Part shown: positions 1-64,000 of the stretch, one piece after another
How positions within the stretch are numbered: the first letter of the stretch is position 1
How the letters are laid out: every line of letters starts with the position of its first letter
Source: Peptococcaceae bacterium
GTDB taxonomy: Bacteria; Bacillota; Desulfotomaculia; Desulfotomaculales; Pelotomaculaceae
DNA: 64,000 nucleotides
Direction: 5' to 3'
NCBI GenBank assembly: GCA_012518875.1
Contig: JAAYRI010000087.1
Span: 1 to 64,000, forward strand
Made by a program: the position numbers and the translations under genes
Notes under the pieces: generated by a model
Database searches by the model: none
Told to the model about the DNA's origin: nothing
Seen by the model: the letters and a program-made list of their open reading frames with translations, nothing else

Positions 1-227
1 ACGGTGCCCATGCCCAATAAACCAATACCAATTCCGTTTTTGGCCGTCAATAGCTTTCCTCCTTTATGTAAAACCCCACTACAGGCTATATATAGTTATT
101 TTAGGCCCTCTGCTTGACATTATAGCATTGGTGTTCCATGCGGGCAATGTAAAAATACAGCCCGGGCCAGTGTGTCATCTCCAGTCAAACCCACAAACTA
201 TCCTTAGTATTTGGATGTTTGTTGGAC

Positions 228-710
228 TCACACAGGGGATTTTCCGGCCAGTAAAAACATAAACGTCAAACCAAGCCCCACTCCAATCATCAGAAGAATA
301 ATTGGCAGCCAGATGGGCCCCAGTAATGTCCCCATAAATTCAAAATTAGCAGCATAGATAACACCAATGGTACCCAAATAGGCGGCAAAAACAAGGGGCA
401 GGTAGGCAAATGGGCGTCTCCTCTCACCAGCAGCATCCCTATATGCATCCCAAATAGCATATGTGTATAAACAGGGATAAAACATTAGCCATTGAGGATC
501 CACTATTGTAATAGCACTGGCGGCCTCCCCCCTGAAGCTGGAGATTATGGCCAGGTTTAGGTTTGATTTAATGTTAATTAAAAACTCCAGGAAAAGTAAA
601 ATAGCGCCTTTAAAATATTGTTTATTTAAGAGCTGCCCAAACCCTGGAAAGGCAATACTCCATAGAATAACCTCAATCCTTTTATCATTCAATTGTTTTT
701 TGCTGGTCAT
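228..710 (-). CDS. small multi-TM membrane protein, hypothetical
   Basis: 160-aa ORF with several hydrophobic segments; N-terminal 'LWSIAFPGFGQLLNKQYFKGAILLFLEF' resembles TM2-like small membrane proteins. Confidence 0.6.
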   Translation of the reverse strand: MTSKKQLNDKRIEVILWSIAFPGFGQLLNKQYFKGAILLFLEFLINIKSNLNLAIISSFRGEAASAITIVDPQWLMFYPCLYTYAIWDAYRDAAGERRRPFAYLPLVFAAYLGTIGVIYAANFEFMGTLLGPIWLPIILLMIGVGLGLTFMFLLAGKSPV

Positions 711-866
711 TATGCTATCTCTCTTCGGAAAATAATTGTTACAGTATTATAATGCCATTGAAATTGAGAATTATAAATGATTTGGATTGATTTTTACGAG
801 CATAATAATAATGCCTGGAACGAATTAACTGGCAGGTTTTTACAATGATACCCGAGGAGCTAAAAA

Positions 867-1397
867 GTGGATTTAAGTGTGGAACTGATTGTATCTACCA
901 CTGCAGTGTTATCGGCGTTACTGGGCCTAATATTTATTGTTGACTGGCGCTACTTCCGAGACTGGGTAGTAGTGTTCTTATACAAATGTACGCTAGACGG
1001 CCTGTGGGGTAGCGCGGTTGTAGAAACAGGTAAATTAGAATACCCTTTTCGGATGTTGCCCCAGTACTATGATAACAGTCTACTTTTTGAATACTGGGTT
1101 TTCCCCACCCTATGCATATTGTACAACCAGGTTACCAGGGAACGGGGCATTTGGCCGATCCTGTACTATGCCCTTCTGTTCAGCGCCGGTACGACTGCCA
1201 TAGAATATCCCCTGGAGTTGTATACTGATCTAATCCAATACCATCACTGGACCTGGTTTACCACCCTTTACACCTTGACAATCACCTTCCTTTCTTCTAG
1301 GGCTTTTATCGCCTTCTACCGCTGGGGCTGTGATCATTTCCCCCCAAAGGAACCCGATACAAAAAGTAAAAACCGGCCAGCAGACCGGTTAAAGTAG
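867..1397 (+). CDS. CBO0543-like integral membrane protein
   Basis: 176-aa ORF with TM helices and motif pattern 'YKCTLDGLWGSAVVETGKLEYPFRMLPQYYDNSLLFEYWVFP'; convergent with spoIVA. Confidence 0.6.
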   Translation: MDLSVELIVSTTAVLSALLGLIFIVDWRYFRDWVVVFLYKCTLDGLWGSAVVETGKLEYPFRMLPQYYDNSLLFEYWVFPTLCILYNQVTRERGIWPILYYALLFSAGTTAIEYPLELYTDLIQYHHWTWFTTLYTLTITFLSSRAFIAFYRWGCDHFPPKEPDTKSKNRPADRLK

Positions 1398-1402
1398 CAG
1401 AT

Positions 1403-2881
1403 TTAGATGATTATACAAATCAGGCCGCCTGAACCCTCATTGACAATCCTCTGCAGGGTTTCCTGCAGCTTATCTTGGGCATTTTCCGGCATGCGGTGCA
1501 ATTTGTTCTGGATACCTTCCCGAACCAGATCATGTACCGACTTGCCAAAGATTTCAGAATTCCAAATTTTTTGCGGGTTGTCTTCAAATTCCCTCAACAT
1601 GTACTGCACTAATTCTTCGCATTGCTTTTCCGTGCCAATGATGGGAGTAATTTCGGCAGTGATATCCGCCCTGATCATATGCAGTGAAGGAGCACTAGCC
1701 TTAAGCTTGATCCCGAATCGGCTGCCCTGGCGGATTAACTCCGGTTCTTCCAGAACCAGTTCATCAAGAGTCGGAGTAACAACACCATAGCCGTTTTCCC
1801 TTACCTCACCAAGGGCATCGGATACCTTATCATACTCTTTTTTTGCTACACTGAGCTCCTTCACGATGCGAAATAGTTCTTTTTCCCCTTCAATTTCAAA
1901 ACCGGACTGCTCACTTAAGACCTCATAGAATAGGGATGGGCTGGATGTGATGCTGATGTCTGCTGATCCGGTACCGGCATCAATGCCGTGCAGCATAACC
2001 TGATCAACAAAATCATAGTCAGCAAGTGATTCCACTGCATCATCAACATCTCTTAAACGTATAATGCCTTTTATAGTTTCCTGAATTGAGTTTTCAAATT
2101 TTTCACGCAGCCAATGCTTTAGGTCCAATTCTTCTACCCAGGGTGGCAGATTAATATTAACTTCGTTTACGGGGAATTCATATAGCAGTTTTCCTAATAT
2201 ATTTAGTATGTCCGCCTGAACCATCTTGGCACAGTCAACAGGAAGCACCGGGATATCATATTTTTCACTTAATTCGGTGGCCAGGTCAGCAGCCTCCTGC
2301 CCCGCAGCATTTATGCTATTAAGAAGCACCAGGAAGGGTCGATTGATGCTTTTTAACTCTTCAATAACCCTTTCTTCCGCCTCTATATAGTTGTCTCGAT
2401 CAATATCTGTAATAGACCCGTCGGTGGTAATTACCAGGCCCATGGTTGAGTGTTCAGAAATAACCTTTCTAGTACCTAGCTCTGCCGCTTCTTGAAAAGG
2501 AATCGGCTCATCAAACCAGGGTGTTGAAACCATACGTGGCCCATTTTCCTCTTCGTAGCCAAGTGCTCCTTCCACACGATAACCTACACAATCAACTAAG
2601 CGTATTTTTATATTTAAATTCTCTGTCACCTGAACTTCAACTGCTTCATTGGGAATAAATTTCGGCTCAGTAGTCATTATTGTCCGCCCGGCAGCACTTT
2701 GGGGCAGTTCATCTATGGCCCGCTCTCGGTCGTAAACATCTTGTATGTTGGGGAGTACCATTAGTTCCATAAAACGCTTGATAAAGGTTGATTTGCCGGT
2801 GCGTACGCCGCCGACCACACCGAGATACAGATCCCCCCCGGTACGCTCCGCAATGTCGCGGAAAAGATCATTCGATTCCAT
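1403..2881 (-). CDS. spoIVA: stage IV sporulation protein A (spore coat ATPase)
   Basis: 492 aa; 'DLFRDIAERTGGDLYLGVVGGVRTGKSTFIKRFMELMVLPNI' Walker A and SpoIVA-typical sequence throughout; SD GGAGGG upstream. Confidence 0.97.
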   Translation of the reverse strand: MESNDLFRDIAERTGGDLYLGVVGGVRTGKSTFIKRFMELMVLPNIQDVYDRERAIDELPQSAAGRTIMTTEPKFIPNEAVEVQVTENLNIKIRLVDCVGYRVEGALGYEEENGPRMVSTPWFDEPIPFQEAAELGTRKVISEHSTMGLVITTDGSITDIDRDNYIEAEERVIEELKSINRPFLVLLNSINAAGQEAADLATELSEKYDIPVLPVDCAKMVQADILNILGKLLYEFPVNEVNINLPPWVEELDLKHWLREKFENSIQETIKGIIRLRDVDDAVESLADYDFVDQVMLHGIDAGTGSADISITSSPSLFYEVLSEQSGFEIEGEKELFRIVKELSVAKKEYDKVSDALGEVRENGYGVVTPTLDELVLEEPELIRQGSRFGIKLKASAPSLHMIRADITAEITPIIGTEKQCEELVQYMLREFEDNPQKIWNSEIFGKSVHDLVREGIQNKLHRMPENAQDKLQETLQRIVNEGSGGLICIII

Positions 2882-3062
2882 GTTTACACTCCCTCCTTAA
2901 AAATTTGCGAGGTGATCTATATAAAGATTGCATCCCTCCCCCATATACAAAATCTTAATATCCTAATTCCTCCGTGAACTATGTTCACGTTATTTTTTTC
3001 CAGTGATATACAATAACATTATATATATATGAGCTTGTCGGATGAATATTCCCTAGTAAAAC

Positions 3063-3095
3063 AAAAAACCTAGGTAATAACCATTATTTACCTAG
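3063..3095 (-). terminator. intrinsic terminator downstream of gpsA
   Basis: minus strand CTAGGTAA-ATAATGGTTA-TTACCTAG followed by GTTTTTTG; perfect 8-bp stem. Confidence 0.7.
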
Positions 3096-3235
3096 TGAAA
3101 TAAAGTTTAGTTTCCCGGGGCTGGGCTGCTGTTTTATATTGTGGGCACCTGTGCCTTATATATATTCCCATAACGGCTAAGCACGGGGGGCCTGATGGTG
3201 ATTTCTAAAAACCTTTCATGAGTTAGTTCACTTTT

Positions 3236-4240
3236 TCACATCTCACGGGTCTTTACTCTGGTCATTAGCCTGTTTACAGCAACGGCAGGGGATAATCCGG
3301 CAAAAAGCACCTGGTGTATCTGTTCGGTAATGGGCATCTCCACCGATAAAGTCTGAGCAAGTTTCCTGGCGGCCCGTGTGGTGCGTACACCTTCGACCAC
3401 CATTTTTACCTCTTTGAGGGCCTCATCTAGTGACTTTCCTCTGCCTAACGCAATCCCAGCACGGCGGTTGCGACTATGCATACTGGTACAGGTTACAATC
3501 AAATCACCTACCCCGGCCAACCCGGCAAATGTTAGCGGGCTGGCGCCCATGGCTATACCCATGCGTGATATTTCGGTGAGCCCCCTGGTCATTAGAGCCG
3601 CCTTGGTGTTGTCCCCATAACCAAGACCGTCAGCAATACCGGTCCCTAAGGCAATAATGTTTTTCAGGGCGCCGCCCAGTTCAACCCCCGTAACATCAGG
3701 GCTGGTATATACCCTAAAAAAATCGCACATAAATAAATCCTGGACATATTCTGCATTTTCCATGCAGGAAGATGCCGCAACAACCGCTGTCGGCACCATC
3801 AGACCTACCTCTTCTGCGTGGCTGGGACCCGATAGCACAACATAGCGCCAGCCCGCTTCCGCTCCTACCTCCTGGGTAAAAACCTGTGACATACGGCAAA
3901 GACTTTCCTCTTCAATGCCTTTGGCCAGGTTAATCAATATGGAGTTTCCCGGCAGGCATGGTAATGCCTGGCGAACAACCTCACGGAAGGCATGGGATGG
4001 GACACCAAAAACAATGGCTTCGGCATCACCGATCACCTGCTCCAGGTTATCCGTAGCCACGATGTTCCCAGGGATTGTTATGCCTGGTAAATAGGATTGA
4101 TTCTCCCTATTTTCATTTATTTCGTTAATCTGTTCCGGTACAATTGACCATATCTTTACCCTATAGCCTTTTTGAGCTAGAAGCAGGGAAACCGCAGTGG
4201 CCCAGCTACCGGCACCTAAAACTCCTATTTTCTTTCCCAT
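3236..4240 (-). CDS. gpsA: NAD(P)H-dependent glycerol-3-phosphate dehydrogenase
   Basis: 334 aa; GAGSWATA nucleotide-binding motif; '[40 protein letters not shown]'. Confidence 0.96.
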
Positions 4241-4267
4241 CTTGGATCAATCTCCTTTAGCACATTT

Positions 4268-4861
4268 TTAACCCTTTTTAAAAACTATTCTAGGCTCTGT
4301 CCCGACCAAAAGCCGTTTAATGTTCGGGATATGTTTATATACAGCAAAAATAGCGGCAAGGACACCCAGGGCTAAAAACGGTGGTTCCAACCTGAACACA
4401 ACCATCACAAATGGTATAGAAACAATTGCTATAATCGATCCTACAGATACGTACCTGGTCACACCTGTTACAAAAATCCAGGTAAGCATGGCAATAATGC
4501 CAACAGATGGTGATATAGCTGTGATTACTCCCACACCGGTAGCAACCAATTTGCCCCCCTTAAACCCAAGGAAAATGGGCCAGCTATGGCCTGCTAGTAC
4601 AGCTACCCCCGCTAGGGCCACTATCAGGTCATTGCTACCAAACATACGGGCCAACCATACCGCCAGCATACCCTTGCCCAAGTCAAGGATCAGTGCAGTT
4701 ATTCCTGCTACCGGTCCGGCGTTGCGCCAGACGTTGGTCATGCCTACATTGCCGCTGCCGCACAGGCGGATATCAACCCCCGCCCATAAACGGCCCACAA
4801 TATAACTAAATGGCAAAGATCCTACCAGATAACCGACAACAATCAGCAAAATATTTAACAT
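4268..4861 (-). CDS. plsY: acyl-phosphate glycerol-3-phosphate acyltransferase
   Basis: 197 aa TM protein; 'GSLPFSYIVGRLWAGVDIRLCGSGNVGMTNVWRNAG' and 'GFKGGKLVATGVGV'. Confidence 0.95.
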   Translation of the reverse strand: MLNILLIVVGYLVGSLPFSYIVGRLWAGVDIRLCGSGNVGMTNVWRNAGPVAGITALILDLGKGMLAVWLARMFGSNDLIVALAGVAVLAGHSWPIFLGFKGGKLVATGVGVITAISPSVGIIAMLTWIFVTGVTRYVSVGSIIAIVSIPFVMVVFRLEPPFLALGVLAAIFAVYKHIPNIKRLLVGTEPRIVFKKG

Positions 4862-4975
4862 ATCTTTCCCCTCAGCTTACACATAAAGTCAGTTTCTATG
4901 TCCCTCATACGGGGTGCAGCACATTTATCTCATATCCTTATATAAAACCAAATTGTGTGTGCTGTTTTTCTTATT

Positions 4976-6301
4976 TTACACCATGTCCCTGGTCCTCTTG
5001 CGCAAGGTAAATCGGATTGGGGTGCCCTCAAAACCGTATGCAGACCGCACCTGGTTTTCCAGATAGCGTAGGTAGGAAAAATGCATTAGTTTTGGATCAT
5101 TGACAAATATTATAAACCTTGGCGGCTTTATTCCCCCCTGCACCACATAGAGAATTTTCAACCGCCTGGTCTTATCAGTTGGTGGCGGGGACTGCATAAT
5201 TGCCTCTTTGAAAAGATTATTTAAATCCCTGGTAGCAACGCGGGCCGCGTGCTGCTCCGCAACAAACTCTACTAACTCCAGCACCTTTGGCACACGCCTA
5301 CCCGTCAAGGCAGATATAAAAATTACCGGTGCATACCTCATAAAGCCCAGTTCCCGGCGAATTTCTTCCGTGTAACTGTCCATGGTCCGGTCGTCCTTTT
5401 CTATCAGGTCCCATTTATTAACCACCAGTACCACTGCTCTTCCCGCCTCATGGGCATAGCCCGCAATGCGTTTATCCTGTTCTGTTACGCCTAGCGGGGC
5501 ATCAAGCATCATCAAGACCACATCACATTTGTCCACTGCCCGCAGGGCACGGATGACACTGTATCTCTCTGTAGGCATTTCGATTCTGCTCCTGCGCCTG
5601 ATCCCTGCCGTGTCAATAATCACATAGTGTTTTTCTTCTAACTGAAAGGGTGTATCCACAGCGTCCCTGGTCGTTCCGGGAATGTCACTGACAATAACCC
5701 TCTCCTCACCCAGAATAGCATTGACAATAGATGATTTTCCTACATTGGGACGGCCAATAACAGCAATACGTATTACGTCGGGTGGATACTCCACGTCATT
5801 ATTGTCCGGTAGCAGGGCCACAAGCCTGTCCAGCAAGTCCCCTGTATTTAGACCTTCCGCTGCTGAAATAGGTATTGGATCACCAAGACCAAGCCGATAA
5901 AAATCAAAGGCGTCTGTTTTATAATCAAAATTTTCAACCTTATTGGCCACAATTATAGCTGGTTTACCGGAACGTCTAATAACAGTGGCTATTTCAGCAT
6001 CATTTGGATTAAGACCGGCACGTGCATCCACTACGAAGAGAATTACATCTGATTCGGTGATAGCTTGTTCTACCTGGCGGTGGATCCCATCTATAATCGT
6101 ACCGCTCTCCTGAAAATCCAAACCACCAGTGTCAACAAGTACAAAACTACGGCCCGCCCACTCTGCATCCTGATAAAGACGATCCCTGGTCACACCCGGC
6201 CGGCTTTCCACTATCGCCACCCGGCCTCCTACTATACGGTTAAAAAGTGTGGATTTGCCTACATTTGGTCTACCCACTATTGCTACTACCGGCTTAGCCA
6301 A
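4976..6301 (-). CDS. der: ribosome biogenesis GTPase Der (EngA)
   Basis: 441 aa; tandem GTPase domains (GRPNVGKSTLFNR, GRPNVGKSSIVNA), KH-like C-terminus. Confidence 0.97.
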   Translation of the reverse strand: MAKPVVAIVGRPNVGKSTLFNRIVGGRVAIVESRPGVTRDRLYQDAEWAGRSFVLVDTGGLDFQESGTIIDGIHRQVEQAITESDVILFVVDARAGLNPNDAEIATVIRRSGKPAIIVANKVENFDYKTDAFDFYRLGLGDPIPISAAEGLNTGDLLDRLVALLPDNNDVEYPPDVIRIAVIGRPNVGKSSIVNAILGEERVIVSDIPGTTRDAVDTPFQLEEKHYVIIDTAGIRRRSRIEMPTERYSVIRALRAVDKCDVVLMMLDAPLGVTEQDKRIAGYAHEAGRAVVLVVNKWDLIEKDDRTMDSYTEEIRRELGFMRYAPVIFISALTGRRVPKVLELVEFVAEQHAARVATRDLNNLFKEAIMQSPPPTDKTRRLKILYVVQGGIKPPRFIIFVNDPKLMHFSYLRYLENQVRSAYGFEGTPIRFTLRKRTRDMV

Positions 6302-6571
6302 AATATTTCATCTCCTAAAAACGCTCCGTGATTAACAAACAGCAACCTTTATAGAACATAAATTTTGAAACCACAATATTTTATCAACACCAAGCATATC
6401 AAAGTATATCTTTTGCCATTTAAAATTGCAATTAATATCCTGGGAATTGCAGGTGCGGCATCGGGGGATAGGAATGACAGGTATCATAAAATTTTTAATC
6501 CCGTCAACCTATTAATTGTTATTCATGCCACTATATATATTTTACCCCAGATTCACAGTAAATTAACTATA

Positions 6572-7912
6572 TCAATCTATAAGCGCCTCAGCCTTAGCCG
6601 GGTTGTTTACGATTACATCAACCAGTTGGCCTGGCCCTGAAACAGCAGCCACTGCTATTTTTAATCTCTCTGCCAGTTCTAGCAAGGTGATACCATCCAA
6701 AAACACCTGCTGATCCATCCTTAACATTATTGTAGGAAGCACCAGCAGATCAACGCTATTGTCAATGGCCATCTGGGCCAAAATGTCACCCCCGGTAACC
6801 AGGCCTGTTGCCGTAACCTGCCTGCCGAAAAAATCATTTTCTATTACCTTAATTACCACCTCCAGCCCAACGATCTCATTTAGCCTGGCCGCCACTGGTT
6901 CCAGTATTTTATACCCCAGGACACCTGTCACCAAAACAATTTTTTGTTGTTGTTCAACCATGTTGGGCAGACCACCGGTTGCTGAGGCCCATTCATCTAT
7001 AAAGAGCCGGGTTAAACCAACCCCATTTTCAAGCTGGGGAAAACCATCATATTTTTCTGCTACCGGCACCGGTTCTCCGGCCAACAGGTAAAATTCATCC
7101 GAAGCAAAAATAAAGGGGTGTCCACAGCGGGTGATGTTTTTTTCCTGCCGGCCATGAATCCAGTGTACTAATGAACGGGCCTTCCCCGGGGTAAATACCT
7201 TCAGGGGATAAAGGTTATCTCTAAAACGGGTCAGTCCGACAGGAACCACCGCTAGTGATCTTACAGCGGGCCAAAGAGAAGCCAGATCCCATGCTGTTTT
7301 CTCTAGCTCTACCCCATCATTAAGATCTGGACAAAGCACTACCTGGGTATGCATTTCAATACCTGCTTCAGCCAGAAAACCCAGCTGCTCCATAATAGAA
7401 CCGGCTCTGGGATTTCCCAGCATTTTTTCCCTTAAACCAGGGTTTGTAGTGTGAACAGAAATGTATAGTGGACTTAGTCTTTGCCGGGCGATTCTTTCCA
7501 GGGTGTTTTTACTGAGGTTGGTAAGGGTTATAAAATTACCGTTCCAAAAGGAAAGACGATAATCATCATCTTTGACATAGAGAGTCTTTCTCATCCCTGG
7601 TGGCATTTGATCAACGAAACAAAAAAAGCATTTATTAGCACATTTTATCACCGGTCCAAACCCATCGGCACCAAAACCAAGGCCCAAATTCTCATCAGGG
7701 TCCTTTTCTACCTCCAGCACCCATTTTTCACCATTCTCTTTTGTTATATCAATATTGAGTATTTCATCAGCTATAAAATAGCGATAATCGATTAAATCCC
7801 GTACCGGTGACCCATTGATTGCCGTGAGCCGGTCTCCCGGAACCACACCAAGTTCGGCAGCAATACTGCCGGCATCCACCATATGTATTTTCAACCCTTG
7901 CCCCCGCTTCAT
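6572..7912 (-). CDS. DUF512 radical-SAM/PDZ-like protein
   Basis: ATG at 7912 preceded by GGGGGG; PDZ-like N-terminus and 'CANKCFFCFVDQMPPGMRKTLYVKDDDYRLSFWNGNFITLTNL' cluster. Confidence 0.88.
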   Translation of the reverse strand: MKRGQGLKIHMVDAGSIAAELGVVPGDRLTAINGSPVRDLIDYRYFIADEILNIDITKENGEKWVLEVEKDPDENLGLGFGADGFGPVIKCANKCFFCFVDQMPPGMRKTLYVKDDDYRLSFWNGNFITLTNLSKNTLERIARQRLSPLYISVHTTNPGLREKMLGNPRAGSIMEQLGFLAEAGIEMHTQVVLCPDLNDGVELEKTAWDLASLWPAVRSLAVVPVGLTRFRDNLYPLKVFTPGKARSLVHWIHGRQEKNITRCGHPFIFASDEFYLLAGEPVPVAEKYDGFPQLENGVGLTRLFIDEWASATGGLPNMVEQQQKIVLVTGVLGYKILEPVAARLNEIVGLEVVIKVIENDFFGRQVTATGLVTGGDILAQMAIDNSVDLLVLPTIMLRMDQQVFLDGITLLELAERLKIAVAAVSGPGQLVDVIVNNPAKAEALID

Positions 7913-7953
7913 GAACCGCCCCCCTGTCTTTAACCCTAACAAATTATCTATCA

Positions 7954-8418
7954 TTATATAGTAAGTGATTTGTAGCTGTCTCTTTTTACTGCCTGTGACC
8001 AATCCCCCAGCTCACTATATATTTTTTTCATGCCTATCCTGGATAGTAAGTAGCCCGCAGTGGCCAGGGGTGCAAAGCGGAACAATAAACTACCCAGCTG
8101 GAGAAATATATTGTCCCTTAAGGCACTTTCAACCATTTTCACTTCAGTCTTTTGTATATTAAAGATGCACAGAAAGCTCTCCATAAGACGGTGGATCATA
8201 TCCTGTTGGCCTTTAATAGAAAGTGCATAGACCTTATTTCCGGCATCGTCCTTCCCCAGGAAGATTATTTCCCCTTCCTGCCCTTTGATATCCAAACACA
8301 ATAGGTCCCCTAACTGGGTCTTTCCCGGCAGTTTTTCCCTTGACAGCCTGCCTGTGTGAATTGCTCCCGCCAGGACTGCCAGTGGGAACATGGTGCCGCT
8401 GAAATACAGAATTTTCAT
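7954..8418 (-). CDS. DUF3189 family protein (paralog 2)
   Basis: 154 aa; paralogous to the adjacent upstream ORF ('MKILYFSGTMFPLAVLAGAIHTGRL' vs 'MKIIYHCYGGSHSSVTAASIHLGLL'). Confidence 0.75.
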   Translation of the reverse strand: MKILYFSGTMFPLAVLAGAIHTGRLSREKLPGKTQLGDLLCLDIKGQEGEIIFLGKDDAGNKVYALSIKGQQDMIHRLMESFLCIFNIQKTEVKMVESALRDNIFLQLGSLLFRFAPLATAGYLLSRIGMKKIYSELGDWSQAVKRDSYKSLTI

Positions 8419-8881
8419 GATCCTCCTCCCTTATTAAGCCCTTAACCTTTTGGACAAGGTGTACCAAACGAAAATAGGCGATCTGTGTCCCAATTGTTAC
8501 AATCGGTCGGCCCAGGCTGACAAGCCCCCAACGGCGAGAAAGAAAACCGCCAAGTTTCATCAGTGAATTAACACTATGCATAGCATCGACCAAGATATAG
8601 TCCTGCCGGGGTAGCGCAAAAATTTCCGTCAGACCAGCAAAAACATTTTCTAGTATTTGCGGCTTGTTACGGCGTGCCGTCAGGTAGATATCATGGCCAT
8701 GTTCATCTACACCCACAAAATAAATATGCCCCTGCTGATCGGCCTCCTGGCGGTCAAAAAGCTGTAGGTTCCAGAACATTTCCCGACCGGGTACACGATC
8801 CTCAGGCAGCAGCCCCAGGTGGATGGAGGCAGCAGTTACAGACGAATGGCTACCACCATAGCAATGGTAAATAATTTTCAT
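8234..8881 (-). CDS. DUF3189 family protein (paralog 1), C-terminus overlapping next gene
   Basis: 215 aa; 'MKIIYHCYGGSHSSVTAASIHLGLLP'; about the last 60 aa are read from DNA that encodes paralog 2 in another frame. Confidence 0.75.
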   Translation of the reverse strand: MKIIYHCYGGSHSSVTAASIHLGLLPEDRVPGREMFWNLQLFDRQEADQQGHIYFVGVDEHGHDIYLTARRNKPQILENVFAGLTEIFALPRQDYILVDAMHSVNSLMKLGGFLSRRWGLVSLGRPIVTIGTQIAYFRLVHLVQKVKGLIREEDHENSVFQRHHVPTGSPGGSNSHRQAVKGKTAGKDPVRGPIVFGYQRAGRGNNLPGEGRCRK

Positions 8882-8910
8882 CTAATCTACCTCAATATGA
8901 TCATTATATC

Positions 8911-9099
8911 TCAATGTCTTACTACAACATAAGTACCGTTATCCAGGTCATGTACCATAGCTTTAAGGATTTTTGACAGGTACTGGGCCAGTCTTGCCAA
9001 CTCCTGCTCATCCCGGGCAAAAAAAATAGGTGCACCCCCGTCTACCAGCTCCTTATTTAGAGTGATTACTGCCAAAATACTTCCTTCTTCATGTTCCAT
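8911..9099 (-). CDS. small protein, candidate capping subunit partner of YIEGIA
   Basis: 62 aa, immediately upstream of the YIEGIA ORF's 3' side in the same orientation; sequence resembles the small partner annotated next to YIEGIA proteins. Confidence 0.65.
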   Translation of the reverse strand: MEHEEGSILAVITLNKELVDGGAPIFFARDEQELARLAQYLSKILKAMVHDLDNGTYVVVRH

Positions 9100-9102
9100 G
9101 GC

Positions 9103-10017
9103 TTAATCCATCCTCTTTTTATCTTTTCCAGATGGAAGACCGGCTAACAGTGGTTTGCTGCTGGCACTTTCCAAAACCGGGGTGAGCTTGACAGCTGCAA
9201 TCAGCCTGTCCAAATCCTTTTCCATAGGCATGATATACAGGCCCACCTCACCTGTTTCAGGATTCTTACGCACCAGAGGTGTATATTCCGGTATATTCAC
9301 ATCCTTTTTGGTTCCCAGAAGAACAGCCGCCGTAAAGGCAATGGCTTGCCGTTGGCCCATGTCATGAATGGTGGATCGGGCGTTTCCATCCCTGGGTTTT
9401 ATTCTTACAGCCAGGCCGTTTTCTAATATTTTTTCACGTCTTTCTTTTAAACCAACATTAACCATATTTATTTCATCAACCTTTAAAATCGGGCCTTGAA
9501 AACTTAGCCTGGCCGGCACAACATCACAGATATTTTCCAGTATATCACCCGTCATTAGCACACGGCTCAGCAGAACCATAATAATTGCCATCAGTCCCCC
9601 TGTAGACAAACCACCAAACTGGGTCACTAGACTAGTGGCAAAAGCAGTAGCCATCACCAGATAATTTCGGGCCTCAAAGGTGCGGGCGATCCCTTCGATA
9701 TAATCAAGTCCTCTTTTGACTAATTCTGTTCTTTCCAAACTTTCCAGAGTGCGACGTTCCATGTTTCTGATTTCACGAAACTGCTGAGCTGCCAGAGCTA
9801 GAAAAGTCACGGCGGTATATTCCGGGGCCATCACAGCCGGGATGGCCACCGCACCCAGGGCGGAGGCAATAAAACCCAGGAGGAGATGAGATATATAGCT
9901 GTGGGGATAACCCGGATACTGCCTGTAATCTACCCTCAGCAGGACGATACGCGACAAAGTGCCGGCAAGGATGCCGGCTGCGATCACAATAAGGTATTCA
10001 GGCATAGCAGTTGGCAT
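9103..10017 (-). CDS. YIEGIA family membrane protein
   Basis: 304 aa; contains the literal signature 'GLDYIEGIARTFEARNYLVM' and N-terminal TM helices. Confidence 0.9.
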   Translation of the reverse strand: MPTAMPEYLIVIAAGILAGTLSRIVLLRVDYRQYPGYPHSYISHLLLGFIASALGAVAIPAVMAPEYTAVTFLALAAQQFREIRNMERRTLESLERTELVKRGLDYIEGIARTFEARNYLVMATAFATSLVTQFGGLSTGGLMAIIMVLLSRVLMTGDILENICDVVPARLSFQGPILKVDEINMVNVGLKERREKILENGLAVRIKPRDGNARSTIHDMGQRQAIAFTAAVLLGTKKDVNIPEYTPLVRKNPETGEVGLYIMPMEKDLDRLIAAVKLTPVLESASSKPLLAGLPSGKDKKRMD

Positions 10018-10035
10018 CCTTCCCTTGAAAGAAAG

Positions 10036-11250
10036 CTATTCTTCCTTTTCCTGATCATTCTCCTCCAGGCCAGGTTTCCGTGCAGCACCGCGTGGAATTA
10101 AGCCGCTAATCTCCCTGACAAAACCTAGTATATTATCCCTGGCTTTATCTACACTGCCCTCATTTATCAGTACAAAACCCAGACCAAGAGCCAGGGTAAT
10201 CCCCAATATCCATCCTACTGCCTTCCATCCCCCGCCGGCACCTGTAGCCTGGCCCGGCTGCTGGGTTGTGGGACCGGCAGCAGGTGCACCACCTTTTATG
10301 CCCAGTGCGACAGGAACGGCATCTGTGAAAAGGGCGATTCCCCTTTCAGCCTGTTCCCTGCTGTTGGTGTGGGTACCGGCTTCAATCAACAATGCGGTGG
10401 CCGATAGATCCTGATTATAATCCCCCTTGCCCACAAATATTTCCTTTACTATTTGGGGGTGCACATTATTAGCTGCTGTCATCATCCGCCGGGCAAAATC
10501 CATATTGGCATCCATACGCGGGTTACTTTTACCGACAACTATACGTAGCCTGGCTACATCCTTACCGCCGATTTCTGCCCGGTAATAAGCAGGGTCCGGG
10601 ACACCGTCACGGTGTATATCAAAAATAGCTATGGGTTTGTTTTTCATTAGGTTTGCCGCAGTCCTTCTAGATCGGACATAGGCATTATTATCATGAGGGT
10701 CATGGGCAGTCTGATCATAATTCACAGTGATTCCACGACCCTGCAGTTTATCTACCATAGTTTTGCCCACTTGATAAATACCACCCTTAAAAGGTATGGC
10801 TTCCGTACCGTCGGTGGGAACATAAGATTCATCCGTATGAGAGTGATAAATAGCAATATTCCCTTTTTTTTGAGCGATATTTGTAGCGGCAGGTATCTCC
10901 TGGGCGGAGAAAAAATCATTATAAGAGACTATCTGGGAATCCAGCCCCATAAATACCGCCTCTGCCTTGCCGTCCTTCACCTTGCTTATCCTGTAACCCC
11001 TACCTTCAGCAGTATACAGCTCGTCGCCAACATAGATACTGCGGGACATCATGCTGAGCATTTCTCCTTGTTCATCAAGGATTGTGGTAAAGGTACCTGC
11101 AACATGATCGGGTGTTTCGTTATTGATGAGTCCTGCGGTATTTATAACCGGTAGGAACCGGATATCCCTGTTTACACCGTAAACCAAAAGAGCTAGAACC
11201 ACTAGCAGGGCAGCTGCATATAGAGTAAATCTTCGACTGCCGTTTTTCAT
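10036..11250 (-). CDS. spoIIP: stage II sporulation protein P
   Basis: 404 aa; 'IAIYHSHTDESYVPTDG', 'IFDIHRDGVPD', 'LIEAGTHTNSREQAERGI' amidase motifs. Confidence 0.93.
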   Translation of the reverse strand: MKNGSRRFTLYAAALLVVLALLVYGVNRDIRFLPVINTAGLINNETPDHVAGTFTTILDEQGEMLSMMSRSIYVGDELYTAEGRGYRISKVKDGKAEAVFMGLDSQIVSYNDFFSAQEIPAATNIAQKKGNIAIYHSHTDESYVPTDGTEAIPFKGGIYQVGKTMVDKLQGRGITVNYDQTAHDPHDNNAYVRSRRTAANLMKNKPIAIFDIHRDGVPDPAYYRAEIGGKDVARLRIVVGKSNPRMDANMDFARRMMTAANNVHPQIVKEIFVGKGDYNQDLSATALLIEAGTHTNSREQAERGIALFTDAVPVALGIKGGAPAAGPTTQQPGQATGAGGGWKAVGWILGITLALGLGFVLINEGSVDKARDNILGFVREISGLIPRGAARKPGLEENDQEKEE

Positions 11251-12017
11251 TTGGTTTCATCCTCCTTTTCTTTATCCCCCTGGGGCCCTTCAACCTTATC
11301 ACCAATTTCTGTGGGGATACCGGGTTCGGGTTTTTTTAGACCTTTTACCAGTTCCGGCGGCCGACCCTCGACCTTGGGACCACCAGAAATTCTCTCCAGG
11401 GATTCCCCTACCAATTCAGCTAGAATGACAGCGAATATACCCGCAAGCACAATGGCATCAAAGGCACCGGCTCCACCAATCATCATGGTGTAGCTGGCGG
11501 GTGCACCCTGGTTTATGAGCCAGGCAAACTGAAACACATCTACCAGGAGGACACCTAATGTGGCAGAAATAAATGCTCCCCGCCTGGACCTACCAAAAAG
11601 ATACGCAACTATACCGCCGACAAGAGGATAAAGATAAATAGCATCAATAATGGCCCAGCGCCCGGCAGGCTCCATTGTGGAACCCGAGTTGATCAAGGAA
11701 CCTACCACATATACAATAGCGGCTGTGGCAACAGTACCGACCAGGGCCCTAACCCATTCCTTTCTCGTACCCGCTCTTACCAATAGGTAAATGGCCAAAC
11801 CGACCGGGATTAGCGCTCCCCCGACATTTAGTGATGTGTTGAAGGGTAGAAACGGCAGTGGAATGTTAATGAATCCTCCCAATATTATTAAACCAATCAC
11901 TAATAATGCACCCCGGTCAGATAGCCTCATCCGATCCAGAACCCTATGAGCCAGCCCAAGATAGATGAGTATTGATATGGCAATTAAAACTATGATTCCA
12001 ATGGCATTTTGATCCAA
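11247..12017 (-). CDS. DUF1614-like integral membrane protein
   Basis: 256 aa multi-TM; 'RMRLSDRGALLVIGLIILGGFINIPLPF'; 4-nt overlap with spoIIP. Confidence 0.7.
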   Translation of the reverse strand: MDQNAIGIIVLIAISILIYLGLAHRVLDRMRLSDRGALLVIGLIILGGFINIPLPFLPFNTSLNVGGALIPVGLAIYLLVRAGTRKEWVRALVGTVATAAIVYVVGSLINSGSTMEPAGRWAIIDAIYLYPLVGGIVAYLFGRSRRGAFISATLGVLLVDVFQFAWLINQGAPASYTMMIGGAGAFDAIVLAGIFAVILAELVGESLERISGGPKVEGRPPELVKGLKKPEPGIPTEIGDKVEGPQGDKEKEDETK

Positions 12018-12080
12018 AACCTTGCCCCCTTATTCATGAAAATTTCATAAATAGGCTGTCCAATCCAACTAAAAATATGC

Positions 12081-12109
12081 AAAAAAAAGGGGCGGTTAAT
12101 TACCGCCCC
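12081..12109 (-). terminator. intrinsic terminator downstream of ispH-rpsA
   Basis: minus strand GGGGCGGT-AATTA-ACCGCCCC-TTTTTTTT; perfect 8-bp stem plus T8. Confidence 0.92.
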
Positions 12110-12254
12110 AGGTTTAAAAATTTTTAATAAGATATTTGCCAAAGGATATCATGATAAAAATTATACAAATAAATCCCCATATATTTTATGGCATGAAAAC
12201 TATAATATATTCAAGCCGGAACATGGCTGCTAAGCATCCAAGGCAATTTCTAAC

Positions 12255-14345
12255 CTAGTCCTGGTCCTTTTTTTTCTCAAATAGGTCACCGACCATGTCG
12301 CCTATTGTTACAACATCTAAAGATTCTTGCACCTGGAGAGAAGTGTTCTCCCGAAATTCACGCTGCTGTCTACCCCGATCCACCTCCCGGATGGAAAGGC
12401 GAATGCGTTTTTCCGCGGTGTTAATATTTAAAACCTTAACATCGACCTCTTCCCCTTCGGTAACCACCTCATCCGGTTTAGCAATATGACGATCCGCCAG
12501 GTGTGATATATGGACCAAGCCCTCCACGCCGGGCTCCAGTTGTACAAAAGCACCAAATGGCGCCAGCCGGACAACCTTGGCGGTGATAATAGAATCTACC
12601 GGATACTTTTCTTCCACTGTATCCCAGGGGTTCGGCAAAACCTGTTTAAGACCCAATGATATCTTTTCCTGTTCCCTATCAATCCGTAAAACCATAACCT
12701 CGATTTCATCATTGACCTTGACTACCTCTGAGGGGTGGTTAATCCGATGCCAGGACATCTCCGAAATATGCAAAAGTCCATCTACACCACCTATGTCCAC
12801 AAAGGCACCAAAATTGGTTAACCGTCGAACAATCCCTTTAACAATTTCATCTTCCTGCAGGTTTTCCAAAACTTCCTTACGCAGCCTGGCATATTCTTCT
12901 TCCAATATCGCCTTGCGGGAGAGGATTACCTTTTTCCTGCCCCTATTCATTTCTATAACCCTACAAGCAATCTCCTTTTCGAGATATTTTGTCAGGTCCT
13001 CAACATAGCCCCTTTCCACCAGAGAAGCAGGTAAAAAAGCCCTTACCCCTACATCTACAATGAGTCCGCCTTTAACAACATCCCTGACAACACCCTCGAC
13101 GGAGGCTTCTGTTTCCATTGCTTCTTCTAATCTAACCCAGGATTTTTCATTGTCTGCCCTTTCTTTGGAAAGGATTGGTCTACCTTCATTGTCTTCAGCC
13201 TTTAATACATAGACTTCTATTTCATCCCCAACTTTTACAATGTCCTGGGGTGAATTAACATTGCGGCTAGAAAGCTCCCTAATTGGTATGATGCCTTCCG
13301 ATTTGGCTCCAATATCCACCATCACTTCATCAGGGCTAACATGGACAACCATACCCTTTACAATTTCGCCAGGACGAACAGCCTTCACCTCAACTGTGTC
13401 CTTCATTTCTTCTTCTTGTTCTACCTGTTCTTCCTGCTCTTCTTTTTCCTCTTGTTGTTCTTCTTGTTCCTGTTCTTTCTGTTCTTGTTCTTCCTCCTGG
13501 CCGTTCAAATCTTCAAATTCGCCCATTCGTCTCCTTACCTCCTCTATAATCCAGTCGGGTGTGGATGCCCCCGCTGTCAACCCCGCTTTAGCAACTCCTT
13601 GCAACCAAACCGGATCAAGTTCATCCGCTGTTTCAATGAGATGCGTAGCAGTACCGGACTTGTGGCAAATGGCAGCCAGTTTACCTGTGTTGGCGCTATT
13701 TGCACCACCGACTACAATCATCACATCCACCTCGCCGGCAAGTTCCCTAGCAGCTGCCTGCCGTTGGTTTGTAGCATTGCAAATTGTATTATAAATTTTG
13801 CAATTAATACCCTTTTTCTTAATAATCTCAATAATTGTGTTAAAATTCTCCTGCGTCTGAGTTGTTTGGGCTATAATCCCCAATTCAGCTTTACTATCTA
13901 AAAAAGCCGCTTCCTCCGGATTCTCTACAACCAGGGCCTTGCCGCCTGTCCAACCAACAATCCCCTGTACCTCCGGGTGCCCTCTATCACCCACAACCAC
14001 AACCTGGTAACCTTGCTCCACAAGTTCACCGGCCAACTCCTGCGCTCTACGCACATTAGGGCATGTAGCGTCAACAATGTTTATGCCCCTTTCCTTTGCC
14101 TGATCCAAAACATCAGGACGCACCCCATGGGATCTGATCACCAGAGTACCTTCCTCTATGTTTTGAACACTATTAACCTCATATATGCCCTTTTCCGCCA
14201 AAAAGGCCACAAGCTGTGGGTTGTGAACTAATGGTCCCAAGGTAAAAACAGGACCCTTGTTGTCTTTTAGGGTGCCCATGGCCAGGTTTAAAGCCCTCTT
14301 TACCCCAGAACAGAAACCGGCCTTAGAAGCCACCTTTATCTCCAT
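12255..14345 (-). CDS. ispH: bifunctional 4-hydroxy-3-methylbut-2-enyl diphosphate reductase / S1 RNA-binding domain protein
   Basis: 696 aa; IspH N-half ('AGFCSGVKRAL', 'VDATCPNV', 'ASTPDWIIEEV'), acidic/Gln linker, then four S1 repeats. Confidence 0.95.
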   Translation of the reverse strand: MEIKVASKAGFCSGVKRALNLAMGTLKDNKGPVFTLGPLVHNPQLVAFLAEKGIYEVNSVQNIEEGTLVIRSHGVRPDVLDQAKERGINIVDATCPNVRRAQELAGELVEQGYQVVVVGDRGHPEVQGIVGWTGGKALVVENPEEAAFLDSKAELGIIAQTTQTQENFNTIIEIIKKKGINCKIYNTICNATNQRQAAARELAGEVDVMIVVGGANSANTGKLAAICHKSGTATHLIETADELDPVWLQGVAKAGLTAGASTPDWIIEEVRRRMGEFEDLNGQEEEQEQKEQEQEEQQEEKEEQEEQVEQEEEMKDTVEVKAVRPGEIVKGMVVHVSPDEVMVDIGAKSEGIIPIRELSSRNVNSPQDIVKVGDEIEVYVLKAEDNEGRPILSKERADNEKSWVRLEEAMETEASVEGVVRDVVKGGLIVDVGVRAFLPASLVERGYVEDLTKYLEKEIACRVIEMNRGRKKVILSRKAILEEEYARLRKEVLENLQEDEIVKGIVRRLTNFGAFVDIGGVDGLLHISEMSWHRINHPSEVVKVNDEIEVMVLRIDREQEKISLGLKQVLPNPWDTVEEKYPVDSIITAKVVRLAPFGAFVQLEPGVEGLVHISHLADRHIAKPDEVVTEGEEVDVKVLNINTAEKRIRLSIREVDRGRQQREFRENTSLQVQESLDVVTIGDMVGDLFEKKKDQD

Positions 14346-14462
14346 AGCATCACCGTTTTTATTGTTATCAGAAAAGAATTCGCCTAATAACTTATATTTT
14401 CCTTCTTATGTATTACCTAATTCCCCAGGTTATTTTATATTTTATCATTAATTCGTCGTATT

Positions 14463-15041
14463 CTAATAGTTTTTGATCATAGAAGCTATCTGACCCATTA
14501 CCAGATCACTGTTTTTTTTCAGATCTTCCTTGGTAATTTTACCCGATCCCTCTGTGATAATGGGGGTGCCAATGACCATTCTCACCCGACCAAAAACACC
14601 TCTAGTCCCAATCAAGGCCACAGGAACCATGGGAACATTTGCTTTGCCGGCCAGCATTGCCGCACCAAGATGAGGCCTAAGCAGGTCCCCGGTATGGCTT
14701 CTGGTACCCTCCGGGAAAACACCCACCATTTCCCCCTCCTTCAGGAGCTTCAGAGCAGTCCGGATGGCCCGCCGGTCCGATTTATCCCGACGCACAGGAA
14801 ATGCACCGGAAATTCTTAAAACATACCCGATAATCGGTATTTTAAAAAGTTCTGATTTAGCCATATAATACACTTTTCTCTTGAAGGCGCATATTACAAC
14901 AACCGGATCCCAGTAGCTGACGTGATTCGCCACCAGAAGAAACCCCCCGCAGGTGGGCAAGTTTTCCCTACCCTGGATATCCCAGCGCCTTACCACTGCC
15001 AATATAACGGTCGCTAAAAATTTAAGCAGCCTGTAAATCAT
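14463..15041 (-). CDS. plsC: 1-acyl-sn-glycerol-3-phosphate acyltransferase
   Basis: 192 aa; 'NHVSYWDP' and 'FPEGTRS' motifs. Confidence 0.94.
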   Translation of the reverse strand: MIYRLLKFLATVILAVVRRWDIQGRENLPTCGGFLLVANHVSYWDPVVVICAFKRKVYYMAKSELFKIPIIGYVLRISGAFPVRRDKSDRRAIRTALKLLKEGEMVGVFPEGTRSHTGDLLRPHLGAAMLAGKANVPMVPVALIGTRGVFGRVRMVIGTPIITEGSGKITKEDLKKNSDLVMGQIASMIKNY

Positions 15042-15721
15042 GACTGCCCCTCTCTTTTTTTAATACATGATACAATCATACCCACTACTTCGTCTATGGT
15101 ATAGGTTGTGCTATCAATTAGTACCGCATCAGCAGCCCGGGTAAGGGGATCAACCTTACGTGTTGAATCAATGAGATCCCTGGCCATTATTTCCTTTTCC
15201 ATCTGTTCCTGAGTAATGATGTTACCTTTAGCGGCTAGTTCCCCCCTGCGTCTCCTGGCTCTTTCCTTGTTTGAAGCAGTCAAAAATATCTTGATGGGGG
15301 CCTGGGGCAACACCACCGTACCAATATCTCGTCCTTCCATTACAACCCCACCCCGGGAGGCCATGGCCCTTTGCAACCTAACAAGGTGTTTACGAACACC
15401 AGGTACCGTGGCTACCTGAGAAACATTTTGCGATACCTGGGGGCTACGGATATCGTCAGATACATCATCACCATTGAGATACACCTTGGGCCCGCCATTG
15501 TAATCAGGGAAAAGTTCAATTGATACTGCCTGGGCCAGTTGATTTAAGGAATCCTCACTCTTTAAATCTACCCCTTCTCGCAGCGCCATCAATGTCACGG
15601 CGCGATACATAGCACCGGTGTCAATATAAATATAGCCAAGCCTTTTTGCTAACATTCTGGCCACAGTACTCTTGCCGGCGCCGGCCGGCCCATCTATAGC
15701 AATGTACGGTTTTACAGTCAT
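15038..15721 (-). CDS. cmk: cytidylate kinase
   Basis: 227 aa; 'IAIDGPAGAGKSTVARMLAKRLGYIYIDTGAMYRAVT', 'EGRDIGTVV'. Confidence 0.97.
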   Translation of the reverse strand: MTVKPYIAIDGPAGAGKSTVARMLAKRLGYIYIDTGAMYRAVTLMALREGVDLKSEDSLNQLAQAVSIELFPDYNGGPKVYLNGDDVSDDIRSPQVSQNVSQVATVPGVRKHLVRLQRAMASRGGVVMEGRDIGTVVLPQAPIKIFLTASNKERARRRRGELAAKGNIITQEQMEKEIMARDLIDSTRKVDPLTRAADAVLIDSTTYTIDEVVGMIVSCIKKREGQS

Positions 15722-15936
15722 TTGAATCCTAATTCCTCATACCTTTTTTCACCCTGTTAGTTTACTTACCCTCGACTTACATAACTTCGACAAAATGTTT
15801 TACATTCCTCTATTCTTATTAATGTAAGACAAATAGGGTACACCCCCTTATTTTATCCGCCTTGTTGGTGATAAAACCCTCATGGGCGGGCACCATTCAT
15901 CAATCAGTAATTTTTCAATTTAGTATAACCCTATTG

Positions 15937-17238
15937 TTATTTACTAGCAAGGCTTCGCAGCAATCCACCAAACCCTGGAAAGGAAATATCTATGCATTCC
16001 GCACCGTGCACCATGGTTTTGCCTCTAGCTACCAATCCGGCCACCGCCCCAGCCATGGCTATGCGATGATCACCCTGGCTGTCACAAAAACATCCCTTCA
16101 GCACCGGGCGTCCTTTAATCATTAGTCCATCTCCCAATTCAGTAACATCAGCTCCTAATGCTGTAAGCAACCTGGCCACTGCGGTAATGCGGTTGCTCTC
16201 CTTAACCTTTAATTCGGCCGCATCATGGATCACTGTCTTCCCTTCTGCCGTTGCGGCGGCAACTGCCAGCACCGGTATTTCATCTATTAGGCGGGGGATT
16301 ATTTCCCCTCCTACATCTATTCCTCGTAGTCTTCCCGCATAACGCACCCTGATATCCGCAACTGGTTCCCCACCATTTTGCCTTAGGTTAAATCTCCTAA
16401 TATCAGCACCCATCATTTCCAGTGCATCAATAATGCCGCTCCTGGTCGGATTAACCCCCAGGCCCCTGATAGTCAGATCGGAGCCGGGCACCAGGGCAGC
16501 AGCTGCAAGCAAAAATGCTGCCGAAGATATATCCCCGGCAACACTAATTTTTTTTCCTTTTAGCACCGGGTGCCCGGTAATGCAAACAGTATTTCCTTCA
16601 ACATTTAGGAAAGCTCCAAAAGAGTCCAACATCAACTCCGTATGATCTCTAGAACGATATGGTTCCGTAATAGAAGTTTGACCATCGGCAAAAAGGCCGG
16701 CCAGTAGTATAGCAGATTTCACCTGGGCGCTTGCTACTGGTGAAATATTGGCAGTCGCTTTCAGGGAACCTCCGTGTATCGCCAGGGGTGCACAACCACC
16801 GCCTTTTTTCCCTAAAATAACAGCCCCCATTTTTTTTAATGGTTCCGTCACCCTTTTCATAGGGCGGCTTCGTAGAGATTGATCACCTGTGATCACACTA
16901 AAAAATGGTTGTCCGGCCAGAACACCCAGAGAAAGCCTCATTGTGGTACCGGAATTGCCCACATCTAATATATCCTCCGGCTCCCTGAGACCCTCTAAGC
17001 CCCGTCCGCTAATTCTTACCACACCCTCATGGGGACCGCTAATTTCAATTCCCAACCTTTTATAACAATTAATCGTGGAAAGGCAATCTCGGCCTGTAGA
17101 AAAATTTTCAATTACTGTTTCACCAGTGGCTAGAGCACCGATTATCACCGCCCGGTGGGAGATAGATTTATCACCAGGGACATTAATATCGCCCTGTAGG
17201 CTGCTCCCCTGTTCAATATACAACTGCATACAAATCAT
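15937..17238 (-). CDS. aroA: 3-phosphoshikimate 1-carboxyvinyltransferase (EPSP synthase)
   Basis: 433 aa; 'GDKSISHRAVIIGALA', 'GNSGTTMRLSLGVLAGQ', 'DGLMIKG'. Confidence 0.97.
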   Translation of the reverse strand: MICMQLYIEQGSSLQGDINVPGDKSISHRAVIIGALATGETVIENFSTGRDCLSTINCYKRLGIEISGPHEGVVRISGRGLEGLREPEDILDVGNSGTTMRLSLGVLAGQPFFSVITGDQSLRSRPMKRVTEPLKKMGAVILGKKGGGCAPLAIHGGSLKATANISPVASAQVKSAILLAGLFADGQTSITEPYRSRDHTELMLDSFGAFLNVEGNTVCITGHPVLKGKKISVAGDISSAAFLLAAAALVPGSDLTIRGLGVNPTRSGIIDALEMMGADIRRFNLRQNGGEPVADIRVRYAGRLRGIDVGGEIIPRLIDEIPVLAVAAATAEGKTVIHDAAELKVKESNRITAVARLLTALGADVTELGDGLMIKGRPVLKGCFCDSQGDHRIAMAGAVAGLVARGKTMVHGAECIDISFPGFGGLLRSLASK

Positions 17239-17279
17239 CCTTTTTTAAAATGTAAACGCAGAAACATAAACCAGGATCA

Positions 17280-18398
17280 TCATACCCTGCATGAGAATGC
17301 TTTTCTCACAGTATAGCCTTTTTTTCCAAGAACCTGGATCGCATTTTTTTGATCCTCCTCTGTGGCAAACCCGACCCGGATTGTGCCACCTTCTCCCTCA
17401 CGCACCCTGAGGATTTCGATGTCAGTGATGTTAATTCCACCTCCGGCCAAACAGCTTGTAAAACCAGCAATAATGCCTGGTTGATCCGGGACAGTTAGTA
17501 TGATCTCAAAAATCGCCGGCAGATAGCCTTTAACATTTCCCTGTAAGTTAACGCGGACGGCCCTGGCATCCGCCAACCTGGAGAAAATTGCCTCCATATT
17601 TCCCTCCTGCAGCAACTCTGTGAAAAGGGTAAGTTCATCCCTAAAGTCACTAATCATTTTGAGGATTTGCCGGCAATTTGTATAAAAAATATCCCGCCAC
17701 ATGGCAGGGCAACCGGCGGCTATCCGGGTGGTATCCCGGAAACCACCGGCAGCAAGGGGCAAAATAGATTCGTTTTCCGGTAGACTCACCACAGTATTAA
17801 CCAGGGAGGCCGCCAAAAGATGAGGCAGGTGACTGACGGCAGCCACGGCCAGGTCATGCTTTTCCGGTTTAATCTCAACCACCTTTGCACCAATATCCTT
17901 AACCAGTTTTTTTACCTTTTTTAGCGCTGCCGGTTTACTATTGGTTGTTGGTGTAATTAGATAAAAAGCATTTTCAAATAAATAGGGATCGGCTCCCTTA
18001 ATCCCATTATGTTCAGAACCAGCCATGGGGTGGCCGCCTACAAAACTAATCCCGGGAGGCAGCAGATTTTCCGCCTCCTGCACCACCCTGGTCTTGGTAC
18101 TCCCAACATCGGTAACTACCGCCCCCGAGGCTAGATGGGGCCATATTTCATGCAGTATCGGAATTGTGGCCCCCACCGGTGTAGCGATAATAACCAGATC
18201 TGCCCCGGCTACCCCTGCGGCAGGAGAAGCTGTATATCGATCTACTGCACCCAATTCTACTGCCAGATGCAAATCATCCACACAGGAATCCACCCCAACC
18301 ACCTCTTCCACCAGTTTGTTCCTGCGCAGGGACATGCCGAGGGAACCACCGATGAGACCAACACCTATTATGGTCACCCGGTTAAAATCAGGTCTCAA
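17280..18398 (-). CDS. tyrA: prephenate dehydrogenase with C-terminal ACT domain
   Basis: 372 aa; 'GVGLIGGSLGMSLRR', 'GGHPMAGSEHNGIKGADPYLFENAFYLITPT', ACT-like C-terminus. Confidence 0.94.
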   Translation of the reverse strand: MRPDFNRVTIIGVGLIGGSLGMSLRRNKLVEEVVGVDSCVDDLHLAVELGAVDRYTASPAAGVAGADLVIIATPVGATIPILHEIWPHLASGAVVTDVGSTKTRVVQEAENLLPPGISFVGGHPMAGSEHNGIKGADPYLFENAFYLITPTTNSKPAALKKVKKLVKDIGAKVVEIKPEKHDLAVAAVSHLPHLLAASLVNTVVSLPENESILPLAAGGFRDTTRIAAGCPAMWRDIFYTNCRQILKMISDFRDELTLFTELLQEGNMEAIFSRLADARAVRVNLQGNVKGYLPAIFEIILTVPDQPGIIAGFTSCLAGGGINITDIEILRVREGEGGTIRVGFATEEDQKNAIQVLGKKGYTVRKAFSCRV

Positions 18399-19429
18399 GG
18401 CATTTTCCTCCCCATAAAATCAGCAATTTTTTTCAGATCATCCATCATCAATTTAAAACCCCTTGGGGTCAGGGATTGCTGTCCATCACAAAGAGCCTCC
18501 TCCGGATGAGGATGCATTTCCACAATCAGCCCGTCAGCGCCGGCAGCAATGGCAGCCCTGGCCATGGGTGGCACAAAACGCCATTTACCGATAGCGTGGC
18601 TGGGATCAACGATTACCGGCAGGTGCGACAGATGCTTGACCACCGGCACCGCAGTTAGATCAAGAGTATTCCTGGTATAGTTTTCAAAACTGCGGATACC
18701 CCGCTCACATAGGATCACATTGTAGTTACCACCGGACATGATATATTCAGCTGCCATTAACCACTCTTCTATTGTGCAGGAAGGCCCCCTTTTTAAGACA
18801 ACTGGTTTATCAATCCCCGCTACCTCACGTAAGAGATAATAATTTTGCATATTGCGGGCGCCAATCTGTAAGATGTCAGCGTAATGGGCCACCATGGATA
18901 CATCACGCACATCCATTACCTCGGTGACAATTAAAAGACCCGTTTCCTCACGTGCCTCTGCTAGAAACTTCAATCCCTCCTCTGCCAAACCCTGAAAGGA
19001 ATAGGGAGAGGTTCTTGGTTTAAAAGCCCCACCCCGTAAAATTGCCCCACCGGCATCGCGGACGGACCGGGCAGCCTGTATTAGTTGTTCTCTACTTTCA
19101 ACGGCACAGGGGCCGGCCATAACATGGAGGGTGTCACCACCTATTTCTAGATCACCAACCTTGATTATGGTATTCTCCTCCTGGAAGGTTCTGCTGGCCA
19201 GCTTATAGGGCTGCAGGATAGGTACCACCTTTTCCACGCCGGGCATAGACTCCAAATTTACGTCGCACAAAATATTTCTGTCCCCAACAGCCCCAATTAT
19301 GGTACGTTCTATCCCCTGTGAAAGGTGGGTTTTAAATCCTATTTTCTTAAGACGTTCCAAAACATGTTCTATTTCACCATCACCGGCGTGATGATCCATA
19401 ACCACTATCAACTTCATTTCACTCCTCAT
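18395..19429 (-). CDS. aroF: 3-deoxy-7-phosphoheptulonate synthase (AroF/AroG-like type I beta)
   Basis: 344 aa; 'MAGPCAVESREQL', 'LRGGAFKPRTSPYSFQG', 'VIVDPSHAIGKW'; ferredoxin-like N-terminal regulatory domain. Confidence 0.95.
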   Translation of the reverse strand: MRSEMKLIVVMDHHAGDGEIEHVLERLKKIGFKTHLSQGIERTIIGAVGDRNILCDVNLESMPGVEKVVPILQPYKLASRTFQEENTIIKVGDLEIGGDTLHVMAGPCAVESREQLIQAARSVRDAGGAILRGGAFKPRTSPYSFQGLAEEGLKFLAEAREETGLLIVTEVMDVRDVSMVAHYADILQIGARNMQNYYLLREVAGIDKPVVLKRGPSCTIEEWLMAAEYIMSGGNYNVILCERGIRSFENYTRNTLDLTAVPVVKHLSHLPVIVDPSHAIGKWRFVPPMARAAIAAGADGLIVEMHPHPEEALCDGQQSLTPRGFKLMMDDLKKIADFMGRKMP

Positions 19430-19460
19430 CTAGAAAATTACATCGGTATTAATTTTACCA

Positions 19461-19490
19461 TTAAAAACAAAAAAACACCCTCGGAGGTGT
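19461..19490 (-). terminator. intrinsic terminator in the aroF leader (candidate attenuator)
   Basis: minus strand ACACCT-CCGA-GGGTGT followed by TTTTTTTGTTTTT, about 30 nt before the aroF ATG. Confidence 0.7.
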
Positions 19491-19526
19491 GTTAAATAAA
19501 ATCACAAAGACATAATTTATCGCCCC

Positions 19527-19611
19527 CCTACCATACTACAGTACCTATCCTTTTTAGCGAAAGGAATAAATCCTTTATTCCTTTCCTGATCCCAACTATC
19601 CTACCATACTA
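19527..19611 (-). promoter_or_regulatory. aroF leader: duplicated 12-mer TAGTATGGTAGG flanking a perfect 12-bp hairpin
   Basis: CCTACCATACTA (plus sense) at 19527-19538 and 19600-19611; GAAAGGAATAAA-TCC-TTTATTCCTTTC at 19559-19585. Confidence 0.6.
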
Positions 19612-19725
19612 GTCTTATCTTGTTTTGTACTGTCCCTCGGGCCACAAAATGTGCTACATCTACCCTAGCCCAGGTCAATTTTAACATACATATCACCCGC
19701 AGGGCAATGAACAATGATTGGGTGA

Positions 19726-20100
19726 CTAGCTCTGTTTGATGTCCGGACGCAAACAGGCGGCCTCTCCCAGGTAAACATGTTTTATCTCTTTCTGAGACTT
19801 ATTGGTGTTAACATGGATAAGTATCCTGATGCATCTGGGAAGACTACCGGGAACATTTAATTCCAAAGCATCGAGTAGGGGCACATATTTTAAACCTCTA
19901 TCCCGGGCGGCCCGGGCCGGAAAACAGGCATCCAGATCCTCCGTCATGGTAAAAATAATGCTGGCCATGTCACCAGCTTCAATATCGTTTTCTTTAATTA
20001 TAGTATCCAATAGTTCCCCAGTGGCGGCTAGGATTTCTTCCGCTGAATTCCTTTCCACCGTAATGGCACCGCGGATCCCCCTAAGAACTGTTCCAGCCAA
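19726..20100 (-). CDS. aroH: chorismate mutase AroH
   Basis: ORF to 20133; likely TTG start at 20100 after GGGGGG; 'LRGIRGAITVERNSAEEILAATGELLDTIIKEN', 'FTMTEDLDACFPARAAR'. Confidence 0.93.
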   Translation of the reverse strand: MAGTVLRGIRGAITVERNSAEEILAATGELLDTIIKENDIEAGDMASIIFTMTEDLDACFPARAARDRGLKYVPLLDALELNVPGSLPRCIRILIHVNTNKSQKEIKHVYLGEAACLRPDIKQS

Positions 20101-20180
20101 ACTGCTTCCCCCCAAATGCATAGTTGAAACCAAGTCCAGAAGGCAAAGCCGCAGCCCATGAAGCGGTTCCCATCATGCCA

Positions 20181-20603
20181 TCAACCAGACTGAACAGCCC
20201 TATGGCCCAACCCAATCGCTACCTCATCCAAATGTAACAATCCTACACCAAAAAAAATTGCTACACTGATATGATCCTGTTTCCTGGCGATACCTATTTT
20301 ACCGCCAACATTAAAACCCAGAGCCTTGGCCATTATCTGTGACAGGGCTTCTCTTGTGGCCCCGGCCACAGCCCCCTCATCTGCATGCTGCTCTTTGATG
20401 ACACCTTCCCTCTTTGAGGCCACCACAGCACGCTCAATGATTCTGTTAACAGACGAAATGAAGTCACCGCCGTAATCTACCGCCGCTGTCCTAAAACCTT
20501 CTCTAGCAAAACGTTGTTTATACTCCCTCTCTTGTTCCCTACTGCTGGTCAGGGCCATCTCTATCGCTACACTTGCCGTTCTGCGGCTGCCATATAGTGT
20601 CAT
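20181..20603 (-). CDS. HutP-family protein
   Basis: 140 aa; 'VAIEMALTSSREQEREYKQRF', 'KIGIARKQDHISVAIFFGVGLLHLDEVAIGLGHRAV' resembles the HutP fold family. Confidence 0.8.
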   Translation of the reverse strand: MTLYGSRRTASVAIEMALTSSREQEREYKQRFAREGFRTAAVDYGGDFISSVNRIIERAVVASKREGVIKEQHADEGAVAGATREALSQIMAKALGFNVGGKIGIARKQDHISVAIFFGVGLLHLDEVAIGLGHRAVQSG

Positions 20604-20767
20604 TATATACCACCTTGCTTCTAACAGGAGTGCAGGCGTTGTCCCGGCGCCTACTAAAAATATTATACTTTACAGATGTTTGAAAAGCAAACCAACCCTA
20701 ATCTGGGACAACCTGGGGCATGCCAACATTCAGCACCCTCACCATCAATCTAAATTCCAGGGATGCC

Positions 20768-21238
20768 TTATCTTGATAAACGTACCAAAGCGATATTTCT
20801 CAGGCCCTCATTCACTGTAATAGTAAGCCCCTGTTGTGGTTCAGCTACCTCGCGGCTTACATCCATTACCTCAATTTCAAAGGGTCTTTCATACTCCGTC
20901 CCATCAACCTGTAAAACATCTCCTTCTGCAACGGAAACCGTCACATAGCGGCCGTTAAAAACCCCGACCACCTCGCCGTTTACCAACAGCCGTGCCTGTG
21001 GGAGTGAGACAAACTCCTTTAGTCTAAAGGTAACAACAGGTTTGTTCAGGTCCCTGCTGGCGGTTGCCTGTTGAGGTCCCATATAGCTGTCGCCCATCAC
21101 AGGTTCCACATTTTGGCCGTGCTGATCACCGCCCAAAAACACCTGTGTCCCCAGCACCAGCAAAGCTATAATAATTACTGCCCTGATTAGGATGGTCTCT
21201 AGTATTTTATCCCAAGATCTACCCGGTGGCATTATCAT
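20768..21238 (-). CDS. membrane-anchored hypothetical protein
   Basis: 156 aa with N-terminal TM segment 'IRAVIIIALLVLGTQVFLGG' and extracytoplasmic beta-rich domain. Confidence 0.65.
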   Translation of the reverse strand: MIMPPGRSWDKILETILIRAVIIIALLVLGTQVFLGGDQHGQNVEPVMGDSYMGPQQATASRDLNKPVVTFRLKEFVSLPQARLLVNGEVVGVFNGRYVTVSVAEGDVLQVDGTEYERPFEIEVMDVSREVAEPQQGLTITVNEGLRNIALVRLSR

Positions 21239-21322
21239 TCCTTGTCCCCCATAAAAAAATTTACCAGTAAAATTGTATGAATAATACTGGCAGGATATTC
21301 CTATAGGGAAATGGTCTTTGGT

Positions 21323-21871
21323 TTACCCCAGGTTGTACTTCCTTTCCAACCGAGACCTTGATTCTTTCATCTCCTCGTGAATTTTAAAAAGCAGTCTCTC
21401 TATTTCCGCATGATTCAATGAAATATAGGCCGGATCAAGTATTTCTATTTTCCTAAAGTCATCCCGGGCCAGAAAACGGATTATGTTTTCTAGGGCGTCC
21501 GCCTTAACTGTAAGTATTAATGGGGCATAGGCAATATCACTATTATTTATATCGTCATATACAGTATATACATCTCCGGAAACGTCGATATCAATAATCT
21601 GCATGCCCTGCAGGGGCACGTTACGAAATATGGTGATCTGCTGTTCCCGCGCCTCCTCAGCAGCTTTGTCAGTGGGTTTGCCGCCAAACAAAAAGCGCCC
21701 CGGCTTACCGGTGCCGCTAAAGTCAAGGCGTATTTTAAATAAAATGCCATCTCTATCAGTTATGCTGTCTGTGGCCTGGCTATTTGACAACAGAATCCCT
21801 CCCACATCTTTGGGTGCTATTTTATCGTATAATTCTCTTCTGCTTAAGGAATTCCTTCTTGACTTGGCCAA
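21323..21871 (-). CDS. hypothetical protein
   Basis: 182-aa ORF in the operon orientation between rluB and the 156-aa ORF; no family recognised. Confidence 0.6.
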   Translation of the reverse strand: MAKSRRNSLSRRELYDKIAPKDVGGILLSNSQATDSITDRDGILFKIRLDFSGTGKPGRFLFGGKPTDKAAEEAREQQITIFRNVPLQGMQIIDIDVSGDVYTVYDDINNSDIAYAPLILTVKADALENIIRFLARDDFRKIEILDPAYISLNHAEIERLLFKIHEEMKESRSRLERKYNLG

Positions 21872-21901
21872 TGTATCTTGTTGGAACTATGCCCAGGATG
21901 A

Positions 21902-22642
21902 TCATTTATTATTTCCCAGCCCGCATTTGCGCCGCAACATTTTTAACTCATCCCCCGTCAGGTGGCGGTACTGACCGGGCTTAAGATCAGCAATATCCAA
22001 CCCCCCCAGGCTGGTTCTTTTAAGGCGCATTACTGGATGCCCAATATGTGCGCACATCCGTTTAACCTGGTGTTTCCGTCCTTCGTGAATAGTGAGCTCC
22101 AAAAGGGCATTGCCATCTTTTTTGCCTTTGAGCCGGACTTTAGCGGGAGCAGTAGGGCCGTCTGCAAGCAGTAACCCCTTCTCCATCTGTTTTAGCCTGA
22201 TCTCATCGGGCATACCTGCTACCCGTACCTGATAGGTCTTGGGGATCTGGTGCCTGGGGTGAGTGAGGGCATGGGTCAGGTCTCCATCATTGGTCAGCAG
22301 GAGCAGCCCCTCACTGTCATAATCCAGCCTGCCGACGGGGTAGACCCGGCCATCGTTATCCTTTAAAAGATCAGGAACCTTCCGGCGACCCTTTTCGTCA
22401 CTCATGGTCGTTATGTAGCCTCTGGGTTTATACATTAGAATATACTGCCGGGAGGATGATGGGTTAATACCTTTCCCTCTTACAAGTATCTGATCCGCAG
22501 CGGGGTCAACCTTTGTGCCAGGTTCCCTGGCAACCTTGCCATTTACCTTTACCAGGCCGGCTGCAATCAATTCTTCACAGCGCCGCCGTGATGCCACACC
22601 CGCCCTAGCCATAACCTTTTGCAACCGTTCCATCTGTCCCAT
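21902..22642 (-). CDS. rluB: 23S rRNA pseudouridine synthase, RluB family
   Basis: 246 aa; S4 domain then 'VGRLDYDSEGLLLLTNDGDLTHALTHP'. Confidence 0.94.
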   Translation of the reverse strand: MGQMERLQKVMARAGVASRRRCEELIAAGLVKVNGKVAREPGTKVDPAADQILVRGKGINPSSSRQYILMYKPRGYITTMSDEKGRRKVPDLLKDNDGRVYPVGRLDYDSEGLLLLTNDGDLTHALTHPRHQIPKTYQVRVAGMPDEIRLKQMEKGLLLADGPTAPAKVRLKGKKDGNALLELTIHEGRKHQVKRMCAHIGHPVMRLKRTSLGGLDIADLKPGQYRHLTGDELKMLRRKCGLGNNK

Positions 22643-22802
22643 CTTTATCCCCCAGGGTTAATCTGATTACAACAATAGTTATTACCATCTAAAGGCCGTA
22701 TAATTACTAATGCCCCCTTAACCTTCCCCAGACTATATTTTCAACCAGCACCGCATTTTAAGCTATTCTATCACCAGTAGCATGAACATTTCAAGAAAAA
22801 TC

Positions 22803-23336
22803 CTATTGAAATACCAACCGCACGATTACCACTGATGCTATCAGGGTTGTTAAATCAGCAACCAGCCCCAACAAAACCGAGTAGCGATATTTCCTAATGC
22901 CTACAGAACCGAAGTATAAGGTCAAAACATAGAAGGTCGTATCACAACTCCCCTGCATTGTGGACACAAGACGACCCAAAAAGCTATCCGGCCCGTAGGT
23001 TTTAACTATATCTGAAGCGATGCCCAGGGCTGCCCCACCGGAGAGAGGACGCATCACAGCATGAGGCAACACCTCCGCCGGTAGGCCGATATAATTAAGT
23101 ACTGGTGATAGGGTAGCCACCAGTACCTCCATGGCCCCTGAAGCCCTGAATATGCTGATAGCCATCAACATCGCCACCAGGTAGGGAATTGTCTTTATTG
23201 CGGTAGCAAACCCGGCTTCGGCCCCATCAACAAAGGTCTCATATACCTTTACACCCCGCAACATGGCCACCACCGGGACAATTAGCAGGATAACAGGGAT
23301 AGCCCAGCGGGACAGTTCAGCAATAACAGTAAACAT
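22803..23336 (-). CDS. spmB: spore maturation protein B
   Basis: likely start 23336 (MFTVIAELSRWAIPVIL); SpmB-like nucleoside recognition domain; adjacent to spmA. Confidence 0.9.
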   Translation of the reverse strand: MFTVIAELSRWAIPVILLIVPVVAMLRGVKVYETFVDGAEAGFATAIKTIPYLVAMLMAISIFRASGAMEVLVATLSPVLNYIGLPAEVLPHAVMRPLSGGAALGIASDIVKTYGPDSFLGRLVSTMQGSCDTTFYVLTLYFGSVGIRKYRYSVLLGLVADLTTLIASVVIVRLVFQ

Positions 23337-23343
23337 GCACCCC

Positions 23344-23946
23344 TCACCTCCTGCCTGAATAAACCAGACGCAGCAGCCTGTCCACCATAATGGCCACAAA
23401 CATACTGGTTGCAGTGGCCATGATGGTGGGCCCAACAATTTCTGTGGGGTCAGCCGAACCATACAACAAACGTATACCGATTATCGTTGTGGGTATTAAG
23501 GTAATACAGGATGTGTTTAAACCAAGGAAGGTACACATGGCCTCTGATGCGGTATCACTATTCCGGTTCAGGTTCTGCAATTCACGCATGGCGATTAGTC
23601 CCATTGGTGTGGCTGCATTACCCAATCCCAGGATATTGGCGCTAAGGTTCATCACTATGGCCCCCATAGCCGGGTGATCCCTGGGGACACTGGGAAAGAG
23701 AAACCGCATCAAAGGGCGCACCAGCCAGGCCAGCGCCCGCACCAAACCAGCCGCCTCAGCCAATTTCATAATTCCCAGCCAGAATGTAATGATGGCAATC
23801 AGACTAAGTGATATTTTCACCGCATCGTTAGCACCCTCTAGAGCCGCTTTGGTAATGATCTCAATGTTGCCGTTTGCAGCAGCTACTAGGATGCCAAAAA
23901 CCACCATCATCAGCCAAACAATATTTACCATATCCCATACCCCCAT
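23344..23946 (-). CDS. spmA: spore maturation protein A
   Basis: 200 aa; 'FPSVPRDHPAMGAIVMNLSANILGLGNAATPMGLIAMREL'. Confidence 0.93.
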   Translation of the reverse strand: MGVWDMVNIVWLMMVVFGILVAAANGNIEIITKAALEGANDAVKISLSLIAIITFWLGIMKLAEAAGLVRALAWLVRPLMRFLFPSVPRDHPAMGAIVMNLSANILGLGNAATPMGLIAMRELQNLNRNSDTASEAMCTFLGLNTSCITLIPTTIIGIRLLYGSADPTEIVGPTIMATATSMFVAIMVDRLLRLVYSGRR

Positions 23947-24049
23947 ACATCAGGGTTGTCCTATGTTACCTTATGACCAGTAGCAGCCAAATAGTACAGG
24001 ATATGGTAAAGGGGTTATCGTCCTCAGGTGCCGTCCCGGAATAACTAGG

Positions 24050-25327
24050 CTATAACATCCTTTGCTTGAAAATGCCTGTTAGCCCTGTTTTATCTACCCT
24101 CTCTTTTATTTTGGCAATATCAGTTGTATACAACCCCAGTTCCCCCATCCGTTCAAAATATACTGAACCGGAAAAGGTATATTTTTTACCCAACCCGGCT
24201 GTTTTTTTCATTTCCCGATGCATAAAGGAAATAATATCACCACAAGCCAGTTTATCAGGCAGTACTAGGGGCTCGCAGCCGCTAATAAGCCTCACGGCAT
24301 TATGCCCCGCCAAAAATCCAGTGGCTATTGCCTCCGTGTGCCCCACCAGCAATCCCGTTTTTTCTCCTGCACAAAACAGATTCTCCACACCCGAAACCCG
24401 CAATGCCGCATCACAAGGTGCCATGGCCATAAACCGCACAGAGTTGCCTTTCCCCCCCGAATAGGGATCCGCATAACGGGCATCCTGAAAACCATTCAGG
24501 GTGCGCAGAATTTCCAGGGGGAAGTAGGGGGTCATCAATTTAGCATGGCCGGTGTCCAGAATGATCAGGTTTTTGGCAAAGTCGTTTAATGAATACTGCT
24601 GACATGCCTTCTTTTGCAACTGTTCGGACCTGCGCAAATGATGGGGCAGCGGCACTACCAACACACCCTCGCGTTCGAGTTTCCTTATCAGATCGGGTCT
24701 AATGGATTTTTTCTCAAGTTTACAAGAACCGCTCATGGCTTCAAAATGAGGGAAACCCTCACCCGCCCTAATCTCGGCCACACCAGCCCGATCGGTCAGG
24801 CTTACTCTTGGACCAAAAGTAGGGCAACGCAGAATACACATGGCGCACCCAGCACCATAGCGAAGGCAGTTCCCAGCCGGTCCGGCAGTACCGGTACAGT
24901 CAATATATACGTCACCCTTGATTTCTTCGCCATCTACGGTCAACAAACTGGAAATAGCGTCTCCTTTTCTGGAAACCCCTGTCACCCTTTTCTGCAACCC
25001 CAACCTGACCCCACTAAGTAATAGCAATGACCTGATAGCCGGCTCTATCCTGGTCACGTCGTAAAGCATGGCGTGTAAATGCCCGGGGAAATTCACGTTG
25101 TGGTGGGTCACTACTGTCTCTATTACTGCAAGCAGTTCACCACCACCCATAGCCACTATTTCTTCATGGGCGGTAAACCGGCCATTATTGCGCATAATGC
25201 CGCCTACAAGCCCGGTTCCGAGTAACATGTCTGTCTTTTCCACTAGAATGGCTTTGGCCCCTGCCGCCTGCACTGAAAAAGCGGCTGCACAGCCGGCCCA
25301 GCCACCACCCACTATTACAACGTGCAT
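24050..25327 (-). CDS. FAD-dependent oxidoreductase
   Basis: 425 aa; N-terminal 'VVIVGGGWAGCAAAFSVQAAGAKAILVEK' Rossmann motif; 'FCAGEKTGLLVGHTEAIATGFLAGHNAVRL' C-terminal FAD motif. Confidence 0.85.
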   Translation of the reverse strand: MHVVIVGGGWAGCAAAFSVQAAGAKAILVEKTDMLLGTGLVGGIMRNNGRFTAHEEIVAMGGGELLAVIETVVTHHNVNFPGHLHAMLYDVTRIEPAIRSLLLLSGVRLGLQKRVTGVSRKGDAISSLLTVDGEEIKGDVYIDCTGTAGPAGNCLRYGAGCAMCILRCPTFGPRVSLTDRAGVAEIRAGEGFPHFEAMSGSCKLEKKSIRPDLIRKLEREGVLVVPLPHHLRRSEQLQKKACQQYSLNDFAKNLIILDTGHAKLMTPYFPLEILRTLNGFQDARYADPYSGGKGNSVRFMAMAPCDAALRVSGVENLFCAGEKTGLLVGHTEAIATGFLAGHNAVRLISGCEPLVLPDKLACGDIISFMHREMKKTAGLGKKYTFSGSVYFERMGELGLYTTDIAKIKERVDKTGLTGIFKQRML

Positions 25328-25396
25328 AAAAAATCCTCCCCTTTGTCTACTATATTCAGGAAGGATCCTAAAAGCTTATGTAATTCCATAAAAAGG

Positions 25397-26818
25397 TTAT
25401 GCAAGAATTTTTCTTGATCCCTTACCCCCATCGTAAGAAAAAATAACAGGCTTGTTATCCAGCACTGTTTCCAGATGTACAGGGCGGCCCCATAGGGTGT
25501 AAACATGGGGCAGGGTCTTTTCCAGATAGACAACATCCAGCTCCATATCCTCATATTCATGTTTCAAATACAGCTCACCCCTTTTATTATAGTCCCCCTC
25601 CTGCACTACTATATAGGGGTAACCACAATTTATCAGGCTGCTCACTATTGCATCCCGTACCTTTTCCCATTCCTTCTCGATTATTTTCCAATCATAGCCG
25701 GCCTTCTCATACAAATAAAGATCCATCTCTTCTACCAGCTCTTTGGTAAGATAATTGCGCAGAAAGGAAACGTCATTTTCTGTTGCCCTCACCGCAAAAA
25801 TTTTCTCCCGGCCCTGCCCACCGGGACGACCATATTTTTCCCTTTCCTCGGGGGTGGGCCGGTCCCATCTTTTTTCAATATTCTCAAATATTTTCAAACC
25901 TAGCGTGTATGGGTTGAGCCGGGTTTTTGATGTCTGCATTATATCCGAGTGCATCTTGGCAAACTCTACCGCCTCAGCTTCATCAAGCTCCATCTCCCGC
26001 ATAATTCTCAAATGCCAATAGGAAGCCCAACCTTCGTTCATGATTTTTGTTTCCATCTGGGGCCAAAAATAGAGCATTTCCTGGCGGATTACCGACATGA
26101 TATCCCGCTGCCATTCCGCCAACTCCTTGCTATATTGGGCTATAAACATAACTAGATCCTTCTCCGGTTCTGCTGGAAACGTTTTTTTCTCATAACCCAC
26201 GTTGTCAGCTGCCCTATTTTCACCAATTGACCACAGGTCATCATAGGGGGTTTCAGGGTTTTTAGCATGATCTGTTTGTCTTTGACTAAACCCGCTAGTT
26301 TTAACATTTTTTCTTAAATCCCTTGGTTCGATATGGTCTTGTATGGCTACCACAGCGTCAATGAAGGATTCCACCCTTGCCTGTCCGTATCTAAGTTCAT
26401 AGTCACGAAAACGGTTGGCTGCCACAGCCATTGACTCTACCATTTGCCTTGATGTTTTTTGGAAATGAACATTGTTTTTAAAAAAGTCGCAGTGAGCCAG
26501 CACATGGGCCATCACCAGTTTGTTCTGGATCAGGGTGTTCCCTTCTAGTAAAAAAGCATAGCAGGGATCGGAATTGATCACCATTTCATAAATTCGCCCC
26601 AGGTTATAATCATATTGTGTTTTCATTTTGTGATAAGCTTTACCGAAGGACCAATGAGAGTAACGGGTGGGCATACTGTAGGCACCGAAGGTATAGATAA
26701 TATCGGCCGGGCAGATTTCAAAAAACATGTCATAAAAATCAAGATCGAATTCCCTGGCTTTTGCTGAAATCAGCAGCAGTGCCCTCTCCAGTTGCTTTTT
26801 TTCTTCCTGCAGTTTCAT
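25397..26818 (-). CDS. spoVR: SpoVR family protein
   Basis: 473 aa; 'EICPADIIYTFGAYSMPTRYSHWSFGKAYHKMKTQYDYNLGRIYEMVINSDPCYAFL'. Confidence 0.95.
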   Translation of the reverse strand: MKLQEEKKQLERALLLISAKAREFDLDFYDMFFEICPADIIYTFGAYSMPTRYSHWSFGKAYHKMKTQYDYNLGRIYEMVINSDPCYAFLLEGNTLIQNKLVMAHVLAHCDFFKNNVHFQKTSRQMVESMAVAANRFRDYELRYGQARVESFIDAVVAIQDHIEPRDLRKNVKTSGFSQRQTDHAKNPETPYDDLWSIGENRAADNVGYEKKTFPAEPEKDLVMFIAQYSKELAEWQRDIMSVIRQEMLYFWPQMETKIMNEGWASYWHLRIMREMELDEAEAVEFAKMHSDIMQTSKTRLNPYTLGLKIFENIEKRWDRPTPEEREKYGRPGGQGREKIFAVRATENDVSFLRNYLTKELVEEMDLYLYEKAGYDWKIIEKEWEKVRDAIVSSLINCGYPYIVVQEGDYNKRGELYLKHEYEDMELDVVYLEKTLPHVYTLWGRPVHLETVLDNKPVIFSYDGGKGSRKILA

Positions 26819-27037
26819 AGGCCATTCCCCCCTGTTAATACAATATGCACGGTGGGGAATCTAATTACCAAGGCATTGCAGCAGTGACTCCTCTACTAGA
26901 AAAGCCATCTTTAAAACAGGTGGGATTTAGCACTAGAAACCTTTCACGGGTGCCGTGCAGATAATTAAAATTTCCTGGAAGTGTGAAAAAGTGAAATGGC
27001 GGGTAAAACCCACCACATCAAGAAATGGCTATTCCGG

Positions 27038-28192
27038 CTATGCTTTTTCTCCCCCCTGCTCCGGTAGCAGGCTGAAGAATTTTTTTAGCGCCGGATATAC
27101 ACCCCCTTTATCTTTGACAGTCACACAGGTGAACTTATCATTTTGTATTTTTTTAAAGGCGTTGCGCAGGGTGGAGGTATAATAATAGGGGCCTTCTATC
27201 TCCCCGTAGCCGACCATATTGCATACCTGCAGTAGTTCATGAATTAGCCTGATACAGTACTTGTTGTCGGAGGACAGGTTATCACCGTCGGAAAAATGGA
27301 AGGCATAAATATTATAATCCTCGGGGTTATAACGCTCTGCGATCACTTTCAGAGCCAGGTTGTAAACAGAAGAACAACGGGTACCGCCGCTGGCTCCTTT
27401 AGTGAAAAATTCCTCCTCAGTGGTTTCTTTAGCCTCCGTATGGTGAGCCAAAAACACTATACGGACATTATTATACTTGGTGCGCAGGAAGCGCACCATC
27501 CAAAAGAAAAAACTACGGGCGATGTACTTTTCAAAGGGCCCCATAGACCCGGAGGTATCCATCATCGCTATGACTACCGCATTGGACTCATATTTATAGG
27601 TAACCTCCCAGGTTTTAAAACGTAAATCTTCCGGCATAATGGCCAGGGCCCCACCGGCCCCTTTTAGCATATTGCGCTTAATCGCCTCCATAATGGTCCG
27701 CTGACGATCAATATTACTGGAAATACCCTTTTTACGAATATCCCTGAACTCCAGGGCATCTGAGGCCAGTTCCGGCTTCTTTTTTTGTTCCAGGTTGGGC
27801 AATCCCAGGTCCTCAAAAATCATTTCTGCCAGCTCATCCACCGTAATATCCGCCTCATAGTAATCCACACCGGGTTCATTGCCGGCCCCCCTGCCCCGGC
27901 CAAACCTGGGTTCAGAAAACACGATATCCCCCTTTTTACTACGGCCGTCTCCCTGACCGGCATGTTTTTGCCTGTTGTGGTCAAAACGAAAATGGTATTC
28001 ATGTAAGGAGCGGATGGGCACCCGGACAGTCTTGCGGCCATCATGCATGATGATGCTTTCCTCACTAACGATATCAGCCAGGTTTTTTTTAATGGCTTCT
28101 CGCACCTTTTCCCGATGGCGCTGCCTGTCTATTTCCCCCTTGCGGTGTAGGGACCAGTCCTCACGGGTAATAACCAAATTCGGTTCCTTCAT
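27038..28192 (-). CDS. yhbH: sporulation protein YhbH (VWA-like)
   Basis: 384 aa; 'VIAMMDTSGSMGPFEKYIARSFFFWMVRFLRTKY', 'GGTRCSSVYNLALKVI'; adjacent to prkA and spoVR. Confidence 0.93.
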   Translation of the reverse strand: MKEPNLVITREDWSLHRKGEIDRQRHREKVREAIKKNLADIVSEESIIMHDGRKTVRVPIRSLHEYHFRFDHNRQKHAGQGDGRSKKGDIVFSEPRFGRGRGAGNEPGVDYYEADITVDELAEMIFEDLGLPNLEQKKKPELASDALEFRDIRKKGISSNIDRQRTIMEAIKRNMLKGAGGALAIMPEDLRFKTWEVTYKYESNAVVIAMMDTSGSMGPFEKYIARSFFFWMVRFLRTKYNNVRIVFLAHHTEAKETTEEEFFTKGASGGTRCSSVYNLALKVIAERYNPEDYNIYAFHFSDGDNLSSDNKYCIRLIHELLQVCNMVGYGEIEGPYYYTSTLRNAFKKIQNDKFTCVTVKDKGGVYPALKKFFSLLPEQGGEKA

Positions 28193-28203
28193 GTTATAAC
28201 CCC

Positions 28204-30099
28204 CTAGCGGTTGAGCAAACTGCCGATGTACCGCAGTAGTTCGTTGGCACAGTTGGGGCAGTAACCATGGTCCGATATTAAACGGGCGCTTACCTGGTTG
28301 ATTCTTTTTAGCTGATCGGCATCAGGGGTCTTGGCGGAGGTGGTAATTTTAACCACATCTTTCAAGTCGGCGAATAATTTTTTTTCGATGGCTTCCCGTA
28401 ACCGTTCATGGGAGTTGTAGTCAAAGCGCTTGTTTTTACGGGCATAACTGGAGAGCCTGATTAATATTTCCTCTCGAAAGACCTTTTTAGCACTTTCGGC
28501 TATGCCAATCTGCTCCTCTATAGAGCGCATCAGTTTTTCATCGGGCGCCAGCTCCTCATCCGTAATTGGATCCTTGAGCCTGGCCCCGTTGCAGAAAGCC
28601 TCTACATTATCCAGGTAGTTTTCAAACAATGTTTTGGCTGATTCTTCATAGGAATAGACAAAGGCCTTTTGCACTTCCTTTTTGGCCATTTCATCATATT
28701 CTTGACGGGCGATGGAAATGAAGTTCAACAGGTTGTCACGTTCCTCCACGGTGATGGATGGATGCTGGTCAAGGCCTTCTTTTAAGGCGCGCAGGACGTC
28801 GAGGGGGTTGATACAGCGGGTAGAGGTGCGAATGAGGGCTGATGACAGGCGATTAATCACATAACGGGGGTCAACACCGCTCATGCCCTCGTCCACCGCT
28901 TCCTTCTGTAGTTCCTGGAGATCCTTTTGCTTGAAGCCCTCCACATCTTCCCCATCATACAGCTTCATTTTTTTTACCAGGTCCATACCCTGTTTTTTAG
29001 ATTCTGTGAGTCGGGATAAAACTGAGAATATACTGGCCACCCGCATGGCGTGAGGGGCAATATGGATGTTGCGCAGGTCGCTCTCCTTGATTAGCTTTTC
29101 ATAAATCTTAACCTCATCCGTTACCCTGAGGTTGTATGGTATTTTGATCACTATAATCCGTGATTGGAGGGCTTCATTTTTCTTATTGCTGATAAAACTC
29201 TTGTACTCGTTTTCATTGGTATGGGCTACGATCATCTCATCTGCGTAGATCAAGGCAAAACGGCCAGCCTTGAAATTGCCTTCCTGGGATAGGCTAAGTA
29301 GATTCCAGAGGAATTTTTCATCACACTTGAGCATTTCCTGAAATTCCATCAACCCCCGGTTGGCAATATTCAGCTCACCGTCAAAACGATAAGCCCGGGG
29401 GTCTGATTCCGACCCATATTCTGTGATGGTGGAAAAGTCCATGCTACCGGTGAGGTCGGCAATATCTTGCGACTTGGGATCGGAAGGAGTAAAGGTACCA
29501 ATTCCCGACCGGTTATCCTCAGATAAAAACACCCGTTCCACAGGCATCTGTTCTATGTTGCCGTCGTATTTCGTTTCCAGCATCATGCGGCAGGAAGGAC
29601 ACAGTTCCCCTTCGATGTAAACATTATAAACATCTTGAAATTCTTTTCTCAATTCCCTGGGAATCAGGTGCAGGGGTTCTTCATGCATGGGGCATCCTTT
29701 AATACCATAAAAGGCACCTTCATTAGTACGGCTGTATTTTTCCAGACCCCTTTTCAGCATGGCCACAAGGGTTGATTTACCGCCGCTTACCGGACCCATA
29801 AGCAGCAAAATCCGTTTACGCACATCCAGCCGGCGGGCAGCGGGGTGAAAGTATTCCTCCACCAGTGTTTCCAGGGTTTTTTCTAAACCAAAGAGCTCCG
29901 AGGCAAAAAAGTTATAACTTCTTAGATCACCTTTTTCCTCCATCCCGGCGCTCTTGATCATATTATAAATCCTGGCATGGGCTAATTGACATACTGATGG
30001 TTTTTCTTTGACTATATCAAGGTAGTCTTTAAAGGTTCCCTCCCAGGCGAGCTGTTTTTCCACAGTACGGTGTTTCTCTATCAATTTCAGGAAGTCCAT
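28204..30099 (-). CDS. prkA: PrkA family serine protein kinase/AAA protein
   Basis: ORF to 30150, likely ATG at 30099 with GGAGAGAAGGAAACT; 'RILLLMGPVSGGKSTLVAMLKRGLEKYS', 'GIKGCPMHEEPLHLIP'. Confidence 0.94.
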   Translation of the reverse strand: MDFLKLIEKHRTVEKQLAWEGTFKDYLDIVKEKPSVCQLAHARIYNMIKSAGMEEKGDLRSYNFFASELFGLEKTLETLVEEYFHPAARRLDVRKRILLLMGPVSGGKSTLVAMLKRGLEKYSRTNEGAFYGIKGCPMHEEPLHLIPRELRKEFQDVYNVYIEGELCPSCRMMLETKYDGNIEQMPVERVFLSEDNRSGIGTFTPSDPKSQDIADLTGSMDFSTITEYGSESDPRAYRFDGELNIANRGLMEFQEMLKCDEKFLWNLLSLSQEGNFKAGRFALIYADEMIVAHTNENEYKSFISNKKNEALQSRIIVIKIPYNLRVTDEVKIYEKLIKESDLRNIHIAPHAMRVASIFSVLSRLTESKKQGMDLVKKMKLYDGEDVEGFKQKDLQELQKEAVDEGMSGVDPRYVINRLSSALIRTSTRCINPLDVLRALKEGLDQHPSITVEERDNLLNFISIARQEYDEMAKKEVQKAFVYSYEESAKTLFENYLDNVEAFCNGARLKDPITDEELAPDEKLMRSIEEQIGIAESAKKVFREEILIRLSSYARKNKRFDYNSHERLREAIEKKLFADLKDVVKITTSAKTPDADQLKRINQVSARLISDHGYCPNCANELLRYIGSLLNR

Positions 30100-30347
30100 A
30101 GTTTCCTTCTCTCCTTCCCCTTTTGCTTCTAACCTTTCTGTTTTTGCCAAAGCCGGGCAAACAAGCGGAGATGAATATTACATTATATGCAATATTAGTA
30201 AAAAGAAGAATAATCCCTACCCCTGGGAAATCCATAAATTACAACCTCATGTAGAAATTACTGATACACGGATCTATGAACAAAAAAGCCCCCGGCAAAA
30301 CCCGATAGTTAGGACAAGCAGGGGCATGATTACTTTCAAACAAAAAA

Positions 30348-30374
30348 GGGACAGACCCTCCCAGGGTTTGTCCC
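30348..30374 (-). terminator. intrinsic terminator downstream of the GerMN gene
   Basis: minus strand GGGACAAACCCT-GGG-AGGGTCTGTCCC-TTTTTT. Confidence 0.8.
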
Positions 30375-30377
30375 CAT

Positions 30378-30486
30378 ACTAGCTAATAAATATTCCCAAA
30401 TTGAAATGCAGGCCAACCAGGTAGTTGCAGTTGTCCCTTAACTAGCTAAATATTCTTAAATTGAAATGCAGGATAATCAGGCAGTC
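30378..30486. repeat. two imperfect ~45-bp direct repeats, 63-bp offset
   Basis: ACTAGCTAATAAATATTCCCAAATTGAAATGCAGGCCAACCAGGTAGT (30378-) and ACTAGCTAAATATTCTTAAATTGAAATGCAGGATAATCAGGCAGT (30441-). Confidence 0.85.
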
Positions 30487-30493
30487 GATGTGT

Positions 30494-31378
30494 TTACCAT
30501 GTTACGGGGATAGAAATTTTGTCAAGTTCCTGTCCATCTCTGGGGCTAACCCAGAAAACTGCCAGTTCTCCCTGTCCAGGGGAAGGAGCTTGAAAGTCCA
30601 GCTCATATTTAAAGTCACCCCGGCCGGGGGCCCCTTCATTAGCTGTGGTAAAACCTTCCGCCAGGATTTCACCATGATCATCAACTAGTCGTATATTTAC
30701 TCCAGCTTCAAACACCCTGGCACTGCCGGAAACCATCAGGGGTGAACCCACCTCTTCCCCGGGCTGGGGGCTATTTACCCAGATGGATGGTTCGTTAACC
30801 CGGGAAAGATCCCGGCTGAAAGGCTGTAGGTAGAGACCAACATGGCCCCACCAGTCCATAGCTGCTTCTGCGTCCCCTTCCACAGTGAAAGACACCTTTT
30901 CGATGTCCGGAAATTCCGTCAAGGTATTGACGATACTTTGGATACCCAGGGCCTCCCCGGCAGCCCCCACATTAGCATTGAGAACCTCTTTAGAAAAATC
31001 CACTGTGGCCAGTCCATCTTCAATATCAATGTTATTAACCTGAGTCGCCGCCGGAAGCACCCGGGCTGCTCCGGGAACATTAGGGTTAACTTCTATCAAT
31101 TCTTTCAGCGCTGCCAGGGCAGCCCCGGAAACAGCATCCGTCTCCAGAGATACCTGATGCGTTTCCCGCACCAGATAGGAATCATTTTCAGTAGTTTTTA
31201 CATAGTATACTGCTAAATCTAATTTTTGATCAGGTTCCTCTGTACCCTGCCGAACACCTGGTGTGGGGCCGGGATCTTCCTTTTCCTCCATCGTATTGCA
31301 GCCGGCGAAGGTGAAGGAAACTAATAGAAACACTATGAACACTGGTAGCAGAACACTTCTTTTTTTATACCAGGACAT
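30494..31378 (-). CDS. GerMN domain lipoprotein with Gmad2 Ig-like domain
   Basis: likely ATG 31378 after AAAGGAGG; lipobox-like 'VSFTFAGC', GerMN region 'LAVYYVKTTENDSYLVRETHQV', C-terminal 'SIWVNSPQPGEEVGSPLMVSGSARVFEAGVNIRLVD'. Confidence 0.87.
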   Translation of the reverse strand: MSWYKKRSVLLPVFIVFLLVSFTFAGCNTMEEKEDPGPTPGVRQGTEEPDQKLDLAVYYVKTTENDSYLVRETHQVSLETDAVSGAALAALKELIEVNPNVPGAARVLPAATQVNNIDIEDGLATVDFSKEVLNANVGAAGEALGIQSIVNTLTEFPDIEKVSFTVEGDAEAAMDWWGHVGLYLQPFSRDLSRVNEPSIWVNSPQPGEEVGSPLMVSGSARVFEAGVNIRLVDDHGEILAEGFTTANEGAPGRGDFKYELDFQAPSPGQGELAVFWVSPRDGQELDKISIPVTW

Positions 31379-31457
31379 AATCAAAACCTCCTTTGCACCA
31401 GAAATAATTATATTGTTCCACACAAACAATAATTAACCTTCATTTTTTTATATACAG

Positions 31458-32189
31458 TTAATTTGCCTTTAAACCCAGCCTATCTAATAGAGCTGTATGG
31501 GCACGCTGCTCAAAGGTATCATCAAGGGGTTTTAGGTATGGCTCTAGGCCTCGTTTTTTTAAAGCCAGTCTAATTAACTTGTCTGTGAGGGCAGCATTTT
31601 TCGGCAGCAGTGGCCCATGTAAATAGGAACAAAAAACATTTTTGTACCTGGCGCCTTCCAAACCATCCTTGCCGTTGTTACCCTTACCAAACAATACCTT
31701 TCCCAATGGCCCAATGCCATCTAAGAAGGTTCGGCCATAGTGGTTTTCAAAACCAACAACCCTGGTGGGAACCCCATCCAGTTTCATTTCTATTACAGCA
31801 TTACCCACCAACCTTTTGCCCCCCGTTTCAGTGTACATGTCCAGGATAGCCAGCCCCGGTGCCTGTTTGCCATCCCCTGTTTCATAATGACAGCCGAACA
31901 ATTGGTAGCCCCCGGAGATGGCTAAAACAACGAGACCGTTTTCTATTGCCTTTTGCAACTGATCCCGGCTTTTCATTAAATCGGCACCAGCTAGTTTTTG
32001 TTCCTGATCAGAACCGCCTCCCAGAAACACAAAATCATATGCGTTAAAATCTTTTGTGTCAGCGAGGCTTTTATATAATATTTGCAGGGGAATATTGCGC
32101 CATTGGCAGCGTTTTTGGAATGCGACCATATTTCCCCCGTCACCGTAAAGGTTTAGTAGGTCAGGATACAGATGGCATGCCCTGATCAC
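31458..32189 (-). CDS. gatD: type 1 glutamine amidotransferase GatD (lipid II isoglutaminyl synthase subunit)
   Basis: probable GTG start at 32189 after AAGGGGG; 'HLYPDLLNLYGDGGNMVAFQKRCQWRNI', 'VLAISGGYQLFG'; follows murT. Confidence 0.9.
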   Translation of the reverse strand: MIRACHLYPDLLNLYGDGGNMVAFQKRCQWRNIPLQILYKSLADTKDFNAYDFVFLGGGSDQEQKLAGADLMKSRDQLQKAIENGLVVLAISGGYQLFGCHYETGDGKQAPGLAILDMYTETGGKRLVGNAVIEMKLDGVPTRVVGFENHYGRTFLDGIGPLGKVLFGKGNNGKDGLEGARYKNVFCSYLHGPLLPKNAALTDKLIRLALKKRGLEPYLKPLDDTFEQRAHTALLDRLGLKAN

Positions 32190-33564
32190 TTTTATCCCCC
32201 TTTTCAACCAGGGATTCTATTATCTTGTGCACCGGCCGCAAGGCGGTATAGGTAGAAAAAATGTAGGTTGACCCCCTATTACCCCCTAATACTGCCCTAA
32301 CAGCCTGGTTCATGCTTGCATTTGCCACTATTTTCCCTGTGGGGATACCGGCATATTTCAAACGAAGAGCCACTTCTTCCCCACGTAACCCAGAACATAT
32401 AAAGCATTGTAGGTGTTTTTGCCGTGCAGCCAACATTTCAAAATTCACATCCCAAATCCAGGATATATCCCTGCTGTCGGCAAAGTTGTCGTTAAGAACG
32501 ATCAGTACATCCCCGGCCCCCCTGTCTTCACAAAGGGTTTCCAGCCCCTGGTTGAACCCGGTGGGGTTTTTGACTAGGTTTAGATAGACCTGATTATTAC
32601 CATGTCTAAAATTCTCCATCCGGCCGATAGCAGGTCGGTATTTTCTCAGGCCGCCCAGGATCGTTTGCAAATTAACACCTAGCAAAATGCTTACAGAAAA
32701 GGCTGCCAGAGCATTATACACGTTATGCAGCCCCTGGGTCTGCATTTCTAAAGCAGCTATAGAGGGAACCATGGACCCGGGATAGGTCAGGCTATATACT
32801 CCCTCTTCCCCGGCCTCCATGGCTTCAACCTGGGGCTTAGGCCTTTTAAAACCACAGTCAGGGCAGCTATATGCGCCAAGCTGGCCATAATGACAATAAT
32901 TATAAACGAGTAGGGAGCCACAAAAAGGGCATAGCCTGGCTTCCCTGGCTGTGGGATCCCTTTTGCCCGTGTTTTTATCTGCTGCCAGCCCAAAATAATA
33001 TACCGGTAAGCATGTCGTGCGATGAAACTGGGCCACAAGTGGATCATCGGCATTTAATACCAGGGTGGTTTGGCTTTGCCCCAGAAGGGAGTCCCGGATA
33101 ATACCAATAACCTTTCCCAACTCCCAGTATCTATCAAGTTGATCCTGAAAAAAATTTGTCAGCACTACCAACCTGGGGGATAAATTGTCTAACACTTCAG
33201 GAATTGAGGCCTCATCCACCTCAATAACAGCATAGTCGCAGTCGATTTTTCCTGAGGCGATGGAATTCATGATAAAACTAGTGGTAATACCACTAATCAT
33301 GTTGGCACCCTCACGATTGGAAATGGTCTTAAAACCAGCTTCCTGCAACACCCCGGTGATCATATTGACAGTTGTAGTCTTGCCGTTGGTGCCGGTGACC
33401 ACGATAATCCCCTTACGCACCTGGGCTGCCAGTTTTTTTAGAGCCCCGGGACAAAAAAGGCGAGCCAGCAGGCCCGGGAAAGAAGAGCCGCCATAACCAC
33501 AAACCCGGCTTAGTTTTGCTGCCAGCTTACCGGTTAATATCGCCGAAGATAATAGCAGCTTCAA
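32161..33564 (-). CDS. murT: MurT-type Mur ligase (lipid II isoglutaminyl synthase subunit)
   Basis: 467 aa; 'IIVVTGTNGKTTTVNMI', four-Cys 'CPFCGSLLVYNYCHYGQLGAYSCPDCGFKRP' insert typical of MurT. Confidence 0.93.
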   Translation of the reverse strand: MKLLLSSAILTGKLAAKLSRVCGYGGSSFPGLLARLFCPGALKKLAAQVRKGIIVVTGTNGKTTTVNMITGVLQEAGFKTISNREGANMISGITTSFIMNSIASGKIDCDYAVIEVDEASIPEVLDNLSPRLVVLTNFFQDQLDRYWELGKVIGIIRDSLLGQSQTTLVLNADDPLVAQFHRTTCLPVYYFGLAADKNTGKRDPTAREARLCPFCGSLLVYNYCHYGQLGAYSCPDCGFKRPKPQVEAMEAGEEGVYSLTYPGSMVPSIAALEMQTQGLHNVYNALAAFSVSILLGVNLQTILGGLRKYRPAIGRMENFRHGNNQVYLNLVKNPTGFNQGLETLCEDRGAGDVLIVLNDNFADSRDISWIWDVNFEMLAARQKHLQCFICSGLRGEEVALRLKYAGIPTGKIVANASMNQAVRAVLGGNRGSTYIFSTYTALRPVHKIIESLVEKGDKSDQGMPSVS

Positions 33565-33636
33565 TTTATCTCTCTCCTACATATATGACGTATGGGAGCG
33601 CTCTCCGGTTCTTGGACAACACCCCTGATGTTTTGG

Positions 33637-34608
33637 TTATTTGCTTTCTTGTACATTCCTATAATATATTGCTATTCCTTTCCGCCTCTCCCTGGTAATT
33701 CTACCCGTTTCCTGCAGGTAATCCAGGTGGGCAAACACCTCGGAAATACCGAGAAATGCCTGAAACCCTTTAATTTTTGGATATAGTTGGCGCATTAGCT
33801 GGTAGGCGTTCATTTTTTTTCTCACCAGTATATTTTGCAGCACCTCAAGGCGCTGCCTGTGGTGTTCCAGATACCTTTCAACCAGCGATCGACAATCATC
33901 TATATTTTCACCATGGCCCGGTAAACATATCCTTACATCCATGTTTGCAATCCTTTTTAGGCCGGCCAGATACTGCTTTAAGGCCGGGTTCCGTCTGCTA
34001 AAATCGGGATAATCCGCCTCCATAACTGGATTTGGTGTAATGTGTTTGAGTAAAAAGTCACCGGCAAACAGTTCCCGGCCTACAGGATTATACAAACAAA
34101 TATGACCGCTGGTATGCCCCGGCATGTGCAGCACGCGGAGGGAGCCACCATCTGCAAAATGCAACACCTCTCCTCCTACTACAGCATCTATAAATGATGG
34201 CGGTAACACTGGTTTAACAACAGGATCCCTGTCCTGCAAAATTTCATTTAGCTCGCCTGCCGGTAGCCCGCTCTCAATTAAAAAAGGGAGCCTTTCCTGG
34301 TAGTAACTATATGCGGGGGTAAGCTTCCTGATTTCCAGTTTATGTATAACTACCCTTGCCTGTGCCTCCTTCATTAACCAGGCGGCCAAACCACTATGAT
34401 CGGAATGGTAGTGGGTCACCACAACCCTCTCGATATCCTTTACTGCAACATCAAGGGAAAGCAACCCCTCTTTAAGGCTGTTCAAGGCTTCTACTGTTTC
34501 CGGCCCCGGATCTATTAGGGTCAGGGGACTATTTTTAATCAGGTAGGCATTGGCGGGGCCGGACCTATAGGGAGTGGGTACCTCAATTTTGTTTATGTTT
34601 AACGCCAT
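33637..34608 (-). CDS. MBL-fold metallo-hydrolase
   Basis: ATG at 34608 after AGGGTGG; 'VVTHYHSDHSGLAAWL', 'MPGHTSGHICLY', 'CLPGHGENI'. Confidence 0.92.
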   Translation of the reverse strand: MALNINKIEVPTPYRSGPANAYLIKNSPLTLIDPGPETVEALNSLKEGLLSLDVAVKDIERVVVTHYHSDHSGLAAWLMKEAQARVVIHKLEIRKLTPAYSYYQERLPFLIESGLPAGELNEILQDRDPVVKPVLPPSFIDAVVGGEVLHFADGGSLRVLHMPGHTSGHICLYNPVGRELFAGDFLLKHITPNPVMEADYPDFSRRNPALKQYLAGLKRIANMDVRICLPGHGENIDDCRSLVERYLEHHRQRLEVLQNILVRKKMNAYQLMRQLYPKIKGFQAFLGISEVFAHLDYLQETGRITRERRKGIAIYYRNVQESK

Positions 34609-34618
34609 ACCTACCACC

Positions 34619-34894
34619 CTAACTAATTGCAAATCCAGCAAATTCACCAGTGTAATGTTCCCAGTTCGCAGCAACACCTGTTACTTCAGCCATTGGTGGA
34701 CCCTGGCGGCACCAGGCAATTAACCTATTAATATCCTTCCTATGGCCTTCAGCTACAATTTCCACAGTGCCGTTAGATCTATTTCTTACCCAGCCTTTCA
34801 AACCCAGGATTGTGGCCTGCTCACGTGTTTCCAATCGAAAATACACACCCTGTACCCTGCCACTTATAATGAGATGTGCACGTGCTTTCACCAT
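34619..34894 (-). CDS. acyP: acylphosphatase
   Basis: ATG 34894 after GGGGGGGG; 'ISGRVQGVYFRLETREQATILGLKGWVRNRSNGTVEIVAEG'. Confidence 0.94.
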   Translation of the reverse strand: MVKARAHLIISGRVQGVYFRLETREQATILGLKGWVRNRSNGTVEIVAEGHRKDINRLIAWCRQGPPMAEVTGVAANWEHYTGEFAGFAIS

Positions 34895-35070
34895 TTGTTC
34901 CCCCCCCATCATTTTTACAAGCAAGTGCTCTTATTATAACAAAAAAATATTAAATTTTTTTGAAGAGACACATACTTGTCAGTTATCCAATTTTTTATCC
35001 CACTACTGAGGAGCCGGTGGCATTCATAATATATAAATAAAATAGCAATTCTTAAAATGGGGGACGTACT

Positions 35071-36006
35071 TTGGTTAGAAAACCTGCTGCCCTTGAACAG
35101 GGGGCAACCCTGGGAATAATTTCTCCGGCAAGTCCGGCCCACGACCTGGAGCATTTATCAGCGGGGATAACAGTTGTTGAAAAACTTGGTTTCAAGGTTT
35201 CCCTGAGTAAAAACGTACTGGGCTATAATAAATACCTGGCCGGGACGGAAAAAGAGCGCCTGGAGGACTTACACAGGGCATTTCTTGATCCGGCTATAAA
35301 GGGCATTATATGTCTACGTGGCGGCTATGGTAGTATGAGGCTGCTGTCCGGCATCAACTACCGTATTGTACGCCGCAACCCCAAAATATTCATCGGCTAC
35401 AGTGATATAACCGCGCTACAGTTGGCCCTTTGGAAAAAAACCGGTCTGGTAACCTTTTCCGGCCCCATGCTTACAGCTGATCTGGGAAATGAGCCCAGTG
35501 CACTAACCCTTAAACATTTTTATAATGCGCTAACAGAAAGGCACCCTGTTGGCGCTATCCCCTGTGCACCCAATGCCCAAAAGACTGTGCTAGCCCCCGG
35601 TCGGGCCCGCGGACGCCTGCTTGGAGGTAACCTGACTATGGTTGCCGCTACCCTTGGCACCCCTTACGAAATAGACACCAGGGGCGCTATTCTATTCCTC
35701 GAGGATATTGATGAACAGCCCTATCGGGTCGACCGCATGCTCCAACAACTGCATCTGGCCGGCAAACTTGACCGGTCCGCCGGGATAGTTTTTGGTGAAT
35801 TTGTTAACTGTGAAGCTGATGATAAAAATAGCTCCCTAACCTTGCTGGAGGTTATTCAGGCGGCTGTTGCCAATCTAGGTGTTCCGTCCTTCTATGGACT
35901 TTGCGCCGGCCATGGTGCCCACAAGGTAACCCTTCCTTTGGGGGTCCAGGCAGAAATAAATGCAGATGAATGCCTGTTGGAAATTATCGAACCGGCCACT
36001 ATTTGA
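35071..36006 (+). CDS. LD-carboxypeptidase (S66 family)
   Basis: 311 aa, TTG start; 'LGIISPASPAHDLEHL', 'GIICLRGGYGSMRLL', 'GYSDITALQLALWKKTGLVTFSGPM'. Confidence 0.93.
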   Translation: MVRKPAALEQGATLGIISPASPAHDLEHLSAGITVVEKLGFKVSLSKNVLGYNKYLAGTEKERLEDLHRAFLDPAIKGIICLRGGYGSMRLLSGINYRIVRRNPKIFIGYSDITALQLALWKKTGLVTFSGPMLTADLGNEPSALTLKHFYNALTERHPVGAIPCAPNAQKTVLAPGRARGRLLGGNLTMVAATLGTPYEIDTRGAILFLEDIDEQPYRVDRMLQQLHLAGKLDRSAGIVFGEFVNCEADDKNSSLTLLEVIQAAVANLGVPSFYGLCAGHGAHKVTLPLGVQAEINADECLLEIIEPATI

Positions 36007-36043
36007 ACAATAAATAAATATTATAGACTGATAAAGATAACTT

Positions 36044-36071
36044 TTGGTTACATTTCTGGTTCTATTATGAT
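36044..36071 (+). promoter_or_regulatory. candidate promoter of the iorA leader
   Basis: weak -35 TTGGTT (36044-36049), 16-nt spacer, -10 TATGAT (36066-36071). Confidence 0.35.
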
Positions 36072-36107
36072 AAAATATAGTTCAGTTGATTGAGAATTTA
36101 ATATTGT

Positions 36108-36151
36108 GAGGTTAGTTGAGTTAGAGATGAGCTTAGGTAAGATTGGTTGAG
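36108..36151 (+). promoter_or_regulatory. tandem (G/U)AG triplet array in the iorA leader, TRAP-like site
   Basis: GAG36108-gt-TAG36113-tt-GAG36118-tta-GAG36124-at-GAG36129-ct-TAG36134-gt-AAG36139-at-TGG36144-tt-GAG36149: start-to-start period 5,5,6,5,5,5,5,5. Confidence 0.65.
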
Positions 36152-36169
36152 GTGTTTTTTTGTTTTTTT

Positions 36170-36200
36170 AAAACTGGGCTCCGCCCGGTTTTTTACCTTT
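36170..36200 (+). terminator. intrinsic terminator/attenuator ahead of iorA
   Basis: AAAACTGGGC-TCC-GCCCGGTTTT followed by TTTTACCTTTTT; 10-bp stem with one G.U. Confidence 0.85.
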
Positions 36201-36295
36201 TTGGAGACTTTTGAGGCCCTTTGCCCAGAAAGTCACCAGGTAGTAGGGTTACATGCACATCTATAGCAAAATTTAAATCAATTGGGGGTTTAAAT

Positions 36296-38092
36296 TTGGT
36301 TGTCAAACTATTAATGGGAAACGAAGCCATTGCCCATGGCGCAGTGGAAGCCGGTGTAAAGGTTGCCGCTGCTTATCCGGGTACCCCATCATCGGAAATT
36401 TTGGAGACCCTGGCGACTATGGCTAGGGAACATGGTTTTTACACAGAGTGGTCTGTTAACGAAAAGGCAGCCCTGGAAACTGCCATTGGCGCCTCCTTTG
36501 CAGGCGCCCGTTCCCTGGCAGCCATGAAGCAGGTTGGACTCAATGTGGCTGCCGACCCTTTGATGAGCCTGGCCTACATCGGCATTAAGGGGGGCCTGGT
36601 ACTGGTGGTGGCCGATGACCCCGGCCCCCACAGTTCACAAACCGAACAGGATACACGCAAGTTTGCCCAATTTGCCAAACTACCGGTACTTGATCCGGTT
36701 AATCCTGCCGAAGCCAGGGAAATGGCAAAATATGCCTTTGAGCTATCGGAACAACTACTGCTGCCGGTCATTCTCCGGCCAACAACGCGTACCTGTCACG
36801 CCTGCCAGGATATCGATTTACCCGCAGGCATAGGAAAAAACCCCCCACCGGCTGGTTTTGAGAAAGACCCTAATTGGGTTATTTTCCCCAGCTTATCCGC
36901 CCGCAAGCATATCTGGCTCAACAAACAGCAGGAAACAGCCGGGAGCATCCTTGGGTTATCTCCCTTCAACCGCCTGGAAATCGATCCAGGCGCTCGGGTA
37001 GGCATTGTCGCTTGTGGGTTAAGTTATAACTATGTACGGGAAGCATTGCAACTGACCGGCTTGCAGGCTACCATCCTAAAAATAGGCACACCATATCCCC
37101 TCCCCAATGACCCGGTGCTGGAACTGTTTAAACATGTGGACCGGATCCTGGTTATCGAGGAACAGGAGCCTGTGGTTGAAGACCAGCTCATTTCCCTGGC
37201 CTGGCAACAGGGTTTAACAGCCCCCATTTCCGGGAAACACGACCGCCTGGTAGCCAGAGAAGGGGAATTCGATGTAGACAAGGTAAAAGCAATTATTGAG
37301 AAATTTTATGGCTTGCAGGGGCAGTTAGGACAGGTAACACCCCTGCCCGAACTGCCCCTGCGGCCGCCGGTTCTTTGCGCCGGCTGTCCCCACCGGGCCT
37401 CCTTCTATATTTTTAAAAATGCCGCCCGGGGCACAGAGGCAGTGTTTACCGGAGACATCGGCTGCTATACCCTGGGGGCCATACCACCCCTTAACGCATT
37501 GGACACCTGCCTATGTATGGGAGCCGGCGTCACTATAGCTGCAGGCTTACACCGAGTTGAACCGGGCCGCAAGCAGGTAGCCTTCCTTGGAGACTCCACC
37601 TTTTTCCACTCCGGCGTTACAGGGCTAATCAACGCCGTTTATAACCGGGCTGACATCACTGTAGTCATCCTGGACAACCGCACTACCGCCATGACCGGCC
37701 ACCAGCCTCACCCTGGTATAGGGAATACTGGTGCTGATGGGCATGGCACAACCGTGGATATAACCGGGTTGGCCCGGGCCTGTGGTGTTGATTTCGTACG
37801 TGAAGTAGACCCTTACGACCTGACGGCAGGGGTTAAGGCTGCCTGTGAAGCCATGAACTACAATGGCCCGGCAGTGGTAATCATGAAGCGTGAATGTACG
37901 GCCCTGGTAAAAAAGGACCGGCCCTACACCATCAGCAAGGATGACTGTATAGATTGTGGTGCCTGTGTGGAAGATTTGGGATGTCCGGCTATCGGCAGGC
38001 AGGATGGCCTGCCGGCTATAAACACCAACTGTACGGGCTGCGGCGTCTGCGCACAAATTTGCCCTGTCCAGGCCATTAGGAGGAAATTATGA
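36296..38092 (+). CDS. iorA: indolepyruvate ferredoxin oxidoreductase alpha subunit
   Basis: ORF from 36221; best start TTG 36296 after GGGGG; 'MGNEAIAHGAVEAGVKVAAAYPGTPSSEI', C-terminal 'DCIDCGACVEDLGCPAI...NCTGCGVCAQICPVQAI' ferredoxin domain. Confidence 0.94.
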   Translation: MVVKLLMGNEAIAHGAVEAGVKVAAAYPGTPSSEILETLATMAREHGFYTEWSVNEKAALETAIGASFAGARSLAAMKQVGLNVAADPLMSLAYIGIKGGLVLVVADDPGPHSSQTEQDTRKFAQFAKLPVLDPVNPAEAREMAKYAFELSEQLLLPVILRPTTRTCHACQDIDLPAGIGKNPPPAGFEKDPNWVIFPSLSARKHIWLNKQQETAGSILGLSPFNRLEIDPGARVGIVACGLSYNYVREALQLTGLQATILKIGTPYPLPNDPVLELFKHVDRILVIEEQEPVVEDQLISLAWQQGLTAPISGKHDRLVAREGEFDVDKVKAIIEKFYGLQGQLGQVTPLPELPLRPPVLCAGCPHRASFYIFKNAARGTEAVFTGDIGCYTLGAIPPLNALDTCLCMGAGVTIAAGLHRVEPGRKQVAFLGDSTFFHSGVTGLINAVYNRADITVVILDNRTTAMTGHQPHPGIGNTGADGHGTTVDITGLARACGVDFVREVDPYDLTAGVKAACEAMNYNGPAVVIMKRECTALVKKDRPYTISKDDCIDCGACVEDLGCPAIGRQDGLPAINTNCTGCGVCAQICPVQAIRRKL

Positions 38093-38679
38093 AATCTGAC
38101 ATTGTAATCAGTGGGGTAGGCGGACAGGGTTCCATACTGGCTTCCCGGGCCCTGGCCGGGGCTGCAATAGCAAAGGGGCTGCATGTACTGACCTCCGAGG
38201 TGATTGGCATGGCCCAGCGGGAAGGGCCGGTGACCAGCCATATCAGGATTGGGAACAATCTATCCGGTGCTTTAATCCCGGACTATACAGCCGATTATTT
38301 GATTAGTCTGGAACTTTCTGAAACCGTACGCAACCTCAGCAAACTAAGGCCGGGGGGTACAGTGATTACCAGCAAAACAGCGATTATACCGACCTCAGTT
38401 CAGCTGGGTCTCTCTAAATATGATCAAGAAATATATGTACAGTACATCAAAGAGCAGACTGAAAAGGCAATTTTCCTTGATCTGGAGAGCCTGTCTCTCC
38501 AGGCAGGTAACCCCCGGGCCGGCAATGTGGTGATCATGGGAGCCTTTTCTACATGCCCGGGGCTGCCGCTGCAGGGGGAACAAATTTTACAGGCAATTTT
38601 GCAGTTAGTCCCCGAAAGGTACAGAAACATCAATACCCACGCCTTTGAACTAGGGCGTCAGGCTATGGAGGAATTTTAA
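38089..38679 (+). CDS. iorB: indolepyruvate ferredoxin oxidoreductase beta subunit
   Basis: 196 aa; 'DIVISGVGGQGSILASRALAGAAIAKGLHVLTSEVIGMAQREGPVTSHIRIG'; ATGA overlap with iorA. Confidence 0.93.
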   Translation: MKSDIVISGVGGQGSILASRALAGAAIAKGLHVLTSEVIGMAQREGPVTSHIRIGNNLSGALIPDYTADYLISLELSETVRNLSKLRPGGTVITSKTAIIPTSVQLGLSKYDQEIYVQYIKEQTEKAIFLDLESLSLQAGNPRAGNVVIMGAFSTCPGLPLQGEQILQAILQLVPERYRNINTHAFELGRQAMEEF

Positions 38680-38680
38680 A

Positions 38681-39958
38681 ATGTCATTAGCAGCGAAAAA
38701 AGAATGCGCAAGTCTGGAACAAGTCTTCTCTTATCAGGAAAGAAAGCTGCAGGAACTGGTTCCCCGCCTCTACGCAAATTCTCCTTTTTACCGCCGGAAA
38801 CTGGATCAGGCCGGCATTGATCCCCGCAGCGTTAAGACCTGGACGGACCTGAGCCGGCTGCCCTTCACCACCAAAGAAGAACTACGGATTGGCTACCCCC
38901 TGGGATTAATGGCAGTTCCGGAGGAACAGATCGTTAGAATTCACTCCTCATCGGGCACCACAGGCAAGCCGATAGTTGTGCCCTATACCGCCGGGGACGT
39001 AGCCACCTGGGCCGAAATGATGGCTCGCTGTATGGCTATGACCGGTGTAACAAACAGGGATCGGGTCCAGGTAACCCCTGGTTACGGCCTGTGGACTGCG
39101 GGTATCGGCTTTCAGGCTGGTGTGGAGCGGCTTGGTGCTATGGCTATCCCCACCGGCCCGGGCAATACGGAAAAGCAGATGGAAATGATGTGCGACCTGA
39201 AAACAACTGTTCTCTGTTCTACGTCCTCCTATGCGCTGCTGATCGCTGAAGAAATACATAAACGAGGCCTGTTAAATCAAATCAAACTGCGCCTGGGCAT
39301 TATCGGCTCGGAACGCTGGGGAGAGAAAATGCGGGCCAGGATAGAAGAATTGCTGGGTATCGAAACCTTTGATATTTACGGACTGACTGAAATATACGGT
39401 CCCGGCACTTCAATCGATTGCCCTTTGCACTATGGTCTCCATTACTGGTACGAACACCTGTTGTTTGAAATAATAGACCCTGTTTCCGGCCGGCAGCTGC
39501 CCCCCGGGCAGGAAGGTGAACTAGTGGTAACAACGCTGACCAAGGAAGGCATGCCCCTGCTGCGCTACCGCACTCGTGACATCACCAGCATTATCCCGGA
39601 GATGTGTCCCTGCGGCAGCCCCTACCCCATGCACGAACGCATACTGGGGCGCACAGACGATATGATCAAAATTAAAGGCGTGAACATTTATCCGGGCCAA
39701 ATTGAACATGTACTCAAAATCACCCGGGGAGCCGGCAGTGAATACCAGATTATTGTTACCAGAAAACAGGGCAAGGACAGCATCCTGGTCAAGGTGGAAT
39801 GTCTGGAAGGAGCCCCCATCGAACATGTGGCCGGGCAACTGCGCAAGAATATAAAAACCCGCATCGGCATTTTGACGGAAACAGAGGCTGTCCCTCCCGG
39901 CACCCTGCCCCGCAGTGAGAAAAAAAGCAAGCGGGTCTTCGACTATAGAAACCTGTAA
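38681..39958 (+). CDS. paaK: phenylacetate-CoA ligase
   Basis: 425 aa; 'HSSSGTTGKPIVVPYT', 'YGLTEIYGPGTSIDCPLHYGLHYWYEHL', 'GRTDDMIKIKGVNIYPGQIE'. Confidence 0.95.
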   Translation: MSLAAKKECASLEQVFSYQERKLQELVPRLYANSPFYRRKLDQAGIDPRSVKTWTDLSRLPFTTKEELRIGYPLGLMAVPEEQIVRIHSSSGTTGKPIVVPYTAGDVATWAEMMARCMAMTGVTNRDRVQVTPGYGLWTAGIGFQAGVERLGAMAIPTGPGNTEKQMEMMCDLKTTVLCSTSSYALLIAEEIHKRGLLNQIKLRLGIIGSERWGEKMRARIEELLGIETFDIYGLTEIYGPGTSIDCPLHYGLHYWYEHLLFEIIDPVSGRQLPPGQEGELVVTTLTKEGMPLLRYRTRDITSIIPEMCPCGSPYPMHERILGRTDDMIKIKGVNIYPGQIEHVLKITRGAGSEYQIIVTRKQGKDSILVKVECLEGAPIEHVAGQLRKNIKTRIGILTETEAVPPGTLPRSEKKSKRVFDYRNL

Positions 39959-39966
39959 ATAATGAG

Positions 39967-40004
39967 GAGGTGTGGATACTATCTGCCGGTAGAATCCACA
40001 CCTC
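39967..40004 (+). terminator. long hairpin downstream of paaK, probable terminator
   Basis: GAGGTGTGGAT...ATCCACACCTC perfect 11-bp stem with an inner CTATC-TGCC-GGTAG stem. Confidence 0.7.
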
Positions 40005-40213
40005 TTATTTACCCAACTTTATTTAGCTATAGCCATACACAAACCCAGACCCGATCACCTTGCAATCTTCAGAACCATTGTACCCTCATTTCTTAAACCC
40101 GCCACTAACCTCCTCACTATGGTATAATTTTACTACCACTAACTGAGCAGTCTCCCAACTGAAAATTCACGTCCAAATAGGCTGCTGCTCACAGTATACA
40201 AGGAGGGCTCCCA

Positions 40214-40726
40214 ATGAAATATCCCTTGCTCCATGATAAAAACCGTGAATACCTGATATCTTTATTAGAGGACATGGCTAAAAGATGGCTGGCCCACGAC
40301 GGGTTATGGTTTCAGGCCGTTGAAAGAGAACTGGGCATGGAACAGGCCATCAAAATAGATGCGGCGGCCTGGGAAAAATTCACGCAGATTGAGGCCCAAA
40401 GAATCAAATCACTGCTCCAACTGCCTGATAACGGTGGTCTGGCGGCGTTAAAATTAGCCCTGGGACTGCGCCTTTATGCCTTTGTGAACGAACAGGAAAT
40501 TATTGACACAGACGAAAATAAAATAATTTTCAGAATGAACGATTGTCGGGTGCAATCAGCGCGGAGAAGAAAGGGTTTGCCTGATTTCCCCTGTAAAAGT
40601 GTGGGGATAGTGGAATACTCTTTTTTTGCCAAAACAATTGACCCCCGGATAAAAACCAGGTGTCTGACCTGTCCCCCCGATGAACATCCGGATGAGTATT
40701 TCTGCGCCTGGGAGTTCCGGATTTAA
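40214..40726 (+). CDS. DUF6125-like protein
   Basis: 170 aa; 'AHDGLWFQAVERELGMEQAIKIDAAAW', 'MNDCRVQSARRRKGLPDFPCKSVGIVEYSFFAKTIDPRIKTRCLTCPPDEHP'. Confidence 0.75.
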   Translation: MKYPLLHDKNREYLISLLEDMAKRWLAHDGLWFQAVERELGMEQAIKIDAAAWEKFTQIEAQRIKSLLQLPDNGGLAALKLALGLRLYAFVNEQEIIDTDENKIIFRMNDCRVQSARRRKGLPDFPCKSVGIVEYSFFAKTIDPRIKTRCLTCPPDEHPDEYFCAWEFRI

Positions 40727-40784
40727 TCCCCGGCCAGATCAAACAGCACAGGCCATACAAGCCCTCTAAACCCTTATCTGAAAT

Positions 40785-42392
40785 TTATTTAAGATATTCA
40801 ATAATTCTTTGTCGCGCCCGGGCTCTTTCCAAACTGTCACCCGGCCTGCCGGCCACCTTGTCAGCCTGCTGCTGCTGGATCAGCAGATATTCCTGTAGCT
40901 CTAACTCCAGTGTGGGGTCACTGTTTTGTTCATATACCTGTAAGGCTGCATGAACACCGGCGGCACCCGATCGATATAAGATTTCCATATCAAAATTCTC
41001 CAGGGTACCGGCTAGATAACGGTGCCCATTGTATTTGGCTACCAGGCTGTCGGGATTTATTATGCACAATGTACAGAACATAAATATGCCCGCCCCAACT
41101 GCCAGGCGCATGATGGAAAAGGACCATTTCTGCAGCGCTATGACTCCCCCACATATAATAGCCATAAAGCTCATAAGAACACAGGGCAACAACCGGCGCA
41201 TGGATAAACCATATGCCCCAATATAAAGAGCCATTTTGCTGAAGGCAGTAGCAATGAGCACCAGTGTAAGCATCGCCAGCACTGCGTTGAGTATTCTTAG
41301 TAACATACTATCCCTGTTATGCTGTTGACTGATGATATTTGCTGCTATCAATACCAACAGGTTTATGACTGCAATACGGCACAGCTCAAAAAACCCGCTG
41401 CGGGCATATGATGAATAAACCTGCCACTCCTCCGGCCGTTGGCCGACAAAGGCAGAAAAAAAATAAGGAGCCTGGCTGCCGATAAATAGGATATAAAGTG
41501 AACATAAGAGGCCGATTAAGATATAAACTGTAGTCATGGGTAGTATCCGCAAACCTGAAAGTTTCTTCAGGGTAATGTCTTTTTCAAACAGGTCGGTACC
41601 CCTTTTGTGAGCACTACCGGCAACTAGACCAAAGATATAGGCAGCAATGGGAATAGCAAGCAGAAGCTGCCAACACGTTTCCCAAAATTTATCGCTGAAC
41701 CCTCGGAATCCATCTAATATCCCCTGGATCAGTTTGGCGAAACCACCGCTGTCGGCTGCCATCAGCAAGGGTAAAACCATAACTGTCACAATCAAGGCCA
41801 AAAACAAACCCAACGCAATGGGGAAAATTTGTTTCCCCCACCCAACCCTATTGTTAACCAGAAGAGCCAGGCCCTTATACTGGCAACCGAAATTGCTAAA
41901 TGGGATAACCAGCAAGGCATTATAGCCGTCCAACGGCAGTAGATTACTGGTTTTGTCCAGAATAAGCCCTCCGGTGGCACATAGGATCCAATACACAGTG
42001 CTGAAAAACAACAGCAAAGCAGGCCAGGGGGCTAAGCCGTTGTTGGCCCATAAACTGTAGCTCAGGCCTATTAATATCACTACCACCAGCCAGAACCAGC
42101 TGGATTTGGGAATCGGCAATCCTTTTTTCAGCAGATACAAGGTTACCAAACCACAAAATACCAGGGTAAACAAAGTCACTCCCCAGCCCTGCCAGGAAAG
42201 CAATACCCAACGAACAAAAAGAAAACCCAGGAGAAGAGCAAACAGGGCCAAATAGCTGTCCCAGCGGTCAGGAACAAAAGGGTCTTTCTTTTTCCATAGC
42301 CGGGTTTCTGACAGGCTTTCCCCGGGTTCGCCCCGACCGAGGGCCCCCGAAGTCCAGGCTGTTTCATTTTTGTTCATTTCAGGCTTATCCAT
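40785..42392 (-). CDS. DUF4173/DUF4153-like multi-TM protein
   Basis: 535 aa with many TM helices; 'LRILPMTTVYILIGLLCSLYILFIGSQAPYFFSAF'. Confidence 0.75.
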   Translation of the reverse strand: MDKPEMNKNETAWTSGALGRGEPGESLSETRLWKKKDPFVPDRWDSYLALFALLLGFLFVRWVLLSWQGWGVTLFTLVFCGLVTLYLLKKGLPIPKSSWFWLVVVILIGLSYSLWANNGLAPWPALLLFFSTVYWILCATGGLILDKTSNLLPLDGYNALLVIPFSNFGCQYKGLALLVNNRVGWGKQIFPIALGLFLALIVTVMVLPLLMAADSGGFAKLIQGILDGFRGFSDKFWETCWQLLLAIPIAAYIFGLVAGSAHKRGTDLFEKDITLKKLSGLRILPMTTVYILIGLLCSLYILFIGSQAPYFFSAFVGQRPEEWQVYSSYARSGFFELCRIAVINLLVLIAANIISQQHNRDSMLLRILNAVLAMLTLVLIATAFSKMALYIGAYGLSMRRLLPCVLMSFMAIICGGVIALQKWSFSIMRLAVGAGIFMFCTLCIINPDSLVAKYNGHRYLAGTLENFDMEILYRSGAAGVHAALQVYEQNSDPTLELELQEYLLIQQQQADKVAGRPGDSLERARARQRIIEYLK

Positions 42393-42407
42393 CTACCTAA
42401 ACCCTCC

Positions 42408-42620
42408 TCAGTCTTGGTCCGGTTTGTATTCCAGTATGTCTCCGGGCTGACAATCCAGTGCTTTACAAATCGCTTCCATAGTGGAAAAACGAATCGCCCT
42501 TGCCTTACCGGTTTTAAGAATGGAGAGATTGGTTTGATTTATGCCTATCTTTTCAGCCAGTTCGACAGATGACATTTTTCGTTTGGCCATCATTACATCC
42601 AAATTTACCACGATGGGCAC
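42408..42620 (-). CDS. XRE-family small HTH regulator (YozG-like)
   Basis: 70 aa; 'VNLDVMMAKRKMSSVELAEKIGINQTNLSILKTGKARAIRFSTMEAICKALDCQPGDILEY'. Confidence 0.92.
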   Translation of the reverse strand: MPIVVNLDVMMAKRKMSSVELAEKIGINQTNLSILKTGKARAIRFSTMEAICKALDCQPGDILEYKPDQD

Positions 42621-42638
42621 GATTTCCCTCTCCCTTCC

Positions 42639-43088
42639 CTAAACTGTGTAATCAGCTTCATTTTTTAGTTCCACTGCCTGGGCCACAACATTTTTCACCA
42701 CACGCACAATCAAACCCATAAAAGCAGCGGCTACCGCCACAAAGAACCACGGATAATAGTAAAACTGGGAAGCCAGAGCTATCCCTGCCCCGGCAAAACA
42801 GCTCCAGGAAATACGCCGTAGATATTCTACATTTTGGATCGTAAATACCTGGCCGGACTCAATTCCGCGCAGCAGTTTTAGCAAGCTATAGAGCAGATAA
42901 GCGGCGGGAACAAATCCGACATAAATGGTGATCATAAAATAGACGGCTTCATCTTCCAGCCCGGCCTGGGAAAACTCCACGAACCAGTGGGTCAACCAGG
43001 GTGCAGCCACCACTGCAACCAATAATAGACCCATAAAGAACAAAACACACAGCCTGCTTAAAAGAATGGACTTTTCTTCACTCCCCAT
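42639..43088 (-). CDS. DUF2975-like membrane protein
   Basis: 149 aa, four TM segments, adjacent to the YozG-like HTH. Confidence 0.78.
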   Translation of the reverse strand: MGSEEKSILLSRLCVLFFMGLLLVAVVAAPWLTHWFVEFSQAGLEDEAVYFMITIYVGFVPAAYLLYSLLKLLRGIESGQVFTIQNVEYLRRISWSCFAGAGIALASQFYYYPWFFVAVAAAFMGLIVRVVKNVVAQAVELKNEADYTV

Positions 43089-43282
43089 GGTTTTTTTCCT
43101 TTCTAAATAGGTGAATCACCCTTTATTTGCACTTGTAGTATAGCAAAAACATCCACGTAAGGCAATAAGGTTTTATTGTTAAACGATAAAAACTATTCGT
43201 TTATCGCCTTTACCGTAGGGATTGTGGCATAAGAAAAGGCATGACAGTCAAATGACCACCATGCCAGGCCCCCGATACCTTA

Positions 43283-46200
43283 TTAGATGCACTTAAGGGC
43301 CAGATCCTGGGAGAAGAGGTATATTTGTTTTTCTTTGACCGGGCGGGCCAGGATGTCTTCTACTGCCCGGGCATATAGCATTAACTGGCCCCGGTAGCGT
43401 TCCACTACCCCAGCCGCCCCTTCGGCTGCTGGTTTGTCTGTCTTATAATCCAACAGCAGGTAACCATCCCCTTCATCCACCAGACAGTCCACCACCCCCT
43501 GGACAATAACCTTTTCCTCAATATTGTCCGGCAGATCCGGGTATATTTCCCGGGCAGGCAGGGCCAGGGTAAAGGGCAATTCCCGCAGCACCTCTCGGCC
43601 GGCCAGCATCCTTTTCCCCAGGGTCCCGGCAAAAAAAACAGCTATTTTTCCCACCGGCACTGCAGCCGCCTGTTCCGCCGTTAAAATTTCCCGCCTCACC
43701 AAATCGGCTATTTCCTTTTCTATATCTGCAGGGGCCAGCGGCCCCCCTAAATCAATATTTTTCATTACCAGGTGCAGGGCCGATCCCTTTTCTAGAGCTG
43801 TCAGTTTCCGCTCCCCCTGTGTAAAAAACGGCCGGCCACCAATTTTCCACTGATAGTTCTGCCCGGCGCTATCCTCCATGATGGGGGCGGGATCAAGCCT
43901 CCTCTGTAGTTCCGTTACCGAAACCCTGGTTGGTAAACCGCCGGTGGCAACAGCAGGATAGCGCCAGTTGAGCCGATCATTAATCACATCGGTATATACC
44001 CCTGGATCAGCCGGTGTTTCCTGTCGTTTTATCAGCTCAAGGATTTCCGGAACAGCAGCTCTTTCCATGATGGTACCTTTCAGCCCGGTATCCAGATCTA
44101 TTTGCCAGCGGGAACTATCACCTTGGGCGGAGGCAAACATCTCCTCCATAAACAAACCGGCCTGTCTGACCACTGCACCATCCCTGTGCCTGGCCAGGGC
44201 CGCCCCCAGCCAGTCCAGGTACGTTTGGGCATCGGCCAAATAACCGTCGGGCAGACGCCACCCGGTAGTGCCGGCAGGCATACACCAGCGCCGGGCATAG
44301 TTGGCCAGGCTGTCCACAGACCCGACAAGAACCAGTTTTTCCCGCGCCCTGGTCATGGCTACATATAGAATACGCATTTCTTCCGCCAGGGCTTCTAATT
44401 TTAATTTTTGTTTCAAGGCCAGTTTGGACATCGCCGGATAAGTAAGCCGGGCCTCAACATCCACCAGCTGTAGTCCCAGCCCCAGGTCCTTATGAAAAAG
44501 AATGTCCCTGCTCAAATCAGTGAGGTTGAACTTTCTGCCCAGGCCGGCTACAAATACCACCGGAAATTCAAGGCCTTTGCTTTTATGAATACTCATCACC
44601 CTGACCACGTTTTCCTTTTCCCCCAGGGCGCGGGCAGGGCCAAGATCACCGCCTCTATCCAGCAACTGCTCTATAAAGCGAAGAAACAGGAACAATCCCC
44701 GGAAGGGACCGGCTTCGTACTGCCGGGCCCTATTGTACAGTGAACGCAGGTTGGCCTGTCTCTGGCCGCCACCGGGAAGACCACCGGCAAAATCGTAATA
44801 GCCTGTTTCCCGATAAATGGTCCAGATCAAGTCAGCCAGGGAGCTGCGCCTGGCTGCCGTACGCCATTTTTCCAGTTTCCTCAAAAAGTCTATTAATTTT
44901 GGGGAAAGATCAGCTTCACCTGCCTCACTGGCAGCGACCACTGCATGAAAATAGTAGCCCCGGCGTAAATGCAACCTGATCCGGGCTAATTCACCGGCAT
45001 CCAGCCCCACCAGGGGTGAGCGCAGCACTGCCGCCAGGGGCACATCCTGCAAGGGGTTGTCAATAATTTTTAATAGGGACAGGATTGTTTCTATTTCCGT
45101 GGCCTGAAAGTATCCTGTGGCCAGTTCAGCGTAAACCGGGATGTCCAACTGCCTGAATTCTTCCACAAAGGTATTGGCATGGCCAGACGTGGCCCGCATT
45201 AGGACGACCACATCACGGTAGGTCAGAGGCCGGTATTGTTTCAAGCCCCGGTCATAAATATGTAAAGCATTTTTTTCAGCAGACAACCCAGCCAGTTCTT
45301 TTATTCGTGTAGCAATGAGCCGGGCTTCCTTCTGCATCGCCTCAAGCCCTTCTTCAAATTCAACAGGTGCTGCCTGCTCAGTTTGGCAGGCTCCTTTGTG
45401 GGCAGCTTTTTGTTCCCTATGGGCCGTGGGGCCTTTCTCTATTAAATGCACCTCCACAACCTCATCCGGAATCTGCTCTGCCCCCACAGGGGGGGGGTAA
45501 TCGGCCCCATAAACCAGCTCGGCGTCAGGCCCATAGTCTATTTCTCCCACAGAGGGGGTCATCAGCTGGCGAAATACAAAATTGACAGCATTGACCAGGC
45601 CCGACCTGCTGCGAAAATTTCTAGCCAGGTCTATGCGACGCTGCCGGCCTTGTGGTCCGGTGGAATAGGTCGTATATTTTTGCAGAAAAAGTCCGGGATC
45701 GGCCAGTCTAAAACGGTAGATACTCTGTTTTACATCCCCCACCATAAAAAGATTGGGGATACCGTTTTCCTGCCTGGAAACAAGCCGTAGTATGGCCTCC
45801 TGCATAGCGTTAATATCCTGGTATTCATCTACCAACACTTCTTCATATCTTTCCTGGAGGTTCATTGCCACGGGAGAAGGAAGCAGCCCCCCGGGCCCCC
45901 TTTCCGAAAGCACCTGCAGACTATATTGCTCCAGATCACCAAAGTCAACCACATTTCGCGCTCTTTTGGCATCCTTGTAAGCTATTGCAAAATCTATTGC
46001 TAACTCGGCCAGTTCCTGCACAAGAGGGTACAGTCTCCTCAGGTCATGGCAAATCCTTTCCGGGGTAGTGTCAAAATAACTCCGACGGACTGCAGCAGCC
46101 TTTTCCTTGGCCCGATCCCGGAGTTTTTTCACCTGTTCAACCAGTTCCGGATCGGCATCTTTTTTCCGGCAGGTGGGCAGCCTGGCAAAGGTAATACCCT

Positions 46201-47038
46201 GGAACAAATCATACAATTCAGACCAGGAAATACCCTGGCTACAGCGCTGCAACAGTCTGCTAAAAATCTCCTGTTCCTCTTCCAGGTTAGGCAAATAAAC
46301 CCCCGGGCCGTCAGTTCTTAAGGCCAGGCCAATGGCCTGCTCCAGGGCTGATATGATCACGGCCAGCTCATTCTCCAGGGATTTTTTTAATATTTCGCAC
46401 CAGGGTAGTTGATCAAAAACCTGGTCTTCCCCCAGGTTATAGGCAGCCGGCAGTCCTTTTAACCAACCGATAGGATCCACCGTGCTGCGGGCAAAATTGT
46501 AGGCACTGAGGACCATCTCCTGTAACAAAGAATCGTCCCGTTTGCCACCGTAACAGTCAACCAGCGCTGTAAAGAGATGATTGTCATCAGCATTGTATCG
46601 CCGTTCGAAGAGTTCTGTCATGGCTTCTGCCCGGATCAGAGAACACTCGGTTTCATCCGCCACCCGGAAGGAGGGATCCAGATCCAAATGGTAAAAATAC
46701 CGGCTCAGCAGGTCCTGGCAAAAGGAATGGATGGTACTGATAGCAGCCCGGCTAAAAAGGGCCATCTGCCTGTGCAGGTGCGCGGCCGCAGGGTTTTTTT
46801 CGATTTCTGCCGCCAGGCCGCGTCCAATGCGCTCCCTCATTTCCGCAGCGGCGGCATTAGTAAAGGTTACCACCAGTAGACGGTCTGCATCCACCGGATC
46901 CCTCTCGTCGGTTAGGCGTCTAATAATTCGTTCCACCAACACCGCTGTTTTTCCCGAACCGGCGGCGGCAGCCACCAATAGATTCCCTCCTCGGCCGGTA
47001 ATAGCCGCCTGTTGTTCTTTTGTCCATTGATTAGCCAA
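43283..47038 (-). CDS. addA: helicase-exonuclease AddAB subunit AddA
   Basis: ORF to 47206; likely TTG start 47038 with GGAGG 9 nt upstream inside the addB 3' end; 'TKEQQAAITGRGGNLLVAAAAGSGKTAVLVERI', 'VDEYQDINAMQEAIL', C-terminal 'LLDYKTDK' nuclease motif. Confidence 0.95.
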   Translation of the reverse strand: MANQWTKEQQAAITGRGGNLLVAAAAGSGKTAVLVERIIRRLTDERDPVDADRLLVVTFTNAAAAEMRERIGRGLAAEIEKNPAAAHLHRQMALFSRAAISTIHSFCQDLLSRYFYHLDLDPSFRVADETECSLIRAEAMTELFERRYNADDNHLFTALVDCYGGKRDDSLLQEMVLSAYNFARSTVDPIGWLKGLPAAYNLGEDQVFDQLPWCEILKKSLENELAVIISALEQAIGLALRTDGPGVYLPNLEEEQEIFSRLLQRCSQGISWSELYDLFQGITFARLPTCRKKDADPELVEQVKKLRDRAKEKAAAVRRSYFDTTPERICHDLRRLYPLVQELAELAIDFAIAYKDAKRARNVVDFGDLEQYSLQVLSERGPGGLLPSPVAMNLQERYEEVLVDEYQDINAMQEAILRLVSRQENGIPNLFMVGDVKQSIYRFRLADPGLFLQKYTTYSTGPQGRQRRIDLARNFRSRSGLVNAVNFVFRQLMTPSVGEIDYGPDAELVYGADYPPPVGAEQIPDEVVEVHLIEKGPTAHREQKAAHKGACQTEQAAPVEFEEGLEAMQKEARLIATRIKELAGLSAEKNALHIYDRGLKQYRPLTYRDVVVLMRATSGHANTFVEEFRQLDIPVYAELATGYFQATEIETILSLLKIIDNPLQDVPLAAVLRSPLVGLDAGELARIRLHLRRGYYFHAVVAASEAGEADLSPKLIDFLRKLEKWRTAARRSSLADLIWTIYRETGYYDFAGGLPGGGQRQANLRSLYNRARQYEAGPFRGLFLFLRFIEQLLDRGGDLGPARALGEKENVVRVMSIHKSKGLEFPVVFVAGLGRKFNLTDLSRDILFHKDLGLGLQLVDVEARLTYPAMSKLALKQKLKLEALAEEMRILYVAMTRAREKLVLVGSVDSLANYARRWCMPAGTTGWRLPDGYLADAQTYLDWLGAALARHRDGAVVRQAGLFMEEMFASAQGDSSRWQIDLDTGLKGTIMERAAVPEILELIKRQETPADPGVYTDVINDRLNWRYPAVATGGLPTRVSVTELQRRLDPAPIMEDSAGQNYQWKIGGRPFFTQGERKLTALEKGSALHLVMKNIDLGGPLAPADIEKEIADLVRREILTAEQAAAVPVGKIAVFFAGTLGKRMLAGREVLRELPFTLALPAREIYPDLPDNIEEKVIVQGVVDCLVDEGDGYLLLDYKTDKPAAEGAAGVVERYRGQLMLYARAVEDILARPVKEKQIYLFSQDLALKCI

Positions 47039-50000
47039 CTGTTTCACCCTCCATTCTCTGCAGCCTGCTCCAAATAGTGTCCTCATCTTCTCGTTTGATG
47101 ATCCGGTAAGTGTTGCCTGCCAGGAGAATATCAAACCGGCATACCGGCTTATAAGGGCAGTACCGGCAGGGCCTGTTAGCACCATCCAGGTAGGGATGAA
47201 TGTCAATTACCCCATCCATAATCCTGGTGCCGGCAATAGTCAGCTGTATATCCAGATGTGCCCCAAGCAAACCAAACTGATCCCGGGTAAAAACAGCAGA
47301 ACGGGCCGAAAAACCGCCATCTTTTTTTATTTGCACGGGTATTAGTTGGGACTGACCGGTCAGGCCGCTGTCCGTCAATTGCACCACCTGGGTGTCCGCT
47401 AACACAAAACCTGTCATCCTGAATTCCCGCAAAATCATTTTCTCTACCTCTGCAGGAGGGGGTATGGCCCCGTTGGTCTTCACCAGTGGGTCGGCGATAG
47501 GAAAATACAGCATAGCGCCCGGCAGTGCCTGATCAGCGCCCAATAATTCACCTGCATAACACAGCGCCACATTCAGATAGGCCGGCAACTGCAATTTTAG
47601 ACCGTGATAGATATCCTGCAAGTTAACTTTGCTGCCCCCTGTTTTATAGTCAATAATACGTAGATAGCAACCCTCTTCCCCCTGAACAGCATCAACCCGG
47701 TCTATCCTGCCGGTGAGAACCATCTCCCTGCCGCCCGTTAGGGAACAGGTAATAGCCGGCAGGTCACCACCCGGTCCGAAGGCCAGCTCCAGACCCACCG
47801 GCTGAAAGCTGCCGCGCCGGTAATGTTCTACCAGGGCCAGAGCAGTCTGCTGGACTATCCTTTTTAATTTGCTCACCAGATAACGGCGCCTGGCTGTGCT
47901 GATTAAAATTTCATTTTGTAAACGTGGTGCCAGTTTGTCCACAATGTCACCGGCAAGCAGCCGGCACTGTTCATGATCGAGCTGACCCCAGCCAATGCCC
48001 ATCTTTCGCAGCTGATCGCCCATGTTTTTTAACGCTACATGGAAAAACTGGCCCAGTTCAGGAGCACCTACCCTGTAGATAATCCGCTCCTGCAGCCTTA
48101 ATCCCCGGGCCAGAAAATGGGCAAAGGGGCAGGCCAGAAATTTTTCTATGCCGGATATGCTGGTTTTCAGCCTGGGCCCATAAAGTGCCTTACTGACAGG
48201 GGCAGGCAGCCTGGCTTCCTTATTTGAGATAAATAGGCTGGAAAGAGCAAAGGATGTTTTTTCCCGGCAAGCACTACCCATAAACCAGGAATAAACCTCT
48301 GCCCAAAGAGGGGCAACTGTCTGTCCCTCCTTAACCTCCCGCATCCTGGTAACCAGGTGAGGCAGCGTACACAGAGGATTGTTGACAAAAGCCAGTTCCT
48401 GTACCCTTTCGCCGCTGGGCTCAAGGGGCCAAAAAAGTTTCTCCAGACGGGGGAATAGTGCTTTGAGCCTGGCCACCACAGGTGACGGTGCCATTGCCCT
48501 CCCCTCATCATCGGCCAGGGGATAGCTGAGATACAGTTTTTCTGAGGAGCGGGTAAGGGCAATATAGATAAGGTATTGTTCTTCAAAAACCCTGTGTCGT
48601 GTACCAGGGGCCAGCCTCAGGCCTATAGCCCGCAGCCGGTCCCTTTCTTCTTCAGACAGAAGCCCCTTTTCAACTACCCTGGCCGGCAACATACCGTCGC
48701 AAGCGCCCATAACAAAAGCCACCCTGGCTCCTGAGTTGCGAAGGCGTTTCAGGGAGCAAACCATCACCTGATCAAAACCAGGCGAACCCGGATCCAGACC
48801 CATACCCGCCAACCCGGCATCCAGGATGGCAGCGTAGTCTTCAATGGGCAGGACTTCATCGCCCAGTACCTCTACCACCTGTTCCAGGAGGGCAATCAAA
48901 CCATCCCAGATCCGCTTGTGTTCCGGCACCTGTTCCAGTGGGACGTCTTTTTCGGCTGCTTTGACCCAGCTAGCCAGCTTTTCCGGCACCTGCATTTTTT
49001 CCAGCAGGTTAAACAGGGCTTCTGTAATCCCACGAACATTGATCCCTGGACTGGCTGTCCGGCAAAATTCGTCAAGAAAAGACACTACCCGGCAGCGGAT
49101 ATGGTTGACAGCGTCCAGTTCCCCCTTTTCTTCATCCCCGGGTTTGCTATCTTCCTCCAGGGAAAAGCAGCGGTAGTATTCCCAGGGCTCTCCATCAGTC
49201 CAACGGCTGCCCCTGATGCCATGGGCCAGCACATAGTTTTCTAATAAATCAATTTCCTTACGGCTCAGTGGGGCAAGATCAGTTTTTAAAAAACGAAAAA
49301 CCGGGTCAAATGACCAGTTGGAAAGGGTTACCTCCAGGGCGGCTCGCACCAGCTCCACCAGTGGATGGTGCATCACTGTCCCCTGCCGGTCAATAAACAC
49401 CGGGATACCGTAATCAGCAAAAATGCAGCGGATTTCCTCGGCGTAGTGATCAAGATTCCGCAGCAGGATAATGATTTCCCTGTATCTATACCCGGCGTCC
49501 CGGCAAAGGGCTGTGATTTCGCGGGCTACCCCCTCTATCTCCGCCCTGGGGTTGGCTGCCGCGGCCAAAAGGACACCGCCTTCGTCGCCATACCATTGGG
49601 GGGCCGGGTAACTGAAAAAATGTTTTTCCAGGTGGGCTATACCGGGACTATGGTACCGTACCCCTCCAGAGCCGTCTAGAACCAGGGGTTCTTCCACCGG
49701 GATGTCCTCTGCGGCCGCCAACCGGGAGAGGGATGCATAGGTTTTCCAGATGGGGTAGAACACTCCGGCCCGATCCAATCCAGCATCAAGGGTGGCCCCA
49801 TCAGCACACAGGGTAATGTTTACCTGCCGGGCACAATGCATAAGGGAGGCCAGCACCCGGCATTCCTGTGGTGTGAAATTAGAAAAGCCATCTACCCAGA
49901 CCTTACCATTTTGGACTGCGGCCGATAGCGGCAAACGCTCCGCTAGAAGTTTTAAATGGTCCCCGGGTTCAATAAAACGATTGGCCAGAAAACCCTCAAA

Positions 50001-50507
50001 ATCGCTGTAAAACAGGTGGAGTTCATCCAGCTTTTCCGCCAATGTTTCTGCCCCCTGGCGGTTATGTAAGGCGGCGGCAGCAGTAGCCAGCTCCTCCGGT
50101 TCGAGGCAGTAATTTTTTATTTCTCCCAGGGTGTGTGCCAGGGTGTCCAAAAAGCCGGGTTTGTTAACCGAACCGCGAAATACCTTTATTTCATCCCGGC
50201 GCTCCGCCAACAGGCGCCACAGGAGCATCCGCTTGCCCTGTTCCCCGATAGGAGATCGAGCTAACCCGCCCGCATCCTGTAATACCCGGTGGGCCAAACA
50301 CCGAAAACTGAATACCCCTGCCCGGACAAATCCTTTTAGCCCCGGGGTAGCGGCCAGCATATATTCAGACTGCTGAACAGACTGCTCCGGTACCAGCAAT
50401 ATCAGTGGGGTACCGGTTGGGCCGGCCTTTAATTCTGTGCGAATTTGTTCCAGACAGGCCTGGGTTTTACCACTTCCTGCCCGGCCGACAATAAACCGTA
50501 GTGACAA
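47031..50507 (-). CDS. addB: helicase-exonuclease AddAB subunit AddB
   Basis: 1158 aa; 'RFIVGRAGSGKTQACLEQI', 'YLRIIDYKTGG', C-terminal Fe-S cysteines 'CRYCPYKPVCRFD'. Confidence 0.95.
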   Translation of the reverse strand: MSLRFIVGRAGSGKTQACLEQIRTELKAGPTGTPLILLVPEQSVQQSEYMLAATPGLKGFVRAGVFSFRCLAHRVLQDAGGLARSPIGEQGKRMLLWRLLAERRDEIKVFRGSVNKPGFLDTLAHTLGEIKNYCLEPEELATAAAALHNRQGAETLAEKLDELHLFYSDFEGFLANRFIEPGDHLKLLAERLPLSAAVQNGKVWVDGFSNFTPQECRVLASLMHCARQVNITLCADGATLDAGLDRAGVFYPIWKTYASLSRLAAAEDIPVEEPLVLDGSGGVRYHSPGIAHLEKHFFSYPAPQWYGDEGGVLLAAAANPRAEIEGVAREITALCRDAGYRYREIIILLRNLDHYAEEIRCIFADYGIPVFIDRQGTVMHHPLVELVRAALEVTLSNWSFDPVFRFLKTDLAPLSRKEIDLLENYVLAHGIRGSRWTDGEPWEYYRCFSLEEDSKPGDEEKGELDAVNHIRCRVVSFLDEFCRTASPGINVRGITEALFNLLEKMQVPEKLASWVKAAEKDVPLEQVPEHKRIWDGLIALLEQVVEVLGDEVLPIEDYAAILDAGLAGMGLDPGSPGFDQVMVCSLKRLRNSGARVAFVMGACDGMLPARVVEKGLLSEEERDRLRAIGLRLAPGTRHRVFEEQYLIYIALTRSSEKLYLSYPLADDEGRAMAPSPVVARLKALFPRLEKLFWPLEPSGERVQELAFVNNPLCTLPHLVTRMREVKEGQTVAPLWAEVYSWFMGSACREKTSFALSSLFISNKEARLPAPVSKALYGPRLKTSISGIEKFLACPFAHFLARGLRLQERIIYRVGAPELGQFFHVALKNMGDQLRKMGIGWGQLDHEQCRLLAGDIVDKLAPRLQNEILISTARRRYLVSKLKRIVQQTALALVEHYRRGSFQPVGLELAFGPGGDLPAITCSLTGGREMVLTGRIDRVDAVQGEEGCYLRIIDYKTGGSKVNLQDIYHGLKLQLPAYLNVALCYAGELLGADQALPGAMLYFPIADPLVKTNGAIPPPAEVEKMILREFRMTGFVLADTQVVQLTDSGLTGQSQLIPVQIKKDGGFSARSAVFTRDQFGLLGAHLDIQLTIAGTRIMDGVIDIHPYLDGANRPCRYCPYKPVCRFDILLAGNTYRIIKREDEDTIWSRLQRMEGETVG

Positions 50508-50586
50508 AAGACTACACCCCTATCAAATGAAGAAACAGTCCTATTAGGATTTATTGATAAATTTCACGGGACTGTCCCCTGGCATG

Positions 50587-50985
50587 TTATTTTGTGAGTT
50601 TACCTGTGGCCTTACTGACAAAGCGATCTGTGTTTACAATAAACCGTTCATGGATACCCGAGCAGATCAAGTCAATCCGGTCCCGCGCCTCAACTGTAAA
50701 TAGCAGCTTTTTTCCAGTAACCTCCGCCAGGCGGGTAGTAACAACTACTTCCATGCCTACGGGGGTGGCAGCCAGGTGCTTAACATCAACCCTGGTACCA
50801 ACTGTGGTTGAACCTTCCTCCAGATAGGAGGCCACAGATAATAAAGCTGCCTTTTCTATGAAACGAATCAGGGCCGGTGTTGCGAAAACTGGCACAGAAC
50901 CACTTTCGTAAACAACTGCCGTTTCCTTTTCACTAACCGTCATCCTCACCTCGCCGGTAAGGCCCGGTTTTATCTTGTTTTCCAT
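50587..50985 (-). CDS. hot-dog fold thioesterase, FlK-like
   Basis: likely ATG 50985 (MENKIKPGLTGEVRM); 'YLEEGSTTVGTRVDVKHLAATPVGMEV'; paralog of 53493-53900. Confidence 0.85.
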   Translation of the reverse strand: MENKIKPGLTGEVRMTVSEKETAVVYESGSVPVFATPALIRFIEKAALLSVASYLEEGSTTVGTRVDVKHLAATPVGMEVVVTTRLAEVTGKKLLFTVEARDRIDLICSGIHERFIVNTDRFVSKATGKLTK

Positions 50986-51251
50986 CAGTTTGCCTGGTTT
51001 CCCAAACCGGTAGATAGCTAGTTTGCACAATACATTTAACCTCATAGCCGGTACATCGTTCCCGTGGATTTTCAGAAAACCAGGATTTTCACCTGCCTAT
51101 TTTTTGGTTTTTAGAAAGAATAAGTATGGCTGTCATAAAGTCGTCCTTTTCAACCATTGTCAGGCCGTATACAGCTTGATACTTGATATTAGAATACTTT
51201 GCACTAACAGAGAGAACAATATTTTTAATATCTTCCCGGGAGGAATTAAAC

Positions 51252-52304
51252 ATGGAACACCATACTGCTGTGGAAACCCGGGGCGAAGGCCTGGTGGCCC
51301 ACCACAATCCCCCGCTAACGGCCCCTGAATCAGCCAGGCTCTGGCAGGTAAATCTCTATTACAAAATGCTTTACTGCGTCTTTAAACACTTTTTAAGCAC
51401 CTGTGATGACCAGGACCTGCGCCTGCATATCGAGGAAGCCCTGTCTATGTTTGAAGAGCGGATAAACCGTTCCACGGAAGTGCTTACAGAAGAAGGACAC
51501 CCCGTTCCAATCGGGTTTACGGATAATGATCTGGAGCCGGAAAGCCCCAGGTTGTTTACAGACCTGTACTATTATTACTATATTTTGCATATGGCCCAGA
51601 TTGGGCTTCAATTAAACAGCATGGATTTGGCCCATACAACCCGCAAGGACGTAAGGGAATTTTTTACGGCGTCGGTTTCTTCCACAATGGGATACTATAA
51701 CCGGTTTTCCGACTTGATGCTGGAAAAAGGCATTTATATCCGCCCACCGGCTGTTAATATTTTCAAGGAAACAGATATTGTGGAAAAACAGGACTTCTTA
51801 CGCGGTTTTCTAGGCAAACGCAGGCCCCTTCTAGAGCTGGAAATAAATCACCTTTTTTCCGGCATTAGAAATAATGTGATCGGGGGCCTTTTGGCAACAG
51901 GTTTTCAGCAGGTGGCCGGGTCAGAGCAGGTCCGGGCATATATGGCTAGAGGAACGGATATCTCACGAAAACATGCAGATATACTCAATTCCGTTTTACA
52001 AAAGGAAAAAATACCTGCTCCAATGCACTCCGGGGTGTTGCTCCTGGACTTAACCACGCCTCCCTTCTCCGACAAATTAATGATGCAGCACATGGTGATT
52101 TTAACAGGTATCGGCATCGGTAATCTCGCTAATGCTATGGCTACTTCCCTGAGGCATGATCTCGGTGTAAGCTTCACCCGGCTGATTGGCGAAGCTGCCA
52201 ACTATGGGGAGGATGGGTTAAATATCATGATTGAGAATGGCTGGTTTGAACAACCGCCCCGCAAAATAGACCCCCGGGATCTGGCCAGGGAACAAGTACA
52301 TTGA
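51252..52304 (+). CDS. DUF3231-like protein
   Basis: ATG 51252 after GGGAGG; two similar halves ('NPPLTAPESARLWQVNLYYKM', 'YYYYYILHMAQIGLQLNSMDLAHTTRKDVREFF', 'MLEKGIYIRPP'). Confidence 0.78.
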   Translation: MEHHTAVETRGEGLVAHHNPPLTAPESARLWQVNLYYKMLYCVFKHFLSTCDDQDLRLHIEEALSMFEERINRSTEVLTEEGHPVPIGFTDNDLEPESPRLFTDLYYYYYILHMAQIGLQLNSMDLAHTTRKDVREFFTASVSSTMGYYNRFSDLMLEKGIYIRPPAVNIFKETDIVEKQDFLRGFLGKRRPLLELEINHLFSGIRNNVIGGLLATGFQQVAGSEQVRAYMARGTDISRKHADILNSVLQKEKIPAPMHSGVLLLDLTTPPFSDKLMMQHMVILTGIGIGNLANAMATSLRHDLGVSFTRLIGEAANYGEDGLNIMIENGWFEQPPRKIDPRDLAREQVH

Positions 52305-52344
52305 ATTCAATAGAAAACCAGGAACAATTCGTCCTCCAATATTC

Positions 52345-53142
52345 TTAGATAAAGCCCCCTGGACGATCCCCCATTATATCTGGACCCGGTTGGGGTGATG
52401 TTAGAGGTATGAACTTATATCTTGCCTGGCCCCGGGCATTAAATTCCACATAAAGGACCCTGGGCCTGCGCACCAATTCCTGTTTTAGACCTGTTAGACG
52501 GGCCAAGGCGCCAGGGTTCAGAAAATACTTGTCACCGACCACCTCATGATAGCCAAGATGGGCATGTGCTCCCAGGGTAATGTCTGCCTCCGTGGAAATT
52601 ATCTCAGTTATTAGGGTACAGGGAACCTGATTGGAAAACGCCTTGGGCAAAAGCATGCCATGGACCACATGGAGCGCTATATCACAGTGTTTCTTTTTAA
52701 CCATATAATGCTCCTTGTTCTTTTGCCTATCGATGTTACCATAAAAATGCTGGCCGCTGAGCTGCAACACGCAACCACCGTTGTCCAGGTATAATGCTTT
52801 TCCAGGTTGCAAAAGGTTGATTAATCCCTGTTTAGCCAGCTTGCCCACAGCAGTATGTTCAAGACTGTTCAACCGCTGCCCAATAAGATCGTGATTACCT
52901 GCTACACAGTAGGCCGGCAAATCCAATTCTTTTAAAAACCAGTTGAATAGTTCTAGAGATTTCTGATCGGGGTGGGGATGGTCAAAAACGTCCCCACCAT
53001 GAATTATAAAGTCAACCTGGTTTTGCCGGCAAAGACCAAGCACCTCAGAAAGCTTTAATGAAATGGCATTGAAAAAGTTGTCCCTGCGGTTTTCAGGAAT
53101 TCCGCTACGTATATGTGTGTCAGCAAGATAGATTAAACGCAT
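52345..53142 (-). CDS. metallophosphoesterase (SbcD-like)
   Basis: ATG 53142 after GGAGGG; 'LIYLADTHIRSGIPENRRDNFFNAI', 'IIHGGDVFDHP', 'AGNHDLIG', 'LGAHAHLGY'. Confidence 0.9.
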   Translation of the reverse strand: MRLIYLADTHIRSGIPENRRDNFFNAISLKLSEVLGLCRQNQVDFIIHGGDVFDHPHPDQKSLELFNWFLKELDLPAYCVAGNHDLIGQRLNSLEHTAVGKLAKQGLINLLQPGKALYLDNGGCVLQLSGQHFYGNIDRQKNKEHYMVKKKHCDIALHVVHGMLLPKAFSNQVPCTLITEIISTEADITLGAHAHLGYHEVVGDKYFLNPGALARLTGLKQELVRRPRVLYVEFNARGQARYKFIPLTSPQPGPDIMGDRPGGFI

Positions 53143-53190
53143 AGCGGTTCCCTCCAATATTACACATGTTTTTGCGGTGTCGCATCAAGG

Positions 53191-53406
53191 CTAAAATATT
53201 GACCGCCCGGTGTCCACTCTTTTCTCATCATCGGGTCCCAGAGACACAAACAACTTTTTAAATCTTTCAAAATCCGCCAAATCCATCAATTCTGTGTGGG
53301 AATAAAATATTCTTCCGGCGTTGTTCATAGCTCCCCAGGTCAGTTTAACAATATCCTTATTAACACCCTTTTTGGTTTCTGTTTTGGCAAAGAGTTTTAT
53401 AGACAT
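53191..53406 (-). CDS. small hypothetical protein
   Basis: 71-aa ORF in an otherwise unoccupied gap; no family recognised. Confidence 0.5.
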   Translation of the reverse strand: MSIKLFAKTETKKGVNKDIVKLTWGAMNNAGRIFYSHTELMDLADFERFKKLFVSLGPDDEKRVDTGRSIF

Positions 53407-53492
53407 GTCTTAACACCTTTTACGCCTCGTATTTTCTCCCAATCAATTACATTATATCAAGGAGAGGGAACTCTTTCATAGAATGTTATTGT

Positions 53493-53900
53493 TTATGTGC
53501 CTTTTCCTATCTTCTTTTCCCGAGCCCTCTGGAGAAAGCTGTCCAGATCCACTATAAACCTCTCATGTGTTCCTCTGCCAATTTGTTCCTTATCATCCCA
53601 GGCCTCAAAGGTAAACAAAAGCTTCTTTCCTACAATACCCACCAGGGTTGAATAGACTGCCACCTTCTTACCTACCGGTGTTGGTGATAGATGCTGCACC
53701 TCAAACCTTGTACCTACCGTGGTCATCCCCTCTTCCAAATAAGGTAAGACAGATTCCAGGGTGGCCTTTTCCATCAAGCCAATCATAGCCGGTGAGGCAT
53801 ATACATTTACCACCGTATTGCCGTAAGCGATGGCCGTGTTTTGATCCGTTACCTCATCCCTGGCTATCCCCTTGACACCTACCTCCAGCAATTTGGCCAT
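53493..53900 (-). CDS. hot-dog fold thioesterase, FlK-like
   Basis: 135 aa; 'YLEEGMTTVGTRFEVQHLSPTPVGKKV'; SD upstream. Confidence 0.88.
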   Translation of the reverse strand: MAKLLEVGVKGIARDEVTDQNTAIAYGNTVVNVYASPAMIGLMEKATLESVLPYLEEGMTTVGTRFEVQHLSPTPVGKKVAVYSTLVGIVGKKLLFTFEAWDDKEQIGRGTHERFIVDLDSFLQRAREKKIGKGT

Positions 53901-54068
53901 GTTTTCTCCTCCCTTAAAATTGTTTTTATGTATTTAAATTCATGATCAACCTAGAAAAACCTGCCACCATAGGCAATTAACCTTTAAAATAACAATATTT
54001 TTTGACTGTTAATATGTAATATTATGGGGCTACTGGCATATCCTATCAATATAACGGAGATGATCCGG

Positions 54069-54545
54069 ATGAGCAATCCTTTCCTGGGCCATGAGGCTTC
54101 AGAAATAATACTAATAATTCTACTGTTTTTAGGGCTTTTTGGCCGATCAAATATTATTGTCGTCTCATCCTGTATTCTGCTCTGTGTTAGATACTTCAGC
54201 CTGGATCAGATAATTCTCCCCCTGCTGGAGAAACGCGGCATAGAAATCGGGCTCTTATTTTTAATGCTGCATATCCTGACACCGATAGCCACCGGCAAAC
54301 TGGCCAAGGAGGATATATACTCATCAGTATCTCTAAAAGGTCTACTGGCCCTCTCGGCAGGTGCCCTGGCCACGAAACTCAATGGGGACGGCCTGAACCT
54401 AATGAACACAAGCCCAGAAATTATATTTGGGCTAACCGCAGGTACTGTGGCAGGGATTCTTGTCCTCCGCGGTAGACCCTGTGGGCCGGTGATGGCTGCT
54501 GCCGTAACAGCCGTATTCTATAAATTATTTAGTTTTTTCACCTAA
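54069..54545 (+). CDS. DUF441 family membrane protein
   Basis: multi-TM; 'ILLFLGLFGRSNIIVVSSCILL', 'GIEIGLLFLMLHILTPIATGK'. Confidence 0.87.
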   Translation: MSNPFLGHEASEIILIILLFLGLFGRSNIIVVSSCILLCVRYFSLDQIILPLLEKRGIEIGLLFLMLHILTPIATGKLAKEDIYSSVSLKGLLALSAGALATKLNGDGLNLMNTSPEIIFGLTAGTVAGILVLRGRPCGPVMAAAVTAVFYKLFSFFT

Positions 54546-54638
54546 AAATAATAATCCCATATCACTAAGATACGGGATATTCCAGCACTAACAGGGCAGA
54601 CACCTTGAGGTGATTTAGCAAAAGTCATTTATAGGGTA

Positions 54639-54887
54639 TTAAAGGAGCATCCTAAAAACCATAATCTGGATAAACATTATTATTGGTATACCAAGGGTAA
54701 AAAGGAGCTTTCGGGTTTTATGTTTAAAAACATGCATACCAATATAAACACCTATGGATCCGCCTATAGCAGCCAGCAATAACAACCTGATCTCCGGTAC
54801 CCTGTACCTGTGAGATTTGGCCATGGCTTTGTCATAACACATGATTAAAAAACAGGCCACATTAATGATCAAAATATAAATGAGCAA
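54639..54887 (-). CDS. DUF1294 family membrane protein
   Basis: TTG start at 54887 after GAGGG; 'NVACFLIMCYDKAMAKSHRYRVPEIRLLLLAAIGGSIGVYIGMHVFKHKTRK'. Confidence 0.85.
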   Translation of the reverse strand: MLIYILIINVACFLIMCYDKAMAKSHRYRVPEIRLLLLAAIGGSIGVYIGMHVFKHKTRKLLFTLGIPIIMFIQIMVFRMLL

Positions 54888-54953
54888 AATTAAGACCCTC
54901 TTTTTTCGGATTCCAGGGCCCCATGCATAGAGGAAACACTTAATGCCCAAACT

Positions 54954-55874
54954 ATGGACATGGGAATAATAGCCGTACATGGCGGGTTGGATACCAGCCG
55001 GGAAAAACAGTATCTGGAAATTCTCCAGGAGGCAGCGTTAAAAGGTTATGAACTCCTGCTAAAAAGCCGTGTTCAAGCGCTGGAGGCGGTGCTGCAGGTG
55101 CTGGAGAAATCCCCCAAATTTAATTGTGGCTACGGTTCCGTACTTAATTTTGATGGTATCGTAGAAATGGATGCTGCCATCATGGATGGTCCATCTAGCC
55201 GTTTTGCCGCTGTTGCTGCCATTCAGGATGTCCAACATCCTATTTCTGTAGCCCGGGCACTAATGGAGAAGACATCAAATGTGATCCTGGCTGGTGCCGG
55301 GGCTGTTAAATTTGCCCGGGCACAGGGTTTCCCCGTAGCAGACTGCATAGCCGGCAGACAGCGTGAAGCCTGGCAAAAAGCCCGGGCAAGCCTGGCCCGT
55401 GGTGAAAAACCGGCCCAAAACCTATATACAGGTCTTGCTGCTCCCTATGGTGACACCGTTGGCTGCGTCCTATGGGACGGAACAGGACTCGCTGCAGCTT
55501 CATCCACCGGTGGCTGTTTGCTTAAAACGCCGGGCCGTGTTGGGGATACTCCCAGCCTTGGCGGTGGTATTTTCGCCTCAAAAACAAGCGCTGTTGTATG
55601 CACAGGTATTGGTGAAGCTTTTATAGAAACCCTAACCGCAAAATATGTTGATCAAGTTATCGCCGCAGGCAATGAACCCAATCAAGCTACCAGGCTAGCC
55701 CTGGGTAGACTGTATGAACAAAAGAAGGCAGAGGGTGGTATCCTGGCTGTTGATGCCCGGGGCAATGTTGGTTCCACCTTCAATGCCGGCCGGTTTCCGG
55801 TAGTAGTTGTCGCCGGTGGCCGGCTGATTGACAACTACCAGCCAGTCAACCTGCGCGCGGAGCAAGTACACTAG
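54954..55874 (+). CDS. isoaspartyl peptidase/L-asparaginase (Ntn hydrolase)
   Basis: 306 aa; 'IIAVHGG', 'NCGYGSVLNFDGIVEMDAAIMDG', cleavage-site region 'YGDTVGCVLWDGTGLAAASSTGG'. Confidence 0.93.
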   Translation: MDMGIIAVHGGLDTSREKQYLEILQEAALKGYELLLKSRVQALEAVLQVLEKSPKFNCGYGSVLNFDGIVEMDAAIMDGPSSRFAAVAAIQDVQHPISVARALMEKTSNVILAGAGAVKFARAQGFPVADCIAGRQREAWQKARASLARGEKPAQNLYTGLAAPYGDTVGCVLWDGTGLAAASSTGGCLLKTPGRVGDTPSLGGGIFASKTSAVVCTGIGEAFIETLTAKYVDQVIAAGNEPNQATRLALGRLYEQKKAEGGILAVDARGNVGSTFNAGRFPVVVVAGGRLIDNYQPVNLRAEQVH

Positions 55875-56000
55875 TATAATTTGATATGGCTGTTTAAGCC
55901 CCGGTCTTGATAACATACAACTGGTGTCTAACACTATAAAGCCTAACACATTTAAATATTTTTAGCTAAACACTCTTTATATCCTCCTTAAAAATCATAA

Positions 56001-56047
56001 AAAAATTTAGGCCCCCGGCCTTTTTTGTGCCGGGGGTCATTTTTGCC
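56001..56047. terminator. bidirectional terminator between asparaginase and the repeat protein
   Basis: GGCCCCCGGC...GCCGGGGGTC 10-bp stem flanked by A-rich left and T-rich right arms. Confidence 0.75.
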
Positions 56048-56080
56048 AATCATATTTACAGGAGACATCCTATAGCCTGG

Positions 56081-56692
56081 TTAAAAAAGTTTCTTCCACC
56101 ATGGTAACTGTTCCCTGTCATGATTGTGTTTTTGCAGGTTGCTTTCTCTTTGATCAAACATTCGATTGTATGCTTCCCTGATACCTTGAGATGGGTCAAT
56201 CCCTGCCTTTTTTGGACTTTCTTTCTGGGGTGTATGGGGTATGCCTGTTGGTTCTGCATATTCCTCATCTATAATTTTATTGTAGGTGTCACGGATGTGC
56301 TGAATGGGTTCTTCGGCTTCCTCTTCCAGATCATCAAGGCTATGCTGGACATCATTTTTATAATTGGTTCTGCTGGTCAAACCCTCTCTAATTTCCCGGA
56401 TTGGTTCCTCCTTCAGTTCATCCTCAAGGGAACTAATGCTGCTGTGGGCTTGCCCCCCATCACCCAGCCTTTTTTCGTAACCTTCCCTTATTATTTGGAT
56501 TGGATCTTTTCTCTGACCGTCCGGAGGTGGGTTAACACCCAATTCAGTGCCAAATTCATTATCCAGCTTTTGATGGTAGCCATCCCTGATATCCTGGGTA
56601 GGATCGTCTTCCAGGGCCCCGGTCAGGGCATCCCGGAAATGTTTTGCCAGGCCGGCCCAAATTTTATTTTTTGATCCCCTACTTCCATCCAT
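56081..56692 (-). CDS. acidic five-repeat protein of unknown function
   Basis: ATG 56692 after AAAGGGG (ORF extends to TTG 56722); five motifs DPTQDIRDGY, DPIQIIREGY, EPIREIREGL, EPIQHIRDTY, DPSQGIREAY. Confidence 0.8.
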   Translation of the reverse strand: MDGSRGSKNKIWAGLAKHFRDALTGALEDDPTQDIRDGYHQKLDNEFGTELGVNPPPDGQRKDPIQIIREGYEKRLGDGGQAHSSISSLEDELKEEPIREIREGLTSRTNYKNDVQHSLDDLEEEAEEPIQHIRDTYNKIIDEEYAEPTGIPHTPQKESPKKAGIDPSQGIREAYNRMFDQRESNLQKHNHDREQLPWWKKLF

Positions 56693-56809
56693 ACCCTCAA
56701 GCCCCTTTAAAGTTATAGTCAATTCCAGGGTTCTCTATTATAATGTCAAATCCCTGCCTGTTATATACACATCTTCAGTAGTCAGCTAGCCTGGTAAACC
56801 CTCATCATT

Positions 56810-57001
56810 TTATATAAATCCCCGCAGGATAGGCATAATTTTTGACTTTATTGGTTCCGATAAATCCTTCAACCTGACATCATCTACCTTTAAAATATCA
56901 ATGGTATCCAGCTTTACCAGCTGTGCCAGTTCCCTGGCCGTTAAACCCTGGTTTTTCCGTAGTTCTTTAACTTTTTTGTTTTTTATGCCAAAACCGAACA
57001 T
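56810..57001 (-). CDS. small HTH-domain protein
   Basis: 63 aa; 'KVKELRKNQGLTARELAQLVKLDTIDILKVDDVRLKDL'; SD GGGAGGGG. Confidence 0.78.
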   Translation of the reverse strand: MFGFGIKNKKVKELRKNQGLTARELAQLVKLDTIDILKVDDVRLKDLSEPIKSKIMPILRGFI

Positions 57002-57217
57002 AAAACCCCTCCCTTTTTACGGTTGCTGTACCTATCCAGCACACTTTATGCCAATTATATCAAATTCACATGAATTAAACGAAGAATTTTTGCTACCAGT
57101 TCTTTATCCCTTGCCGCCTTACTGTAAAATAGAACAATTGAACCCTACAGAAAGGGTAACCCCACCAGTTAATAGAATCATAGTCTATTAGTATTTTTTA
57201 TAATGGGGGGATAAAGA

Positions 57218-57469
57218 ATGTCACATATTTTTTCTATTGATGTAGTCAAAGCAGCTTTTATTCGTTCAGACGGAGAATGTGAGTGCATTGCAAATAACCA
57301 TAAACATGCGGGAAGATGCAATAATATGGTTATTTACAACATGAGAGGCCTGAATCTACCCGGCGGTTGGGAAGCCTACCGCCAGTCATCTGATCGCCCC
57401 CTTGATGTAGGCAACTGCCGGATACTTTGCATGAACTGCTATAAGGCCTCACTACAAGACAATAGGTAG
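57218..57469 (+). CDS. small HNH-like zinc-binding protein, apparently lacking catalytic histidines
   Basis: 83 aa; 'GECECIANNHKHAGRCNNMV' and 'NCRILCMNCYKASL' resemble HNH zinc sites, with 'GWEAYRQ' at the usual HH position. Confidence 0.6.
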   Translation: MSHIFSIDVVKAAFIRSDGECECIANNHKHAGRCNNMVIYNMRGLNLPGGWEAYRQSSDRPLDVGNCRILCMNCYKASLQDNR

Positions 57470-57590
57470 ACAATAACCAGCGAGATGATATAGGTTCTGG
57501 CATTACAGTCCATATTGTTTCTGGAAGGATTAAAGAACATCTGGTCGAATATCAAATAATGGAAAGAATAACTATTTAGCGGAGGCTTAG

Positions 57591-59147
57591 ATGATAGCCA
57601 TCGTAAAAAGCACTGCCCTTCATGGTCTTGATGGTCAGGTAGTGGAGGTTGAGGTTGATATTTCTAATGGCCTGCCTTGTTTTGACATAGTAGGGCTTCC
57701 TGATGTCTCAGTCAGAGAGTCAAAGGATCGGGTGCGGGCGGCAATAAAAAATTCTGGATTGGAGTTCCCTATCAAAAGAATTACTGTGAATTTGGCCCCG
57801 GCAGATCTAAAAAAAGAAGGCCCCATATATGATTTGCCCATTGCAATAGGGATTCTCGCTGCTACTGAACAGCTATCCCAGGAACAGTACGGAAGATTCG
57901 CCTACCTGGGTGAGCTTTCTTTAAACGGCTCCCTACGCAGTATTACCGGGGCGCTGCCCAATGTCCTGGCAGCCGTAGAAGCATCAATGGATGAAATCAT
58001 TGTTCCCAGGGAAAATGCAGCCGAAGCTGCCCTTGTTAAAAATGCAACTATTTTCCCCGCCTCCAGTCTGGCGGAACTAGCTGGTTTTTTGCGAGGTGAA
58101 AACAACATAGCACCTTTCTCTCTAGATTTAGGACATTATAGTAAACCATCTGGAGCAGGCTGCCCTGACTTTGCTGATGTAAAGGGACAGCATACTGCCA
58201 GGCGCTCACTAGAGGTGGCTGCTGCCGGTTCGCACAATCTGCTTATGTTTGGCAGCCCTGGTTCAGGCAAAACAATGTTGGCCCGTCGTCTACCCGGTAT
58301 CCTGCCTGACATGACCTTTTATGAATCTATTGAAACAACTAAAATTTACAGCCTGGCCGGCCTACTCACACCTGACATGCCACTGGTTACCCATAGGCCT
58401 TTCAGGTCGCCCCATCATACAGCCTCTGCTGTGGGAATCGTTGGTGGTGGTAGAACACCCCGCCCCGGTGAAATTAGCCTTGCTCATCATGGAGTTTTAT
58501 TTTTGGATGAAATACCTGAGTTCCACAAAAATGCCCTTGAAGCCCTTCGTCAACCCCTTGAAGACGGCGTCATTACAATATCAAGGGCTGCCGCCACACT
58601 GACATATCCCGCCAGGATAATGCTTGTTGGGGCCTTAAATCCATGCCCCTGTGGCTATCTAGGAGATCCCTTGCGGGAATGCATGTGTACCCCCTATCAG
58701 GTGCACCGTTACATCTCCCGTCTTTCCGGTCCACTCCTGGACCGAATGGATATCTGCGTAGAGGTGCCAAGGCTACCATATGAAGAAATTAACTCGAAAA
58801 AAAAACCAGAAGGATCGGCATCCATAAAAAAAAGGGTTGAATTAGCACGGAAACGCCAGCGTGAAAGATTTCTCAGTATTCACCAAAATGGTAATCAAAA
58901 AGCCCCTTTTTGCAACGCCCAAATGAAACCAAGAGACATAGGCCGTTACTGTCAAATGACCAAAACAGCCCGGAGTCTTCTGCAGTCCGCCTTTCAAAAA
59001 TTAGCACTAAGTGCCCGGTCTCATGACAAAATCCTCAAGGTTTCCCGCACAATTGCCGACCTGGACGGTGCAGATATTATTAATGATGGTCACCTGGCAG
59101 AAGCCTTCCAATACCGCTCTCTAGACAAGATCCTATCCAGCTATTAG
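57591..59147 (+). CDS. comM: YifB/ComM family Mg-chelatase-like AAA ATPase
   Basis: 518 aa; 'GLPCFDIVGLPDVSVRESKDRVRAAIKNSG', 'GSPGSGKTMLARRLPGILP', 'HHGVLFLDEIPEF', 'NPCPCGYLGD'. Confidence 0.95.
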   Translation: MIAIVKSTALHGLDGQVVEVEVDISNGLPCFDIVGLPDVSVRESKDRVRAAIKNSGLEFPIKRITVNLAPADLKKEGPIYDLPIAIGILAATEQLSQEQYGRFAYLGELSLNGSLRSITGALPNVLAAVEASMDEIIVPRENAAEAALVKNATIFPASSLAELAGFLRGENNIAPFSLDLGHYSKPSGAGCPDFADVKGQHTARRSLEVAAAGSHNLLMFGSPGSGKTMLARRLPGILPDMTFYESIETTKIYSLAGLLTPDMPLVTHRPFRSPHHTASAVGIVGGGRTPRPGEISLAHHGVLFLDEIPEFHKNALEALRQPLEDGVITISRAAATLTYPARIMLVGALNPCPCGYLGDPLRECMCTPYQVHRYISRLSGPLLDRMDICVEVPRLPYEEINSKKKPEGSASIKKRVELARKRQRERFLSIHQNGNQKAPFCNAQMKPRDIGRYCQMTKTARSLLQSAFQKLALSARSHDKILKVSRTIADLDGADIINDGHLAEAFQYRSLDKILSSY

Positions 59148-59379
59148 GGTAACAAGGAAGGGAAATATGGTGTCTTGTTTTTTATACCACACCATTGCAC
59201 CCGGTGTTATATCTTGTGTTAATAACAGCCCCGCTGATACCCTACCTTTTGAAAAATCGGGGCGAAATTGCACGACCAACAGATCTTTACTTTATAATAT
59301 ATTCTGTATATAATAATTTAGTAGGAGACATATTATCACAGTTTTTCTAAGCTCGACCTATAAACCAAACATATCAGAT

Positions 59380-59412
59380 CGGCGGTTACAAGGTAGTCGC
59401 CGAATATTTTTT
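59380..59412 (+). terminator. intrinsic terminator-like hairpin ahead of the Rnk-like gene
   Basis: CGGCGGTTAC-AAG-GTAGTCGCCG (two G.U) followed by AATATTTTTT, 27 nt before the TTG start. Confidence 0.65.
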
Positions 59413-59439
59413 AGCAGTTTATGAAAGGTGGCTTGACCA

Positions 59440-59853
59440 TTGTCGAGGCAAATATTCATTACTGAAAAAGACAAAATTAAACTACAGAAACTTATAAATG
59501 AAGCAAAAGAATTTCATCCCAGTAGCGAAGTGTACCTTAATAACCTGGAACAGGAATTGGATCGGGCGCAATTAGTGGATTCTCAGAAGGTTCCACATGA
59601 TGTGATTACCATGCATTCAAAGGTATTGTTAAGAGACATAGATTCCGGCGAAGAGATGATCTACACACTTGTTTACCCTAATGAGGCCAACATAATGGAG
59701 GATAAAATTTCTGTGCTGGCCCCGGTGGGTACGGCGATCATCGGCTTACGTGAAAAGGATGCTATTGACTGGAAAATCCCCAGTGGCATGGTCAGATTGG
59801 AGGTAAAAGAAATCCTCTATCAACCGGAGGCAGCAGGTGATTTTGATTCATAA
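59440..59853 (+). CDS. GreA/GreB-family Rnk-like transcription factor
   Basis: 137 aa, TTG start; 'IFITEKDKIKLQKLINEAKE', 'VITMHSKVLLRDIDSGEEMIYTLVYPNEANIMEDKISVLAPVGTAIIGLREKDAIDWKIP'. Confidence 0.92.
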   Translation: MSRQIFITEKDKIKLQKLINEAKEFHPSSEVYLNNLEQELDRAQLVDSQKVPHDVITMHSKVLLRDIDSGEEMIYTLVYPNEANIMEDKISVLAPVGTAIIGLREKDAIDWKIPSGMVRLEVKEILYQPEAAGDFDS

Positions 59854-60059
59854 AACTAATCACATTTAATCTTCTGTGTAATGTAGAGTTACCCCAGCAA
59901 TTCGGCTGCCACATTTTTAGACAGATTTTATCCTATACTGCTTCCAACATTGCCATTATGCCAAAACACTTGTTTACATATAGTAGCAGAAAACAACCTG
60001 CTAAATTTTTTCTTTTTCGTGGGAATATCTAAAATGTATCTAACATCCCCCGATCATTA

Positions 60060-60434
60060 TTAGAAGGCGTTTATTATATGTTCCAGCTTGCTTACCCTTT
60101 CATTCTTATCAAACAAAATACCAATGACATCGAACCGGCAGCTACTGTCGGTTTTTCCATGTGCGATTAGATAATTCCAGGCCACCTGCCTTAATTTATG
60201 CTGCTTGCGCCTCGTAACACTCTCCTGGGGTAACCCGTATTTTACACTACTATGTGAACGAACCTCCACAAAGATAGTCACTCTTCTATCTATGGCGATC
60301 AAATCTATTTCACCGAGACCACAGGTGTAATTCCGGCAAATCACCTTATATCCAATTCCTTTTAAATATTCAGCAGCATAGTCCTCACCTTTTTTTCCCA
60401 GCCGTTTTTTCCATATCGTCATACCCTTATACAT
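60060..60434 (-). CDS. YraN family (UPF0102) endonuclease-like protein
   Basis: 124 aa; 'LGKKGEDYAAEYLKGIGYKVICRNYTCGLGEIDLIAIDRRVTIFVEVRSHSS'. Confidence 0.93.
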   Translation of the reverse strand: MYKGMTIWKKRLGKKGEDYAAEYLKGIGYKVICRNYTCGLGEIDLIAIDRRVTIFVEVRSHSSVKYGLPQESVTRRKQHKLRQVAWNYLIAHGKTDSSCRFDVIGILFDKNERVSKLEHIINAF

Positions 60435-60495
60435 CCTTCACTAGTTAATGGTTTATCCTATAGTTTAGATTTCTTAGATCGAGTCACATTAATGA

Positions 60496-60529
60496 AAAAA
60501 CCTCCGCAAAAAATTGATGCGAAGGTTTT
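60496..60529 (-). terminator. terminator-like hairpin downstream of the formate dehydrogenase gene
   Basis: minus strand AAACCTTCGCA...TGCGGAGGTTTTTT. Confidence 0.65.
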
Positions 60530-60681
60530 AGACTAGATGAGTTTTAGGGATAACCCCATTATTTAGCCTGCCTCTGGAGCCATACCCGGCATTTTCAGGC
60601 CGGGTTAGACTCCTGTAGGCCGGCATCATCTGGCTGTTTGCTGGTTTGCTAATCCTTTAACCTTTTAGTTCTAGTTAATAT

Positions 60682-63600
60682 TTATGCTTTTCTAATATTA
60701 ACCAGGAAGGCCTTGTACTCCGGAACAGCAACGTTAGCATCGCCAATAAAGGGCGTTAGATTATTCCCAACATCACCCTGGGATAACCCCGTGTAGCCCC
60801 AATGCCATGGTAACGATACAATTTCCACGGGACTATCATTGACAATTAAAGGTCTCACAATCGGCAAAACGTTGGCCTTGCATTTTATTTCTGCCCGGGC
60901 ACTGCTCACAATGATATCATCTCCGGCTTTTATACCTAAATTGGCAGCCAGGGTCGGTGATATGGTAGCAAATTGCTCCGGCATCAATTCCACCAGCCAG
61001 GGGCTGTTTCTCGTCCTGACCCCAGTTTGGTAATGCTCAATATAGTGGACAGTAGTAGCAACATAAGGGAATTCTTCACTGCCGGTTTCGGCCAGGTTAG
61101 AAAAAATGCCGTCCCATCTCATTGCCATGGGGTTATTTTGCTGGCTACTAATCAGGTTTTTCACTGGGCTTTCTACCGGTTCATAGTGTTCCGGCATCGG
61201 GCCCTCTTTTAACCCTGAGGGGTTAAAGAAACGTGCTTGCCCCTCCGGCAGCATAATAAAGGGTGCGTTGGCCGTTACTTCAGGCGGTGAGGGCTCTTTT
61301 GTCACCGGGTTCACGATACCAAAGTCAGGTACATCGTTGGTAACCCATTTTGCTCCATCCCAGTAGATCAAAGGCTTATCCTTTTTCCAGGGCCGTCCGG
61401 CTGGGTCGGCGGAACAACGGTTATAAACAATACGCCGGTTCAGGGGCCAGACAAAGGTCCATTTAGGAAATACACCAAGGCCGCTTTTATCTTCAGTACC
61501 GTGCCGCTTAGTAGCAGGCACCTTTAGTAACGGGTCTTGCTCCTGGGGATCAACATAGTAATAACCGGTATAAACCCATACCCCACAGGCTGTGGAGCCA
61601 TCATCCTTGAGGTCACCAAACGTACCCAGGACCCGGCCATCAGCCACATTATAGCCGTTAATTTCAATGGCTATTTTTTCTATATCCGGCTCATCATTAT
61701 CCGGTTGGTCATAATCCCAGGTTATGTTCAAAATGGGGTCTGTGAATACACCGCCGGCCTCATATTCCTTGCGGATAGCCTTGTACAACCTGTCAGCAAT
61801 CCAAAGGTCACTTTTTGCCTGTCCGGGTGGTTCTACGGCCTTCCAACGCCAGGGAATATGACGTGCGCTACTTGTTCTGGTGCCTTCTTTTTCATAAATA
61901 TGGGCTGCCGGCAGTAAGAATACTTCTGTTTTTATGTCTGCCGGGTTTGCTCCTGGACGCCTCCAGAAAGCAGCCGTTTCGTTCTCGAAAATATCGACAC
62001 ATACCATCCAATCCGCATTCTCCAGAGCTTTGGCCTCGTTAGAAGCATCAGGTCCGGCCACAGAGGGGTTTTCAGCCCAGCAAAAGACACCCTTAATATG
62101 TCCTTCCGCCAGGGAGCCGTAGGAAGACATGTGGGAGTGGTCTTTACCATCTGACTTAGGCAACCAATCAAAACAAAAGTCATTTTCCCTGGTTGCTTTC
62201 TCTCCGTACCAGGCTTTAAGCAAACTGGCGACAAATTTAGGTGTGTTGGACCAGTAACCCGTTTTCGGTGTTGTCACATCCAGGTATTCCTGATATGTGG
62301 GGTGTTTAGTGGCATCAGGGACAGCAAGATAGGCTGTAATATTGTTCCATAGCATCCCCATGTCACAGGCGCCCTGAACGTTAGATTGCCCCCGTTGCGG
62401 GTTCACACCGCCACCGGGCATACCCACATTGCCCAGTAGGAGTTGAACCATGCAAGTTGCCCTTGTGTTTTGGGTACCATAACTGTGTTGGGTGATCCCC
62501 AATACATATATTAGGTTACCGGCCACATCCGGTTTTCCTGACTCACAGTAGGTAGAGTAAGCCTCCAGCAAGGTGTCTTCCGGGGTTCCCGTGACCCTAC
62601 TTACTGTTTTTATGTCATAGCGAGAAACATGCTTTTTCAAAATTTGCCAGACGCACTGAGGATCCTGCATTGTAGGATCCTTTCTAATATTATCGCCATC
62701 TTTTTGGTAAGCCCAACTTGCAGTGTTGTAGACCAGTTTGCCGTCCTTTTCCTCTAGGCCTGAGAAAAGTCCGTCTTCAAAATGATAGTCAGGATTGATT
62801 AGGTAGGAAGCGTTGGTATAGTTTTGCACATATTCATGTTGGTAAAGATCATTTTCTATGGCATAATTCATCAAACCATACAGAAATGAAATATCTGTAC
62901 CCGGACGCAAGGGAACATAAATATCTGCCTGAGCCGCTGTTTTGGTAAACCTGGGGTCAACGACAATGATTTTGGCCCCTTTTCCCTTGGCCTTGCCGAT
63001 ATGACGCATGGCCATTGGGTGGGCTTCAGCCGGGTTGGAACCGATAATCAAGAATATGTCTGTGTTTTGATAGTCATTAAAGTTGTTTGTCATTACTCCC
63101 CGACCAAATGAATTAGCCAGACCGGCTACGGTGGGAGAGTGTCAGAGGCGGGCACAGTGATCGAGATCAACTACACCAAGACCACCCCGCATCAGCTTAT
63201 TTATTATATAATCCTCTTCGTTGTTTACATTGGCACTGCCCATTTGGCAAATAGCCATGGTGCGGTTAACTGTAACACCATTTTCATCTTTTTCTTCGAA
63301 TGTTTCATCCCGGGTCTTTTTTACCCGCTGGGCAATTTCAGATAAGGCCCAGTCCCAGTCTTTTACCTCCCACTTGTCACTGCCAGGGGCACGGTAAAGA
63401 ACCTCCGTTAACCGCCCCGGATTGAGCACGCGTTGACGGTTTTTATCTACAATTGTATAAACATCTGAAAGAGCTGTCCCCTTGGGACATAAGGCCCCTT
63501 CATTAACGGGGCTGTCAGGATCCCCTTCAATATAAACCACCTTATCATTTTCAGAGTAAACTATAGTGGTACAACCACATCCACAATAGGAACAGCCGGA

Positions 63601-63765
63601 GGAGGTTTCCTTAGTTTTCGTTATTTTTAAAGGACCCATATCAAAGCTGGGCAAGTTATCGCTTGCAGCAGCAGGTTTGGCACTGATTCCCTCAAAAAAA
63701 ACCGTTCCAGCCGCGCCTATTCCCAAATACTTAAAGAAATCACGGCGGCTAATACCTTTTTTCAT
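60682..63765 (-). CDS. fdnG: selenocysteine-containing formate dehydrogenase alpha subunit, Tat-exported
   Basis: two ORFs in one frame joined by TGA at 63142-63144: '...[36 protein letters not shown]...'; Tat motif 'SRRDFFKYLGIG', 4Fe-4S 'CSYCGCGCTTIVY', molybdopterin-binding domains. Confidence 0.93.
63114..63128 (-). promoter_or_regulatory. bacterial SECIS-like hairpin
   Basis: minus strand TGA-CACTCTCCCACCG-TAGCC-GGTCT-GGCTA; 5-bp stem with GGUCU apical loop starting 18 nt after UGA. Confidence 0.8.
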
Positions 63766-63868
63766 AGCGGTTAATATTACCCTCCTTTACCTTGGAATAA
63801 ACACTGTTAATTTTGCTGGGTATCGCACAAATCCATATCCTGTAATTCATTTCAAGCATCATTTACAA

Positions 63869-64000
63869 TTAGGCCTGGAAGCCTGTACCGGTTCCAATTG
63901 AGTGACCGCTGCCATGAACATACTCCTCTTTGGCCATAATTGGGAAATTTTCAACAAAGAAACAATATGCCAGGACCAGGAAGCTCCACATACCGAGAGT
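63869..64000 (-). CDS. C-terminal fragment of an unidentified protein running off the window edge
   Basis: 44 in-frame codons open to the window edge: 'TLGMWSFLVLAYCFFVENFPIMAKEEYVHGSGHSIGTGTGFQA*'. Confidence 0.45.
   Translation of the reverse strand, partial: TLGMWSFLVLAYCFFVENFPIMAKEEYVHGSGHSIGTGTGFQA

Follow-up and report, generated by a model that had tools for sequence, protein, structure and literature searches.

HutP is a textbook example of a histidine-dependent antiterminator, its RNA binding requiring L-histidine and Mg2+, while the sites of TRAP (MtrB, PF02081) consist of many G/U-AG triplets with spacers of 2–3 nt. In Bacillus, HutP acts as the antiterminator of the hut operon, and its target leader carries two clusters of three NAG triplets (PMC7430163). 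Other leaders are known for genes of the kind described below: in Streptococcus suis trpX, which encodes part of a tryptophan uptake system, is under T-box control (PMC9382623), and the uORFC-13-1 motif lies directly 5' of aroF, just before a terminator, but resembles a small upstream ORF and is restricted to Acholeplasma and environmental sequences (PMC8632094). In this work we describe a HutP relative encoded within an aromatic amino acid operon, for which we consider it probable, in the absence of binding or expression data, that it is a HutP paralogue binding leaders with NAG octamers and attenuating an aromatic amino acid regulon in a TRAP-like manner.

The window, i.e., the whole stretch of 64,000 nucleotides that we analysed, carries on its minus strand, in this order, the hutP-like gene (20181..20603, 140 residues); aroH, encoding a type I chorismate mutase (CM_1; 19726..20133; PF07736, TIGR01796); aroF, encoding a DAHP synthase with a ferredoxin-like domain (18395..19429; PF00793, PF18152, TIGR01361); tyrA, encoding a prephenate dehydrogenase (17280..18398; PF02153, PF20463); and aroA, an EPSP synthase gene (15937..17238) recognized by the PGDKSISHR motif in its ORF, the family libraries not having been applied to it. 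The product of the first gene matched PF09021 (HutP) with 170.4 bits (E-value 2.7e-50), well above the gathering cut-off of 25. Its AlphaFold model (pLDDT 89.9) had 11 matches in the PDB at E≤0.001, all of them to HutP (1vea, 1wpv, 1wmq and 4ok9 among them), with TM-scores against the HutP crystal structures of up to 0.77 at ~21% identity. Because a phmmer search of the PDB with the sequence found no HutP, the link to the family requires a profile or the fold; with these, 20181..20603 encodes a true PF09021 protein with the HutP fold. The family match, the fold and the gene order confirm what a preliminary description of this DNA had stated, namely that a HutP-family gene precedes aroH-aroF-tyrA-aroA.

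The same description had singled out the histidine and metal ligands of HutP as the residues whose conservation should be checked. In Bacillus HutP the metal/L-His ligands are H73, H77 and H138; in all 26 aligned sequences of the type encoded here, hereafter AroH-type, the first two positions are glycines and H138 falls in a deletion, whereas all three histidines are kept in the 7 hut-type HutPs of the same alignment. The RNA-contact residues of Bacillus HutP (E55, T56, R98, T99 and E137) are not conserved in the AroH-type proteins, K59 being the one exception, which is a point against the RNA-binding role proposed below. Conservation of the protein is very high, with a mean column identity of 81% over 47 sequences. 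A maximum-likelihood tree (unrooted) placed the AroH-type, the hut-type, a CBS-fused type and two further types apart with good support, the AroH-type and hut-type proteins forming separate groups with 100/99 and 100/98 support. Alignment and tree together thus show, at the level of sequence, that AroH-type HutPs are a separate and widespread PF09021 clade without the histidine/metal ligands. The Pfam name and the common fold could still suggest an ordinary histidine-responsive HutP that serves a hut operon elsewhere and lies beside aro genes by chance, but this reading has to contend with the missing ligands, the separate clade, the presence of hutH next to five of the seven HutPs that retain all ligand histidines, and a linkage to aro genes that extends throughout the phylum. 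Moreover, neither a histidase/HAL gene (PF00221) nor the hut operon that would have refuted the preliminary description was found in our search of the source genome (its assembly is ~80% complete), where the search recovered a single HutP. We therefore rejected the histidine-type explanation, which seems to us very improbable indeed.

Within the same GTDB family, 23 of 25 genomes had a HutP-family gene, and so did 257 of the 399 genomes sampled from the phylum; by our own count 224 of the 399 (~56%) carry an AroH-type HutP, the Pfam E-value being the main criterion for this type. Among 80 named hutP loci taken for comparison, the closest was that of Candidatus Syntrophopropionicum ammoniitolerans (99% identity), and others included loci from Pelotomaculum, Desulforamulus, Desulfofundulus, Thermincola and Moorella. 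Of 40 diverse loci of the phylum, 31 had an aroH-like gene directly 3' of hutP and without exception on its strand; aroF, tyrA, aroA, trpE/G/D/C and hisC were often present further 3', and rluB, spmA/B and two conserved genes of unknown function often 5' of hutP. The placement of hutP in an aro operon, on which the preliminary description had remarked, is therefore real, yet it is not peculiar to this operon, since it is the usual arrangement in a subfamily that occurs throughout the phylum. As a separate observation, two minus-strand ORFs between rluB and hutP in the window (20768–21238 and 21323–21871) had no Pfam or NCBIfam match, yet 15 and 14 of the 40 loci, respectively, have relatives of them 5' of hutP.

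Such tight adjacency of hutP and aroH, together with the 81% conservation given above, could mean that the protein serves AroH as a partner or allosteric subunit instead of acting as an RNA regulator, with the leader described below being unrelated to it. In an 80-genome subset, however, AroH was absent from 8 of 40 HutP carriers and present in 25 of 40 non-carriers, and because the two proteins also occur apart an obligate subunit is harder to uphold; the association between HutP and the RNA element would, in addition, be left unexplained. We regard an AroH subunit as improbable. Among the papers accessible to our search, none linked HutP with chorismate mutase.

The second part of the proposed system lies between aroH and aroF, where the preliminary description was right to place a leader with a terminator two genes downstream of hutP (a hairpin at 19475–19490 followed by a T run). 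Reading along the minus strand, a candidate promoter (TTGCCC, 18 nt, TG-TTAAAAT; 19678..19707) came from a consensus scan whose number of matches was within chance expectation; a TTGCC...TATGCTAAAAT-like stretch is visible 5' of the leaders in genomes of the same genus. It is followed by a first NAG cluster (CUAGUAUGGUAGGAUAG; 19594..19613), which has a matching upstream cluster in the genus and family, and by a hairpin read from the sequence (AAAGGAAUAAA-GGA-UUUAUUCCUUU; 19560..19584) whose sequence is not conserved between genomes. The core of the element (19464..19549), comprising the second NAG cluster, a G-run and the terminator, was matched by our covariance model R1 with 66 bits (E-value 3.4e-16), a score that is partly by construction since the 35 leaders from which R1 was built include this copy. 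Within the core, the second cluster (UAG-N6-UAG-N5-UAG) runs into the G-run that we propose as an antiterminator arm (19523..19547), and the intrinsic terminator ACACCUCCGAGGGUGU, followed by a U run (19465..19490), is conserved in relatives. At the 5' end of the leader there are also three UAG triplets with spacers of 2 and 3 nt (19651–19670, minus strand); their spacing resembles that of TRAP sites, and the source genome has TRAP, but they may be there by chance.

At the gathering threshold, Rfam searches returned no match in the window and none (to T-boxes, riboswitches or leaders) in 20 element loci, and at E≤5 the region 19300–21350 gave only one unrelated match of 16 bits. A T-box or known riboswitch was rejected on these grounds, even though T-box leaders serve the same kinds of target genes, and the element is a previously uncatalogued RNA.

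In the genus and family the aroF leader consists of tandem NAG-NNYGG repeats, then a G-run and a terminator; in other families the element lies 5' of hutP, aroF or later genes of the operon, and in some relatives at the ribosome-binding site in front of aroH or aroF. Our first strict pattern, GGYAGYAYGGYAGGGGRGGCGATAA, had no match in the window because several bases differ in the copy of the source genome. When the pattern was shortened a little and up to 3 mismatches were allowed, it matched 9 of the 25 family genomes and no control, and a three-triplet pattern matched the 80 hutP loci 39 times on the hutP strand, with 0 matches on the other strand and 0 in shuffled sequence. In the phylum sample, all 21 pattern matches within 20 kb of hutP were on the hutP strand. 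Over 42 leaders, a distance of 8 nt between the starts of NAG triplets was observed 100 times against 21 expected, whereas 7 nt, the period for Bacillus HutP, was depleted; this difference in period is a point against HutP as the binder. The first base of the triplet was U in 52%, C in 35% and A in 13% of cases, G being excluded by the search pattern. One or two clusters of 2–3 triplets were detected per leader, most often a single one with three triplets or a pair with two and three.

The element shares with the hut leader of Bacillus subtilis clusters of about three NAGs in a leader with a terminator, as its proposed binder shares family and fold with the HutP of that species (PDB 1vea, 1wmq); it differs in its octamer period, in having aro rather than hut genes as neighbours and in its aromatic regulon. 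TRAP targets are similar in outline, with AG triplets repeated in a terminator-bearing leader of aromatic amino acid genes, whereas the proteins are unrelated, the source genome has a separate TRAP gene, and the element has an 8-nt period with 2–3 triplets per cluster and also admits C or A in first position.

To compare the distributions, we searched the 399 genomes with R1 at a threshold of E≤1e-6, HutP and TRAP having been scored in this same set before. The element was found in 119 of the 224 genomes with an AroH-type HutP versus 5 of the 175 without, and of these five assemblies four were ≤91% complete and the fifth (G163) 94%. By HutP and TRAP status the counts were 97/149 (both present), 22/75 (HutP only), 3/51 (TRAP only) and 2/124 (neither), so that HutP is predictive of the element with or without TRAP, and TRAP alone is not. 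At the level of GTDB families, both HutP and the element occurred in 47 and the element without HutP in 2; in families where only some of the genomes have HutP, the element occurred in 23 of 47 HutP carriers compared to 3 of 32 non-carriers. AroH-type HutP therefore co-occurs with a conserved leader RNA of NAG triplets with an 8-nt period beside a terminator. HutP and TRAP status were transcribed by hand from the search tables, the R1 E-values are rough, and the odds ratios for HutP and the element should be taken as upper estimates, as the association tests were not corrected for phylogeny and R1 was trained on HutP-linked loci.

These counts also bear on whether the leader is bound by another factor, be it TRAP, an unknown protein or a riboswitch-like small ligand, with HutP merely sharing its lineages and operons. 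TRAP, also a binder of AG triplets, is encoded in the source genome and in half of the sampled genomes, the element is commoner in TRAP carriers among the HutP-positive genomes, and about half of the HutP carriers had no element at E≤1e-6, for which the limited sensitivity of the model is perhaps the reason. Set against this are the 22 genomes with HutP and the element in which TRAP is lacking, the failure of TRAP to predict the element without HutP, an association that persists at the family level, and the absence of an Rfam match in the loci searched; furthermore, the 8-nt period and a C in over a third of first positions differ from the closely spaced G/U-AG triplets of TRAP sites. The cross-table and the triplet spacing disfavour a plain TRAP site, and a different binder altogether strikes us as rather unlikely. 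That the RNA regulon itself is real we consider very likely, and that HutP is the binder of its leader element likely but unproven. The preliminary description had inferred a changed ligand or target for this HutP from its position, and this is supported as far as computation can reach, with the ligand histidines gone from every aligned member and a NAG element that tracks the subfamily, though without binding data.

Further putative targets, mostly genes of aromatic metabolism, came from 40 strong element sites away from hutP, at which we read the next gene; several gene classes were checked through representatives against NCBIfam and Pfam, and the other assignments rest on sequence resemblance. 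The next gene encoded a TrpX-type tryptophan ABC transporter binding protein at 18 sites, AroF at 8, a branched-chain-type binding protein at 5 and a sodium:solute symporter at 2. Single cases were pheA, shikimate kinase (aroK), a relative of tryptophanase/tyrosine phenol-lyase, a beta-RFAP-synthase-like gene, a LarA-like gene, a sigma54-type regulator beside an amino acid dehydrogenase and, in the source genome, a DctP transporter. Thus, the preliminary description's focus on the aroF leader as the target holds insofar as that leader does contain the element, but falls short in that the regulon inferred here extends far beyond aroF.

Based on these observations, we consider it likely that this HutP-fold protein, probably a hexamer, regulates aromatic amino acid genes by binding RNA; it would bind the NAG clusters with about three NAGs, i.e., one cluster, per face of the hexamer, as inferred from HutP. 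Its charging ligand would be an aromatic amino acid or a product of the pathway rather than histidine. The bound form may cover the G-rich arm that otherwise pairs with the rising strand of the terminator; the terminator would then form and transcription of aroF-tyrA-aroA would stop, a repression similar to that by TRAP, while relatives whose repeats overlap a ribosome-binding site would be controlled at translation instead. Pairing between the G-rich arm and the terminator is visible in some folds; RNAalifold, however, supported the terminator only, and cognate antiterminator pairs had only a modest advantage over permuted ones (122 of 5000 permutations were as good), due to which we do not claim antiterminator covariation as shown, and the direction of control and the ligand remain inferences in which we place about even confidence. 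The same HutP–RNA system could work in reverse, binding preventing termination, for example in response to aromatic shortage or a catabolic substrate. Bacillus HutP acts in this way (PMC7430163), and some of the targets are transporters or a tryptophanase-like lyase; on the other side there is the weak evidence that the second NAG cluster abuts a G-run able to pair with the rising arm of the terminator, so that a protein bound at this place would more readily promote the terminator. We think antitermination the less likely direction, perhaps unlikely, but it is not excluded.

The HutP-linked repeat RNA and the aromatic genes that accompany it across many anaerobic Gram-positives point to an unrecognised control system. 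If this is true, most PF09021 members in these anaerobes are misleadingly named, and they would supply many acetogens, syntrophs and sulfate reducers, such as Moorella, Pelotomaculum and relatives of Desulfotomaculum, with the regulator that has been lacking for the synthesis and uptake of aromatic amino acids. HutP would be a second protein to solve the problem that TRAP solves, though its fold is unrelated and the geometry of its repeats differs, and its leader would add a new family of cis-regulatory RNAs, with hints at what orphan transporters carry. With one protein of 140 residues and a leader of ~200 nt, the system is small and directly testable. We lean, with some reserve, towards the broader view that what the HutP fold commonly does in this phylum is to attenuate an aromatic amino acid regulon in the manner of TRAP, through undescribed NAG-octamer leaders, the histidine-responsive HutP being a smaller and differently equipped branch; as the tree is unrooted, it does not decide which role is ancestral.

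Several observations stand beside this. The second copy of the element in the source genome (G000:C222:1773-1879, minus strand) lies 5' of the gene for the DctP-type TRAP transporter, and the site is kept in the genus, a hint at an aromatic compound as the substrate of this transporter. One hut-type HutP with all three histidines (L070) adjoins a tryptophanase/tyrosine phenol-lyase-like gene, and hutH was not seen within its 1.5 kb flanks. Of the further PF09021 types represented by L056 and L065 and by L058 and L060, one keeps the HxxxH and H138 positions and lies beside other genes, and a second has arginine at both H73 and H77. Finally, at seven loci (L069, L071, L072, L073, L075, L077 and L079) the HutP domain follows two CBS-like domains (262–284 residues); these proteins form the CBS-fused clade of the tree, have no histidine ligands, are encoded near ispD-, murA- or gltX-like genes and are possibly nucleotide-responsive.
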